Translations under genes and position numbers: made by a program
Assembly (NCBI GenBank): GCA_014239155.1
Contig: JAAZZQ010000029.1
Span: 1-51,907 of the forward strand
Length of the DNA: 51,907 nucleotides
Origin: Lachnospiraceae bacterium
GTDB taxonomy: Bacteria > Bacillota > Clostridia > Lachnospirales > Lachnospiraceae
Reading direction: 5' to 3'
Notes under the pieces: model-generated
What the model was told of the DNA's origin: nothing
Database searches by the model: none
What the model saw: only the letters and a program-made list of their open reading frames with translations
Shown: in pieces, positions 1 to 51,907 of the stretch
How positions within the stretch are numbered: the first letter of the stretch is position 1
How the letters are laid out: each line of letters begins with the position of its first letter

Positions 1-153
1 CGTTAGTCGGGAATTTAAGCCTTTGGAGTGTCATACCAAACGTGAGTAGATTATGTCTTGTCATTTCAAAAACGGACACGTTGAACAAGGAATGAAACAT
101 AAAAGTTTTATTTATAACTTTTTATAAGTTTTCAGTAACGGTGTAAACAGATT

Positions 154-867
154 ATGCATGTAGCAATATGTGACGACAATGTGGCGGACCGCAAGCACTT
201 AGAGCGGCTGCTCTCCCGGGAATCTGACAAGCGTGCAGGCACGCCAAATATATTGTATGTAGACTCCTACGGCGAAAAAATGCACTTTCTCGCCAATCCT
301 TTAAAATATAACCTGATTTTTATGGACATGAGTTCTGAACCGGGCATTGTGGAATTTATCCTTGAACACCTTGATGAGATGGGCTATCATGCTCCACTTA
401 TTTTATACTCTGACAAGATTGATTACACTGCAATTCCCAATTTGCCAGATTATGTGATACACGCAAAGAAACCCTATATTCCAGACCCGCTTCCCGACTT
501 TTTAGCACTGGGTGACGCCAATGTCATTGGACATGTTGTCTCTATCAGCGTGCACACCAACTCTGTTATCAGTAGTATTCCAAAATATATGATTATGTAT
601 GCCCTTATGGAAAATAACACCTGTAAATTATATTTGACAGATGGCACTTCCATAGAAGTTGACGAAAAAATAGAGGAACTTCGCCAGATTTTTGAACCTT
701 TTGAAGAATTTGAACGCGTTAATACTAAGAGTATTGTCAACTTTAAATATGTCACTGCTGTCATGCCTATCTGCGTGATGATGCAGGACTCCAGAGAATT
801 TAAAACCTCTCTGCTACGCTATCGGGAATACAAATGGTTAAAACAGGAAATTGATGAGGAGAATTAA
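154..867 (+). CDS. LytTR-family response regulator
   Basis: A 237-residue two-domain regulator of the AgrA/LytR type. Residues 1-115 form a CheY-like receiver, with the acidic pocket ICDDN at 5-9 and the probable phospho-acceptor Asp58 in LIFMDM. Residues about 135-230 match the LytTR DNA-binding domain, including the typical F-x-R-V-N-x-K-S-I-V-N signature around 188-198. It should bind direct repeats upstream of target genes after phosphorylation. No histidine kinase is adjacent, so its signal is unknown. The ATG has only a weak upstream purine stretch, and no convincing promoter is visible in bases 1-153. The family call is firm; the target is not known. Confidence 0.85.
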   Translation: MHVAICDDNVADRKHLERLLSRESDKRAGTPNILYVDSYGEKMHFLANPLKYNLIFMDMSSEPGIVEFILEHLDEMGYHAPLILYSDKIDYTAIPNLPDYVIHAKKPYIPDPLPDFLALGDANVIGHVVSISVHTNSVISSIPKYMIMYALMENNTCKLYLTDGTSIEVDEKIEELRQIFEPFEEFERVNTKSIVNFKYVTAVMPICVMMQDSREFKTSLLRYREYKWLKQEIDEEN

Positions 868-870
868 GAA

Positions 871-904
871 AATGTCAGGAATAATTTTTTGTGTTCCTGA
901 CATT
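871..904 (-). terminator. Terminator hairpin between convergent regulator and degV
   Basis: A perfect 11-bp inverted repeat (AATGTCAGGAA / TTCCTGACATT) with a 12-nt loop lies between the converging genes. Read on the minus strand the stem is followed by TTCTT, which fits an intrinsic terminator for degV. On the plus strand there is no T run, so it is probably weak for the regulator gene. Confidence 0.65.
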
Positions 905-929
905 CTTATGTACGCAGTTCCTGTGTAAT

Positions 930-1769
930 TTATATTGTTACAATTACACCGCCCTCATTGGCGTACATGCTGCTTACTCCTGCCGCATCCAAAATTAGAG
1001 TTTCTTTAAAATGCAGTTTTTCTTCAATATGACGACGAACGCACTCTGCTGCCTTTGGATTGTTGCAGTGTGTAATCATCAGTCGCTTTTTTCCTGCCTC
1101 CACAGCCTGTTCAATCGCAGTTTCTGCCATTTTTGCCAGCGCCTTTTTCATACCGATGCCTTGCCCAAGCTGAATAATACTGCCATCGTCCGCTCCCATC
1201 ACTGGCTTAATGTTAAGCGTGGATGCCACAAGCGCCTTCACGCCAGAAAGTCTGCCATTTTTCCGAAGAGTATCCAAGTTTTCCAGCACAAAATATGTGT
1301 TCATATCCTTCACAAACTGCTCAATCTGCTCTGTAATCTCCGCAAATGTAAGTCCCATTTCTTCCAATTCTATAAGCTTGTAGGCAATTTGTGTCTCACC
1401 ACATGCCGCTGATTTGGAATCTATAACATAGATATCTTTTTCTCCATATTTTTCGTGATATAAATTTTTTCCAAGAACTGCGCTGTTATAGCTGCCACTA
1501 AGTTTTGAGGACAATGTGACTACATACACGTGTTCCGCTTCTGTCTCATATGCCTTCCGATACCTCTCAGGGGAAGGACAAGCCGACTTTGGACACACTG
1601 GGCATGCTGCCACTGCATCAAGAAATTCCCTCTGGTTAAACTCCATGTTATCTTCTTTTTCATAGTTCTCTCCCACAATCAGCGTGAGCGGCACAATTTC
1701 AAATCTCATATCATTTTTTAAATCCTGTGGAAGCTCACAACAACTGTCAACTACTATCTTATATTTCAT
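930..1769 (-). CDS. DegV family fatty-acid-binding protein
   Basis: A 279-residue protein spanning the whole DegV fold: an N-terminal YKIVVDSCCELP strand-loop, the conserved TLSSKLSGSYNSA lipid-contact segment near residue 85, and the LDTLRKNGRLSG motif near 165. DegV/FakB proteins bind a single fatty acid and, where a FakA kinase exists, present it for phosphorylation. No fakA is in this window, so the partner is elsewhere or absent. Start: ATG preceded by GAGAGG nine bases upstream. Single-gene unit ending at the hairpin at 871-904. Cytosolic; no signal peptide. Confidence 0.93.
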   Translation of the reverse strand: MKYKIVVDSCCELPQDLKNDMRFEIVPLTLIVGENYEKEDNMEFNQREFLDAVAACPVCPKSACPSPERYRKAYETEAEHVYVVTLSSKLSGSYNSAVLGKNLYHEKYGEKDIYVIDSKSAACGETQIAYKLIELEEMGLTFAEITEQIEQFVKDMNTYFVLENLDTLRKNGRLSGVKALVASTLNIKPVMGADDGSIIQLGQGIGMKKALAKMAETAIEQAVEAGKKRLMITHCNNPKAAECVRRHIEEKLHFKETLILDAAGVSSMYANEGGVIVTI

Positions 1770-1874
1770 CAGTATCTACCTCTCATTTTTTACAAAACCA
1801 TTGCATCTAGTATTGATAACCATGTATAATCTTATCATATATCATATCATTTGAAAAGCACTTTTTACAAATAC

Positions 1875-1903
1875 TTGCAGTTTCCTAAAAATACCTTTAT
1901 ACT
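1875..1903 (+). promoter_or_regulatory. Sigma-A-type promoter for the 1950 gene
   Basis: TTGCAG and TATACT are separated by exactly 17 bases, ending 46 bases before the start codon of the downstream gene. The match to the housekeeping consensus is good at both boxes. Confidence 0.6.
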
Positions 1904-1949
1904 AAATCGTGTTAAAAAATAATTCTGTTATAACCATAAAGGAGAACCT

Positions 1950-2459
1950 ATGATTGCACTAGAAATTAAAATTACAAAAAATATTATGAATGCACTGCTT
2001 TTGTCAGAACAGTTCAATTCCTTTCTAGTAGAAGAGGCTGTTATCACTACCTACAACACTTTTCACATTGACGGCCATCTTGTCAAGGACTTCTACACCC
2101 ACGAGGAACTAGAACTGCTCGAAAAGGAAGAAAAGTCTACTATCTTTTCCTGTTGGAAAGATATTCGCCCATTTTGCTTGCAGCTAATCAAGGGCAAAAA
2201 AACTCCTGTTTCTTTTAGAGTCGTGCTCCACGCCACGCCACAACTCATTGAAAAAATAGCTGCAAATCCAGAGTGTGGAGTTACAGCCAATTTAATTCGT
2301 TCCCTCGTACTCAATATCCGATATGACAATGGAAAAGTAACATGCATTACTGGCAGCGCATTTACTACTTTTGTCATGGACAAGAGTGTTGATAGATTAT
2401 GGGACGCCTATATGCGCCAGTTATTGTCTGATTTCGGACTGGACTTTGAAGAAATATAA
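1950..2459 (+). CDS. DUF5721-like protein of unknown function
   Basis: A 169-residue soluble protein resembling, from memory, the DUF5721 family of clostridial proteins: an N-terminal MIALEIKITKNIM segment, a central YNTFHIDGHLVKDFYT block (about residues 35-50), then W-x-x-I-R-P-F-C-x-x-L-I-K-G-K (about 69-83). No catalytic motif, signal peptide or membrane segment is seen, and no function can be given. Start: ATG six bases after AAAGGAGAA. It has its own promoter at 1875-1903 and faces spoVAE tail to tail with only 11 bases between the stop codons. Gene call firm, family name moderate. Confidence 0.8.
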   Translation: MIALEIKITKNIMNALLLSEQFNSFLVEEAVITTYNTFHIDGHLVKDFYTHEELELLEKEEKSTIFSCWKDIRPFCLQLIKGKKTPVSFRVVLHATPQLIEKIAANPECGVTANLIRSLVLNIRYDNGKVTCITGSAFTTFVMDKSVDRLWDAYMRQLLSDFGLDFEEI

Positions 2460-2470
2460 TTAAAAATTAG

Positions 2471-2833
2471 TTATGCTTTGGTCACTTTAGAATGAAATAT
2501 CAAACTTGCAAGATAGCCAAAAATCAGCGCGGCACTGCATCCCACTGCACCGTTTGTAAAACCTCCCTTAAACAGCCCAATAAATCCATCCTCATCAACC
2601 GCCTCCTTTACGCCCTTCATCAAGATATTTCCATATCCTAACAGCGGCACGTTGGCACCTGCTCCCGCGTATTCCGCAAAAGGTTCATACCAGCCAAAAA
2701 AGCTTATAACAGCTCCTGTACAGACAAGGAGCACCATCACGCGACCGGGAAGCATTTTGGTGCGGTCTAAAAATATCTGTGCGAGGGCGCAGACCAATCC
2801 CCCAACCCAAAATGCATTGATATAATCCATCAT
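2471..2833 (-). CDS. spoVAE: SpoVAE-type (SpoVAEb) stage V sporulation protein
   Basis: A 120-residue, largely hydrophobic protein matching SpoVAEb: MDYINAFWVGGLVCALAQ at the N-terminus, the family segment WYEPFAEYAGAGANVPLLGY in the middle, and AVDEDGFIGLFKGGFTNGA near residue 85. SpoVA proteins form the inner-membrane channel that loads dipicolinic acid into the forespore and releases it at germination. The ATG at 2833 is chosen because the SpoVAE core begins there; the frame stays open upstream to a TTG, and AGGAAAGG lies about 14 bases before this ATG. Oddly, spoVAC and spoVAD, which normally accompany it, are not nearby. Confidence 0.88.
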   Translation of the reverse strand: MMDYINAFWVGGLVCALAQIFLDRTKMLPGRVMVLLVCTGAVISFFGWYEPFAEYAGAGANVPLLGYGNILMKGVKEAVDEDGFIGLFKGGFTNGAVGCSAALIFGYLASLIFHSKVTKA

Positions 2834-2964
2834 ATAAAAACCACATACCTTTCCTATTAATTTCAAAATTGTTTGCAAATAACCAATATGTTTGTTTTGT
2901 CATTTATCTACAGTCACCTATATGCTAATTAGTATGTGGCTTTTTTTGTATTTTATGAATGATA

Positions 2965-2993
2965 TTGTTTTTTGTCCAAAAAACTGTTACAAT
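2965..2993 (+). promoter_or_regulatory. Promoter for the carbamate-kinase-like gene
   Basis: TTGTTT and TACAAT are separated by 17 bases, placing the start of transcription about 30 bases upstream of the ATG at 3030. Confidence 0.55.
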
Positions 2994-3029
2994 TTAATAA
3001 GAAATCCAATCGTTCAGGAGGAAATTTAT

Positions 3030-3962
3030 ATGAGCAAAAAGAAAGTCGTTGTCGCTCTAGGACATGATGCGTTGGGTTCTAATACATCTGCACAACTTGA
3101 CGCAGTGAAAAAAACAGCAAAAGCGTTGGCAGATTTAGTAGAAGCAAACTACCAGCTAACCATCACGCACAGCAACGGACATCAGGTAAGCATGATACAC
3201 AAGGCAATGACAGAACTTCACCGTGTCTATCCCGACTACACGCCAGCGCCTATGTGCGTGTGTTCTGCAATGAGTCAAGGATATGTAGGATATGATATTC
3301 AAAATTCGTTAAAATCTGAACTTTTAAGTCGCGGTATTTGTGTTCCAGTTAGCACCATACTAACCCAAGTAACCGTTGACCCTTATGATGAGGCCTTTTA
3401 TGCCCCACAAAAAGCAATTGGGCGCTACATGCCCAAAGAGGACGCTGATACAGAGATCAACAAGGGAAATTATGTTCTTGAGACGCCTGACGGCTTTCGC
3501 AGAGTTGTCGCAGCGCCTCAGCCAATTGATATTGTTGAGATTGCTGCGATTCAAACACTCTCTGATGCAGATCAAGTTGTTATTGCATGTGGTGGAGGTG
3601 GTATTCCTGTAATCGAACAGCAACATATACTAAAAGGAGCCTCTGCAGTTATTGAAAAAGACTGCATCGCCGGCAAACTTGCCGCAGACCTCAGAGCAGA
3701 TGAACTTTTAATCCTGACCAGTGTGGACTATGTTTATCTCAACTTTCAACAAGAAAATCAAGAACCACTAAAAACGCTGACTGTCACAGATGCGAAACGT
3801 TATATCACGGAAGGACACTTTGGCGAAACAGATATGCTGCCAAAAATTGTAGCTGCAATATCCTATCTTGAGGCAGTTCCAAGCGGAAGAGTCATTATCA
3901 CTTCCTTAAATAAAACTGCCGATGCTATCGATGCCAAAGTCGGAACAGTTATCACTGTGTAA
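3030..3962 (+). CDS. Divergent carbamate kinase (amino acid kinase family)
   Basis: A 310-residue protein, the usual carbamate kinase length, with the overall ArcC layout: nucleotide segment CGGGGIPV, ILTSVDYVYLNF, and the C-terminal HFGETDMLPK. Carbamate kinase makes ATP from carbamoyl phosphate. Several normally invariant active-site residues differ: the N-terminal GGNAL motif reads GHDAL (residues 11-15), and HGNGPQVG reads HSNGHQVS (47-54). Start: ATG eight bases after AGGAGG; an upstream in-frame ATG at 2892 has no ribosome site and would add non-conserved residues. No arginine deiminase, carbamoyltransferase or purine-degradation genes are adjacent. It may be a true ArcC variant or a kinase for another small acid. 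Confidence 0.8.
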   Translation: MSKKKVVVALGHDALGSNTSAQLDAVKKTAKALADLVEANYQLTITHSNGHQVSMIHKAMTELHRVYPDYTPAPMCVCSAMSQGYVGYDIQNSLKSELLSRGICVPVSTILTQVTVDPYDEAFYAPQKAIGRYMPKEDADTEINKGNYVLETPDGFRRVVAAPQPIDIVEIAAIQTLSDADQVVIACGGGGIPVIEQQHILKGASAVIEKDCIAGKLAADLRADELLILTSVDYVYLNFQQENQEPLKTLTVTDAKRYITEGHFGETDMLPKIVAAISYLEAVPSGRVIITSLNKTADAIDAKVGTVITV

Positions 3963-3999
3963 TGAATTATAAAAAATAACCGCGTATGCGCATAAAACA

Positions 4000-4022
4000 G
4001 CGGACAGGTCACTCCTGTCCGC
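4000..4022 (-). terminator. lspA terminator overlapping its stop codon
   Basis: A perfect 9-bp GC-rich stem (GCGGACAGG / CCTGTCCGC) with a 5-nt loop, followed on the minus strand by TGTTTTATG. The ascending arm lies within the last lspA codons and the lspA stop codon sits in the loop. Confidence 0.7.
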
Positions 4023-4497
4023 CATTCCATTCACCCATAACAAACAATATAGCCCCAATCATAATACCAAAATCAGCAAGATTAAACACCATTGTATTAA
4101 TTTTGTCAGCAAATTTCCGCAAAAATCGATTTTTGATCCTTTTTGTTTCAATCAACACAGAAAAATAATCAACCACATACTTTCTTTTCAGACGATCATA
4201 GGTGTTGCTGTAGGCACCGCCTAGTATCAACGCAAGCCCTATTTTCTGCACACGTGCTTGCTTTCTGTGCAGCACTGCAGCAAATACTCCTGACACAAAT
4301 GCACTGAGTACCAAAGAAAGAATCGCAACCAAATCTTGGTTCTTATCACCAATATTAAACATGGCTCCTCTGTTGTGATATTTTTTTATTACAATCTTAT
4401 GATTGCATGTTTGATTCACAACCCAATTCTTTTCAATCCAGCATTTTATTATACTGTCTGCTGCAAAAAGTGACACAAGTGTCATAATATATGGCAT
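4009..4497 (-). CDS. lspA: Signal peptidase II (prolipoprotein)
   Basis: A 162-residue membrane aspartyl protease that removes the signal peptide of diacylglyceryl-modified lipoproteins at the outer face of the membrane. The family boxes are present: HNRGAMFN (41-48), GGAYSNTYDRL (93-103) with catalytic Asp101, and FNLADF (138-143) with catalytic Asp142. Four hydrophobic segments are visible. The second box reads AYSN where AxGN is usual. Start: ATG preceded by AAGG. The lipoprotein gene just upstream on the same strand is a likely substrate but is separated by a hairpin. Confidence 0.92.
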   Translation of the reverse strand: MPYIMTLVSLFAADSIIKCWIEKNWVVNQTCNHKIVIKKYHNRGAMFNIGDKNQDLVAILSLVLSAFVSGVFAAVLHRKQARVQKIGLALILGGAYSNTYDRLKRKYVVDYFSVLIETKRIKNRFLRKFADKINTMVFNLADFGIMIGAILFVMGEWNGGQE

Positions 4498-4531
4498 ACC
4501 TTCACACCCCTAACGCATTTTTATAAAACAG

Positions 4532-4551
4532 AAGACAAATACTTTTGTCTT
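4532..4551 (-). terminator. Weak terminator after the lipoprotein gene
   Basis: An 8-bp perfect stem (AAGACAAA / TTTGTCTT) around a 4-nt loop, followed on the minus strand by CTGTTTTAT. It is AT-rich and therefore weak, and probably only partly separates the lipoprotein gene from lspA. Confidence 0.45.
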
Positions 4552-4665
4552 TTACTATAAACGCTATCACAAGTGTGCATAATTGTCAAATAATACTCAC
4601 GGTAAATCAAGTTTTCCGGTCTTTATACAAAGCAGTCAAAAAGACAACTACTCCATATAATACAA

Positions 4666-5850
4666 TTAATTATTTACAGTTCCTTGTATTACAGTATCCA
4701 CAGCTCCCGCATTATTCTTTGCTGTATTGCCAGTGCTGCCCTCCACACTACTGTTCTCTATATTTCCATTTTCCATTGTACCGTTTTCTGTAGAGTTACC
4801 TTCTGTAGTATTATTAATTCCACCATTTACAGTTCCAGTATTCCCAGAATTTGTATTGTTTCCAATATTTCCTGACTGTCCACTATTCCCAGCATTTGTG
4901 CCGTTTCCAGTAGTCCCTGTTTGCCCAGCATTTGTGTCGTTTCCAGTAGTCCCTGATTGCCCAGCATTTGTGTTGTTATTGTTTGTCAAATTCCGCACAT
5001 CAAACCGTCCATGAAGGCCACGGTAAAACTCTTCTACACTGTCATTGATTTTAAAATCATTTGTCTGCAAAACATTGATATATTCCTTCACAATTCTTGC
5101 CAAATTACTGTCTGGGTTTGCATCCACAAACTGCTGATAATATTCCAATGCCTTGCGTTCAATAGAGTCGTTAGTGTCTCCTTTATAATAGTGTTCTATA
5201 CCCTCTGCCTTATTGTATCCACCGCTGATAGCGTTTGTTGCAATCTCTTCATACATTTTGGCAGCAGCCTCTGATGACACTTCATTTGGAAACTTTTCCA
5301 AATGCTGCTCGAACAGGCGAGCCCGCTCCAACATTTCAGACAATGTCATATTGATTGTTTTCCTGTTCTCCTTGTCTGACATTATCATAGAAGGTGTATC
5401 GCCCTCAAGACGCATCAAGTCCATAAAAGCAATCATATCTTCTGGCATATACTGTCTGCTATCCTCAAGTCTGGTAAAATCAATATTTCTAATATCGTCT
5501 CCAAAACTTAAAAGACCTGAGAAAAAATTTTTAACATCTGTTACTGCCGCCCCTGCAATATTGGTATTAATATAATCCATAATACTATTAGGATCTGTAT
5601 TTTTGTCCCCTATCATTGTATCAAACTCACTGTAGTCGCCATTTGCCACACCAGAACCAGCCTCACTGCCTCCTTCATTGCTGTTGCTCTCATTTGTCTG
5701 AGATTGGTCTGCACCTGTAATTGGGTCTTTATTTTCATTTCTGTTATCCCTTTTGCCACAGGCTGATACAGACAGTGCACAGGCAAAACATACCGCTGCA
5801 AGCATTGCTTTCTGTATTGTTACACTCTTTTTAACTATAACCTTTTTCAT
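4666..5850 (-). CDS. Putative lipoprotein with Asn/Thr/Gly-rich repeat tail
   Basis: A 394-residue exported protein of unknown function. Residues 1-30 are a lysine-rich signal peptide ending in the lipobox LSVSAC, with Cys31 as the predicted lipid anchor. An acidic Ser/Asn/Glu-rich linker follows, then a mostly helical domain (about 75-290) with no recognised catalytic motif. From about 295 the protein becomes an Asn-Gly-Thr-rich low-complexity tail containing 12-residue repeats of the form NAGQTGTTGNGT. Start: ATG after GGAGGAAAATTT; an upstream in-frame ATG at 5874 lacks a ribosome site. The tail probably spans or rests in the cell wall. Confidence 0.8.
   Translation of the reverse strand: MKKVIVKKSVTIQKAMLAAVCFACALSVSACGKRDNRNENKDPITGADQSQTNESNSNEGGSEAGSGVANGDYSEFDTMIGDKNTDPNSIMDYINTNIAGAAVTDVKNFFSGLLSFGDDIRNIDFTRLEDSRQYMPEDMIAFMDLMRLEGDTPSMIMSDKENRKTINMTLSEMLERARLFEQHLEKFPNEVSSEAAAKMYEEIATNAISGGYNKAEGIEHYYKGDTNDSIERKALEYYQQFVDANPDSNLARIVKEYINVLQTNDFKINDSVEEFYRGLHGRFDVRNLTNNNNTNAGQSGTTGNDTNAGQTGTTGNGTNAGNSGQSGNIGNNTNSGNTGTVNGGINNTTEGNSTENGTMENGNIENSSVEGSTGNTAKNNAGAVDTVIQGTVNN
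4888..4977. repeat. 36-bp tandem repeat inside the lipoprotein gene
   Basis: Two nearly identical 36-bp units (4888-4923 and 4924-4959) plus a half unit (4960-4977), beginning CCCAGCATTTGTG on the plus strand. The length keeps the reading frame and encodes the 12-residue Asn/Thr/Gly repeat of the lipoprotein tail. Copy number could vary between strains by slippage. Confidence 0.85.
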
Positions 5851-6127
5851 AAATTTTCCTCCATAAGATTCCATAGTTATTACTGCTTTTCCTATTGTTT
5901 CTCATTTTCGGAAAAATATTCAAAGTCGCAGATTGATTACATTGAACACGATTTATTTCTTTTAGCAATCTATACAACTTTATAGGTTGATAATATTAGC
6001 CATGAAAATTAAAATTTTGTGGAAATCTCAAAAAGCAATATGAAAAATACATAAAACAATAGTTTTTGATGTTTGTCTTGTGGTCTTAACCCACTATCTA
6101 AAGCGAATGAATAGAATTGCAGCCACA

Positions 6128-7072
6128 TTATTTCAAATGATACCTTCCAAAACCAAAACTTGTATTCTTCCCTATATGTATCAATTCCCCAATCAACAGC
6201 AACACCCACATCTCCTCTGTCATCCCTTCCAATGCCAGATAACCTTTTATTCCTCTCAAAAAAATTTTTTTCTCTTTTCGTGTAGAATATCTAGCTACAC
6301 TCATGATATGACACTCCTGTCTGCAAATCTTTAATTTGCCGTCATCCTCACCAAATTTCAAGATACCACTTTCTATTCCTTCAAAACAATCCAACATATA
6401 AATTCTACGTCTGATAGCACTTATAATAGCATCGACTTCAAACTTCATTAAAAAATCATTTTGATATTTTAACGTGGTGGGTGTATCAAATATCATAACT
6501 GCTTCTTTCTTATTGAGAATATTGTCAGTCTTGACCATTCGGAAAACAAGATAGTCATAAAGCATATGTACAACATAATTGTTCATATTTATCAATTTTC
6601 CATCTAAAATTGACATTCCCTCTATATTCCTAATATCAACAATTTTGTATTTGGCGTGATTTTTTCCTATACCTTCCTCTGCCAATATGGATAAAGCTTG
6701 ATAAATCTGATTGAAATAAATAATTGTATTTCCAAATAAGATTATGTAAAATCTAAGTTTATCCCCCTCTTTAAAAATCTCCTGAGAATTCTCACATTCC
6801 ATAACATATCCAATACTCCCACCTGTTGTCACAAACTCTGGCTTTTTTACAAATTTTGAATACATAATTTTTTGTACAATGCATTCTGATTCAAAATCAC
6901 ATTTCTCGCATTGACGATCACGCACACAATTCATGCGCAGAAGCATCTCACCCATGCCCCCTCTAATTGCTGATACCTTATCTTTAGGCAAAACAGAGTC
7001 TTGCGGAAATTCAACTGTAAACTGCAGTTTGACAAAACGCACCTGCAGCGCCTTAAAAATATTATTATCCAT
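6128..7072 (-). CDS. cas6: CRISPR pre-crRNA endoribonuclease Cas6
   Basis: A 314-residue RAMP protein of the Cas6 type found with type III systems (PF10040-like). Signs are the N-terminal RGGMGEMLLRMNC segment followed by a four-cysteine cluster (Cys49, 55, 58, 64), the central FYIILFG strand, the EEGIGKNHAKYKI segment, and a C-terminal glycine-rich loop GKNTSFGFGRY (301-311). Cas6 cuts the repeat RNA to release crRNAs. It is the last gene of the operon, 19 bases after the csm4 stop. Start: ATG with a weak GAAGA site. It sits where csm5 is usually found, but it lacks the Csm5 pattern. No further cas gene follows. Confidence 0.87.
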   Translation of the reverse strand: MDNNIFKALQVRFVKLQFTVEFPQDSVLPKDKVSAIRGGMGEMLLRMNCVRDRQCEKCDFESECIVQKIMYSKFVKKPEFVTTGGSIGYVMECENSQEIFKEGDKLRFYIILFGNTIIYFNQIYQALSILAEEGIGKNHAKYKIVDIRNIEGMSILDGKLINMNNYVVHMLYDYLVFRMVKTDNILNKKEAVMIFDTPTTLKYQNDFLMKFEVDAIISAIRRRIYMLDCFEGIESGILKFGEDDGKLKICRQECHIMSVARYSTRKEKKIFLRGIKGYLALEGMTEEMWVLLLIGELIHIGKNTSFGFGRYHLK

Positions 7073-7091
7073 ATCTATTTATATCTTCTTT

Positions 7092-8039
7092 TCAAATTTT
7101 TATAAAACAAGGAACAGCGATTGTATAAGCACCTATCACAATCCTGTCAGATACCCGCCCTGCTTTTAATGTCACTTTTTCCACACAGGAGCCATAAAAA
7201 TCTTTTGCAAAATGCGTGTAAAATGTACTTCCAGCTAATAAGAATATTAATGGTTTTTTAAAGGGGGAATCTTCCTCCGATGAAATATAACTGACCTTCG
7301 GATACTTCACAAATGTTTTATAAAACCCTTCTGTCGGATCATCCTTTCGAGGTACAAAATTTGAAAGCGCTACAAACGCATTAGCCTGTTCAGGTATTGC
7401 AAATTCTTCAAATTTCGCCATCTTCTCCACAATCTCAAAAGCTCCTTTTCCTACTGAACGCTGTGCTCCAATTCCTGTCCGAAACATTTCTCTCAAAGTA
7501 CTGTCCAATACATCTACAGTAAATTTGGAGTAAATATAAATGTCATAATTTTCACTCGAGTATGTTTCCTCTACTTCAAAAAGGCTCCCCTGTCCCTCCG
7601 CACTTTCGACCATATTAGAATCACGCCCCACCATATTTCGCCATGACTCTACTGTTGATTCATGTGTGTTATAGTCATCGGAAAAAACAGCTTTTCCACC
7701 ATTAATAATCATGTTAAATTCATTTAAAGTAATCGTTGAAAGACAGCTTTTTTTCTTATTATAAATATAAGAAGCATACCTTTCATGCTTTGTCAGCAAT
7801 GTATTCTGATTCTCGTCAGTTTCATCTGTTCCAAAAGGCATTGGAAGCCTGCCACTTGGAAACGCATTGGAAAATATGATATCGGGTTCCCCATTCTTAT
7901 AATGATCAATAAGTTCTTGTAATGCCCGCTCTCCATATTGATATAAATAACTCCAACAAAATGCCCCAAAAAAGGTATCGCTTTGAAGCGGTGAACAGAA
8001 TGAATTTACAGGTTTTATAACAATTTTATATAAGTTCAT
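7092..8039 (-). CDS. csm4: Type III-A effector subunit Csm4 (Cas5 group)
   Basis: A 315-residue RAMP protein. The N-terminus MNLYKIVIKPVNSF, then LQSDTFFGAFCWSY (about 18-31) and FPSGRLPMP (about 61-69), is typical of Csm4. The C-terminus ends in a glycine-containing strand with VIGAYTIAVP. Csm4 caps the crRNA 5' handle and contacts Cas10. The ATG at 8039 is chosen because AAGGGAGG lies immediately upstream; a longer in-frame ATG would run back into csm3. It starts 10 bases after the csm3 stop, so translation is probably coupled. Confidence 0.85.
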   Translation of the reverse strand: MNLYKIVIKPVNSFCSPLQSDTFFGAFCWSYLYQYGERALQELIDHYKNGEPDIIFSNAFPSGRLPMPFGTDETDENQNTLLTKHERYASYIYNKKKSCLSTITLNEFNMIINGGKAVFSDDYNTHESTVESWRNMVGRDSNMVESAEGQGSLFEVEETYSSENYDIYIYSKFTVDVLDSTLREMFRTGIGAQRSVGKGAFEIVEKMAKFEEFAIPEQANAFVALSNFVPRKDDPTEGFYKTFVKYPKVSYISSEEDSPFKKPLIFLLAGSTFYTHFAKDFYGSCVEKVTLKAGRVSDRIVIGAYTIAVPCFIKI

Positions 8040-8049
8040 TGTGCCTCCC

Positions 8050-8763
8050 TTAAACGGACATCTGTACTGTTGGCTTTTTCTCGTCTTGAATCTCATACTC
8101 AAAAGTCACACTTCCCGAACCTCTAGAGCCACATCCGCCCAGATACGACTCCTGCACCAACTTCAGGCTTTCAACCACTTTATCAATTAAATGTTGTTTA
8201 TTATCTCCCTCAAAAATCCTAAGAACAATCTCAAAATCAAAATACGTTCCTGCTGGAACCCGCTCTATTATTCTTGGTGAATCTGCTGTATCGGAAGTTC
8301 TTGATACAATATTTTCAGTCTTTCGTTCCAAAATAACAGAATTCTTCTCCATTTTTTCTTTGGACAAAACAGCATCCCGAACAATAATCCTAGTCGGTGC
8401 AGAATCTGCTCCCGGATTTTTATGTGAGCCAAAAATCATGCAAATTAGACAGGACTTTTCTCCACATCCACAGGGTTCCTTGTCCCCTACAACAAGAATT
8501 TTATCTTTTTTCCTTTTCAGCACTTCTTTATTTGATTTTTGAGACTCTTTAATCCAACACTTTGTCCCATATTTCTTTTCCAACTCAGAACGCATTTTTC
8601 CTTTCAAACTAGATCCAGGTATATAGGGTTCCTTAGTGATTGGATTTTTGATTACTTCCCTGTCTATCCCTCCAATATCTAATGTGATAGAAGAGCCTCC
8701 TATGCTCAATCCTGAAACACAATATATTTTTCCCGAAAATATCACAGCTTGCTCTAACTTCAT
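8050..8763 (-). CDS. csm3: Type III-A backbone and RNase subunit Csm3 (Cas7 group)
   Basis: A 237-residue Cas7-family protein that coats the crRNA and cuts target RNA at 6-nt steps. The family block GLSIGGSS (18-25), IGGIDREVIKNP and YIPGSSLKGKMRSE is clear. Asp34 in IGGID aligns with the catalytic Asp33 of streptococcal Csm3, so RNA cleavage should be intact. A Cys cluster CGCGEKSCLICMIFG lies in the middle. The C-terminal YLGGCGSRGSGSV loop is typical. It lies 12 bases downstream of csm2 in the same operon. It is the only Csm3-like subunit in the operon. Confidence 0.92.
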   Translation of the reverse strand: MKLEQAVIFSGKIYCVSGLSIGGSSITLDIGGIDREVIKNPITKEPYIPGSSLKGKMRSELEKKYGTKCWIKESQKSNKEVLKRKKDKILVVGDKEPCGCGEKSCLICMIFGSHKNPGADSAPTRIIVRDAVLSKEKMEKNSVILERKTENIVSRTSDTADSPRIIERVPAGTYFDFEIVLRIFEGDNKQHLIDKVVESLKLVQESYLGGCGSRGSGSVTFEYEIQDEKKPTVQMSV

Positions 8764-8775
8764 CTTCCAATCCCC

Positions 8776-9189
8776 CTATTTCTGGTTTTGTCTAGGCAAA
8801 TATGCAATTAATGACTGAAAATGTTTCATAAATGCTTTCAAATCCTCCTCGTCATAAATGCACTGGACATTAGATTTTATAAACCTCTCAAACTCCCAAG
8901 TGACAGTTTTCCTTTGCTTCGCATAATTGACAGCTGGTAACAATTCACACAGTTCTGACTTATGAAATTCTAAGGAATCTCCTTTTTTTATATTATCCTG
9001 AATTCGCAAAACGTGGTCATAAAACTTCCATATCTGTGACAACTTATTGCTTGATCCACTAGCCAATTTTCTTGCAAGCTCTTCAGGATATTCAACTATA
9101 TACTTCGATTTAAGCGATTTCTTATTATCAACCAGCCTAAAATAACCGTCCATCAAGTCCTCACTATATTCCTCCCAAAACTTATCCAT
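8776..9189 (-). CDS. csm2: Type III-A small subunit Csm2 (Cas11 group)
   Basis: A 137-residue, mainly helical protein. The segment SSNKLSQIWKFYDHVLRIQD (about 46-65) matches the Csm2 signature T-x-S-Q-L-R-K-F-Y-D, and LLPAVNYAKQRK (about 83-94) matches its L-x-P-x-x-x-Y-x-x-x-R segment. Csm2 lines the inner face of the Csm complex and contacts the target RNA. Its start codon overlaps the 3' end of cas10 by 8 bases, which indicates coupled translation. Somewhat longer at the N-terminus than many Csm2 proteins. Confidence 0.85.
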   Translation of the reverse strand: MDKFWEEYSEDLMDGYFRLVDNKKSLKSKYIVEYPEELARKLASGSSNKLSQIWKFYDHVLRIQDNIKKGDSLEFHKSELCELLPAVNYAKQRKTVTWEFERFIKSNVQCIYDEEDLKAFMKHFQSLIAYLPRQNQK

Positions 9190-11410
9190 TTTGCCTTTCC
9201 TCCTTTGTCAACCAAAATGCATATCTCACACAAAATTCGACATAATAAAATTGTTTATCAATCTTATTATAATCAGAAGCATTTTTATATAACTCGGCAC
9301 AATGATTCTGAAAATCTGGCAACCTCTTTAATATATTATTGTTGCGCATCCTATCATTCGCAAACAGAGGTAGAAATACCAATTTGCCCACATCCTTGTC
9401 TCTGTGATAATCCTGGTACATACTACTGTACGATGCCAACCGTCTAAAAAATCCAACTCCTATTGCAGCTGCTGCCTGAGCATACTCTGTCCCTCTTGAA
9501 ACCTGCTCTTCAAAGTCTTCCCATGACATTGTTTTTCCCAAAAAATAAATTCCGTTTCTTCCTTCTTTGTCAGGAGATACCAAACGATCTGATTCTTGCT
9601 TTACCTGGCTCAGTTTTTGTTCACAACGCTCTGCAAAAATTGAAATGTGTCCTCCACTCTCCGCCATACAGATTGCAGCTGACAAAGTAACACACGGATT
9701 ATCGCCAGTGTACTCATGAAACATTTTATTCATATCAATCGCCAATACGGGCATATCACTCCACGGTCCAATCAAAAACAAGTCATCTCCGCCTGAAAAA
9801 ACGCAATATACATTCTGATACTTATTTTGAATTAAATGACTAAGACATTTGCCAAAAAACAAATCTAACATAAAGGATAATGTATTTACTCTTGAAATTG
9901 ATACTTTTTCGTCTTCATTGTTTCTTAGTCCCTGGGAGAATAAAAACCCCAATGTATCCACATCCGCTTTCAATATACCAAGTTTTTTACCACCCTTAGC
10001 TTCCTCCGCGATTTCGCTGAAAGTTTTTATTTCCCCCGAAGTTTGTTGTAATGGAACATGATTGACTGCATAACAAATTCTAACTGGCTTATTATACATT
10101 TCAATCATATTAGAATCATTTAATAACATAATCAGATAAGATTCTTCTGTTTCTGGTATCTCATTTAAATTTAAAAAATAATCATCCAGTAACTGATATT
10201 GCCCTTTCTTCCGACTAAAAGAATACGATTTTATTTTAGGGAGTATTCCACCAATCTCTGTATCTATTTCACAGTTACAACACATCTCCTTTCCCTCATC
10301 CACAAGTGCACTTCTACACGCCTTACACATAGACTTATGAGCCAAATCCTGATAGACAACAAACTGTTCTGTATTCCATTCCTTTCCGTCAATCAGCACA
10401 CTCTCCAGCAATCGGCACTTTTTCTTTTCGATCTTTTGGGAAAGAATACTAACTATATCGCTATAATTGCAAAGCCCCTCGTCCGCAACTTTTTCCCATA
10501 CAAGCTCTAGGGATAAATTCCCCTTAAATTTTTCATATAAAAATCTCGTAACCTGCCGTTCAATTTTTTGCAGCTCACTTATTGTCTCCTCCGTATTGGG
10601 TAACAAAATATAAAATTTTCCACCTGTGAGCATTACAATATTCATCATAGGCAATCCAAACTTATGTATAATACAATGTGCAAGTGCACTTACCATCGCA
10701 TTTACGTAAAAAGAACGAGCGCGTAGCCTTTTTGTTACACCACTGGTTCCTACCTTAGAAACTGAAAAAATATATTTTTGTATTCCAGAAAAATGCCCTG
10801 CTACAAATACATATGGGGCATCCTTTTCTCCCTCCTGCATTAACACAGCAACAATCGCCGTTGTTGTACAAATATACTCATAAAGCGAAACGTCCTCATT
10901 CTTTTTATCACTTGCTGGAATACTCCAAAAATATTTCTTTAACAGCGTATCCATCACAATCAAAAATGAGTCTAACTCTTTCGGCGGGGTACGCATACAT
11001 AGTGTTAATTCATCACAAAAACTGTGTAGTATACAACCTGTTGCGAAACCTTTTGTTTGCTGCTTACATGGCTGGATATTTTCGTCGCTGAGTATCTTTG
11101 GTGCGTAATATCTTTTTTCAGGATAAGAACCATCCAGGCTTAAGTTTGAAAATACACTGCACAAAAAATGTGTTCTATCGTTTTGCTCTTCGTCAAATCT
11201 TCCCAACGCCAGTCTTTTTGCCCTTTGAATCACATCCCAATTTTCTGTGGGTTCCGAAGTTGTCACCAATGTGCTCAACACAGCGAAATCAACATATTTT
11301 GCAAAAAGACACTTATATTCCAAAAGAAACTCTGCCATTGAAATATCCAAAACTCTAACTAATTCTATTATTATTGAACCTAAAACTGTTTCTTTTATCC
11401 ATTTCATCAT
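9182..11410 (-). CDS. cas10: Cas10/Csm1, cyclase competent, HD nuclease motif absent
   Basis: A 742-residue large subunit. From about residue 200 it aligns well with Csm1: AGHFSGIQKYIFSVS (204-218), LRARSFYV (229-236), a zinc ribbon with Cys362, Cys365, Cys377/378 and Cys380, LKADVDTLGFLFSQGL (480-495), and the Palm GGDD at 540-543. GGDD marks synthesis of cyclic oligoadenylate from ATP. The first 190 residues are helical but contain no HD pair; the usual LLHDIGK segment is missing, so single-strand DNase activity is not expected. MMKW at the start offers two ATGs after AGGAGT; translation probably begins at one of them. The upstream gene ends 7 bases away, leaving no room for a lost HD segment. 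Confidence 0.92.
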   Translation of the reverse strand: MMKWIKETVLGSIIIELVRVLDISMAEFLLEYKCLFAKYVDFAVLSTLVTTSEPTENWDVIQRAKRLALGRFDEEQNDRTHFLCSVFSNLSLDGSYPEKRYYAPKILSDENIQPCKQQTKGFATGCILHSFCDELTLCMRTPPKELDSFLIVMDTLLKKYFWSIPASDKKNEDVSLYEYICTTTAIVAVLMQEGEKDAPYVFVAGHFSGIQKYIFSVSKVGTSGVTKRLRARSFYVNAMVSALAHCIIHKFGLPMMNIVMLTGGKFYILLPNTEETISELQKIERQVTRFLYEKFKGNLSLELVWEKVADEGLCNYSDIVSILSQKIEKKKCRLLESVLIDGKEWNTEQFVVYQDLAHKSMCKACRSALVDEGKEMCCNCEIDTEIGGILPKIKSYSFSRKKGQYQLLDDYFLNLNEIPETEESYLIMLLNDSNMIEMYNKPVRICYAVNHVPLQQTSGEIKTFSEIAEEAKGGKKLGILKADVDTLGFLFSQGLRNNEDEKVSISRVNTLSFMLDLFFGKCLSHLIQNKYQNVYCVFSGGDDLFLIGPWSDMPVLAIDMNKMFHEYTGDNPCVTLSAAICMAESGGHISIFAERCEQKLSQVKQESDRLVSPDKEGRNGIYFLGKTMSWEDFEEQVSRGTEYAQAAAAIGVGFFRRLASYSSMYQDYHRDKDVGKLVFLPLFANDRMRNNNILKRLPDFQNHCAELYKNASDYNKIDKQFYYVEFCVRYAFWLTKEERQNG

Positions 11411-11417
11411 TCGACTC

Positions 11418-12242
11418 CTATATTGAATACAAAAGATTAGAGATGCGTTCTATAACTGTTAAACCATAATTCGCATTACTTACATAAAAACACGAGGCAT
11501 ACAATGATCTGTCTATATTCTTTTCACTATATAAAATACAATATACTTCTTTATCATTACATTCCCTAGAAATTCTTGCATATGTAATATTTTCATCCGC
11601 ATTTGTAAACTCATTATCTCCTACCTGGTAAACAATAATATCATACTTTTTTGTCCAATGACGTATTTTTCTATTCTGAATAGGAATATTCTGTGTAAAT
11701 TTTTTCATTTGAACAGAATATTTCTGCTGTTCCAAAATTCCATATACCTTCTTTAGATTTAGATTTTCATTATCATAAAACACAAAAAGTATCTTTTTAT
11801 TTCTCGCCGCTTCTTCTTTTTTAACACAATCCATAAGATATTCAATTTTATCCTGTCCGCCAATAAGCCCCCCCATCTCCTCTTGTATCTGATTTGCATA
11901 CTGCTCTCGTATAATATTAGAAATATCTTCTCTCCCTTTTATTTCAAAAAATGCAAATATCCCTGTAAGAGCTACACCCACAGCACCAATCAACCAAATC
12001 AAAAATTCTTGTTGTTTTTCCATAAACTCCCTATACTTGGCAATTTCATTTTCCAGAAAATCTATTGTCTGTATGTACTCTGTCTGCGTCGTCGAATCGC
12101 TGTGTATATTCATTGTATTAACATCCCGCTGCAATTCACTTAGCACTCTACCGATATGATAAAATTCACAACTTCCAAAAATGAATATAGCGCAAATAAT
12201 GATTGTCATAACAACAGAAAAACCATGTTTTTTCAACTTCAT
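11418..12242 (-). CDS. Two-TM protein with cytosolic Rossmann-like domain; candidate CRISPR effector
   Basis: A 274-residue protein that I do not recognise as a named family. Visible parts: TM1 about 9-29; a polar, probably coiled-coil extracytoplasmic loop 31-78; TM2 about 80-99; a charged linker 100-148; and a C-terminal alternating strand-helix domain 149-274. The domain's strands are KKILFVFY (149-156), DIIVYQVG (201-208) and EVYCILYS (232-239). By charge, both ends face the cytosol. It is the first gene of the type III operon and ends 7 bases before cas10. There is no csm6, so it may be the cyclic-oligoadenylate effector, as with the membrane effectors Cam1 and Csx23. The C-terminal fold could instead be TIR-like or receiver-like. 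Start: ATG after AGGA. Confidence 0.8.
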   Translation of the reverse strand: MKLKKHGFSVVMTIIICAIFIFGSCEFYHIGRVLSELQRDVNTMNIHSDSTTQTEYIQTIDFLENEIAKYREFMEKQQEFLIWLIGAVGVALTGIFAFFEIKGREDISNIIREQYANQIQEEMGGLIGGQDKIEYLMDCVKKEEAARNKKILFVFYDNENLNLKKVYGILEQQKYSVQMKKFTQNIPIQNRKIRHWTKKYDIIVYQVGDNEFTNADENITYARISRECNDKEVYCILYSEKNIDRSLYASCFYVSNANYGLTVIERISNLLYSI

Positions 12243-12397
12243 CTAATCCTGCCCCCTATGTAAATAATCTTGTGGTGGTAAAATCATCTATTTCGCATAA
12301 AACTTCTGCAAAATTTTTCTCATAATTGTAAGTATTTTATATATTTTTATTGTTGTTCCAAATTATGCTATTTATTTACTTTATATTTTTTTGCATA

Positions 12398-12426
12398 ATT
12401 ATATCATTATTGTTATATTGTAACAA
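12398..12426 (-). promoter_or_regulatory. Promoter of the type III CRISPR operon
   Basis: On the minus strand TTGTTA and a perfect TATAAT are separated by 17 bases. The predicted start near 12390 leaves a leader of about 150 bases before the membrane-protein gene. No other promoter-like sequence lies between the six genes, whose gaps are 7 to 19 bases or overlaps. Confidence 0.6.
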
Positions 12427-12669
12427 GGGACAGAATTGACCATTTTTGTAGAAAACTTTCTCTTTATCGACACATTTCTTATGTTGCGCTTCAATTTACT
12501 ATACATTCTTAATTATCTATTATCGTTTCTACTAATGCATTTATTCTATACTGTATACTATACAGATATAACAAATCATTCATTAACCCACCATATGATT
12601 TTCGCAAGTACATCTATAAAAATCAAAAACTTTTTTATTAGAATGTGCCAGTTAGATAACGTCATAAAA
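12427..12669. other. AT-rich intergenic stretch, no gene seen
   Basis: About 240 AT-rich bases lie between the CRISPR operon promoter and the S8 protease terminator. Open frames here have no ribosome site and no protein-like composition. I see no repeats resembling a CRISPR array next to the cas genes. Confidence 0.6.
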
Positions 12670-12707
12670 CACCCATTATTCAACCATCGTGTGATAAATA
12701 ATGAGTG
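12670..12707 (-). terminator. S8 protease gene terminator
   Basis: On the minus strand an 11-bp stem (CACTCATTATT with AATAATGGGTG, one G-T pair) and a 16-nt loop are followed by TTTTATG, 11 bases after the protease stop codon. Confidence 0.65.
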
Positions 12708-12717
12708 CTTTCCATTT

Positions 12718-14439
12718 CTACATCCCCCGCCCAATTCCAGCTAGAAACTCAAACACTCCCGCTACATCGAGCCTTCCATATCCCCACTCTCTATTGGGAT
12801 ATTCCAAATATCCGTCCCGTTTTGCACCGCGTATTAGGTAGTTTTTAATATTGACAGAGTTGACAAGAATATCATTGCGGTTCACAACTGCCCATTCCAT
12901 AAGCTGTGCACAGCCCCCCGCTGTGATAGCCGCCGCTACACTCGTGCCAGTTCTGTCCCCATAAGGCGTTGAAACATCAACTCCTGGCGCAGCAATTTCA
13001 GGAACAATGGCGTTATTTCTAGCAAATCCGCGCCCCGACGACGCGGCAATGCTATTGTTGCTCGTTTGGTAAGAAGCGACAGTCACCGCAGTGTCCACAT
13101 ACCCCGGCTCTGTGATTGTCGTGTAGGGACTAGGCTCGAGAAAATAGGTGTCTGACGAGAGAAACTCTGTGATTGGAAGCCAAATATCAAACTGTCCGCC
13201 AATGGTATTTCCCTCTGAAATAATCCGAATATTCCACACGCCCTGTGATGGGTCAGAAAAGCGAAAACGAATTACCTCCGCACCAGACAAACTTTCCACA
13301 AGCTGATACTCAATGATCACTCGTGTCCGTTCATAAATAAACGTAAATTCTTGTGGAATATAGCTTCTTGGATTACTCCACCGAGCTGTCTCCCCGCCAG
13401 GTGTCCGTATAATTGCATTATAAAAATAGGGGACATTCCCCCACAAATCCATAATAAATCCCCTGTCATTTTCTCCTACACGAAGCTGCACATCTTGATA
13501 AGGCTGACTCTCACTAAGCTTTGCAAAAAAATGGTGTGATGCATTTCCTTCATTTCCTCCTGCAGTCACAAAAACACGGCTTTTTTGCATACTGAGATAA
13601 TTAATATAATTTCCCAGCATTCCACCTCCTGTATGGTCTCCAAAACTTGTTCCAATTCCTAAGCATATTACAAGCGGCTTTGTTAAAATCATTACATACT
13701 TTTGTAAATATTGAATTGCCTGCAAAATATCTGCTTCACTATAACAAGGAACTTCCGATGGAATCTTATAGTAATCTCTTAAATATGGCTTTGCTTCCTT
13801 TAGTTTTACAACCACAATCTGACTGTCTGGCGCAGCGCCAACAAAACTACCGTTTTCAATAGAACTCCCTGCGGCAAGACTTGCCATAACACTTCCATGA
13901 CCATTTTCATCAGTACTTGGAACAATGGACAGTGGATTATCACTTGCAAGCGCTTCGTTAATCCTCTCATTTGTATATTCTGTTCCATATTCAAATCCTT
14001 CTGGCGGCATACCTGTCTGAATCGTTTGATCCCAAATTCCTACAATTCGGCTTTTGCCTGCAAAGTCACGAAACACCGCATCCTGATAACGGATTCCTGT
14101 ATCAATAAAACCAATTGTCACATTTTTTCCTGTCAGATTTAAAGGTTGCCCTTGTACCGACAAAATTCCAGACGCAGCGAGACTTAAAGTATTCAAATTC
14201 CTACTTTGTGCTGCACGACATTCCATCAATCCATAACACTTAGGAAGCACGGAATATGCGAACTGCCCTGCTTTGTTGTACAATGGATTGTTTCTGTCCA
14301 CATATAAAATCCCCCATTCATTTGCCAGATGGTGATAACAATAATCAATTGGCAAATTATAGTTATATTCCTCAGGCAACAGAATATATACTAAAGTATC
14401 TGCATAATCATTCGACAAAATGCGTTCCTTACAAGTCAC
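12718..14439 (-). CDS. S8 (subtilisin-family) serine protease, Csp-like
   Basis: A 573-residue peptidase with a complete catalytic triad: Asp113 in GFIDTG, His181 in DENGHGS and Ser500 in GTSVAAA. Asn296 in AGGNEG forms the oxyanion hole. There is no signal peptide. The large insertion between the Asn and Ser motifs (about 300-470) is typical of the clostridial Csp group, whose members process the cortex hydrolase SleC at germination. That role is only an inference here, because no sleC is nearby and many Lachnospiraceae S8 proteins of this group are uncharacterised. Start: GTG seven bases after GAGGA. Monocistronic; an isolated TATAAT lies at 14466-14471 upstream. Confidence 0.9.
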   Translation of the reverse strand: MTCKERILSNDYADTLVYILLPEEYNYNLPIDYCYHHLANEWGILYVDRNNPLYNKAGQFAYSVLPKCYGLMECRAAQSRNLNTLSLAASGILSVQGQPLNLTGKNVTIGFIDTGIRYQDAVFRDFAGKSRIVGIWDQTIQTGMPPEGFEYGTEYTNERINEALASDNPLSIVPSTDENGHGSVMASLAAGSSIENGSFVGAAPDSQIVVVKLKEAKPYLRDYYKIPSEVPCYSEADILQAIQYLQKYVMILTKPLVICLGIGTSFGDHTGGGMLGNYINYLSMQKSRVFVTAGGNEGNASHHFFAKLSESQPYQDVQLRVGENDRGFIMDLWGNVPYFYNAIIRTPGGETARWSNPRSYIPQEFTFIYERTRVIIEYQLVESLSGAEVIRFRFSDPSQGVWNIRIISEGNTIGGQFDIWLPITEFLSSDTYFLEPSPYTTITEPGYVDTAVTVASYQTSNNSIAASSGRGFARNNAIVPEIAAPGVDVSTPYGDRTGTSVAAAITAGGCAQLMEWAVVNRNDILVNSVNIKNYLIRGAKRDGYLEYPNREWGYGRLDVAGVFEFLAGIGRGM

Positions 14440-14492
14440 TATCTTTTCCTCGAAAAAAGGTTATTATTATAGTGTATGTTGTAAGAAACGCA
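14421..14492. repeat. Inverted repeat spanning the S8 protease start region
   Basis: Arms TGCGTTCCTTACAA (14421-14434) and TTGTAAGAAACGCA (14479-14492) match at 13 of 14 positions when one is reversed. They flank the GTG start codon and the TATAAT box of the protease gene. The distal arm would lie at the -35 region, so a DNA-level operator is more plausible than an RNA hairpin. Confidence 0.45.
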
Positions 14493-14544
14493 TTGTATCA
14501 TTTTCTGTTTATGAAATTATTGAATCTACTCTGCTCATTTTGTA

Positions 14545-15390
14545 CTATACGCCAGAGTATGCAGCAAACCCCGCATCAATTGGAAGCACTACGCCTGTAA
14601 TTGCACTTGCAGCCTTGTCATCACACAGGAAGAATACACCACCAAGCAATTCCTCACTCTCAACAAAACGCCCTGTTGGGGTACCACTCAAAATCTTGTT
14701 GGAGCGTGCTGTTGGCGTGCCATCTTCATTAAATAAAAGGCTGCGGTTCTGGTTTGACACCAAAAATCCTGGTGCAATGGCATTACAGCGGATTCCTGTC
14801 CCTGCAAAATGTGTTGCAAGCCACTGTGTAAAATTCGATACAGCCGCTTTTGCGCCAGAATATGCTGGAATCTTAGTCAACGGTATATAGGCATTCATAG
14901 AAGAAATGTTTAGAATACAACCAGACTTTTTCTCTACCATATCCTTTGCAAATACTTGCGTTGGCAACAAAGTTCCCTGAAAGTTTAACTTGAAGACAAA
15001 ATCAACTCCATTTGGGTCTAGGTCAAAGAATGTCTTTTGTCCTTCCACCGCCTCATGCTGATATTCATTGTCGGTAGTCGCACGTGGATTGTTGCCGCCT
15101 GCACCATTTACAAGAATATCACAAGGACCTAAGTCTGCGCGCACCTGCTCATGCACTTGTGATAATGCCTCAAGTTCCAGCACATTCGCCTTGTACCCCT
15201 TGCAAATCAATCCTTCTGCTTTGCACTCATCAGCCAAAGCTTTTACAGCCTCCTCATTTAAGTCAAGTGCTGCAACTTTTGCTCCTGCCTGCGCAAACGC
15301 CTTCGCCATTGTGCCACACAGCACGCCGCCTGCACCTGTCACAACAACTACCTTTCCAGTAAAATCTATCTTTAATGGCAAATCTATCAT
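14545..15390 (-). CDS. SDR oxidoreductase, probable D-mannonate oxidoreductase (fructuronate reductase)
   Basis: A 281-residue short-chain dehydrogenase. The dinucleotide site VVVTGAGGVLCGT begins at residue 15, NGAG is at 95-98, and the catalytic set is Ser163/164 with Tyr177-x3-Lys181. The long insertion around 100-130 (DNEYQHEAVEGQKTFF) is typical of the SDR enzymes paired with UxuA in Firmicutes, which interconvert D-fructuronate and D-mannonate. It is the last gene of the hexuronide operon, 64 bases after uxuA. It is not homologous to the long-chain E. coli UxuB, so no gene symbol is given. Start: ATG after GAAAGGAAGG. Confidence 0.85.
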   Translation of the reverse strand: MIDLPLKIDFTGKVVVVTGAGGVLCGTMAKAFAQAGAKVAALDLNEEAVKALADECKAEGLICKGYKANVLELEALSQVHEQVRADLGPCDILVNGAGGNNPRATTDNEYQHEAVEGQKTFFDLDPNGVDFVFKLNFQGTLLPTQVFAKDMVEKKSGCILNISSMNAYIPLTKIPAYSGAKAAVSNFTQWLATHFAGTGIRCNAIAPGFLVSNQNRSLLFNEDGTPTARSNKILSGTPTGRFVESEELLGGVFFLCDDKAASAITGVVLPIDAGFAAYSGV

Positions 15391-15454
15391 AGAAGCAATC
15401 CTTCCTTTCTATAATTATTGTTCAATTTAACAAGCCTGTTCCATTATAACGCGC

Positions 15455-16525
15455 TTACTCTTTTTTCTCTAGCCGCTCAAGCATATCCCAGCAGCCCCAC
15501 ATATACATAATGCCCAGTGCGCGATCATACAATCCATAACCAGGTCTGCACTGTTCTCCCCAAATATGTCTGCCATGATCAGGGCGAATATATCCATTAA
15601 AACCACAGTCATGATAAGCGCGCATAATTTCAAGAATCCCCACATCTCCATCACAATCGCGGTGTGACGCCTCTGTAAAATCTCCATTTGGAAAATGTTT
15701 TACATTGCGAATATGCGCAAACGCAATTCTATCACAGTACGTGCGAATAATATCAGGCACATTATTTTTTGGGTTCGCACCAAGCGAACCAGAACACAGA
15801 CATAAGCAGTTGTACTCATCATCTACCATAGACAGAAACCGCCCAATCGCTTCCTTGTCAACTAACAAGCGTGGAATTCCAAAAATATCCCACGGCGGGT
15901 CATCCTGATGAATTGCCATCTTAATCCCCGTCTCATGACAGGTTGGCATAATCGCCTCAAGAAAATATTTTAGATTGTCCCACAATTTCTCTTTTGTCAC
16001 AGGGCGATATGCCTCAAAAAGCTCATCAAGCTTTGCCATGCGCTCCGGCTCCCAACCAGGAAATGTCAATCCATGAAGATTCTCAAGAATATAATTTGCC
16101 ATCTCCTTATAGTCGTCTTGAATTTTGGCTTTCTCATAAAATAATGCTGTGGAACCATCTTCCATTGGGTGAAATAGGTCTGTTCGTGTCCAATCAAAGA
16201 TTGGCATAAAATTGTAAGTCACCACTTTAACGCCAAACTTTGCAAGATTGCGCAATGTCTGCTTGTAGTTCTCAATATATTTGTCGCGTGTTGGCAGTCC
16301 GATTTTAATATCGTCATGGACATTTACACTCTCCACTACATCCATGTTAAATCCATGATCCTCTATCTGATGCCGCATCTTCTCAATCTCGTCAATCTCC
16401 CACACTTCACCTGCTGCCTTGTCATGCAAAGCCCACACAAGACCAGTCACACCTGGAATCTGCTTAATCTGCTCTTGTGTAATACTGTCATTGCCCTCGC
16501 CATACCAGCGAAAAGTCATCTGCAT
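15455..16525 (-). CDS. uxuA: Mannonate dehydratase
   Basis: A 356-residue TIM-barrel enzyme that dehydrates D-mannonate to 2-keto-3-deoxy-D-gluconate. The family segments are visible: MQMTFRWYGEGNDSI at the N-terminus, YNFMPIFDWTRTDL (about 103-116), KMAIHQDDPPWDIFG (about 202-216), CSGSLGANP, RNVKHF and RPDHGRHIWGE near the C-terminus, which carry the metal-binding His, Cys and Asp residues. Start: ATG eight bases after AGGAGG. Lies between the GH3 gene (19 bases) and the SDR gene, so both chemical steps from fructuronate to KDG are encoded together. Confidence 0.95.
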   Translation of the reverse strand: MQMTFRWYGEGNDSITQEQIKQIPGVTGLVWALHDKAAGEVWEIDEIEKMRHQIEDHGFNMDVVESVNVHDDIKIGLPTRDKYIENYKQTLRNLAKFGVKVVTYNFMPIFDWTRTDLFHPMEDGSTALFYEKAKIQDDYKEMANYILENLHGLTFPGWEPERMAKLDELFEAYRPVTKEKLWDNLKYFLEAIMPTCHETGIKMAIHQDDPPWDIFGIPRLLVDKEAIGRFLSMVDDEYNCLCLCSGSLGANPKNNVPDIIRTYCDRIAFAHIRNVKHFPNGDFTEASHRDCDGDVGILEIMRAYHDCGFNGYIRPDHGRHIWGEQCRPGYGLYDRALGIMYMWGCWDMLERLEKKE

Positions 16526-16543
16526 AAAAATACCTCCTATCTT

Positions 16544-18316
16544 TTATATTCTTGTATCAAAAATGCCGCAGAAGGAATCCACTGGATCTTTTCCTGTAAA
16601 TGCCTCCTCACCTGCCATCAATTTTGCAATCAACGCATCCAGCGTGGACTCATTGCTGTCGTAGGTATTAATATAAGTGCGCGCCTGCGGAATATCAGCA
16701 AGCACAAATGGGTGTTGTACACCAACCACCACAACCGGAAGTTCAAACACATACCACGGAATTTCGCCGCCGCCTTTTGTCATGCCAAATGCGGGGCGTG
16801 CAACTGGCTGAAATCCACCCGGAATATCCACCAATGTAATAATTAAATCCTGATTCTCGCGGAACTCCTTAATTGGTGTTTTTCCTGCAAAATACATATT
16901 AATATCTGGTTTCTCACCCGCCTGAATCTGCTTTTGCATCTTCTCAATAGGACTCTCGTAGATAAACGCGTCAAATCCCTTATCTATCAGCTTGTCACGC
17001 AATACTTCCGCTGGAGATTTCTTCGCCCCAAACAACGCACCAAGTCCTGGTGCAGACAGACCTTTCACATACACAATCATAATCCGTTTATAGCGCTCTG
17101 GCGTGATTGGCAGAACCTCTTTATCCTTATATTTTACCAATGTAACGGACTTGTCAGAAATCTCTTTTTGCATTGCGACATGCGCTTCGCAGCCAACAAT
17201 CTCATGTACCTGCTCACGCGGCGGCATAATTTCATTTTTTGCCTTTTTATGCAATCCCATATGCGCTTTGAGTGCAAGAATCCGATGCAGTGCATCATCC
17301 AGACGCTCCTCAGTGATACGCCCGTCCAGATACCCTTGCTTCATGCTTGCAAAATCTTCGTCCATCTCATTAAAAAACAGGAACATATCTACGCCGGCAG
17401 CAATGGCAGCAGGCAGCACATCACTACGTTTCATGCGACAAGTCAACCCTACCATATGTGATGCGTCGGTCAAAATCATACCATTAAATCCAAGTTTTTT
17501 GCGCAATAACCCCTCAATTAATTCTGGTGAGAGCGTCGCAGGCATCATCTCATCATCTGTGATTTCTGGATTAAAATGACGCGCATATGCAGGCTGCATA
17601 ATATGCCCCGCCATAATTGCCTCAAGACCATTGTCAATCAATGTCTTATAAACCAAACCAAAGGTTTTATCCCACTCTTCGCAGCTCATATCATTTACAC
17701 TGTTTGCCACATGCTGGTCACGAAAATCTAATCCGTCACCTGGAAAATGCTTCGCCGCACAGCAAAAACCTGGATTGGCATGTGCACCATCCATATATGC
17801 CTTTGCCATCTCAGCCACCCGCTTTGGATCATTGCCATAAGTGCGCAGTCCAATCACTGGATTTTCCCAATTGTACATAATATCACTGACGGGCGCAAAA
17901 GACAGATTACAACCAATGGCAGCAGCTTCTTTGTTTGCCATATAACCCAACTGATATGCATAATCTATATTTCTGGTCGCGCCAATTTTCGTTTGACTTC
18001 CAATCATTGTACCGTCTGTGCAGGCACCATTTCCCCCATTCTCTGTATTGCAGGCAATAATTAATGGAATTTTACTATTTTCTTGCAAAATACGATTCTG
18101 CTCATAAATCTCATCCGCTGTGCCTGGGTTGTAACGGATTCCGCCAATATGGTAATCATTCACTGTCATTTTTAGATAGTCCTCTGTGCGTGAAGAACCC
18201 ATATTAAAGAACAACTGTCCTATTTTCTCGTCAATATCCATACTTGCAATGGTGTCTTCCACCCACTTGCAATCCTCGTCTGACAGATTAAATGGCTTTG
18301 CTTTAATATCTACCAT
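16544..18316 (-). CDS. GH3 family beta-glycosidase, NagZ-like
   Basis: A 590-residue cytosolic glycoside hydrolase. The N-terminal TIM barrel carries KHFPGDG (189-195), the Asp200-Gln-His202 pair that replaces the NagZ Asp-Ser-His dyad, and the nucleophile Asp284 in ILTDASH. This pattern points to the beta-N-acetylhexosaminidase branch of GH3 rather than beta-glucosidases. A second alpha/beta domain occupies about 390-590. There is no signal peptide, so it works on imported oligosaccharides. It sits 27 bases after the HAD gene and 18 before uxuA. With the GH2 enzyme upstream it could split HexNAc- and uronate-containing fragments. Confidence 0.88.
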   Translation of the reverse strand: MVDIKAKPFNLSDEDCKWVEDTIASMDIDEKIGQLFFNMGSSRTEDYLKMTVNDYHIGGIRYNPGTADEIYEQNRILQENSKIPLIIACNTENGGNGACTDGTMIGSQTKIGATRNIDYAYQLGYMANKEAAAIGCNLSFAPVSDIMYNWENPVIGLRTYGNDPKRVAEMAKAYMDGAHANPGFCCAAKHFPGDGLDFRDQHVANSVNDMSCEEWDKTFGLVYKTLIDNGLEAIMAGHIMQPAYARHFNPEITDDEMMPATLSPELIEGLLRKKLGFNGMILTDASHMVGLTCRMKRSDVLPAAIAAGVDMFLFFNEMDEDFASMKQGYLDGRITEERLDDALHRILALKAHMGLHKKAKNEIMPPREQVHEIVGCEAHVAMQKEISDKSVTLVKYKDKEVLPITPERYKRIMIVYVKGLSAPGLGALFGAKKSPAEVLRDKLIDKGFDAFIYESPIEKMQKQIQAGEKPDINMYFAGKTPIKEFRENQDLIITLVDIPGGFQPVARPAFGMTKGGGEIPWYVFELPVVVVGVQHPFVLADIPQARTYINTYDSNESTLDALIAKLMAGEEAFTGKDPVDSFCGIFDTRI

Positions 18317-18345
18317 TATACCACCTCTCTTTTTTCATTTATCTT

Positions 18346-19194
18346 CTATTCGCTTCCAAGATTTTTTAGAAACTGTTCCTTTTTTTGCTGTTGATACCCA
18401 TCTTTGTAAGTACCATTTAGGAAGTGAACAATTCCCTCTTTGACAAATTCATCCCAACTGTGTGCCTCATTTCGCACCAAAATCGGATAGTAAAACACAC
18501 CATTTTTTTCGGCTGCATCCAAATCTCCGGGCGCGTCACCACACATCAGCACATGGTCTGGCGCATATCCCCGCTTCATCAACTCACCAATGCAATATGC
18601 CTTACTTCCAGAATCCTGTGCCAACACCACGTCAGTATATTCTAACAATCCATAAAAATCCCACTCATCTAACACTGCACTTAGATTGGCACTGGACACA
18701 ATCGCAATATCTGCGTCGCGGTACGCTCTTTTTAAGGCTTCCAGAACTCCCGGAAAAGGCCGTTTGTCTTCCTCTGGCAGTCTGTCTATCGACTGATTTA
18801 CAGCTTGACTCCAAGCCAGCGCCTTGCGCAGACAAATATTGTCATTTTTCGCAATTTCCCGCTCCAGTGCAGCGTTGGATAACTCTGGCGTCTCACGAAC
18901 CCACTGATCCAAAACATCAAGCTCCTCAATCTCACAATATTTTTCTCGTATTTCATTAAGGGCTTTCGCAAGTCCCTTAAAGCGGTTGACACCGCGCGTC
19001 ATTGTATACAAATTAATTTCATTCCAGCGCGCAAGTATTGCATCGCGCCACTCTTCTAGCCCCCACTCTGCAACCATACAGGGTCCAAAACAGCGAATAT
19101 GCTTAATGTCCATTGTATCCATCGCACAGCCGTCACTGTCCACACAGACCAGAAAATCACTTCTTTTTGTATAAGTCAAAAATTGATTTACCAC
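18346..19194 (-). CDS. HAD-superfamily hydrolase
   Basis: A 282-residue phosphatase-type protein. Motif I is VDSDGCAMDT, with nucleophile Asp19 and acid/base Asp21; motif II is IVSSAN; motif III is the Lys in QDSGSKAYCIGEL; motif IV is MCGDAPGDLDAA. A large helical cap lies between motifs I and II. The substrate is unknown; the operon suggests a sugar or sugar-acid phosphate. Start: GTG after GAGAGGGGG. It is a conserved-looking insertion in a hexuronide operon, with 66 bases to the transporter gene upstream. Confidence 0.85.
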   Translation of the reverse strand: MVNQFLTYTKRSDFLVCVDSDGCAMDTMDIKHIRCFGPCMVAEWGLEEWRDAILARWNEINLYTMTRGVNRFKGLAKALNEIREKYCEIEELDVLDQWVRETPELSNAALEREIAKNDNICLRKALAWSQAVNQSIDRLPEEDKRPFPGVLEALKRAYRDADIAIVSSANLSAVLDEWDFYGLLEYTDVVLAQDSGSKAYCIGELMKRGYAPDHVLMCGDAPGDLDAAEKNGVFYYPILVRNEAHSWDEFVKEGIVHFLNGTYKDGYQQQKKEQFLKNLGSE

Positions 19195-19260
19195 TGTTTG
19201 CCCCCTCTCTCATTCTTTTGTAGAAAAATACACAATATTCCTCTGATATTTAGAATCCTC

Positions 19261-20652
19261 TTATTTGTTGCGTTTACGCGCAAGTGTAGCAACGTTTTCG
19301 TCTACCCGTTTCTTGTTTAATGGATAGATAAAAATTAAAAATACCGCTACAAGTGCAAAGCCAATAATCGGTGCGATACAAGAAAGCTTAAAGATTCTCT
19401 CTGTGACTTCCGGATCAAACGCTGTTGCGTTTGTATATCCAATCATAGTGAGCAGCGAACCTGTAAGACCTGCGGAAAGCGCCTGCCCAAGTTTTCTTGC
19501 AAAAGAATACACAGAATAAATTGTACCATCTTCTCGCACACCGTTTCTTACTTCTGCATCGTCAATAACATCTGTAATCATCGCCCAGATTACTGTGTTA
19601 AAGAATCCAAGCCCCACATAAGCGAGTGTAAAAAATGCAACATACACAAATGCATTTGATGGATGAACAATCAAACAGATTAAAAATATAATTGCTGCAG
19701 CCGTACAGGAAGCGACAGAAAGTTCCTTCTTTCCAAATTGAGCAGATAGTCTTGAAGCAAGCGGCGCACAAACCACCAGCACAGCAAGACTTCCTGTCAG
19801 TGAAGATACAGCCTGTGCAGTCGCATTTCCATAATAATTGGGAAATACATATCCTGACATTCCCTGCATTGTCAGCATTGCAAGAAGCAAGGCAATTGCT
19901 GCCGCTATAATACCAAGCAACGCACGGTTTGTAAAAAGGCTCTTCAACAACTTTCCAATATCCAGCTTTGTATTATTTGCAGGAACCTCCACACGCTCTG
20001 TCACAAGATTAAAGCAAAGCAGATAACAAATAATTGCCAACACACCAAAAACACCTGCGATCACTGTCATACGCGTTCCAGACAAAACAGTATTTCCATT
20101 GACTGTCTCATAGGCAAACATTGGTGTTCCTACACCAATCACCAAACCTGCAAGTGTCGCGCCAATCGTTCTCCATGTGGAGAGCTCAGCACGGTCTTTT
20201 GGATCTGCGGAAACTGCCGATGCCATAGATCCATACGGAATATTGATGGAAGTATAGAAAATAGAACCCCATAAAATATAAGTCACTACCATCCAGAACA
20301 CCTTAAAACCATACGCCATATTGGCAAATGCTGACTGATAAATCAGAAAAGAAGCGATTGCCACTGGTCCACACATGCGCTTAATCCACGGCTTAAACTT
20401 ACCATCTTTCGTCGGTTTGGAGCGGTCCACAATCTGCCCCATTGTCACATCTGTAAAGGCATCTATAAACCGTGCTGCCATCATTAAAAGCCCTACAACT
20501 GCCGCGTCAATCCCCATAACATCCGTATAGAATTTAAGCATAAAACTAGAGGACAAAATAAATGTAAAATCATTACCAAAATCGCCAAACATATACCCCA
20601 ATTTGTCCTTTATGCCAAACGGAGGCGCTGTAGTATTTGTACCCTTTGCCAT
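19261..20652 (-). CDS. GPH-family glycoside/hexuronide:cation symporter
   Basis: A 463-residue major-facilitator protein with about twelve hydrophobic segments. The N-terminal KDKLGYMFGDFGNDFTF and the cytosolic loop MGQIVDRSKPTKDGKFKPWI are signatures of the glycoside-pentoside-hexuronide family (MelB, UidB type). It imports the substrate with Na+ or H+. Its position directly after the GH2 gene (26 bases) and in a UxuA/UxuB operon suggests a glucuronide or another hexuronide-containing sugar. Start: ATG after AGAGGAGGG. Confidence 0.9.
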   Translation of the reverse strand: MAKGTNTTAPPFGIKDKLGYMFGDFGNDFTFILSSSFMLKFYTDVMGIDAAVVGLLMMAARFIDAFTDVTMGQIVDRSKPTKDGKFKPWIKRMCGPVAIASFLIYQSAFANMAYGFKVFWMVVTYILWGSIFYTSINIPYGSMASAVSADPKDRAELSTWRTIGATLAGLVIGVGTPMFAYETVNGNTVLSGTRMTVIAGVFGVLAIICYLLCFNLVTERVEVPANNTKLDIGKLLKSLFTNRALLGIIAAAIALLLAMLTMQGMSGYVFPNYYGNATAQAVSSLTGSLAVLVVCAPLASRLSAQFGKKELSVASCTAAAIIFLICLIVHPSNAFVYVAFFTLAYVGLGFFNTVIWAMITDVIDDAEVRNGVREDGTIYSVYSFARKLGQALSAGLTGSLLTMIGYTNATAFDPEVTERIFKLSCIAPIIGFALVAVFLIFIYPLNKKRVDENVATLARKRNK

Positions 20653-20678
20653 AAAAACCCTCCTCTTAGATAATATCT

Positions 20679-22946
20679 TTATTTTTTATCAATTTTAATC
20701 AGTTGTGCATTTAGGCTTTCCAAAAAGCCTTCCGGTATCATATTTCCAGCCATTTTTACCATCGCCTCCGGCGCCATAGACTTCATCATATCCCACATAC
20801 CAACGCCCGGGCGAACATCAAAGTTGGTTGCAAGCTTGACTGCTTTCGCCACAATCTCCATTGCCTCTGGACACTCTGCCAACTCTTCCATTTTGCATTT
20901 GACATTATATTTGCCTTCCGGGAACTCCATTGGCGCTTTGAGGTCTAAATCGCCTGCCAGTTTAAACCAGTTTGCAACGCCTTCAGCGCGCTCATTTACC
21001 TCTGGAAGCACATAAATACTGGGCTCCTTCTCAACTTTTTCCAATGTCATACTATCCTTGCAGTTACCCGCCAGCGCAAGAATACTGTTAAAACCTTCCT
21101 GCAATGCAACTGTAAAGACAAACACCTTATCCGCTGTCATAACTTCTGTAAGCGTTCCATTGACAAACAGAGAAACCGTTGGCTGATTAGAGTAAACACG
21201 AATCTGTGTTGTCTCACCTGCGCGCTGTGCATAGCGCTTGCCACACAGATGTACCATAGGCTCTTTATTCCAGTATGCCTTATAAATATAATAACTATCC
21301 TTCTTGGTGTAGCGGTCCATTGTGACGAGACCTTTGTTGTTGCGTCCTGCTACGCCTCCTTCATTTCTTGCCGCGCAACCAAAGTCAAACATGTTCCACA
21401 CATGACTTGACCATATCCACGGCCGCTCATCAAGCACCTTTGCCATATGTTCATGATACAACGCCTGATACTCCTCGCTGTAATCTTTACATGCTGGATT
21501 TGGTCCATGATAGGTGATAATGCCCTCACAGCCATATTCTGATACACCAAGACAGATTTCTGGATGCGCCTTGTGGAAATTATCAAGCCAAGGACCATTG
21601 TCTTCCATCTTCCCACCATACCAACCAAAGTAGTGATTATAGCTCTCCACATCTGTAATATTGTGGACAGGGCTGTCAACTGGGGTCATAGAGACATGCG
21701 CAATTGTTGTCAGACGTGTTGGGTCTAATTTCTTGCACAGTGCATTTAATTCCTTGTGGTTCTCCACCAACTGTTCTGAAATACCGCCGATTAAAATCTC
21801 ATTAGAAACACCCCAGAAGCAAATACTTGTATGGTTGTAATTCTGTAAAATAAGCTCTTTCATCTGTGTAATACAGTTCTGGTGCGCAGCAGGGTCAGGA
21901 TTCATCACACTGATAAATGGAATTTCTGCCCACACAATAAATCCAAGTTCATCACACGCATCATAAAAATCTTGTGCATGCTGATAGTGTGCAAGACGAA
22001 TTGTGTTAGCGCCAAGCTCCTTGATAATTCTCGCATCTTGATAGTGTTCTTCTCTTGTCAGCGCATTTCCTTTATAAAGTTGATCTTGATGACGGCTAAC
22101 ACCGCGGAGTGGAGTTGGCACCCCATTTAAGATAAATCCTTTGTCTGGGTCACAAGAGAAACTTCTCACACCCACACGCGCAGAAACAATGTCATATGCC
22201 TCATTACGTCTCTGAAGAATTGCAGTGACCGTATATAAATACGGATTGTCGCAATCCCAAAGCGTCGCATCTGGCACAAAAATCTTTACAGCCGTGCTGT
22301 CTGCCGGGCGCACACTATATCCTACCTCTTTACCACTTGCGTCGCAAATACGATATAGCACAGTAAAATTCTCATCTGCATTCACCACCCAAGATTCCAG
22401 AGCAAACGCTGCACCACCACACTCTGTTGGCGTCGCTGTAACTTTTAATCCATCACTGCCCCAGTGCATCAATTCAAAATGCGTTTCTGGGACACTGATA
22501 AGGTTCAACCCACGATAAAGACCACCGTAAAATGTAAAATCTGCGGACTGTGGATACACACTGCTCTTATTTTCATTGCTACATGCAACCACCAATAGAT
22601 TCTCGCCATTTTCAATGCACGCATCCGTAATATCTGCGCGAAATGTAGAATAACCGCCTTCATGATAGCAAATTTCTTTTCCGTTCACGTACACTGTCGC
22701 TTGCTGTCCTGCCGCTGGAATATCCACAAAGACACGCCCTCCTGCAAGCGGTTGTTTGGGTGTCTGGAATGTGCGCGCATACCAATAACATCCTCTGTCA
22801 TAGCTGCCATTTCCGTCATGGCCATCCACCGCATTCCAAGTATGCGGCAGATTGACCACACACCAGTCCGTTGGAAGTTTGTCTGGAAGTCCCACATTCT
22901 CCTGAATAAACCTCCAACCCTCGTTGAGATTGACAATCGTTCTCAT
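20679..22946 (-). CDS. GH2 glycosidase, candidate beta-glucuronidase with extra C-terminal domain
   Basis: A 755-residue cytosolic retaining glycosidase. After the sugar-binding and immunoglobulin-like domains (1-270), the TIM barrel carries the acid/base Glu383 in GVSNEI and the nucleophile Glu470 in GVSEYG. Asn536-x-Lys538 in GRNNKG matches the N-x-K motif that contacts the glucuronate carboxylate in beta-glucuronidases, although some other GH2 enzymes have it too. After about residue 650 there is an extra domain of roughly 100 residues, rich in Met and Glu, absent from E. coli UidA. Start: ATG after AAAGGAGG; a longer frame to 22976 lacks a site. First gene of the hexuronide operon. Confidence 0.88.
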   Translation of the reverse strand: MRTIVNLNEGWRFIQENVGLPDKLPTDWCVVNLPHTWNAVDGHDGNGSYDRGCYWYARTFQTPKQPLAGGRVFVDIPAAGQQATVYVNGKEICYHEGGYSTFRADITDACIENGENLLVVACSNENKSSVYPQSADFTFYGGLYRGLNLISVPETHFELMHWGSDGLKVTATPTECGGAAFALESWVVNADENFTVLYRICDASGKEVGYSVRPADSTAVKIFVPDATLWDCDNPYLYTVTAILQRRNEAYDIVSARVGVRSFSCDPDKGFILNGVPTPLRGVSRHQDQLYKGNALTREEHYQDARIIKELGANTIRLAHYQHAQDFYDACDELGFIVWAEIPFISVMNPDPAAHQNCITQMKELILQNYNHTSICFWGVSNEILIGGISEQLVENHKELNALCKKLDPTRLTTIAHVSMTPVDSPVHNITDVESYNHYFGWYGGKMEDNGPWLDNFHKAHPEICLGVSEYGCEGIITYHGPNPACKDYSEEYQALYHEHMAKVLDERPWIWSSHVWNMFDFGCAARNEGGVAGRNNKGLVTMDRYTKKDSYYIYKAYWNKEPMVHLCGKRYAQRAGETTQIRVYSNQPTVSLFVNGTLTEVMTADKVFVFTVALQEGFNSILALAGNCKDSMTLEKVEKEPSIYVLPEVNERAEGVANWFKLAGDLDLKAPMEFPEGKYNVKCKMEELAECPEAMEIVAKAVKLATNFDVRPGVGMWDMMKSMAPEAMVKMAGNMIPEGFLESLNAQLIKIDKK

Positions 22947-22972
22947 ATAAAATCCTCCTTTCAATTTATACA

Positions 22973-23029
22973 GCAAACCACCAACCAGATACTTTTTTCA
23001 TTGCAATACCATAAATTCTGGCGGTTTGC
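22973..23029. repeat. Inverted repeat in the GH2 operon leader
   Basis: Arms GCAAACCACC (22973-22982) and GGCGGTTTGC (23020-23029) pair at ten positions, with one G-U pair in the minus-strand RNA. The arms are 37 bases apart and the structure ends 26 bases before the GH2 start codon. It could be an operator or an RNA element affecting ribosome access. Confidence 0.45.
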
Positions 23030-23076
23030 AGTGTGACCAGTAATTTTTCCAAAATAGAAAAATTTACCAGCACATA

Positions 23077-23105
23077 ATAGTATGTCCTAATTTGATATAT
23101 GTTAA
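23077..23105 (-). promoter_or_regulatory. Promoter of the hexuronide operon
   Basis: On the minus strand TTAACA and TACTAT are 17 bases apart, giving a leader of about 120 bases before the GH2 start codon. No other good promoter is seen in this gap for that direction. Confidence 0.55.
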
Positions 23106-23338
23106 TTTATACAATTTTTTGTATTCTTCTATATATTTTTTGTTATTTCTGCATACCTACATCATATTTTTATTTTTTTACTTTGGCGAGATACGATTTT
23201 TTGATTTTTTTGCATTATTATTATATTGTGTTGCTTTTATCTAAAAAATGTGCAAAAATAAATAAAAAATATCTAAACTTGTTGTATAAAATTAAGACAT
23301 TGATTTTGTTAAGAAAATCGAATTTAAGAAAAGAGTAG

Positions 23339-24640
23339 ATGCATATGCAAAACACTTTGTCAAAAAAAGACTTATCAGAACAAGAACTGTCCCAAAAAAC
23401 AGTATTGTCGTTTGTGCAAAATTTATTAAAAAATAACCGCATCCCTGTTCAATTCGTCTCACCTTCCTGTGAAAACTTTGCACAGATGGACTATGGGTTG
23501 CGCACTGCAATCTTGCACGATTACAAGCCAGACGCAATCCATGCATTTCTAGGCACTCTAAAAGATAAAACAATTTGTCATCTAAAAGACATCTTTCAGT
23601 GTTCTTACAGCATTTTACGCCTGCCTGACAGTGATATGTTAATGGTCTGTGGTCCTGTTCTTTTTGAGGAAATGCGCTCCTCTCACCTAAATGAAATTAT
23701 AACAAGACTGCAACTGCCACCAGATTTGTCCACTGTTTTGCAAGGCTATTATTTGCGTCTTGCTTCTTTTCCTGCCCCAGCACTTTATTACAGCCTTTTT
23801 CTAACACTGGGTAATTTTTTATTTGGAGAAAATGAATATGAAACAATTTACCAAGATTTGAATGATATGGATAACTGGTACGAATCCTACTCTCATCAAT
23901 ATCAAAGTGCAGGAAACTCCATGATGAATATTGAAATGATTGAGATGCGATATGCCTTGGAAGCACAGATGTTGGAGGCTGTTTTTCTTGGAAACGAAGC
24001 GAAATCTATGGCGCTTGTCTCCAAGTTATCCTCATTGACACTGCCTCATCGTATGCCCGACGAGCTTCGAGACTGCAAAGATTATACAATTGCTTTCAAC
24101 ACGCTCTTTCGCAAAAAGGCAGAGGAAGCTGGTGTTCATCCAATTCATATAGATTTGTGTTCCAATCAACACGTTCAACTTATTGAACAAGCGACAAGCA
24201 AAGAACAGTGTTATGCGGTCTGGTCTCGCATTGTCCTTAATTACTGTCGCCTAATCCGCAAGCACACACTCAAAGATTACTCATTGCTAACACAAAAAAT
24301 CATTACCTATATTAATTCTGACTTGACGGCTGATTTAAGTCTAAAGGCAATGTCTGACTGGTTAAATGTGAATGCCAGTTATCTGTCCACGCTCTTTAAA
24401 AAAGAAGTTGGGATTCCACTGACAGACTTTGTGAACCGCCAGCGAATCGAACAGGCAAAAAAACTTTTAATTGTGACAGAACTCCCTATGAAACTGATTG
24501 CACAGCAATGCGGGATTCCGGATATTTACTATTTCAGCCGCCTATTTAAAAAACGCACTGGCGTCACCCCCAAACTTTATCGAGAACATGCCACACGAGA
24601 ACACGACCCTTATCACAATAAAGATGTAAATACATACTAA
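23339..24640 (+). CDS. AraC-family transcriptional regulator
   Basis: A 433-residue regulator. The C-terminal 100 residues hold the two helix-turn-helix motifs of AraC proteins: LSLKAMSDWLNVNASYLSTL (about 334-353), then IAQQCGIPDIYYFSRLFKKR (about 384-403) and the closing TGVTPKLYRE. The N-terminal 300 residues are an uncharacterised sensor region without cupin or periplasmic-binding motifs. It is divergent from the hexuronide operon and is the likely activator or repressor of it. Start: ATG at 23339 or the next in-frame ATG six bases on; AAGAAAAGAG precedes both. Confidence 0.88.
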   Translation: MHMQNTLSKKDLSEQELSQKTVLSFVQNLLKNNRIPVQFVSPSCENFAQMDYGLRTAILHDYKPDAIHAFLGTLKDKTICHLKDIFQCSYSILRLPDSDMLMVCGPVLFEEMRSSHLNEIITRLQLPPDLSTVLQGYYLRLASFPAPALYYSLFLTLGNFLFGENEYETIYQDLNDMDNWYESYSHQYQSAGNSMMNIEMIEMRYALEAQMLEAVFLGNEAKSMALVSKLSSLTLPHRMPDELRDCKDYTIAFNTLFRKKAEEAGVHPIHIDLCSNQHVQLIEQATSKEQCYAVWSRIVLNYCRLIRKHTLKDYSLLTQKIITYINSDLTADLSLKAMSDWLNVNASYLSTLFKKEVGIPLTDFVNRQRIEQAKKLLIVTELPMKLIAQQCGIPDIYYFSRLFKKRTGVTPKLYREHATREHDPYHNKDVNTY

Positions 24641-24645
24641 ACTGT

Positions 24646-25170
24646 CTACTTTTGCGCACTAGAGGAAGCCTCCGCTTCCTTTTGTGCGCTTTTTACCATT
24701 TGGTCAAAGCGCACTTTATACTGAATATTTTTATGGCTGACATGATAAAACATTAACGAGATTACCACAATTCCAGCCGCAATGCCTAGCGCTATCACCA
24801 GAGTCTCCATTGCATAAATTTTTGCGTCTGCTCCATTTCCATCCACGATAGCACGCATGGTATAATAAAGCCTGCCTCCCGGAACCAATGGTATAATAGA
24901 TGGTATTAGAAATACTGTTGCTGGAGCCTTTACAATCCTTGCAAGGACTTCTGAATATAAAGTCACCACCGTTGCAGGAATCAGATTCTGCATCAGCAAA
25001 GACATTTGTGCCTCCATACACACACAGTATAAAAAAGTGGATACAACCCCTCCAATACAGCCATATATAATCTTATTTCGCTTTGTATTAATATTTAAGC
25101 AATAGCCAATTGTACCAATTGCGGCTGTTAATATCATCACAAAATATTTCTCCCAAAAAGTTCCTATCAT
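24646..25170 (-). CDS. ThrE-type threonine/serine exporter, small subunit
   Basis: A 174-residue membrane protein with four to five hydrophobic segments, matching the C-terminal half of ThrE (ThrE_2 type), including the conserved IPSIIPLVPGGRLYYTM segment (about 92-108). With the adjacent larger gene it rebuilds a split ThrE carrier for export of threonine, serine or a related compound. Start: ATG overlapping the TGA of the upstream gene by one base, with GGAGG inside that gene; this implies translational coupling. A GTG one codon earlier is also possible. The C-terminus is a short charged cytosolic tail. Confidence 0.85.
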   Translation of the reverse strand: MIGTFWEKYFVMILTAAIGTIGYCLNINTKRNKIIYGCIGGVVSTFLYCVCMEAQMSLLMQNLIPATVVTLYSEVLARIVKAPATVFLIPSIIPLVPGGRLYYTMRAIVDGNGADAKIYAMETLVIALGIAAGIVVISLMFYHVSHKNIQYKVRFDQMVKSAQKEAEASSSAQK

Positions 25171-25952
25171 CACAACAATCCTCCAAACAACATAATCGCA
25201 ATACCAAATCCCACTGCAATTGCAACTGCCATCATTAACGCCTCAGCAAGCCGCAAAATACCTGTGATAATATCACCACACATCATATCCCGCAACGCAT
25301 TCATCAGATTAATGCCAGGTATCATCAACATAATACTTCCAATCATAACCTTGTCTATATTTTGTCCGATTCCAATTAACACAGAAAGACAGCAAAGAAT
25401 CCCTGCCACCACGGAAATCACCAAACTATATACCACGCGGTTTCTGCCATGAGACGCAAAGCAGTAATCCCACAAGTACATCAACACTGCCACAATTCCT
25501 GCCGCCAATCCATCTCGCAGATTTCCTCCAAAAAACAGAGTAAAAGCAGATGCCAGCAACACATAACCTGTCATTTTTGACTTGTAAATGCGCCGCTCAT
25601 CTGGTGCCATAATTGCACAGATGCGCTGTCCGATCTCACTGCATGGCGGTTTTTTCTCACAGATATATCTGGAAAGTGCATTCAAATCCTCCAATTTATT
25701 CAAGTCTGTTGGATGCGGATTAATGCGCCTTGTCAGTGTGTGATTTTCTCCTGTATCCGTTTTCCAGCTTAAAATAATTAATGACAAAATGGTAAACACA
25801 TCCACAATCCCGCCACCGTATGCTGTGCAGATGCGCGTAATTGTATCCTCAACACGCAAGATTTCTGCGCCACATCGAAGCATTGTCTCGCCCATATCCA
25901 GCGCACATTCCATCACAAGCGCCGGATCTTCACATACTTTTTCTTTATCCAT
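25170..25952 (-). CDS. ThrE-type threonine/serine exporter, large subunit
   Basis: A 260-residue protein of the ThrE N-terminal family. Residues 1-110 are cytosolic with the family segment LDMGETMLRCGAEILRVEDTI (split here as LDMGETMLRCG and AEILRVEDTI). About five hydrophobic segments follow, with PGINLMNALRDMMCGD near residue 210. It acts with the smaller downstream subunit. Start: ATG after GGAGGG; the frame stays open upstream to 26048 but without a ribosome site. Divergent from the chemoreceptor gene; a direct repeat lies between them. Confidence 0.87.
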   Translation of the reverse strand: MDKEKVCEDPALVMECALDMGETMLRCGAEILRVEDTITRICTAYGGGIVDVFTILSLIILSWKTDTGENHTLTRRINPHPTDLNKLEDLNALSRYICEKKPPCSEIGQRICAIMAPDERRIYKSKMTGYVLLASAFTLFFGGNLRDGLAAGIVAVLMYLWDYCFASHGRNRVVYSLVISVVAGILCCLSVLIGIGQNIDKVMIGSIMLMIPGINLMNALRDMMCGDIITGILRLAEALMMAVAIAVGFGIAIMLFGGLL

Positions 25953-26040
25953 ATAAATCGCACCCTCCCAACAATGGTTTCCAATATTATCATATTTCAT
26001 TTTGGGCAGTTCGTCTATAGTTACCTGATAATTTATTGCG

Positions 26041-26145
26041 AGAATCAAATGTATAGTAATATTTGTTTTTTCTTACAACTTGACGCTTTCCAATCCCCTT
26101 GCATTTTTGTTCAAGTATGTGTAAAATAATAGAATCAAATGTATA
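26041..26145. repeat. 15-bp direct repeat in the thrE/chemoreceptor gap
   Basis: AGAATCAAATGTATA occurs perfectly at 26041-26055 and 26131-26145. The second copy lies just after the -10 box of the chemoreceptor promoter, over the predicted transcription start. The first lies about 90 bases upstream of the divergent exporter genes. It looks like a paired operator. Confidence 0.55.
26099..26127 (+). promoter_or_regulatory. Promoter of the chemoreceptor gene
   Basis: TTGCAT and TAAAAT are 17 bases apart, about 44 bases ahead of the start codon, with one copy of the direct repeat immediately downstream. Confidence 0.5.
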
Positions 26146-26170
26146 CTTAACGATGTTTGGAGGGTGAGTG

Positions 26171-28138
26171 ATGAAGAGGATACAAACAAAAATTATGTTA
26201 ATGGTGATTATCGCAACATTGGGTGTCTCCATTATTAACTGTCTGCAAAGTGTGGCGACTACACGCCAATCTACAATATCCGCAATTGAAAAAACATTGA
26301 CAGAAACAACAGAATTAGCAGCCTCCACTGCACAGAATATGATATTGACTTATACTCTGACAATCGCGGAAATTGCATCCAATCCAGTTTTATTTGACGA
26401 GACAAAATCACCTGCACAGAAGCAGGAATTTATTCAGGCAAAAACAGATACCTATTATATGCGCTCTGGTGGCATGACTGACAAAACAGGATATGATGCA
26501 GTCCACAATGTAGATATTTCCAAGGAACCCTTTTTTCAAGAGGCAATCAAGGGCACAAACTACATGTCCTCACCCTACATTGTGGGAGATGATATGTTCT
26601 TGATTGTTTCCGCGCCAATCAAAGAGGGAGACACCATACATGGTGTTCTTTATTTCCAGTGTGACACCTATATTCTACAGTCAATTGTGGAGAAAATTCA
26701 AATTGGTCAAGAAGGAGAATCCTATATCCTAAATAAAAATGGCTTGACCATTGCCTGTGGCGATTATCAGGCGGTATTAGAACAGGAGAACATTATTGAG
26801 GAAGCAGCGGCAAATCCCAACGAGCGAGACCTACAGACGCTTGCAGAAGTTGAGAAAAAAATGATTGCTGGCGAGAGTGGCATTGCTTTTTATTCGTATG
26901 AGGAAGACCATTCCAATAATATTCAAGGATATACTCCCATTCCTGGAACAGATGGGTGGAGTGTGGCTGTGACAATGGATGAAGATGAGTTTATGCACGA
27001 CGCCTATGTTAGCAATAATCGACAAATGCTAATCGCTGCTATAATCTGTGCTATTGTTATCTTAATCTCAGTAATTCTTAGCCGTTCGATTTCAAAGCCA
27101 ATTGTGAAATGTGCCAATCGTCTGCGTGCGCTTTCAGAAGGGGATTTAAAGAGTCCTGTACCTGAAGTAAAAAGTCGAGATGAAGTACATATTCTTTCAG
27201 ATTCCATTGCGTCTCTAATTGGAAATTTCAGGGCAATTGTAGATGAGATTGGCACCGTACTTGGGGCAATTGCAGGCGGAGACTTGACAAAAGAAGCCAT
27301 TCATGCAACTTATCCTGGAGATTTTCGGGATCTGCAAAATTATCTACAAATTATTAATGAAAAGCTGAATCGTACCTTGAGCGGCATTGTGAATGCTGCA
27401 ACTCACGTAGCTGGAAATGCAAGTCAAATGGCCTCAGGAAGCGATATATTATCGCAGGGCGCCTTAGAACAGTCTAGCGCCGTAGAACAACTTTCTGCCA
27501 CTATGTCAGATATAGAACAAGACGCGGAAAAAACCGATGCATATGTGACACAAGCTAAAACAGCAGTTGATCTTGCTGGAGTTGAACTGCAACAAAGCGG
27601 TGAATATATCAAGCGTTTAAATGAGGCGATGAACTTGATTACGGACTCCACCAGAGAAATCAATCATATTATTAATACCATTCAAGATATTGCCTTACAG
27701 ACCAATATCCTTGCACTAAATGCATCTGTTGAGGCAGCACATGCGGGCAATGCAGGCAAAGGCTTTGCGATTGTTGCAGAGGAGGTGCGCGAACTTGCTG
27801 TCAAATCTGACAAGGCAGCAAAAGCCACAATGGAACTGATTACTAGCTCAACCAATGCAGTCAATACTGGAAGTGAAGTTGTGACAAGCGTAACGAAATC
27901 TATGTCCGATATTGTTACAAAATCTGTACAGATTGTAGAACAGATGGATACTGTATCAGACGCGATCAAACGTCAAACAGGGGCAATTGGACAGGTATCA
28001 GAAGCAATTAGTCAGATTTCTGATGTTGTACAGTCAAATACCGCAGCGGCAGAAGAAAGTGCTGTCACCAGCAAAGAATTATCAGAACAGGCAACAATAT
28101 TACAAGGACTTGTGGGCAACTTTCTACTGCGCAAATAA
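26171..28138 (+). CDS. Methyl-accepting chemotaxis protein
   Basis: A 655-residue transmembrane receptor. TM1 is about 8-28; the extracytoplasmic region 30-278 resembles a double-Cache ligand domain (SKEPFFQEA and [18 protein letters not shown]); TM2 is about 282-300. A HAMP domain follows ([20 protein letters not shown]), then a long coiled-coil signalling domain. The hairpin tip reads [20 protein letters not shown] and is followed by [15 protein letters not shown], the CheA/CheW-binding signature. The ligand is unknown. Start: ATG after GGAGGGTGAGTG; a GTG one codon earlier is in frame. No other chemotaxis gene is adjacent. Confidence 0.94.
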
Positions 28139-28272
28139 AAACTTTAATTTTTTCCAATAATTCAACCATTACTAGAATCAACTAAAATACGCTTCGATTG
28201 CATCTACAAAAATAAAATCCTATACTTAATATGTCAGTAATCGAAAAATATTATTAATAAACGGAGGTAACT

Positions 28273-29301
28273 ATGGATATTGGAAAACAAATTAAAACCT
28301 TACGTCTTGCCAAGGGCGTTACACAAGAAGAACTAGCAACGTATTTGGGCGTATCTTTTCAGGCAGTATCAAAATGGGAGACAGAGACAAGTACTCCTGA
28401 TATTACACTGCTACCCAAAATTGCAGTGTTCTTTGGGATTACAATCGACGAACTGTTTCAGATTCCCAATGAAGCGGAGTTTGAACGGATTGAGAATATG
28501 TTTTGGCATGAGCGCCGAATTAATCCCGAGACATTCCGTCATTGTGTTCAGTTCCTAGAAAATATGTTGCAAGATAATCCGAAATCTATTCGGGCTTATA
28601 GTTGTCTGGCATATTTATATAATCACAGAGCAAAAAGTGATCACGAGATAGCAAGCGAATATGCCAAAAAAGTTCTTGCGTTAAACCCAAATGAAAAATC
28701 TGGATGGGTGGCTTTTTTGGAAGCAAACAATGGTGTTTGCGGTGATGAATGGTATGACAATCATTTTGAAGTCATTGCATATTTTAAAGAGTTCCTCAAA
28801 ACAAATCCTGATAATGTTTTGGGACTCTATGGCATTATCGAAAATCTATTGGATGATAATCGTTATGATGAGGCAATTCCATATATTGAACGCATTCGCA
28901 CTGTGGCGAAAAACTACCAATATGAAATTTATATGGGAGATGTGATGCTTGGAAAAGGCAAGCTCCAAGAAGCTATAACTTATTGGAATGCAGCCGTGGT
29001 ACATTATCCGGAAGCATGGCAAGTATATTGCTGTCGAGCAGACCGTCTCAAGAAGCTAGGCAGATACGAAGAAGCATTAGGCGACTATGAGAAATGCTTT
29101 GCAATTCAGCAACCGCCACGCATCACAGACGGACTTCATTCTATGGCACAACTCCACGAGCTTTTAGGAGACTACGCCGCAGCAATTGATGACAGAGAAC
29201 GTATTATCAAATGTCTACAGGATGAATATAATACGGTTTCTGGTGAAGGCATTGATAGCCAAAAACGAGAAATTAAACGTTTAAAACAATATCTAAAATA
29301 A
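28273..29301 (+). CDS. XRE-family regulator with TPR domain
   Basis: A 342-residue protein. Residues 4-58 form a Cro/CI-type helix-turn-helix (IKTLRLAKGVTQEELATYLG, then VSFQAVSKWETETSTPDI). The rest consists of tetratricopeptide repeats, for example YAKKVLALNPNEKSGW and YEEALGDYEKCFAIQQPP. This layout is common in Firmicutes regulators controlled by a peptide or partner protein. Start: ATG seven bases after ACGGAGG. It is a single gene ahead of ptb-buk, separated by a hairpin and a promoter, so it may or may not regulate them. Confidence 0.9.
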   Translation: MDIGKQIKTLRLAKGVTQEELATYLGVSFQAVSKWETETSTPDITLLPKIAVFFGITIDELFQIPNEAEFERIENMFWHERRINPETFRHCVQFLENMLQDNPKSIRAYSCLAYLYNHRAKSDHEIASEYAKKVLALNPNEKSGWVAFLEANNGVCGDEWYDNHFEVIAYFKEFLKTNPDNVLGLYGIIENLLDDNRYDEAIPYIERIRTVAKNYQYEIYMGDVMLGKGKLQEAITYWNAAVVHYPEAWQVYCCRADRLKKLGRYEEALGDYEKCFAIQQPPRITDGLHSMAQLHELLGDYAAAIDDRERIIKCLQDEYNTVSGEGIDSQKREIKRLKQYLK

Positions 29302-29315
29302 AAAGAGTTCAAACA

Positions 29316-29341
29316 GGACTTTGCACTGCGCTGCAAAGTCC
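29316..29341. terminator. Perfect 10-bp hairpin after the XRE-TPR gene
   Basis: GGACTTTGCA and TGCAAAGTCC flank a 6-nt loop 15 bases after the stop codon. No T run follows on the plus strand, so efficiency as an intrinsic terminator is uncertain. Confidence 0.5.
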
Positions 29342-29383
29342 GTAAAAAATATAAAGCTGAAACAATAATAATTCCCTACTACC

Positions 29384-29412
29384 TTGACCACCGTTTTTGA
29401 AAGTGTTATTAT
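29384..29412 (+). promoter_or_regulatory. Promoter of ptb-buk
   Basis: TTGACC and TATTAT are 17 bases apart, 38 bases ahead of the ptb start codon. This is one of the best sigma-A matches in the window. Confidence 0.65.
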
Positions 29413-29450
29413 TTTAACATAAAAATATATAAGATAACGAGGTGTTTCAA

Positions 29451-30371
29451 ATGAGTAAGGGTTTTAAAGATTTACTACAAAAAGTTTATGAGTGTGACCG
29501 CAAGACGGTATCCGTCGCTGTAGCGGAAGACGAGCCTGTTCTTGAAGCGGTAAAAGCTGCAAAAGAAAAAGGAATTGCAGACGCAATTCTTGTTGGAGAT
29601 GAAGCGAAGATAAAAGAAATCGCTGCCAACATGAATATGGATTTGACAGGCTTTGAGATTATCAACGAGCCAGACCATGTTCAGGCTGCACACACTGCCG
29701 TAAAACTTGTACATGACGGCAAGGCAGATATGTACATGAAAGGTTTGATTGACACAAAAAATTTTTTAAAGAGTGTTCTTGACAAAGAAGTTGGTTTGCG
29801 CACAGGCAAGGCACTCTCTCACGTATGTGTATTTGAAATTAAAGGGATTGACCGCCTTTTGTTCTTATCCGATGTTGCGTTTATGACTTATCCTTCCTTA
29901 GAAGACAAAGTAGCGATTATCAACAATACTGTTGAAGTTTGCCACGCATGTGGTATCGCAGAACCAAAGGTTGCTCCAGTCGCTGCAGTGGAAGTTGTCA
30001 ACCCCAAGATGCCTTGTACCGTTGATGCCGATGAGCTCTCCAAAATGAATGCGGAAGGCAAAATCACAGGCTGTGTAATTGACGGACCACTTTCTATGGA
30101 TATGGCAATTGACAGCGCTGCGGCAGCACACAAAGGCGGAACAGACAGAAAGATTGCAGGTGACGCTGATGTGATTCTGTTCCCAGACATTCATTCTGGC
30201 AACCTTGTATATAAAGTATTGACCCACCTTTGCGACGTGAAAAATGGCAATATTTTAACTGGTACAGCGGCTCCAGTTATTCTGACATCACGCTCTGACA
30301 GTTTTGAGGCAAAACTCAACTCTATCGCACTTGCAGCGGTTGTCGCAGAGTCTATGCAGAAAACAAAATAA
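29451..30371 (+). CDS. ptb: Phosphate butyryltransferase
   Basis: A 306-residue enzyme that exchanges the CoA of butyryl-CoA for phosphate. The PTA/PTB family segments are present: ILVGDEAKIKEIA (about 43-55), MYMKGLIDTKNFLKSVLD (about 94-111), CVFEIKGIDRLLFLSDVAF (about 125-143) and a C-terminal VILTSRSDSFEAKLNSIALA, which is typical. The ATG at 29451 follows GAGGTG; a GTG three codons earlier overlaps that site. It is 22 bases upstream of buk. Together they finish the pathway begun by the thl operon at 42-48 kb and yield ATP. Confidence 0.94.
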   Translation: MSKGFKDLLQKVYECDRKTVSVAVAEDEPVLEAVKAAKEKGIADAILVGDEAKIKEIAANMNMDLTGFEIINEPDHVQAAHTAVKLVHDGKADMYMKGLIDTKNFLKSVLDKEVGLRTGKALSHVCVFEIKGIDRLLFLSDVAFMTYPSLEDKVAIINNTVEVCHACGIAEPKVAPVAAVEVVNPKMPCTVDADELSKMNAEGKITGCVIDGPLSMDMAIDSAAAAHKGGTDRKIAGDADVILFPDIHSGNLVYKVLTHLCDVKNGNILTGTAAPVILTSRSDSFEAKLNSIALAAVVAESMQKTK

Positions 30372-30393
30372 CATATGAAAAGGAGAATTTAAC

Positions 30394-31464
30394 ATGGCAA
30401 TCAAAAGTTTGATTATCAATCCAGGCTCTACTTCCACGAAAATTGGTGTATTTGAAGATGAGACCCTTTTGTTTGAAGAAACATTAAGACACTCTACCGA
30501 AGAGATTTCCCAGTACGCTACAATTGTTGATCAAAAAGATTTCCGCAAAAAGATTATTACAGACCTGTTGGCAGAGAAAAATTTTGATATTCAGTCATTA
30601 AATGTTGTTGTAGGGCGTGGTGGTATGCTCAAACCGATTCCAGGTGGTACATATGCGGTGACAGATGCTTTGCTTACTGACTTAAAAGTAGGAGTGCAAG
30701 GACAACATGCTTCCAACCTTGGCGGCATTCTTGCGCGGGAAATCGCAGATTCTATCGGTGTTCCCTCTTATATTGTTGATCCAGTTGTAGTGGATGAATT
30801 AATGCCAATCGCAAGATATTCTGGCGTTCCTGAGCTTCCGCGCACCAGCGTATTCCACGCACTAAATCAAAAGGCAGTTGCAAAAAGATACGCAAAAGAG
30901 ATTGGAAAACCTTATGATACGCTCCGTTTGATTGTTGTCCATATGGGTGGTGGTGTGTCTGTAGGCGCTCATGTCAATGGAAAAGTTGTAGATGTGTTCA
31001 ACGCATTAGACGGAGATGGCGCATTTTCGCCAGAACGCGCTGGCGCAGTACCTAGCGGCGCTTTAATTAAGATGTGTTTCTCTGGAAAATACACAGAAAA
31101 AGAAGTATACAGCAAAATTGTAGGCAACGGTGGATTTAACGCTTACCTTGGCACAAACGATATGCGTGAAGTTACAAAGCGTGCAAACGAAGGAGACGAG
31201 AAAGCTGCAGAAGCCAAAAAGGCATTTTTGTTGCAGGTATCAAAGGATATTGGATCTATGGCTTGTGTCCTAAATGGAAAAGTTGACCAAATTATTGTGA
31301 CTGGTGGTATTGCATATGGCGAAGATGTTGTTGCTGCACTCAAAGAATATGCGGAATGGATTGCCCCCTTCACAGTATACCCCGGAGAAGACGAACTACT
31401 TGCATTGGCACAGGGCGCTCTGCGTGTGCTAAACAACGAAGAAAAAGTGATGGAATACGAATAA
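30394..31464 (+). CDS. buk: Butyrate kinase
   Basis: A 356-residue acetokinase-family enzyme transferring phosphate from butyryl phosphate to ADP. Key segments are [18 protein letters not shown] (phosphate loop, 6-23), [16 protein letters not shown] (residues 72-87), [11 protein letters not shown] (near 188) and [11 protein letters not shown] (about 302-312). Length and N-terminus agree with known Buk proteins rather than acetate kinase. Start: ATG after AAAAGGAGAA. A strong bidirectional terminator follows at 31590. Confidence 0.95.
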
Positions 31465-31589
31465 ATTATTTTAATCGAGTAAAGAAACTTTCCCCTACTC
31501 GTCGCGCGACCTGTGTGCTGCATAGAAGTTCATTTCTTATATGAAAACTGTCATATATGGTTTTCACATTATGCACGGGGCCGCGCATA

Positions 31590-31630
31590 AAAAAGCCTCA
31601 CTGAAGTTTTCTGCTTCCATGAGGCTTTTT
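31590..31630. terminator. Bidirectional terminator between buk and the histidine kinase gene
   Basis: AAAAAGCCTCA and TGAGGCTTTTT form a perfect 11-bp stem around a 19-nt loop, with A and T runs on both sides. It serves buk on the plus strand and the sensor-kinase operon on the minus strand. Confidence 0.85.
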
Positions 31631-31653
31631 GGTTTATTGAGGTAATATTATGT

Positions 31654-33390
31654 TCAGGCTGGATGAAATACTGGTATCCTAAGTTCTACAACTGCTCCAT
31701 AGTTTTCTGACATATTAAAAAAATTGATTTCAGCCTTATCCCCATAAATAATTTGCAAACGTTTTAAGGTATTCTGCACTCCTACATGTCTTCTGCCATT
31801 ATACTCAATACTCTTACCATTTTTAATCTTGTCAAGGCTCTCCTGTGTAAAACCTCCTCCTGTATCGGAAATACAGATATAAATATAATCTTCCCCGCGA
31901 TACTGCTCTTCCACAATATAAAGTGTAATTTCCACTTGTCGTTCAAAATTCACTCCATGATTAATTGCGTTCTCCACAAACACTTGTAATACTAGCGGAG
32001 GAATCAGGCACTTTTCAACCTCCTCATCTGATATCACTTCAAAGTGAAAAAAATCTTCATATCGCATTTTTTGGATGTCGATATAATCTTTAATATGCGC
32101 AATCTCTTGTTTAATCTCCCGCAGAACATAAGAATCATTTACAACATACCGCACATAATCGGACAATTTCTCTGACATCAATACAATGTCCTCCGCATGG
32201 TGCATCTCTGCCATTCCGTGGATTACACTGATACAGTTAAGATAAAAGTGAGAGTTAATCTGTTCCTGCACATACTCCAGTTCTGTTCTGCTCTGCATAA
32301 GTTCTTTCTCATAAATTGCTATTTTAAGGGATTGAATCTGACGCATCATTTGTCGAAACTCCGCACTTGCCATCTCCAATTCCAAAATTTGTTGATCTTC
32401 TGTATCATGAATCCATTTTTCTTCCTCTGAATCACTTAGCTTTTTGACAAACTGCCTCATTGGTGCAAGAATTTTTTTATAATAAATAAAGGTAATAGCA
32501 CCCACCCCTAATATAATACTAATTGCAAGAATTGAATTTACAAGCTGCAATATAATAATTTTATCAAGAATTCCTTCATTGGATGCAATCAACAGATTTA
32601 GCTGTCCAATTCGCCCAAGCTGATAGGAATAGACTGTTGGTTGGCGAAAACGACTTCCCTTCAACAGTATCTGTGTCTCCTGTTTGTCTTCTTCCTGCCC
32701 TTGCATTAAAATTTCTCCGTTGTCCATCAAAAGATATGGAATTCCCTCATACCCAAGATTACTAATATTAAAATTGGAAAATAAATCGCCAAGCGCAATA
32801 ATACACCCTACTGCCTTTCCTTCCGTTTCATAAAAGCAAAACAAATACTCCTCATCTTCTGCAGAAAAATAATTCCACTCTGAACGCTTTCTCTCTCCTG
32901 ACAGATAACCCTTGATTACATTTTCCAATTCCAGTGCTACCTCACTCTTCACACTAACCGAAAAGTATGGTGATTTGTCAAGAACGAGAAGCTCTGCTGC
33001 TGCCACATACTCATAGAAAAAATAACTTCCGCCATATCGGATCTTTAACATCTTATTTAGCGAAATAATATCCTGCAACAACTTATAATATTCTGTCGTT
33101 TGTGGGGTAATATCATTAGGCAGTCCTTGTATATTTTTGTCTTGTTGTATAAGATACACCATCTCAGAATTTATTTTGCTAATATCCTCATTCACTCTCG
33201 CTGCATTGACAGTCGCCATATCCTGCATATAGCGATATGCCATTTCCTTTGCTTCCCCCACATTCCGAAAAAGAAACAGCAAAAGTATGGTAAACAGCAC
33301 ACAAACAGGAACGATTAATTCCATAGCACTCCTAACCATAGAACGACTTTTTCTAAGTCTTTTCTTTTTCTTTCTGTCCGTCTTTTTCAT
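31654..33390 (-). CDS. YesM-type sensor histidine kinase
   Basis: A 578-residue membrane kinase. TM1 (about 24-43) and TM2 (about 272-294) flank a Cache-like extracytoplasmic domain. A HAMP-like linker leads to the His_kinase box. That box reads QINSHFYLNC where QINPHFLYNT is usual; His381 is retained. The ATPase domain has NAINHG and DTGGGF motifs. It pairs with the YesN-type regulator at 39.6-41.2 kb; together with the ABC importer between them this is the usual carbohydrate-sensing layout of Firmicutes. Start: ATG at 33390 after TGGAG; longer in-frame ATGs lack a site. Last gene downstream of the GH31 gene. Confidence 0.88.
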   Translation of the reverse strand: MKKTDRKKKKRLRKSRSMVRSAMELIVPVCVLFTILLLFLFRNVGEAKEMAYRYMQDMATVNAARVNEDISKINSEMVYLIQQDKNIQGLPNDITPQTTEYYKLLQDIISLNKMLKIRYGGSYFFYEYVAAAELLVLDKSPYFSVSVKSEVALELENVIKGYLSGERKRSEWNYFSAEDEEYLFCFYETEGKAVGCIIALGDLFSNFNISNLGYEGIPYLLMDNGEILMQGQEEDKQETQILLKGSRFRQPTVYSYQLGRIGQLNLLIASNEGILDKIIILQLVNSILAISIILGVGAITFIYYKKILAPMRQFVKKLSDSEEEKWIHDTEDQQILELEMASAEFRQMMRQIQSLKIAIYEKELMQSRTELEYVQEQINSHFYLNCISVIHGMAEMHHAEDIVLMSEKLSDYVRYVVNDSYVLREIKQEIAHIKDYIDIQKMRYEDFFHFEVISDEEVEKCLIPPLVLQVFVENAINHGVNFERQVEITLYIVEEQYRGEDYIYICISDTGGGFTQESLDKIKNGKSIEYNGRRHVGVQNTLKRLQIIYGDKAEINFFNMSENYGAVVELRIPVFHPA

Positions 33391-33444
33391 GGCAATCTCC
33401 ATTCCAGAAAAAAATCCATAACGCAAGCTTTTTCAGGATAAATT

Positions 33445-35829
33445 CTAAGCCGTAATAATCTCCACTAATGCCCCATATAAATCAGGTTCCATCTCCTGTG
33501 CTAACAACTCTCCTAACAGACATACCGGTTCCTTTTCTGCTAGAATCGACCGAAATGCGTTTTCCTTCATCATAATAGGAATCTCTGCACGATCCAAAAT
33601 CTGAAAACAATTTTCTTGCACATCATTATCTGCACAAACTCTTTCTGTCAGACATACGCGAATTTCTTGTTCCACTGGGATATCACTCAATGTAACCTGT
33701 ACATTTTGCGCGTGTTTCTCACATAAATCAGCCTGCAAATTCACTTTGTCCACACTGATTTGTGCATCTTTTATCCCGCAAAATGTAATTGTGTAATCCC
33801 TTTTTGCGGGGATCAACGAACGTACTCCATTTGCTGCACCAATCAACAAGCAACCTTCCGCCTCTATCCAACGAAAAGTGGTCTTTACACACACTTCACT
33901 CTGATACTCCGCAGTCTGATTATCATCTTCATATAAAGTAAAACTTCCATCTTCACCTGTATATATATACAGATGAAGTTTCTTTGGATTTTCACTTGTA
34001 TCTTCCATATAATCCTCTTGGAATGGAATCATTGCACCCGCTTTTGCAAATACCGGAATCGTAGACAAACCACGGTACAAATTCATCTTTCTTCCCCCAT
34101 GATAACACATACCTGTAAAAATATCATACCATTTGCCTTCCGGAAACCATACCGTTGTCTTTGCCAGATTAATGCCACTGATGCAAGGAGTTGTAATTGC
34201 TGCCACCATCATCTGACTGCCAAACAAAAATTGATTTGGAACTTGATATGCATTCCACTCCCTCGGAAAAGCATAGTACATTGGCAAAATCATAGGAATT
34301 TTTTCTGCATACTGTCTATAATTCATTGTGTACAGATACGGCAACATTTTATGGCGTAGTCTCAGAAAATCTTTCATCACTTCACAGATATCTGCGCGGT
34401 ATCTCCAAGGCTCTTTGGAAAGAAAACGACTGTCTGATGAATGCAGACGCATTATCGGAGAGAAGACACCAAGTTGCACCCATCTCCCGCTCAATTCATC
34501 ATCCCGCTTTCCAAGCATATGCCCGCCAATATCATGGCTCCACATACCATAGCCTATATTGGAAGCAGACGCTGTAAAATATGGTTGAAATGCAAGGGAA
34601 GCCCACGATATAATTGTATCTCCCGAAAACCCAATCGGATAGCGATGACTACCTGCCCCCGCATATCTAGAAAAGGTCATAGGTCGTTTTCTGCCATCTC
34701 GTCCATTGTCCAAAAAGTGAAAATGATTTAACATCCAAAGCGGGTCCATTCCCTCAATCTTAGAAGTACCACCCTGCTGCCAGTCAATCCACCAAAAATC
34801 GACACCTTGGTCCTCCAATGGATGATGCAAATACTCAAAATATGCCTCCATAAATTTCTCATTTGACACATCAAAAGAAATGGGCTGCTCATGCTCTGTA
34901 TCAACTCCCAATGCCTTCCCCATATCTCTATACATCTCCTCATGTGCTCGAACACCATCTGCTGGATGCACATTTAATGTGACATGTAACCCTTTCTCGT
35001 GAAGCCAATTGAGAAATCTCTCTGGATCAGGAAAAAAATCACGATTCCATGTATATCCCGTCCAACCACTTCCATACTTTTTATCAATATCTACCAGATG
35101 CCAATCCATATCAATTACTGCCACAGAAACTGGAATATCTTCTCTCTCAAAATGTTCTATCAACGCACGATAACTATCCTCTGTGTACTTGTGATACCTA
35201 CTCCACCAATTTCCAAGGGCATATCTTGGAATCATAGGAGTTGTTCCCGACACCCTATAAAAATCTTGTATACATTCCAAATAATCTACACCATATCCCC
35301 AAAAGTACAAATCCTCCTCTGGCACTTCACGTCGTTCCACCCATCCATCTTCGCGTATAACCAAAGACTGACTATCATCCAGAAGTGCATAACCGCACAT
35401 GGACACCAACCCTTCTTCAAGGGGAATTGCGCCATCTGCATTGTCAAGTGTTCTTGCCGTTCCTTTTAATTCTGTCTGTTGTAAAAGCCGACTATCATCT
35501 CCATAATGCCACACATTCCCATAGGGAAAAATGCCTCCCTTTACTTCAATATACAATCCATTCTTACTAAAAGGCTTCTTATCATAATAGAGATGAATAC
35601 GCTCTGTAATAATCTCCAGAGAATAATCCTTCTCAATTATTTGATAGTCACATGTTCCCAAATCTCGATTCCAAACAGTCTGTGTAGGTCTATCCTCAAA
35701 CAAATCCTGTTGTGTATATTCTAATCTAATTAGCCCTGCTGTTATCACACTAATACGATAGTGTGTGCCAGTTATCACATTTTCCTTCCTACATTTTGAG
35801 TTTGTCTGAATTTGATACTGTTTATTCAT
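33445..35829 (-). CDS. GH31 family alpha-glycosidase
   Basis: A 794-residue enzyme without a signal peptide, thus cytosolic. An N-terminal beta-sandwich is followed by the catalytic barrel. Asp349 in WWIDWQQGG is the probable nucleophile and Asp404 in GFSGDT the probable acid/base. The segment AVIDMDWHLVDIDKKYGSGW is also typical of GH31. A C-terminal extra region (about 690-794) has no clear match. The IDWQQ variant of the nucleophile motif differs from classic alpha-glucosidases, so specificity is open. Start: ATG after AGAGGG. It lies downstream of the ABC importer genes, beyond an internal hairpin, and probably acts on the imported oligosaccharide. Confidence 0.88.
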   Translation of the reverse strand: MNKQYQIQTNSKCRKENVITGTHYRISVITAGLIRLEYTQQDLFEDRPTQTVWNRDLGTCDYQIIEKDYSLEIITERIHLYYDKKPFSKNGLYIEVKGGIFPYGNVWHYGDDSRLLQQTELKGTARTLDNADGAIPLEEGLVSMCGYALLDDSQSLVIREDGWVERREVPEEDLYFWGYGVDYLECIQDFYRVSGTTPMIPRYALGNWWSRYHKYTEDSYRALIEHFEREDIPVSVAVIDMDWHLVDIDKKYGSGWTGYTWNRDFFPDPERFLNWLHEKGLHVTLNVHPADGVRAHEEMYRDMGKALGVDTEHEQPISFDVSNEKFMEAYFEYLHHPLEDQGVDFWWIDWQQGGTSKIEGMDPLWMLNHFHFLDNGRDGRKRPMTFSRYAGAGSHRYPIGFSGDTIISWASLAFQPYFTASASNIGYGMWSHDIGGHMLGKRDDELSGRWVQLGVFSPIMRLHSSDSRFLSKEPWRYRADICEVMKDFLRLRHKMLPYLYTMNYRQYAEKIPMILPMYYAFPREWNAYQVPNQFLFGSQMMVAAITTPCISGINLAKTTVWFPEGKWYDIFTGMCYHGGRKMNLYRGLSTIPVFAKAGAMIPFQEDYMEDTSENPKKLHLYIYTGEDGSFTLYEDDNQTAEYQSEVCVKTTFRWIEAEGCLLIGAANGVRSLIPAKRDYTITFCGIKDAQISVDKVNLQADLCEKHAQNVQVTLSDIPVEQEIRVCLTERVCADNDVQENCFQILDRAEIPIMMKENAFRSILAEKEPVCLLGELLAQEMEPDLYGALVEIITA

Positions 35830-35876
35830 TTTATCCCTCTTTCTGCATGCTTCAAAGTCTAATATAAGAAGCAAAA

Positions 35877-35906
35877 CCGATGTCTGCCCTTTCCTTCAGA
35901 CATCGG
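35877..35906 (-). terminator. Intercistronic terminator after the solute-binding protein gene
   Basis: On the minus strand a perfect 10-bp stem (CCGATGTCTG / CAGACATCGG) is followed by TTTTGCTTCTT. It lies between the binding-protein stop codon and the GH31 start and probably lowers expression of the enzyme and kinase genes relative to the importer. Confidence 0.65.
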
Positions 35907-35918
35907 CCGCGCCTGTTT

Positions 35919-37553
35919 TTATTCTACAATCGCTTTATATGCCGCATATGCATCATTGTGAATCTCCAACACTTCTTGCAATCCCATCTGGTCAAGCTGC
36001 TTGAGATATGCATCCCACTCCTCGTCAATTCCGCCATCTACTACCCAATGTGCATACTGTGCAGATGCATAGTTATTAATGTCTGTCGTCAAACTTGCAA
36101 GTCTTGTTAGCTGATCTGTTGTATAACTCACTACAGGGAATGCTATATCTGAAGCATATTTTGCATTAACTGCATCCTGTGCCAACTTCACACCGTCTCC
36201 TTGACTTTCTGGAAGCGTTACCTTGCTCTGAAATTCCTTTGTCATATATTTCGGACCAAAATCTCTCATGGAGAAAGACCATGCAGAAGTATCGAGCGTA
36301 GTTCCATCTGCAGGAAGTAAAACCTCATAAGTTCCATCTTCTTTTTCTGCTATCTGATCAGGAATTGATCCGTAATATGTCTGCAAAGAAACTAAGTCTG
36401 TGTAAAAATCATCTGCCCACTGTAACAGTTTATCAGGATTTTTGCACTTGGTTGTAATGATAAGTTCTCTGTTGGCAATGTCAAGATAAGTAGGATCGGA
36501 TTCTATATACCGTTTTCCATCTGGTCCAGCCACAGCCTCACACAATACAAACTGCTCTGCATTCGCTCCCATCTCAGCGTCAGCGGTCCATGCAAACACA
36601 AGTCCTGTCTGAGAACCACCATCTGCCATTCTCTTTGCAGACGCCATAGAACTATCCTGTGTAAAGTATTCCTGATCGAGACATCCTGATGCATACAAAT
36701 CATGTGCCCACTTTACTGCTTCTTTATAATGCTCTGTAATTGGCACATAAGCTGGATTTCCAGAAGCATCAATCTGCATGAAATTTCCAGTTCTACTAAC
36801 AATTGTGCCAAAAGGACTTAACAGATTGCTAAGATCACCGGAAAGCGAACCTGCGTTTGTATATGGAATCTCATTGTTCGGATCGCCATCTCCATCTGCA
36901 TCCTGTTCTTTAAATGCTTTTAAAACATCTGCAAGTTCTAGATAAGTCGTTGGTATACTAAGCCCCAGATTATCAAGCCACTCTTTGTTAATATACATTG
37001 CATTTGCCACTTCAGGACGAAGCGGAAGCTTTTTCACAAGGCTATATATCTCTCCGTCACGATTCTGCGCTGCCGCCTTTAATTGCGGCTCTTTCTCAAA
37101 AATAGCGGTTAAATTGGGCATATTCTTTGCAATTCCATCTGTCAATTCCACAAAGTAATCCTTATTTTGTGCAACGTCTGTCTCCGTCAAACAAATAGAG
37201 CCAAAAAACGCATCTGGCAAATCTCCAGAAGCCAGAAGAAGAGATTTTTGTTCTGTCCAGTCACTATTATAGTAAACTTGCCAATTAATCTTGATATTAT
37301 GCTTTTCTTCCAACTCTTTCATAATGCCAGCATTCATAAAATCATTTGGCCATGCATCTGTCCACCTTACAGTAGCAATTGTAAATGTTTCTACGCCATC
37401 GGCTGTAACCTCGCCGCCCTGACTGTCATCTTGTTTCACAGTCGCCTCCGGTGTACTATCAGACCCAGAATTTCCGCACCCGACAAGCGCTCCCATTGTC
37501 ATTGCTCCCACAATAACCATGCTGAGCATCCTCTTTACCATTTTCTTCTTCAT
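35919..37553 (-). CDS. ABC transporter solute-binding lipoprotein (LplA type)
   Basis: A 544-residue extracellular substrate-binding protein. Residues 1-25 form a signal peptide and the lipobox ends at Cys26 (ALVGC). The mature part, starting at about 58 with TIATVRWTDAW, has the large two-lobed family 1 binding-protein build. It delivers an oligosaccharide to the two permeases encoded just upstream. No ATPase gene is present; such importers normally use a shared MsmX-type ATPase encoded elsewhere. Start: ATG after AAAGGAGG. It is followed by a hairpin that probably makes it the end of the major transcript. Confidence 0.92.
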   Translation of the reverse strand: MKKKMVKRMLSMVIVGAMTMGALVGCGNSGSDSTPEATVKQDDSQGGEVTADGVETFTIATVRWTDAWPNDFMNAGIMKELEEKHNIKINWQVYYNSDWTEQKSLLLASGDLPDAFFGSICLTETDVAQNKDYFVELTDGIAKNMPNLTAIFEKEPQLKAAAQNRDGEIYSLVKKLPLRPEVANAMYINKEWLDNLGLSIPTTYLELADVLKAFKEQDADGDGDPNNEIPYTNAGSLSGDLSNLLSPFGTIVSRTGNFMQIDASGNPAYVPITEHYKEAVKWAHDLYASGCLDQEYFTQDSSMASAKRMADGGSQTGLVFAWTADAEMGANAEQFVLCEAVAGPDGKRYIESDPTYLDIANRELIITTKCKNPDKLLQWADDFYTDLVSLQTYYGSIPDQIAEKEDGTYEVLLPADGTTLDTSAWSFSMRDFGPKYMTKEFQSKVTLPESQGDGVKLAQDAVNAKYASDIAFPVVSYTTDQLTRLASLTTDINNYASAQYAHWVVDGGIDEEWDAYLKQLDQMGLQEVLEIHNDAYAAYKAIVE

Positions 37554-37594
37554 ACAATTGTTCCTCCTTTATATTTTTACTTTTTCTTATTTTA

Positions 37595-38500
37595 TTAACC
37601 CTTCACAGCACCAATCATAACACCTTGGTTAAAATATTTCTGCACGAAAGGATACATACACATAATGGGCGCAGAGGATACAACAATCACTCCGTACTTA
37701 ATTAACTCTGCCGCCTGTCTTGCCTCAGTCGCCGCAGTTCCTGTCATCATTGTACTCATTGTCTGATTACTAATCAGAATATTCCGAAGCACAATCTGTA
37801 AGGGCTGCAATGCATCACTTCTCAAGTAAATTAATGCATTAAAATACGAATTCCAATGTCCAACTGCCGACCAAAGGGCAATTACCGCAATCACTGCTTT
37901 TGATAGTGGAAGTACGATTTTGAAGAAAAAAGTCATATTTCCGCAACCATCAATCTGTGCTGCCTCCCACAAATCGTCTGGAATATTATTGGCAAAAAAT
38001 GTTCTTCCCACAATGATATAATAAGTAATTACAGAGAATGGAAGAATCATAACCCATCTCGTGTCTAACATATTACAATTTTTTATTATCAAATAGGTTG
38101 GTATCAAACCACCTCCAAAAAACATAGGAACCAGATAAAAGAAGGTGATTAACTTTTTGCCTACCAAATTTTTTCTGGAGAGCGCATAGGATGCCGAGAT
38201 ATTAACGATCAAGTTCATACAAGTTCCCAACACCGCATAAATAATTGTATTTTTATATCCCACCCATAATTGCTTATAATTCAAGAGCTGTTCATATCCT
38301 CGAAAATTAATTCCCTTGGGCCAAAATATAATATTGCCACTCGATACATCTGTGGGATTGCTAATCGATGCAATTACAATAAAGTACATTGGATATAATG
38401 TAATCAATATGAGAAGTGCCGCCACGGAATAAATAATAAAATCAAATATTTTGTCTTCCTTTGATTTTCTAATTTTGTTTTTGATAATATCCTCTTTCAT
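37595..38500 (-). CDS. ABC sugar permease (LplC/YtcP type)
   Basis: A 301-residue inner-membrane permease with six hydrophobic segments. The EAA loop EAAQIDGCGNMTFFFKIVLP (about 191-210) is the docking site for the ATPase. The N-terminal extension KNKIRKSKEDKIFDFIIYSV and the family segment LYPMYFIVIASIS match the LplC branch of MalG-like permeases. Partner of the permease encoded 9 bases upstream. Start: ATG after AGGAGG. Confidence 0.93.
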   Translation of the reverse strand: MKEDIIKNKIRKSKEDKIFDFIIYSVAALLILITLYPMYFIVIASISNPTDVSSGNIIFWPKGINFRGYEQLLNYKQLWVGYKNTIIYAVLGTCMNLIVNISASYALSRKNLVGKKLITFFYLVPMFFGGGLIPTYLIIKNCNMLDTRWVMILPFSVITYYIIVGRTFFANNIPDDLWEAAQIDGCGNMTFFFKIVLPLSKAVIAVIALWSAVGHWNSYFNALIYLRSDALQPLQIVLRNILISNQTMSTMMTGTAATEARQAAELIKYGVIVVSSAPIMCMYPFVQKYFNQGVMIGAVKG

Positions 38501-38509
38501 ATGTTCCTC

Positions 38510-39442
38510 CTATACCAATGATGTATTACTCATCTTAGATGAGATAAAATTCACCGCCACCAAAAGCACAAGATTTATCACATTATTGAACAACCCAATT
38601 GCTGAAGAAAGACTGTACTGACTGCTGACAAGACCCATCTTGTACACATAAGTAGATATAATCTCACTTGTTGCCGTATTCAGGTTATTTTGGAGCAGGT
38701 AAACCTTTTCAAAACCAACACTCATAACGCTACCCATTCTCAATATAAACATGACTGTTGCGGTAGGCATTAACAAGGGAATATCAATCTTTATCATCTT
38801 TTGCCATTTAGAAGCACCATCCACTGTAGCCGCTTCATATAAGGAAGGGTCAATCGCCGATAACGCTGCTATATAAAGAATGCTATCCCATCCTAGATGC
38901 TGCCACACTTCTGTCCAGACATAAACACTTGGAAATGAGGAGGCTTGCCCCATCACATTAGGCATCTTAGCTCCAAAATATCCAAAAAGTCTCGCAATCA
39001 CACCAGAACTAGGAGACAAAAACAAGATGATCATACCACACATAACAACTGTTGATATAAAATGTGGAAGATATGTGGACACTTGAAAAAATTTCTTAAA
39101 TTTCCCTGCGCGCATCTGATTGCAAACCAACGCAAGTAAAATTGGCAGCGGAAATGTCACCACAATGCTGTAAATACTCAGCACCAATGTATTTTTAATC
39201 GTAGGCCAAAACTGATATGAATAAAAATACTGTTTAAAATATTTTAATCCCGCCCACGGGCTTCCCATAATACCTTTTGCCGGCGAAAAATCTTTAAATG
39301 CGATAACCACACCGTACATTGGTATGTAGGTAAACAAAAATAAAATAATGACTGACGGCAATAACAAAACATACAACGCACGGTCGCTATATATTCTATG
39401 CCATATGTTTTTCTTTTTTCTTACTGCTGTTTCCTTACTCAC
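38510..39442 (-). CDS. ABC sugar permease (LplB type)
   Basis: A permease of about 310 residues with six hydrophobic segments and an EAA loop YEAATVDGASKWQKMIKIDI (about 203-222). The N-terminal YIPMYGVVIAFKDFSPAKGI is typical of LplB. First gene of the importer operon. Start: GTG at 39442 is preferred; a TTG immediately before it is also possible, and AGGAGGGG serves both. The operon has a perfect TATAAT but no good -35 box upstream, which suggests activation by the YesN-type regulator. Confidence 0.92.
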   Translation of the reverse strand: MSKETAVRKKKNIWHRIYSDRALYVLLLPSVIILFLFTYIPMYGVVIAFKDFSPAKGIMGSPWAGLKYFKQYFYSYQFWPTIKNTLVLSIYSIVVTFPLPILLALVCNQMRAGKFKKFFQVSTYLPHFISTVVMCGMIILFLSPSSGVIARLFGYFGAKMPNVMGQASSFPSVYVWTEVWQHLGWDSILYIAALSAIDPSLYEAATVDGASKWQKMIKIDIPLLMPTATVMFILRMGSVMSVGFEKVYLLQNNLNTATSEIISTYVYKMGLVSSQYSLSSAIGLFNNVINLVLLVAVNFISSKMSNTSLV

Positions 39443-39477
39443 CAAGGATCCCCTCCTATTCTTTTTTTGATATATAC

Positions 39478-39483
39478 ATTATA
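39478..39483 (-). promoter_or_regulatory. -10 box of the importer operon, activator-dependent
   Basis: A perfect TATAAT on the minus strand, 36 bases before the first permease gene. The hexamer 17 bases upstream (TAGAGC) is a poor -35, so an activator is likely needed. Confidence 0.4.
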
Positions 39484-39530
39484 GCGATTCCCTTTTTATT
39501 GCTCTATAAATATTGCGCAAAAGCACTAAC

Positions 39531-39566
39531 AAAAAAGAGCAGAATTTCGTCATTCTGCTCTTTTTT
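39531..39566. terminator. Strong bidirectional terminator between YesN gene and importer operon
   Basis: AAAAAAGAGCAGAAT and ATTCTGCTCTTTTTT form a perfect 15-bp stem with a 6-nt loop and A/T ends on both strands. It ends the response-regulator transcript and separates it from the importer genes. Confidence 0.88.
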
Positions 39567-39590
39567 ACAACTTTATATTTTCTATGTATA

Positions 39591-41165
39591 TCAGATTTTT
39601 GTTATATTGCTCTTGCTGTTTCTGCTTTTATATTCATTTGGCGTGCATCCTGCATAGTCCCGAAATGTTTTGCTAAAATATGAGAAGTTGCTGTAGCCCA
39701 CCAACATTGCCACCTCGCTAACACTATACATCGTATTCTTAAAATAATCGCAAGCCCTTTCCATTCTTTTCTTAGATACATAATTTGGAATACTCATACC
39801 TGTATGAATCGCAAATTTCTTGGACAAATAATCTTCTGATATGTACACTCTCGAAGCCAAGTTCGCCCTTGACAAATCCCCTGCAAGGTTATCGTCAATA
39901 TAGCGGATAATCTGCTCTACCACATTTTCTTCTATATTTTCTACCTTCAACACAGCTTTTAATTTTTTAAATAAAATATTGACAAACTCCTTCATATCAC
40001 AACTTGTCAGTGATGCTTTATCACAATAAAAGTCAAATTCACCTGCCTCAAAAATCTGGTTCAACGCAATACCATTTTCCATCATGTAATGAAAGACCAT
40101 CTGCTGCAAGTCTGCCTTAAAGCTGCTAAATACTCTTGTATTCACTGCACCACTCTTGCATGTTTTATCCACATAATCTGTAATCTCCGACAAGACACCC
40201 TCAATATCTTGAGAATACATCATTCGATGTTCCCATATAGCAAAATCTGGCGGATTGTATACTGCATTCTTACCTGTCCACTCCTCCAAAAGAAGAATCC
40301 CATCTTCCCACGGTACACCTTCTCTCATCATCTCAAACAGCAAGACTAATTGTTCCCTTCTATTCATTGGTCGCGTGCATATTCCTATATAAATACATGC
40401 AGAAGCACTCGCCTCCTCCTCTATACAAGAAAGAAGCTCCCTAAAATCACACTTAAGTTGCTCATTTTCCTGCTTGCAGCCTTTTAGCACAATCATAAAA
40501 CAATCATCACTATATTGAAACATCACATCCAACGGCATTCCTTTCCTATGCATAAATGCCTCCGCGATATGCCTAAGAGTAAGATAGAACACTGCGGCAT
40601 CCTGTATTTTTTTGTGTTTTATTCCATGAAAAATGCGTAACAAACTTAATACAACAGATTCATTATCGCCATAGCCTTCAGCAATATTTTTGTTTTCTTT
40701 TGCAGATGTTTCATCTAACTCTTTCCCCAGAAGAATATTCTTCCAATATCTTTCTTTAGCTCGCTGCCTATCTTCTCCTGCCGCTCCCTTTTCCAGTTTC
40801 ATCTGACTAACCAGATCATCCAACACACTGGCAAGCTCTTTGTTTGAGACTGGCTTTAACAAGTATGCCTTAGAATGCAATTCCAACGCCTTTTGTGCAT
40901 AAGCAAAATGCGCATAACTGCTTAAGTAAATACATTCAACCGGAAGCTTTTGCTCACGTACCCATTTCAAAAGTTCCAAACCACTTCCCTGAGGCATCTC
41001 AATATCCGAAAGTAAAATATCAATCTCCATCGTACTTAAAATCTCTTTCGCCTGCTTAATATTATAGGCCGTAAAAACCCCTTCTATCTCCCACCTTTTC
41101 CATTCCATTCCCTCTACAATCTTTTCCACCACATACCTGTCATCATCTACAATGCAAATATTCAT
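39591..41165 (-). CDS. YesN-type response regulator with AraC DNA-binding domain
   Basis: A 524-residue regulator. Residues 1-120 are a receiver with IVDDD (5-9), phospho-acceptor Asp54 in LLSDIEMP, and Lys in LLKPVS. A long middle region (about 125-415) has no recognised domain. The last 100 residues hold two AraC helix-turn-helix motifs, ending in VSEVAMLVGYSNFSYFSKTF and GCTPNEYK. It is the expected partner of the YesM-type kinase at 31.6-33.4 kb and probable activator of the importer operon. Start: ATG at 41165 after AGGGAGGG; the longer frame to 41252 adds non-conserved residues. Confidence 0.9.
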   Translation of the reverse strand: MNICIVDDDRYVVEKIVEGMEWKRWEIEGVFTAYNIKQAKEILSTMEIDILLSDIEMPQGSGLELLKWVREQKLPVECIYLSSYAHFAYAQKALELHSKAYLLKPVSNKELASVLDDLVSQMKLEKGAAGEDRQRAKERYWKNILLGKELDETSAKENKNIAEGYGDNESVVLSLLRIFHGIKHKKIQDAAVFYLTLRHIAEAFMHRKGMPLDVMFQYSDDCFMIVLKGCKQENEQLKCDFRELLSCIEEEASASACIYIGICTRPMNRREQLVLLFEMMREGVPWEDGILLLEEWTGKNAVYNPPDFAIWEHRMMYSQDIEGVLSEITDYVDKTCKSGAVNTRVFSSFKADLQQMVFHYMMENGIALNQIFEAGEFDFYCDKASLTSCDMKEFVNILFKKLKAVLKVENIEENVVEQIIRYIDDNLAGDLSRANLASRVYISEDYLSKKFAIHTGMSIPNYVSKKRMERACDYFKNTMYSVSEVAMLVGYSNFSYFSKTFRDYAGCTPNEYKSRNSKSNITKI

Positions 41166-41224
41166 GCCTATCCCTCCCTGTCTCTGACTGTCACCACCTT
41201 CTGCCAAACTTCCCACACAGGAAT

Positions 41225-41252
41225 ATTTTATAGTATAACATATTTTTTTCAA
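41225..41252 (-). promoter_or_regulatory. Possible promoter of the YesN-type regulator gene
   Basis: On the minus strand TTGAAA and TAAAAT are 16 bases apart, 60 bases before the start codon. A TATACT overlaps the spacer, so the exact boxes are uncertain. Confidence 0.4.
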
Positions 41253-41300
41253 AATTAAAATAACGTGGTCGTAATCCCACGAATTTTAAAAGACATAAAA

Positions 41301-41326
41301 AGTGGAAATCATTTTTGATTTCCACT
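41301..41326 (-). terminator. Terminator after the Uma2 gene
   Basis: AGTGGAAATCA and TGATTTCCACT form a perfect 11-bp stem with a 4-nt loop, followed on the minus strand by TTTTATG. Confidence 0.7.
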
Positions 41327-41429
41327 CATAATATACACAATTTATATTGATTATTTTTGAATACTTCTTCAAACTATATGGCTGTCTTATCTCTATTAGG
41401 CAAATTTCTCTTGACCAATTATTTTGCAA

Positions 41430-41972
41430 TTACAGCTCCAGATTTGACATACGAACAGTAAGATCTGTATAAATTCCAGCAGGAATTTCCTCAATAAAAC
41501 TGTATTCTTTCATATCATCTTGATAAAAATTATATACCATCACCCTGCTTTTATCTGCATCTACAATCCAATATTCACGCACTCCCGCAGCACGGTATTT
41601 GAAAAGTTTTGTGGTGTAGTCAATCCTGCGGCTTGCTTGGGAAACCACCTCAATAATCCAGTCTGGCGCACCATTACAGCCTCTCTCATCCAATTTATTA
41701 TCGTCGCAGATTATGCAAATATCTGGCTCAACATAGCTCTTATCATCCGCATCAATAAAAACGCCAAATGGTGTAATATCCACTTCACCTTTAAAGTTGT
41801 TTCTTCGGATATGTTCCCGAATTGTCGCAAAAAGCTCCCCGACAATCCGCTGATGGTTCCTTGTCGCGGGTGCCATATAATAAACTCTTCCATCAATCAG
41901 CTCAGCCCGCTGTCCGTCTGGAAGATTGTACATATCATTTATTGTATAAGTATTCAATTCTGTTAATGCCAT
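41430..41972 (-). CDS. Uma2 family protein (PD-(D/E)XK endonuclease fold)
   Basis: A 180-residue protein of the Uma2/DUF820 family. Features: an N-terminal YNLPDGQRAELIDGRVYYM (about 15-33), the H-Q-R-I-V-G-E-L segment, D-K-S-Y-V-E-P-D-I with Asp/Glu metal ligands (about 77-85), and PDWIIEVVSQASRR (about 102-115) followed by Lys in TKLFKYRAAGVREYWIVD. Uma2 proteins are restriction-nuclease-like and abundant in cyanobacteria and some Firmicutes; their role is not established. Stand-alone gene with AAGGAG before the ATG and its own terminator. Confidence 0.9.
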   Translation of the reverse strand: MALTELNTYTINDMYNLPDGQRAELIDGRVYYMAPATRNHQRIVGELFATIREHIRRNNFKGEVDITPFGVFIDADDKSYVEPDICIICDDNKLDERGCNGAPDWIIEVVSQASRRIDYTTKLFKYRAAGVREYWIVDADKSRVMVYNFYQDDMKEYSFIEEIPAGIYTDLTVRMSNLEL

Positions 41973-42186
41973 TCCGATTCTCCTTATCTTTTATTCATTT
42001 CCATTATGTAGTTCTCTAACAAATCTCTGCTCTTTAGGAATAATAGAAAAATAACTAGCACTTCTTCTGTTTCTTCATAGTTTGCATCACTTATTTTCCT
42101 ACAGTTCCTTAATTGCCAGAATATGATTACATGATACTTTCATGTACACATTATCTACTTGATTATACTCCATCTTTCAACAAAAA

Positions 42187-42218
42187 AAAACCCCAAAGAA
42201 TAAATTCTTTGAGGTTTT
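42187..42218 (-). terminator. Terminator of the butyryl-CoA operon
   Basis: On the minus strand a 14-bp stem (AAAACCTCAAAGAA with TTCTTTGGGGTTTT, one G-U pair) with a 4-nt loop is followed by an unbroken T run. It lies 24 bases after the etfA stop codon. Confidence 0.85.
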
Positions 42219-42241
42219 ATGTAAAATTCATAATTCCGCAA

Positions 42242-43285
42242 TTACTTGCTTGCAACAGCCGCCTTAATCTGCTCTGTAAGCATTGGAACAATCTTATTTA
42301 AGTCGCCTACAATACCATAATCAGCAACATCAAAGATTGGTGCTGTCTCATCTTTATTGATTGCAACAATAATATCAGACTCTTCCATGCCAGCCAAATG
42401 CTGAATTGCACCAGAAATACCAATTGCAAAGTATACATTTGGACGAACTGTCTTACCAGTCTGACCAACCTGCAAATCTTTGCTCTTCCAGCCAGCATCC
42501 ACCACTGCACGAGAACAACTTACAGTGCCGCCAATTGCCTCAGCAAGATCGTCCAGAATCTTAAAGTTCTCTGGGCTTCCTACACCACGGCCACCAGATA
42601 CAAGAATCTTCGCATCCATAATGTCCACAGTGTCTGTAAGATTCTTAACAACTTCTACAATCTCTACATACTTGTTGTCTGGTGTAAATCCCGGATTATA
42701 CTCCTCGATTACAGCTTTAGCGCCCTCTTTCTTCTCAAGTTTCTGCATAACGCCCGGACGCACAGTAGCCATCTGTGGACGAAAATCTGGGCATGCAATT
42801 GTGGCAATTGTATTTCCACCAAATGCAGGGCGTGTCATAAGCAACTGATTGTGCTTCTGCTCCTTTCCAGGAACTGGATTGATTGGGAAATCCCCAATCT
42901 CAAGGGAAGTACAATCTGCTGTCAAACCTGTATGAACCCTTGCAGATACTCTAGGACCCAAATCACGACCAATTGCAGTTGCACCCACCAGTAAAATCTC
43001 AGGCTTATACTGATTGATTACAGATGCAAGCGCATGTGCATATGGCTCTGTCCTGTACTCCTTTAACTCTGGGTCATCCACCACAATCACCCTGTCTGCC
43101 CCATATGCTGCAAGCTCATCTGCCAATCCTTTTACATCGTTTCCAACCAATACTGCAGTCACTTCTGTTTCTAATTTCTCTGCAAGCCTCTTTCCTTCGC
43201 CAATCAGTTCAAGGGCAATGCTGCTTACCTTGTTATCTACCTGCTGTGCGAAGACAAACACGCCTTTATATTCTTCTAAATTCAT
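42242..43285 (-). CDS. etfA: Electron transfer flavoprotein alpha subunit
   Basis: A 347-residue Etf alpha. The N-terminal domain (1-200) carries ILLVGATAIGRDLGPRVSAR (97-116) and TRPAFGGN (151-158). The C-terminal FAD domain begins near 225, with SGGRGVGSPENF (230-241) and VGQTGKTVRPNVY, AIGISGAIQH further on. With EtfB it moves electrons to butyryl-CoA dehydrogenase. In clostridia this Bcd-Etf complex bifurcates electrons from NADH to crotonyl-CoA and ferredoxin. Last gene of the operon, 29 bases after etfB; ATG after GGAGG. Confidence 0.96.
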   Translation of the reverse strand: MNLEEYKGVFVFAQQVDNKVSSIALELIGEGKRLAEKLETEVTAVLVGNDVKGLADELAAYGADRVIVVDDPELKEYRTEPYAHALASVINQYKPEILLVGATAIGRDLGPRVSARVHTGLTADCTSLEIGDFPINPVPGKEQKHNQLLMTRPAFGGNTIATIACPDFRPQMATVRPGVMQKLEKKEGAKAVIEEYNPGFTPDNKYVEIVEVVKNLTDTVDIMDAKILVSGGRGVGSPENFKILDDLAEAIGGTVSCSRAVVDAGWKSKDLQVGQTGKTVRPNVYFAIGISGAIQHLAGMEESDIIVAINKDETAPIFDVADYGIVGDLNKIVPMLTEQIKAAVASK

Positions 43286-43314
43286 GATAAACCTCCATTA
43301 TACTCTAAGCGTTA

Positions 43315-44097
43315 TTAGATCACATGCTTCTCTTTTAACTTGTTCATAATGTACTCTACAGATTCGGAAGGGTCTAATGTAACTTTCTCACCCTTTCCTT
43401 TTCTAACCTTGTCAGATGCTCTAGCAATCTGTGTCGGTGAACCCTTTAATCCAAGATTAGAATCCTCTACATCCTTCAAGTCAGCTCTGCCCCATGTGGT
43501 AATCTCTGCCTTATACGCATCAAAAATTCCACCCGGAGTCATATAACGAGGCTCGTTCAATTCAGCAAGCGCTGTGATCAAACAAGGCATTTTAGCCTTT
43601 AAAACATGATATCTGTCATCATACTGCCGTTCAACAATAACACTGTCACCCTCGATTTGAATCTTCTGGGCATAAGAAATTACAGGGATTCCAAGATGCT
43701 CCGAAATCTGAGGACCAACCTGTGCAGTATCACCGTCAATCGCCTGACGGCCAGTGATAATCAAATCATAGTCAAGATTTCTAATTGCACCAGCAAGTGT
43801 CTGCGAAGTAGCCCATGTATCCGCTCCACCAAGAACTCTGTCTGTCACAAGAATTCCCTTATCTGCCCCCATAGCAAGTGCCTCTCGAAGAACTTCTTCT
43901 GCCTTTGGAAGTCCCATTGTAACAACAGTTACTTCTGCGCCATACTGATCCTTTAATCTCAATGCTGCCTCAAGTCCTGCCTTGTCATCAGGGTTCATAA
44001 TTGTCAGCATAGCTGCTCTATCAAGTGTACCATCAGGATTAAACTTTACGCCACCCTTTGTATCAGGTACCTGTTTCACACATACTACAACTTTCAT
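43315..44097 (-). CDS. etfB: Electron transfer flavoprotein beta subunit
   Basis: A 260-residue Etf beta. MKVVVCVKQVPDTKGGVKF at the N-terminus, MNPDDKAGLEAALRLKD (about 35-51), the VTVVTMGLPKAEEVLREALAMG segment (about 56-77) and DLIITGRQAIDGDTAQVGPQ (about 110-129) are all characteristic; the last contacts the second flavin or AMP. Partner of EtfA. It follows bcd after a 161-base gap in which no gene is seen. Start: ATG after AAGGAG. Confidence 0.96.
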   Translation of the reverse strand: MKVVVCVKQVPDTKGGVKFNPDGTLDRAAMLTIMNPDDKAGLEAALRLKDQYGAEVTVVTMGLPKAEEVLREALAMGADKGILVTDRVLGGADTWATSQTLAGAIRNLDYDLIITGRQAIDGDTAQVGPQISEHLGIPVISYAQKIQIEGDSVIVERQYDDRYHVLKAKMPCLITALAELNEPRYMTPGGIFDAYKAEITTWGRADLKDVEDSNLGLKGSPTQIARASDKVRKGKGEKVTLDPSESVEYIMNKLKEKHVI

Positions 44098-44258
44098 GTT
44101 TATTCTCCTTATATTTTTTCTTTATCATTTTTTGATCTGTCCCAAATGTGCACTCGGAAGCTTCGTTTCCTCGTTCGCGCGCTGCATATCAACACGCCTC
44201 GACTCTGCAAGCATCCAAAATTTCTGTTTATTTGCCTGCTTGTAAAGTCCGCACATTT

Positions 44259-45425
44259 CTACTTTAACAGGTTCGCGGAGATAACCATTCTCTGAACCTC
44301 GCTCGTTCCTTCATAGATTTCTGTAATCTTGGCATCTCTCATCATACGCTCTACTTCGTACTCTCTTGTGTAACCATAACCACCATGTAATTGCACTGCC
44401 TTTGTGGTCACTTCCATAGCCATCTCTGCCGCATACAACTTCGCCATAGCCGCCTCTACATTATAAGAAGTCTTGTGATCCTTTGTGTACTGATCCTTTG
44501 TACATGCAGCCTTATATACCATAAACTGTGCTGCCTGAGCCTTTGTCGCCATATCAGCAAGCTGGAACTGCGTATTCTGGAATGCACCGATTGCGCGTCC
44601 GAACTGTTTTCTCTCTTTCACATATGCGATCGTTCTCTCGAGCGCACCCTCACCAATACCAAGTGCCTGTGCTGCAATACCAATACGTCCGCCATCCAGC
44701 GTATGCATTGCAATGCCAAAGCCCTTGCCTTGCTGTCCTAACATATTTTCCTTTGGAATACGGCAGTCTGTAAAAATTAACTCATAAGTTGAAGAACCGC
44801 GAATACCCATTTTCTTCTCTTTTGTACCAAATGAGAACCCAGGTGTTCCTTTCTCCACAATAAAAGATGAAATTTCCTTTGTCATTCTGCCACGCTTCTC
44901 AATCATTCCGGTGATAGCAAAGATTACATAAACATCTGCTTCCTTGCCGTTTGTAATAAAAATCTTGGATCCGTTGAGCACCCATTCATCTCCATCTAGC
45001 ACAGCCTTTGTCTGTTGTCCCTGCGCATCTGTTCCTGCACCCGGCTCTGTCAAACCAAAAGCACCAATCTTCTTGCCGCTTGCAAGATCCGGCAAATATT
45101 TTTGTTTCTGCTCCTCCGTACCATATGTAAGAATTGGGTCACAGCAAAGAGAGGTATGTGCAGACACAATTACTGCTGTCGTACCGCAGACTTTTGCCAA
45201 CTCCTCAACACACATTGCATAGGTTAGCACATCGCACCCTTGTCCGCCGTACTCCTTGGGGATTGGGATTCCCATAAATCCAGCTTTCGCCATCTTCTCA
45301 ACTGTCGCTCTTGGGAACTCCTCTGTCTCATCTACCTCAATTGCAAGAGGCTTAACCTCTTTCTCAGCAAATTCTCTGAAAAGGGTTCTCGCCATCTCAT
45401 GCTCTTTACTTAATGTAAAATCCAT
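44259..45425 (-). CDS. bcd: Butyryl-CoA dehydrogenase
   Basis: A 388-residue short-chain acyl-CoA dehydrogenase that reduces crotonyl-CoA to butyryl-CoA. FGLTEPGAGTDAQGQQTKA and FITNGKEADVYVIFA build the FAD and substrate site; LHGGYGYTREYEVERMMRD is the conserved C-terminal helix; catalytic Glu372 lies in IYEGTSEVQRM. Start: ATG at 45425 after GGAGGAAAATAAC, because the family N-terminus MDFTLSKEHE begins there. Works with EtfAB. The 133-base gap to hbd contains a large hairpin. Confidence 0.96.
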   Translation of the reverse strand: MDFTLSKEHEMARTLFREFAEKEVKPLAIEVDETEEFPRATVEKMAKAGFMGIPIPKEYGGQGCDVLTYAMCVEELAKVCGTTAVIVSAHTSLCCDPILTYGTEEQKQKYLPDLASGKKIGAFGLTEPGAGTDAQGQQTKAVLDGDEWVLNGSKIFITNGKEADVYVIFAITGMIEKRGRMTKEISSFIVEKGTPGFSFGTKEKKMGIRGSSTYELIFTDCRIPKENMLGQQGKGFGIAMHTLDGGRIGIAAQALGIGEGALERTIAYVKERKQFGRAIGAFQNTQFQLADMATKAQAAQFMVYKAACTKDQYTKDHKTSYNVEAAMAKLYAAEMAMEVTTKAVQLHGGYGYTREYEVERMMRDAKITEIYEGTSEVQRMVISANLLK

Positions 45426-45506
45426 GTTATTTTCCTCCATTTTAAAAACATTTTATAATCGACACTGCCATATCTGAATACGGGTGTTTTTTAATTACCA
45501 TGAACA

Positions 45507-45539
45507 GCAAGCCACTGTGTACAATGCACAGTGCCTTGC
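45507..45539 (-). promoter_or_regulatory. Intercistronic hairpin between hbd and bcd
   Basis: GCAAG-C-CACTGTG and CACAGTG-C-CTTGC form a 12-bp stem with one C-C mismatch and a 7-nt loop. No T run follows on the minus strand, so an mRNA processing or stability element is more likely than a terminator. Confidence 0.5.
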
Positions 45540-45558
45540 CGCAATTTTGCTAAGTAAA

Positions 45559-46401
45559 TTATTTCTTAGAGTAATCGTAGAATCCAACACCTGTCTTCTT
45601 TCCAAGTTTTCCAGCGCGCACCATCTTTCTAAGAAGCGGTGAAGGTGCATACTTAGAGTCGCCAGTCTCAGCATAAATTACTTCCATAATGGCAAGTACA
45701 ATGTCAAGTCCTATGTAATCTCCAAGTGCCAGAGGTCCCATTGGGTGATTTGCGCCAAGTTGCATGGCAACATCAATATCTGCAACACTTGCAACACCTG
45801 CCGCATATACATTAATTGCCTCGTTAATCATCGGAATCAAAATTCTGTTTACTACAAATCCAGCCGCCTCATTGACCTCAACAGGAGTCTTACCAATCTC
45901 AGAAGCAATACCCTTAATCTTCTCAACCAAGTCGGCAGGCGTATTCGCACCAGCAATCACCTCTACCAACTTCATTCTGTCAGCAGGATTAAAGAAATGC
46001 ATACCAATCAACGGACGGTCAAGTCCTGCACCCATCTCTGTGATAGAAAGAGAGGAGGTGTTCGTTGCGAAAATACACTCTGGCTTTACAATATCCTGCA
46101 ATTCCTTGAATGTTGTCTTCTTAATTTCCATTTTCTCAGGAGCAACCTCAATTACAAGATCACAGTCTGTACAGATATCTTTTAGACCTGTGGCAATCTT
46201 TGCAGCAATCGCATCTGCTTTGTCCTGTGTAATCTTTTCTTTGCTTACAAGAAAGTTCAAATTCTTTAAAATCTTAGCCTTTCCGCCATCTGCAAACTCC
46301 TGCTTAATATCGCATAAACATACCTCATAGCCATCTGTCATTGCAAAAGCCTGCGCAATACCAGAACCCATTGTTCCAGCGCCAATAATACCTACCTTCA
46401 T
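45559..46401 (-). CDS. hbd: 3-hydroxybutyryl-CoA dehydrogenase
   Basis: A 280-residue NAD(P)-dependent enzyme reducing acetoacetyl-CoA to 3-hydroxybutyryl-CoA. The dinucleotide site IGAGTMGSGIAQ starts at residue 6, TNTSSLSIT is at 114-122, catalytic His135 lies in GMHFFNPADRMKLVEVI, and the C-terminal domain opens with GFVVNRILIPMINEA. Full length for the family. Start: ATG after AAGGAGGAG. It is 32 bases upstream of bcd's hairpin gap and 32 bases downstream of crt. Confidence 0.96.
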   Translation of the reverse strand: MKVGIIGAGTMGSGIAQAFAMTDGYEVCLCDIKQEFADGGKAKILKNLNFLVSKEKITQDKADAIAAKIATGLKDICTDCDLVIEVAPEKMEIKKTTFKELQDIVKPECIFATNTSSLSITEMGAGLDRPLIGMHFFNPADRMKLVEVIAGANTPADLVEKIKGIASEIGKTPVEVNEAAGFVVNRILIPMINEAINVYAAGVASVADIDVAMQLGANHPMGPLALGDYIGLDIVLAIMEVIYAETGDSKYAPSPLLRKMVRAGKLGKKTGVGFYDYSKK

Positions 46402-46433
46402 CGTTTCTCCTCCTTAAATCTCTCATTATTTTA

Positions 46434-47219
46434 TTAACAATTTTTAAATGGCTCCTTCACCTTCTCTTTATTCTTATCTAGGAAGAATGCCATGCCATAT
46501 TTCTGGTCTTCTGTCTCAAAGCAGTCGCCAAACAATTTCTCCTCAATCACAATTGCCTTGTCCATATCCACATCAAGACCTTCATTGATTGCTTTCTTGC
46601 AATTGCGCACTGCAATCGGAGCATTTTTTGCGATACCTGCTGCCATCTTCTCCGCCTGCGTCATCAACTCTTCGGCTGGATATACTGCGTTTACCAAACC
46701 AATCCGAAGTGCTTCATCTGCCTTGATGTTTCTGGCTGTATAAATCATCTGTTTTGCCATGCCAGCACCTACAAGACGTGCAAGTCTCTGTGTTCCGCCG
46801 AATCCCGGCGTGATACCCAAACCAACCTCTGGTTGACCAAACACAGCATTTTCAGAACAGATTCTAATATCACAGCTCATAGAAATCTCGCATCCACCGC
46901 CGAGTGCAAAGCCATTTACCGCTGCAATCACTGGAATTGGAAATGTCTCAAGTTTTCTAAACACATCATTTCCCTTTTTGCCAAAAGCTTCACCCTCCTC
47001 TTTTGTGAGTGTGCTCATCTCACCGATATCTGCCCCTGCAACAAAAGATTTTGTACCCGCGCCTGTCAAAATAAGGCATCTTATCTCATCAAGATTCACT
47101 GTGTCAAGTGTTTCATTCAGCTCGTCCAGCACCTGAGAATTAAGTGCATTCAAAGCTTTTTCACGGTTGATGGTAATTTTTCCAACCGCACCGTTTGCCT
47201 CATAAAGAATATACTCCAT
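46434..47219 (-). CDS. crt: Crotonase (3-hydroxybutyryl-CoA dehydratase)
   Basis: A 261-residue enoyl-CoA hydratase. The oxyanion segment AGADIGEM (61-68), catalytic Glu111 in GGGCEIS and Glu131 in GQPEVGLG are all present, followed by ITPGFGGTQRLARLVG. It converts 3-hydroxybutyryl-CoA to crotonyl-CoA. The ATG at 47219 follows GGAGGTAAGT; an in-frame ATG at 47240 lies upstream of that site. The 91-base gap after thl contains two overlapping inverted repeats. Confidence 0.96.
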   Translation of the reverse strand: MEYILYEANGAVGKITINREKALNALNSQVLDELNETLDTVNLDEIRCLILTGAGTKSFVAGADIGEMSTLTKEEGEAFGKKGNDVFRKLETFPIPVIAAVNGFALGGGCEISMSCDIRICSENAVFGQPEVGLGITPGFGGTQRLARLVGAGMAKQMIYTARNIKADEALRIGLVNAVYPAEELMTQAEKMAAGIAKNAPIAVRNCKKAINEGLDVDMDKAIVIEEKLFGDCFETEDQKYGMAFFLDKNKEKVKEPFKNC

Positions 47220-47252
47220 ACTTACCTCCATATTTCGCATTCTTTTCTATAA

Positions 47253-47296
47253 ATGTCAGAAATTCTTAGCTGACATATTTGCCAGCCAGAATTTCT
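47253..47296 (-). promoter_or_regulatory. Two overlapping hairpins in the thl-crt gap
   Basis: ATGTCAG (47253-47259) can pair with CTGACAT (47270-47276). AGAAATTCT (47258-47266) can pair with AGAATTTCT (47288-47296). The two stems share two bases and are interleaved, so they compete. The element lies 34 bases before the crt start codon in the mRNA and could tune crt translation or RNA stability. Confidence 0.4.
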
Positions 47297-47310
47297 ATTT
47301 TATCCATTCA

Positions 47311-48495
47311 TTATTCATATTTTTTTACTATTGTTGAGCAGCCCATACCGCCACCAATACAAAGTGTAGCAAGACCTGTCTTTGCATCCTTTGCTTCCAT
47401 CTCATGAAGCAATGTAACTAAGATACGGCAACCTGATGCACCTACAGGATGTCCCAGTGCAATCGCACCACCATTTGGATTGAGCTGCTTATCTACATCG
47501 ATACCTAAATCTCTGCCAACTGCAATGGACTGTGCGGCAAATGCCTCGTTCGCCTCGATAATATCAAAATCTTCAATCTTCATGCCAGTCTTTGCCAGAA
47601 CCTTCTTGGTTGCTGCAACAGGTCCGATTCCCATCACTTCAGGTCTCACACCTGCAAGCGCACCTGCAACCCACTCAGCCATCGGTGTCACACCTAATTC
47701 TTTTGCCTTTTCCTCACTCATAACCACAATTGCTGCCGCACCATCGTTGATGCCTGAAGCATTTCCTGCTGTGACATATTTGTCCTTGTTAATTGGACGA
47801 AGTTTTGCAAGTCCTTCGATTGTAGAGCCTGCTCTTGGTCCCTCATCAACCTTAAACTCCACCATTTCTTTTTTCTTCTTAACCATAACGGGTACGATTT
47901 CTTTATCAAATGCACCAGATTTCTGAGCAGCCTCTGCCTTTTGCTGGCTCTTAAGTGCAAACTCATCCAACTCTTCCCGCGTAATCTTCCACTCGTCACA
48001 AATATTGTCTGCTGTCTGAATCATATGATAATCATTAAATGCATCCCAGAGAGCATCCTTAATCATAGTATCAACAAGCACACCATTGTTCATTCTATAG
48101 CCGAAACGTGCATTAGGAAGTGCGAACGGAGCCATTGACATATTTTCCATGCCGCCTGCTACCACGATATCTGCATCGCCTGCTAAAATCATCTGCGCTG
48201 CCATATTAACACAGTTCAAACCAGATCCACATACCACGTTCACTGTAACTGCGGGTGTCTCAATAGGAATTCCTGCTTTGATAGATGACTGGCGGGCAAC
48301 ATTCTGTCCAAGACCTGCCTGAATCACACATCCCATATACACATGATCCACTTTGTCCGCTGGAACACCTGCTCTATTCAATGCTTCCTTGATCACAATT
48401 GCGCCAAGTTCTGGAGCCGGAGTTGTGCTGAGTGAACCGCCCATAGTACCGATTGCTGTACGACACGCACCTGCTAATACAATTTTCTTTGCCAT
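47311..48495 (-). CDS. thl: Acetyl-CoA C-acetyltransferase (thiolase)
   Basis: A 394-residue biosynthetic thiolase condensing two acetyl-CoA to acetoacetyl-CoA. Acyl-accepting Cys89 lies in [10 protein letters not shown]; the C-terminal active-site segments are [17 protein letters not shown] and LCIGGGMGC. The N-terminus [16 protein letters not shown] agrees with clostridial Thl. Start: ATG at 48495 after GGAGGAAAAGATA. First gene of the operon thl-crt-hbd-bcd-etfB-etfA, the central pathway from acetyl-CoA to butyryl-CoA. Confidence 0.96.
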
Positions 48496-48890
48496 TATCT
48501 TTTCCTCCATCTAAAAAAATTCCTTCAATGGGCTGTGCAGTCTTACACTCACCCATTTGTTTCCGTGTGACTATGATTGCCATTTTATCACAACAAACAA
48601 AAAAACTTAAAAATGCACAAAAAAATATTGCAGATTTGCCTAATACATTCTATCTATGTACAAACTCTTTGTGCAGTATTTAACATTTATTCCTTTATTG
48701 CAGTCATCACAGTCATTGTGCTTATTTTACCACATTGTTAAAAAAAAAGCAATCTATTTATCTTTTGTAATTTATTACAATATTAACGAAATTTCTCTAA
48801 AAAAATTATTGATTTTTATATTTTTCTGCATCGTATGGAAAAAATAATTTTTGCCAATATTGTGCACTGTTTCCATTTTTTGTTCTTTGT
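48496..48890. other. Leader region of the butyryl-CoA operon
   Basis: A 395-base AT-rich stretch without a credible gene. It contains a possible promoter for thl at 48724-48752, implying a leader of more than 200 bases, and poly-T/poly-A tracts behind the truncated M23 gene. Confidence 0.5.
48724..48752 (-). promoter_or_regulatory. Possible promoter of the butyryl-CoA operon
   Basis: On the minus strand TTGCTT and TAAAAT are 17 bases apart. A second TAAAAT nearer the gene (in TTGTGATAAAATGG) lacks a good -35, so the true start may differ. Confidence 0.4.
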
Positions 48891-49340
48891 CTATTTTGTA
48901 TCTTTCGGTATCACAGGGTCTTTCATAGCATACTTTCTGTCCCATTCCTTCGTGGTATCATTTCGCTCCACATCACATCTGTTAGCACTTAAAAATCCTG
49001 CCAATTGGTAAAAATCTACCCAAATTTCATTATTTCCATCTTTTTGAGACTCGTCAAAAATTAACTGCAAGCCGACATGTAAATGCACAGACTTGATATT
49101 GTTCACATTTTCCTTGTCACTGTATCCAGTATGCCCCATGTAACCAATCACATCACCCGCGGTAACATAATCACCTTCCTTTAACCCCTCCGCATAAGGC
49201 CTGTTCTGGCGCAAATGCGCATAGTAATAGTATCGTTTCTTATCAAAACTGCGAATGCCAATGCGCCAACCACCATATCGATTCCAACCAAGCGCCTCCA
49301 CATACCCCGACTCAACCGCGATAATGGGCGTGCCAATCAA
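48891..49340 (-). pseudogene. 5'-truncated M23 metallopeptidase
   Basis: About 149 codons match the second half of a LytM/M23 endopeptidase: GGWRIGIRS, YYYAHLRQN, GDVIGYMGHTG and the metal and catalytic motif HLHVGL. The first metal-binding H-x(3)-D segment, any signal peptide and the natural start codon are missing. The frame opens only at a TTG and closes at a stop a few codons upstream. The break falls about 60 bases before the terminator and CRISPR array. It is therefore a remnant, probably non-functional, left by a rearrangement at the array side. Confidence 0.75.
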
Positions 49341-49398
49341 AATGTTAAGTAGAATATATTTCCTTTACTATATGACTTTTATCAAACAGAATAGCCCA

Positions 49399-49448
49399 AA
49401 AATAACGCAAAGCTAATTCATTTAAAATGATTCGTTTTGCGTTATTTT
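49399..49448. terminator. Terminator at the distal end of the CRISPR array
   Basis: AAAATAACGCAAA and TTTGCGTTATTTT form a perfect 13-bp inverted repeat with a 24-nt loop, seven bases beyond the last repeat. A and T ends allow action on either strand. In the minus orientation it would end the array transcript. Confidence 0.65.
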
Positions 49449-49454
49449 AGTGTG

Positions 49455-49930
49455 GCAATTCCCTTTAGCGGGTATTTTTCTTTTCTACAACAATGGGAAA
49501 ACGACAGCTGGAGAGCACAAAATGTAACAATTCCCTTTAGCGGGCTTCTTTCTTCTTTATGGTATCAATCGTCATGAGAGTCGAAAAATTGTAAATAAGC
49601 GGCAATTCCCTTTAGCGGGTAGACTTCGTTTCTATCCAGAAGAAATTGAGACGCTTTCAATCATTATCAACATATAGTAATTCCCTTTAGCGGGTAGACG
49701 TCATTTCTACATTTATGGCAACGACGAGTTCAGAAGTAACTGGTTGCAGCAATTCCCTTTAACGGGTATAAGGCATTTCTACACGCTTCATTCCGTCAAA
49801 AAAACCATTAACTGTTGAGTAGCAATTCCCTTTAGCGGGTAGACTTCGTTTCTACCAGTAAACCACCAATCATGATCGAACCGGATTTTTCTTTTAGCAA
49901 TTCTCTTTAGCGGATAGACGTCATTTCTAT
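49455..49930 (-). CRISPR. Degenerate seven-repeat CRISPR array, no adjacent cas genes
   Basis: Seven repeats of about 34 bp start at 49455, 49527, 49602, 49677, 49749, 49822 and 49897. They are separated by six unique spacers of 38-41 bp. The plus-strand core GCAATTCCCTTTAGCGGGTA is well kept; the other half, GACTTCGTTTCTAC, varies, most in the two repeats at 49455 and 49527. On the minus strand most repeats can fold GTAGA with TCTAC, and the repeat at 49897 keeps this stem by paired changes to ATAGA/TCTAT. An AT-rich leader and promoter to the right indicate minus-strand transcription. Spacing suits type III. The only cas6 in view is 37 kb away. Confidence 0.88.
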
Positions 49931-50078
49931 AGTATCCCCTCACAATCCTCTAAAATCAAGGTTTTCAAGACTCATTTTCGCAGGCAATTATCTGACTATT
50001 CTAAAAACAGTCTTTTTCAGGCTTCCTTTTTGATTTCTCAAAAATTATAATATATTAATACAATTTTTTATGTAATTT
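49931..50078 (-). promoter_or_regulatory. CRISPR leader
   Basis: About 150 AT-rich bases between the array promoter and its first transcribed repeat, with no open frame. This is where a leader is expected if new spacers enter at the 49897 repeat. Confidence 0.5.
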
Positions 50079-50107
50079 ATTTTATCATACATTCCATTCT
50101 CTATCAA
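50079..50107 (-). promoter_or_regulatory. Promoter of the CRISPR array
   Basis: On the minus strand TTGATA and TAAAAT are exactly 17 bases apart, reading into the leader and array. Confidence 0.6.
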
Positions 50108-50148
50108 TAGCCATTTTCTTTTTTAAGCAATTACCATATTATAATAAT

Positions 50149-50185
50149 AAAAGACCCACTTTAAAAAACTTAAAACAGATCTTTT
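50149..50185 (-). terminator. Terminator of the lysis cassette
   Basis: On the minus strand AAAAGATCTGT can pair with GTGGGTCTTTT through 11 pairs, several of them G-U, followed by ATTATTAT. It lies just after the amidase stop codon and isolates the CRISPR promoter from phage-type transcription. Confidence 0.5.
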
Positions 50186-50198
50186 ATTCTAAAAAATA

Positions 50199-51008
50199 TT
50201 ATCTAACACAAACACTTATAAATGTCTTTCTTGTAATTTCTCCCACAATTCCATCTTTTTTTAATCCCAATCTCTCTTGTGCTGTTTTTATTGCAGCTTC
50301 TGATTTGGAACCAATTACACCATCAATCTCGGATTTTCGCAACAAGCCAAAACGCCATAAGTACCATTGTACCCATTTTGCACTTTCTCCTTTTGTTCCT
50401 CTCCTTATATTAGTTATTGGTTCTTTATATGGATTAATTTCTGATGTTATCGTTACATTTGTTGGAACCATTTTAACACCAAGCCTTTCATTTACTTGTT
50501 CTGCAATATAACTATGCAGATTATATAAGTAATTTCCCGGACAAGCTTTCGCTGCAAAATCCCTATGTACAGTCATATTGCAGCCATTCTTATGATTTAT
50601 GCGGTCTAACTTGTTTTCAGACCACACCAACTTTTTAATTCCGTTTCGTTTACAAATATCTGTTACAAGTTCAATCAAACTTGATATCGCCTTATCAGAT
50701 ACATGCCAATCGGGTGCTCCACCATCATTTGCGACTTCAATTGTAACTGCTCTGTGATCGTTTTTGGCATTAGATGATGCCCATGACCTGTCTTTTTCCT
50801 CAACATACAACGCAATCCTTCCATCTGTTCCTATACCATAATTAGAAGATGCTTTTCTGGAAGACAAAGCAAATACATTTCCACAAGTTTCAATGGATAG
50901 ATTACCTGCCATACAGTGAATTGTAATAGTATCAATTTTATGATTTCTTGGAGTCTTATTTGGACTTAGTTTTCTGAAAAGCGCCAATAAACTATTTGTA
51001 AATTTCAT
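50199..51008 (-). CDS. Phage-type N-acetylmuramoyl-L-alanine amidase (endolysin)
   Basis: A 269-residue endolysin-like protein without a signal peptide. The Amidase_2 domain (about 20-175) has zinc ligands His31 (TITIHCMAG), His148 (MTVHRDF) and Cys156 (KACPG), with Glu91 as a likely catalytic residue in VTIEVAN. Residues about 205-269 form a peptidoglycan-binding domain (RRGTKGESAKWVQWYLWRFG, DGIVGEITRKTF). It cleaves the bond between muramic acid and the stem peptide. Start: ATG at 51008 after AAAGGTGG; the longer frame adds unrelated residues. It is the last gene of a three-gene lysis cassette. Confidence 0.92.
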   Translation of the reverse strand: MKFTNSLLALFRKLSPNKTPRNHKIDTITIHCMAGNLSIETCGNVFALSSRKASSNYGIGTDGRIALYVEEKDRSWASSNAKNDHRAVTIEVANDGGAPDWHVSDKAISSLIELVTDICKRNGIKKLVWSENKLDRINHKNGCNMTVHRDFAAKACPGNYLYNLHSYIAEQVNERLGVKMVPTNVTITSEINPYKEPITNIRRGTKGESAKWVQWYLWRFGLLRKSEIDGVIGSKSEAAIKTAQERLGLKKDGIVGEITRKTFISVCVR

Positions 51009-51089
51009 TTCATTTTCCACCTTTCTTACTGTTTTGTTCAAAGAAATAGGGTGGCAATTTGCCACCCTAAACTATGTTTTATATTTCTT

Positions 51090-51326
51090 CTACTCCTCAA
51101 ACTTATCCACCTCTATGTCAGTCTGTGTTGTAATATTTGCTGCATCAGTTAAGCCTTCACCTACAACATAAGCTACTATTGATGCACCAGCCATAATAAG
51201 CGCTGTTACTTGTGTAGCAGTATTCTCGGTTCCGCCTGTGGCTACAATCATCATAGACACAAAAGATGCGACTGAAGCCCATAATTTACGGCTTGTAAGT
51301 TTTCTTATCCAATTAATCTGTTTCAT
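51090..51326 (-). CDS. Phage holin-like small membrane protein
   Basis: A 78-residue protein with a basic N-terminus (MKQINWIRKLTSRKLWAS), two short hydrophobic segments (about 16-33 and 43-60) and an acidic tail. Size, topology and position directly upstream of an amidase indicate a holin that releases the endolysin. Start: ATG at 51326 after GTAGGAGG. I cannot place it in a specific holin family. Confidence 0.75.
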   Translation of the reverse strand: MKQINWIRKLTSRKLWASVASFVSMMIVATGGTENTATQVTALIMAGASIVAYVVGEGLTDAANITTQTDIEVDKFEE

Positions 51327-51366
51327 AGTATGTCCTCCTACCAAAAATTAAAATTCTGTTTGCAAC

Positions 51367-51675
51367 TTATATCCCAAGCTGTGTCATAAGGTAGCAAACA
51401 ACAGCACCTACAACCGCTGTAACAACATGGGAAGCAACCCTGCGCCATTTCTCACCATCTCTAGCTTCCAGTATTTCCAAACGTGTCCCCTGTTTTTCCT
51501 GCTCCTTTACCATACTCTCCATACTAGACGCAAGCTTTTCTACTGAAGTAGTAAGTGCTCCTATCTGCCTAACACTTTCTTCCAATTCTGCGATCCTGCG
51601 ATTTTGGCGGTGGTTTTCATCATCCTGTCGTCTTGCAAACTCCTCATGCTCCTTTCTGGATATCCCTTCATCCAT
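51367..51675 (-). CDS. XhlA-like coiled-coil membrane protein of lysis cassette
   Basis: A 102-residue protein: a charged N-terminus (MDEGISRKEHEEFARRQD), a coiled-coil heptad region (about 25-72) and a single C-terminal membrane helix (about 80-98). This is the layout of hemolysin XhlA proteins found with holins and amidases in defective prophages such as PBSX. Start: ATG at 51675 after AAAGGAGGAAG. A longer frame to 51759 would overlap the next gene's end and has no ribosome site. Confidence 0.75.
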   Translation of the reverse strand: MDEGISRKEHEEFARRQDDENHRQNRRIAELEESVRQIGALTTSVEKLASSMESMVKEQEKQGTRLEILEARDGEKWRRVASHVVTAVVGAVVCYLMTQLGI

Positions 51676-51745
51676 GTGACTTCCTCCTTTCTTCCTTTTT
51701 GCGCATAAATAAACGCATATCAACGCCAAATTTCTTTTTTGGTGC

Positions 51746-51907
51746 TCATATGCGGTCATTTAGGGAAATAAATAGTAATTTAGTAAAAATCAAAACTGGA
51801 ACATATATAACAAGTAAAATACCAGTATGTATAAATTTAGAATTTAAAGCAAAATATTTCTGTGCAATTGGAACAATAAATGGCAAAAAGATTATTCGAC
51901 TATACAA
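51746..51907 (-). CDS. C-terminal fragment of a multi-pass membrane protein, cut by window edge
   Basis: The minus strand is open from the right edge to a TGA at 51746-51748, giving about 53 residues. They include two hydrophobic stretches (IIFLPFIVPIAQKYF and HTGILLVIYVPVLIFTKLLF) and end in SLNDRI. This looks like the last helices of an integral membrane protein, perhaps an acyltransferase-3 type enzyme, but there is too little to name it. The start lies outside the window. Confidence 0.4.
   Translation of the reverse strand: MYSRIIFLPFIVPIAQKYFALNSKFIHTGILLVIYVPVLIFTKLLFISLNDRI

What the first reader, a model, noticed from the sequence alone, without database searches (positions are those of the whole stretch)
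6128..12242. Type III CRISPR variant built for signalling: HD-less Cas10, no Csm5 or Csm6, membrane protein first
Seen: six tightly packed minus-strand genes under one promoter. They encode a two-TM protein, Cas10 with GGDD but no HD motif, Csm2, one Csm3, Csm4 and Cas6. No csm5, csm6, cas1 or cas2 lies in the window. Known: type III-A normally has HD plus GGDD in Cas10, a Csm5 head subunit, and a Csm6-type nuclease activated by cyclic oligoadenylate. Inference: target recognition here would cut RNA through Csm3 and make cyclic oligoadenylate, with no DNase step, and the output would pass to the membrane protein. The whole set, rather than any one gene, is the candidate new system.
Basis: partly seen in the sequence, partly recalled or inferred. 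Interest (0 to 1): 0.85.

Follow-up and report, generated by a model that had tools for sequence, protein, structure and literature searches.

The report
Trimmed CRISPR operon with membrane partner
A gut bacterium carries a slimmed-down CRISPR system that lacks one standard subunit and the DNA-cutting part, and its operon begins with a small membrane protein that may be the weapon fired when phage RNA is seen.

Summary
Window 6128-12242 (minus) encodes a two-TM protein, Cas10/Csm1 with GGDD but no HD motif, Csm2, one Csm3, Csm4 and Cas6. No csm5 was found in the 4.57 Mb draft genome; the only cas1 found is on another contig.

Five Cas10s (window plus four relatives) form one supported group. 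All five loci lack csm5, whereas 28 of 34 comparable loci have it. HD loss is nested inside the group (window plus two). The membrane gene is not part of the conserved set: 0 of 4 relatives have it, and both HD-less relatives carry Csm6 right after csm4. So the conserved novelty is a Csm5-less III-A lineage; the membrane gene is a local addition in a genome where no Csm6 was found. HD-less III-A as such is common in print.

The membrane protein matches no known family. Its layout recalls Cam2 and Cap1, so I favour a messenger-gated membrane effector (untested).

Verdict: new variant of a known kind.

The parts
11418..12242 (-). 274-aa protein: two N-terminal TM segments (beginning near residues 7 and 80) and a C-terminal domain, about residues 145-274; candidate membrane effector
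   Evidence: ORF; hydrophobicity; no known family; one clear distant homologue, L105
9182..11410 (-). Cas10/Csm1, 742 aa, FSGGDD cyclase motif, no HD motif
   Evidence: TIGR02578 472 bits; alignment; motif table
8776..9189 (-). Csm2 (Cas11)
   Evidence: PF03750 50 bits, TIGR01870 34 bits
8050..8763 (-). Csm3 (Cas7) with the IGGxD aspartate and a CxCGxxxCxxC motif present in the five Csm5-less loci and absent from the two ordinary III-A Csm3s aligned
   Evidence: TIGR02582 185 bits; alignment
7092..8039 (-). Csm4 (Cas5); start taken at an internal ATG (the longest ORF reaches 8102)
   Evidence: TIGR01903 101 bits; best PADLOC Csm4 match begins at residue 22 of the long ORF
6128..7072 (-). Cas6 crRNA endonuclease
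   Evidence: PF10040 47 bits; PADLOC Cas6 213 bits
12398..12426 (-). promoter-like site upstream of the operon (TTGTTA, 17, TATAAT); weak evidence
   Evidence: the number of such sites in the region is at the chance level
49451..49931 (-). CRISPR array, 7 degenerate repeats of about 37 nt, 6 spacers of 35-38 nt, in the end of a prophage; possible but unproven crRNA source for this operon
   Evidence: the same array in an IMG/VR contig, L165

Best explanation
This is a Csm5-less and HD-less variant of a type III-A (Csm) CRISPR effector operon, from a small Clostridia lineage that lost csm5. A Cas6-processed crRNA is loaded on Cas10-Csm2-Csm3-Csm4; on binding phage RNA, Csm3 cuts the RNA and the Cas10 palm makes a nucleotide messenger; with the HD residues gone Cas10 cannot cut DNA by that site (gene content and motifs shown, activities inferred). 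In the two closest relatives the messenger would go to the RNase Csm6 (gene presence shown, function inferred). In this genome no Csm6 was found, and the operon starts with a two-TM protein with a C-terminal cytosolic domain; I think it is the messenger-gated effector and that it damages or depolarises the membrane as Cam1, Cap1, Csx23 or the proposed Cam2 do (inferred).
For: Gene identities. HD loss and intact GGDD. No csm5 in the draft genome. Of 46 type III loci put in (L033 and L034 are near-copies), 34 hold cas10 and csm3 with 3 kb or more after csm3: 28 have a Csm5-like RAMP ORF there and 6 do not, namely window, L029, L030, L031, L053 and L037. L037 lies elsewhere in the tree and has an odd 562-aa Csm3-like ORF. 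Cas10 tree of 60 rows (quick search): the five are one group (SH-aLRT 100), the three HD-less ones a subgroup (98). Csm6 directly after csm4 in L029 and L053. No Csm6 CARF over the cut-off in this genome, with a positive control. The membrane gene ends 7 bases before cas10, same strand. Membrane effectors in type III loci are in print: PMC11229360, PMC12642688.
Against: The membrane gene was seen in one type III locus only; absent from 4 of 4 relatives. Its only clear homologue (L105/L124, 195 aa, one TM) is not beside a cas10; by eye it stands between an HNH-like gene (17 bits, under the Pfam cut-off of 21) and a YhcG/DUF1016-like gene, some 4.4 kb from a cas3-like gene, and its genome (G547) is not among the 28 with a Cas10 match. 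No sensor domain could be recognised; both structure models are poor (mean pLDDT 48.7 and 50.1) and the fold search of the second gave nothing at E 0.001 or better. No array was found beside the operon. The genome is a draft in 89 contigs, so csm5 or csm6 could be in a gap.
Confidence: 0.6

Rival explanations
1. The membrane gene is a chance passenger or a general defence-island protein that happens to stand in front of cas10; the Csm complex acts by RNA cutting alone or through an effector elsewhere in the genome that was not searched for.
For: 0 of 4 relatives have the gene; the one clear homologue is not beside a cas10; the gene has the lowest G+C of the operon, 31% against 33-38% for the other five. 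Csm6 was searched for, but other effector families (CARF, SAVED, NucC, CorA) were not searched for in the whole genome.
Against: It lies 7 bases before cas10 on the same strand, as first gene of a tightly packed operon, in a genome where the Csm6 of both HD-less relatives was not found; N-terminal TM segments followed by a C-terminal cytosolic domain is a layout known from type III effectors.
Confidence: 0.3
2. The operon is decaying: csm5, the HD domain, the adaptation genes and a well-kept array are lost, and it no longer gives immunity.
For: No csm5 or csm6 found, no cas1 beside it, and the only array on the contig is degenerate and sits in a prophage.
Against: All six ORFs are intact; GGDD and the Csm3 aspartate are kept at only 38-40% Cas10 identity to the nearest relative; csm5 loss is shared by five diverged loci, one of which (L031) has cas1- and cas2-like genes (by eye) and a 14-repeat array, so Csm5-less systems persist.
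Confidence: 0.15
3. The operon uses the phage-borne array at 49451-49931: the prophage supplies guides that the host's Cas6 and Csm complex process, so the prophage arms the host against rival phages, or instead floods Cas6 with decoy repeats.
For: The array's hairpin-bearing core is better kept than its flanks, 3 of 112 against 30 of 147 mismatches, Fisher p 8.5e-6, the core being chosen after seeing the data. The crRNA-strand repeat ends GGGAATTGCTAC, similar by eye to GGGATTGCGAC of the array beside the Cas6 of L032, which is the only one of the 20 loci with a hit to this Cas6 (5e-24). The type I locus on C25 has a different repeat.
Against: The array is 37 kb away and in a mobile element; five of six spacers, searched as exact 21-mers, match nothing in the viral collection but the same array, and a search of phage and plasmid records gave only weak matches (E about 6 for those listed) and none.
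Confidence: 0.25

Closest known systems
Subtype III-A (Csm) CRISPR-Cas
   Same: Cas10/Csm1, Csm2, Csm3, Csm4 and Cas6 all match III-A models; gene order cas10-csm2-csm3-csm4
   Different: No csm5, no HD motif in Cas10, no csm6 found, a membrane gene first
Csm5-less Clostridia loci L029 (CANQHX010000038.1), L053 (CASDVE010000040.1), L030 (CALWDX010000026.1), L031 (CALWSK010000002.1)
   Same: Same cas10-csm2-csm3-csm4 block without csm5; one Cas10 group; L029 and L053 are also HD-less
   Different: L029 and L053 have Csm6 after csm4; L030 and L031 keep HDIGK, and L031 has GGNE in place of GGDD; none has the membrane gene
Cam2, proposed type III membrane effector (PMC11229360)
   Same: N-terminal TM helices and a C-terminal domain; here the strand/helix alternation of the C-terminal domain, judged by eye and from poor models, would fit a REC-like fold
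   Different: No Cam2 sequence was at hand to compare; fold not established
Cap1, cA4-gated pore of a III-A locus (PMC12642688)
   Same: Two TM helices, then a cytosolic sensor-type domain, in a III-A locus
   Different: Cap1 has in addition DUF4579, which Pfam did not find here; here some 50-60 residues lie between the two TM segments, in Cap1 a sharp turn
Csm6 (CARF-HEPN RNase)
   Same: Would fill the same functional place as in L029 and L053
   Different: Not homologous; no CARF or HEPN in the membrane protein

Membership tests
Subtype III-A | Cas10/Csm1 of the Csm1 family | tested here: met
   TIGR02578 472 bits, cut-off 170
Subtype III-A | Csm2 (Cas11) small subunit | tested here: met
   PF03750 50 bits; TIGR01870 34.1 bits, cut-off 30.6
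Subtype III-A | Csm3 and Csm4 | tested here: met
   TIGR02582 185 bits, TIGR01903 101 bits
Subtype III-A | Csm5 as second Cas7-like subunit | tested here: not met
   draft genome; RAMP motif only in Csm3; hence filed as a variant, not as an ordinary member
Subtype III-A | HD nuclease motif in Cas10 (common, not obligatory: 65% in PMC11229360) | tested here: not met
Messenger-signalling type III system | Intact GGDD cyclase motif | tested here: met
   FSGGDD
Messenger-signalling type III system | Target-RNA-dependent synthesis of cyclic oligoadenylate or SAM-AMP | not testable with these tools
   Biochemistry needed
Messenger-signalling type III system | Effector with a recognised sensor domain (CARF, SAVED or other) | tested here: not met
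   No Pfam family in the C-terminal domain at E up to 10; no Csm6 in the genome over the cut-off
Cam2 membrane effector | N-terminal TM plus C-terminal REC-like domain | tested here: inconclusive
   TM met; fold not resolved; no Cam2 sequence compared
Cap1 | Two TM helices, CARF-like domain, DUF4579 | tested here: not met
   Two TM segments met; DUF4579 not found by Pfam; CARF-like fold not resolvable
Cam1 / Csx23 | Homology to the known membrane effectors | not tested
   No model or sequence of these was compared by name

The most novel reading that the evidence does not exclude
A separate Csm5-less branch of type III-A in Clostridia that has given up the Cas10 DNase and works by signalling, and in this genome has swapped its Csm6 RNase for a new family of membrane effector whose cytosolic domain senses the Cas10 messenger through a fold outside the known CARF and SAVED sensors.
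Probability: 0.35. Interest if true: 0.72.

Novelty: new variant of a known kind. Interest (0 to 1): 0.5.

Why it matters
If five diverged loci run a Csm complex without Csm5, the accepted role of Csm5 as the cap at the crRNA 3' end (recalled, not from a call) is dispensable in nature, and these are small natural complexes for structural work and RNA tools. Within the same lineage one locus has lost GGDD (L031), three have lost HD, and the effector differs (Csm6 or a membrane protein), which makes the division of labour in type III immunity directly testable. If the membrane protein is a messenger-gated effector, it adds a sensor domain that current family libraries do not know.

Tried and rejected
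Rejected: that HD loss plus lack of csm5 plus the membrane gene form one inherited package; the membrane gene is in none of the 4 relatives, and the other loci marked as HD-degenerate in the tree (L041, which keeps an altered HDTCK; L047; L059; L060) have csm5. Rejected: that a Csm6 model hit exists elsewhere in this genome; protein query at E up to 10 (without a positive control), then PF22208 with a positive control. Rejected: that the array is an ordinary host array; it lies within the prophage end.

Led nowhere: relatives of the membrane protein in viral contigs, plasmids and phages, PDB sequences, PHROGs. Whole-genome searches for it: 1 of 60 relatives, itself. 397 family genomes at E up to 1: 68 with a match, of which three at 0.001 or better: itself, G547, and G556 (7.3e-4, inside a 1211-aa frame, not inspected). 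341 class genomes at E up to 0.05: 25 with a match, best after itself 0.00235; of the hits I looked at 12, three and one, and found no other clear relative. 358 family genomes at E up to 0.01: 8 with a match; after itself and G547 the best is G289, 2.5e-4, a partial match inside a 600-aa frame that begins with a hydrophobic stretch. Two structure predictions were poor; the fold search of the second gave 0 matches at E 0.001 or better. Only one REC domain was found among the held loci, so no REC profile was built.

Literature on csm5 loss: searches, listings only, gave no title or abstract reporting a natural Csm5-less III-A; 'csm5' occurs 0 times in the main text of PMC12669027 and of PMC11229360. 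This does not show that it is unpublished. In PMC12669027 I also read section 8: its III-A2 variant lacks Cas11, which is present here.

Full report
What was claimed and what is there. The window is the whole of contig C7 (51,907 bases) of a 4.57 Mb draft genome in 89 contigs, 98.4% complete, 4.0% contaminated. Six minus-strand genes at 6128-12242 encode a two-TM protein, Cas10/Csm1, Csm2, Csm3, Csm4 and Cas6; the five cas genes match curated or PADLOC models. They overlap by 8 bases or are 7-19 bases apart (coordinates, csm4 begun at 8039). The intergenic stretch upstream of the operon (12243-12717) holds a promoter-like site, but the region has no more such sites than shuffles (29 against 29.4), so 'one promoter' is plausible and not shown. 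The operon has 35.4% G+C, its neighbours 39-41%, the membrane gene 31%, which fits horizontal arrival.

Cas10. FSGGDD is present and the HD motif is not: HDIGK in L030 and L031 aligns to IELVR here. HDxGK is missing in 13 of 64 Cas10 rows, some of them truncated or off by one residue, one a duplicate, so HD loss is not rare. A published survey gives a recognisable HD in 65% of III-A Cas10s (PMC11229360, part of the text).

Csm5. TIGR01899 finds nothing in the draft genome but a weak overlap on csm3, and the RAMP motif search finds only Csm3 in the window. Of 46 loci put into the count, 5 lack a csm3 or cas10 hit and 7 have under 3 kb after csm3; of the remaining 34, 28 have a Csm5-like ORF and 6 do not: the window, L029, L030, L031, L053, and L037, a locus elsewhere in the tree with a 562-aa Csm3-like ORF. 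Two of the 28 (L033, L034) are near-copies. In a 60-row Cas10 tree (quick search, midpoint root) the five are one group (SH-aLRT 100), with the three HD-less ones inside it (98). The five Csm3s share a CxCGxxxCxxC motif that two ordinary III-A Csm3s lack, and all seven keep the IGGxD aspartate. Same-genus genomes: 5 of 38, this one included, have a Cas10 match, the other four much weaker (best 4.6e-63); three of those four loci (L166-L168) have csm5 and the fourth (L169) gave no csm3.

Effectors. L029 and L053, the two HD-less relatives, have Csm6 directly after csm4 (PF09659 and PF22208 over their cut-offs). In the window genome PF22208 gives nothing over the cut-off, while the control genome in the same search does. 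Other effector families were not searched for in the whole genome. The window's extra gene stands first, 7 bases before cas10. No relative has it: a profile of its C-terminal domain against all ORFs of the loci held then finds only its own copies and L105/L124 clearly.

The membrane protein. Residues near 7-25 and 80-98 are hydrophobic; the lysines at the N-terminus and after the second segment suggest that both ends are in the cytosol (inference). One homologue is clear: L105, 195 aa, 35% identity over 68 residues, blastp E 4e-9 for the pair, 3.0e-5 in the genome search. It is not beside a cas10; its neighbours are HNH-like and, by eye, YhcG-like and cas3-like genes. No Pfam family matches either C-terminal domain at E up to 10. 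Structure models are poor and a fold search with one gave no significant match. By eye the domain alternates strands and helices, which would fit a REC-, TIR- or flavodoxin-like fold; this is a guess. Published analogues by layout: Cam2, TM plus REC-like domain, proposed to bind a messenger (PMC11229360, sections and passages read); Cap1, two TM helices plus CARF-like domain, forming a cA4-opened pore (PMC12642688, abstract and two sections read).

The overlooked array. Seven degenerate repeats lie at 49451-49931. Exact 21-base patterns from five of the six spacers each found one viral contig, L165, and it is the same array. L165:543-3004 equals window 51788-49327 at 99.96%; beyond that point L165 goes on with a serine recombinase (PF00239) and the window with an M23 peptidase gene whose domain match begins at profile position 13. 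So window 49327-51907 is the end of a prophage, probably inserted into that gene, and the array is about 120 bases from the junction. The repeat core is better kept than its flanks (3 of 112 against 30 of 147 mismatches; core chosen after the fact). Whether this operon uses the array is open. Virus-borne mini-arrays are in print (PMC6858448, title and start of abstract seen in the listing).

Verdict. The gene calls are right. The system is a new variant of III-A: a Csm5-less lineage, HD-less in three of five loci, in which this genome has a membrane gene and no Csm6 that I could find. The signal-to-membrane step is a good hypothesis, not a result.

Noticed in passing
window 49327-51907 and L165: Prophage end with amidase and holin-like genes, junction in an M23 peptidase gene, and a degenerate 7-repeat CRISPR array about 120 bases from the junction; in L165 a serine recombinase lies on the other side.
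   Followed up: partly
L031 (G139:C2 / CALWSK010000002.1) 8457-10814: A Csm5-less Cas10 with intact HDIGK and GGNE in place of GGDD, with cas1- and cas2-like genes and a 14-repeat array: the mirror image of the HD-less loci.
   Followed up: no
G000:C25 (L051): The same genome has a second CRISPR locus, type I-B-like by eye, with Cas1 and a 7-repeat array of a different repeat at the contig end.
   Followed up: no
L124 5165-9315 (G547): Homologue of the membrane protein's C-terminal domain in a cluster of HNH-like, YhcG-like and unknown genes near a cas3-like locus; possibly an undescribed defence cluster.
   Followed up: no
window 20-92: RAGATH-18 RNA at the contig start, 76.5 bits.
   Followed up: no
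L037 (G236:C51) 4654-6342: Csm3-like ORF of 562 aa with no separate Csm5-like ORF, and a Cas10 ORF without the usual N-terminus; a possibly degraded or fused III-A locus.
   Followed up: no
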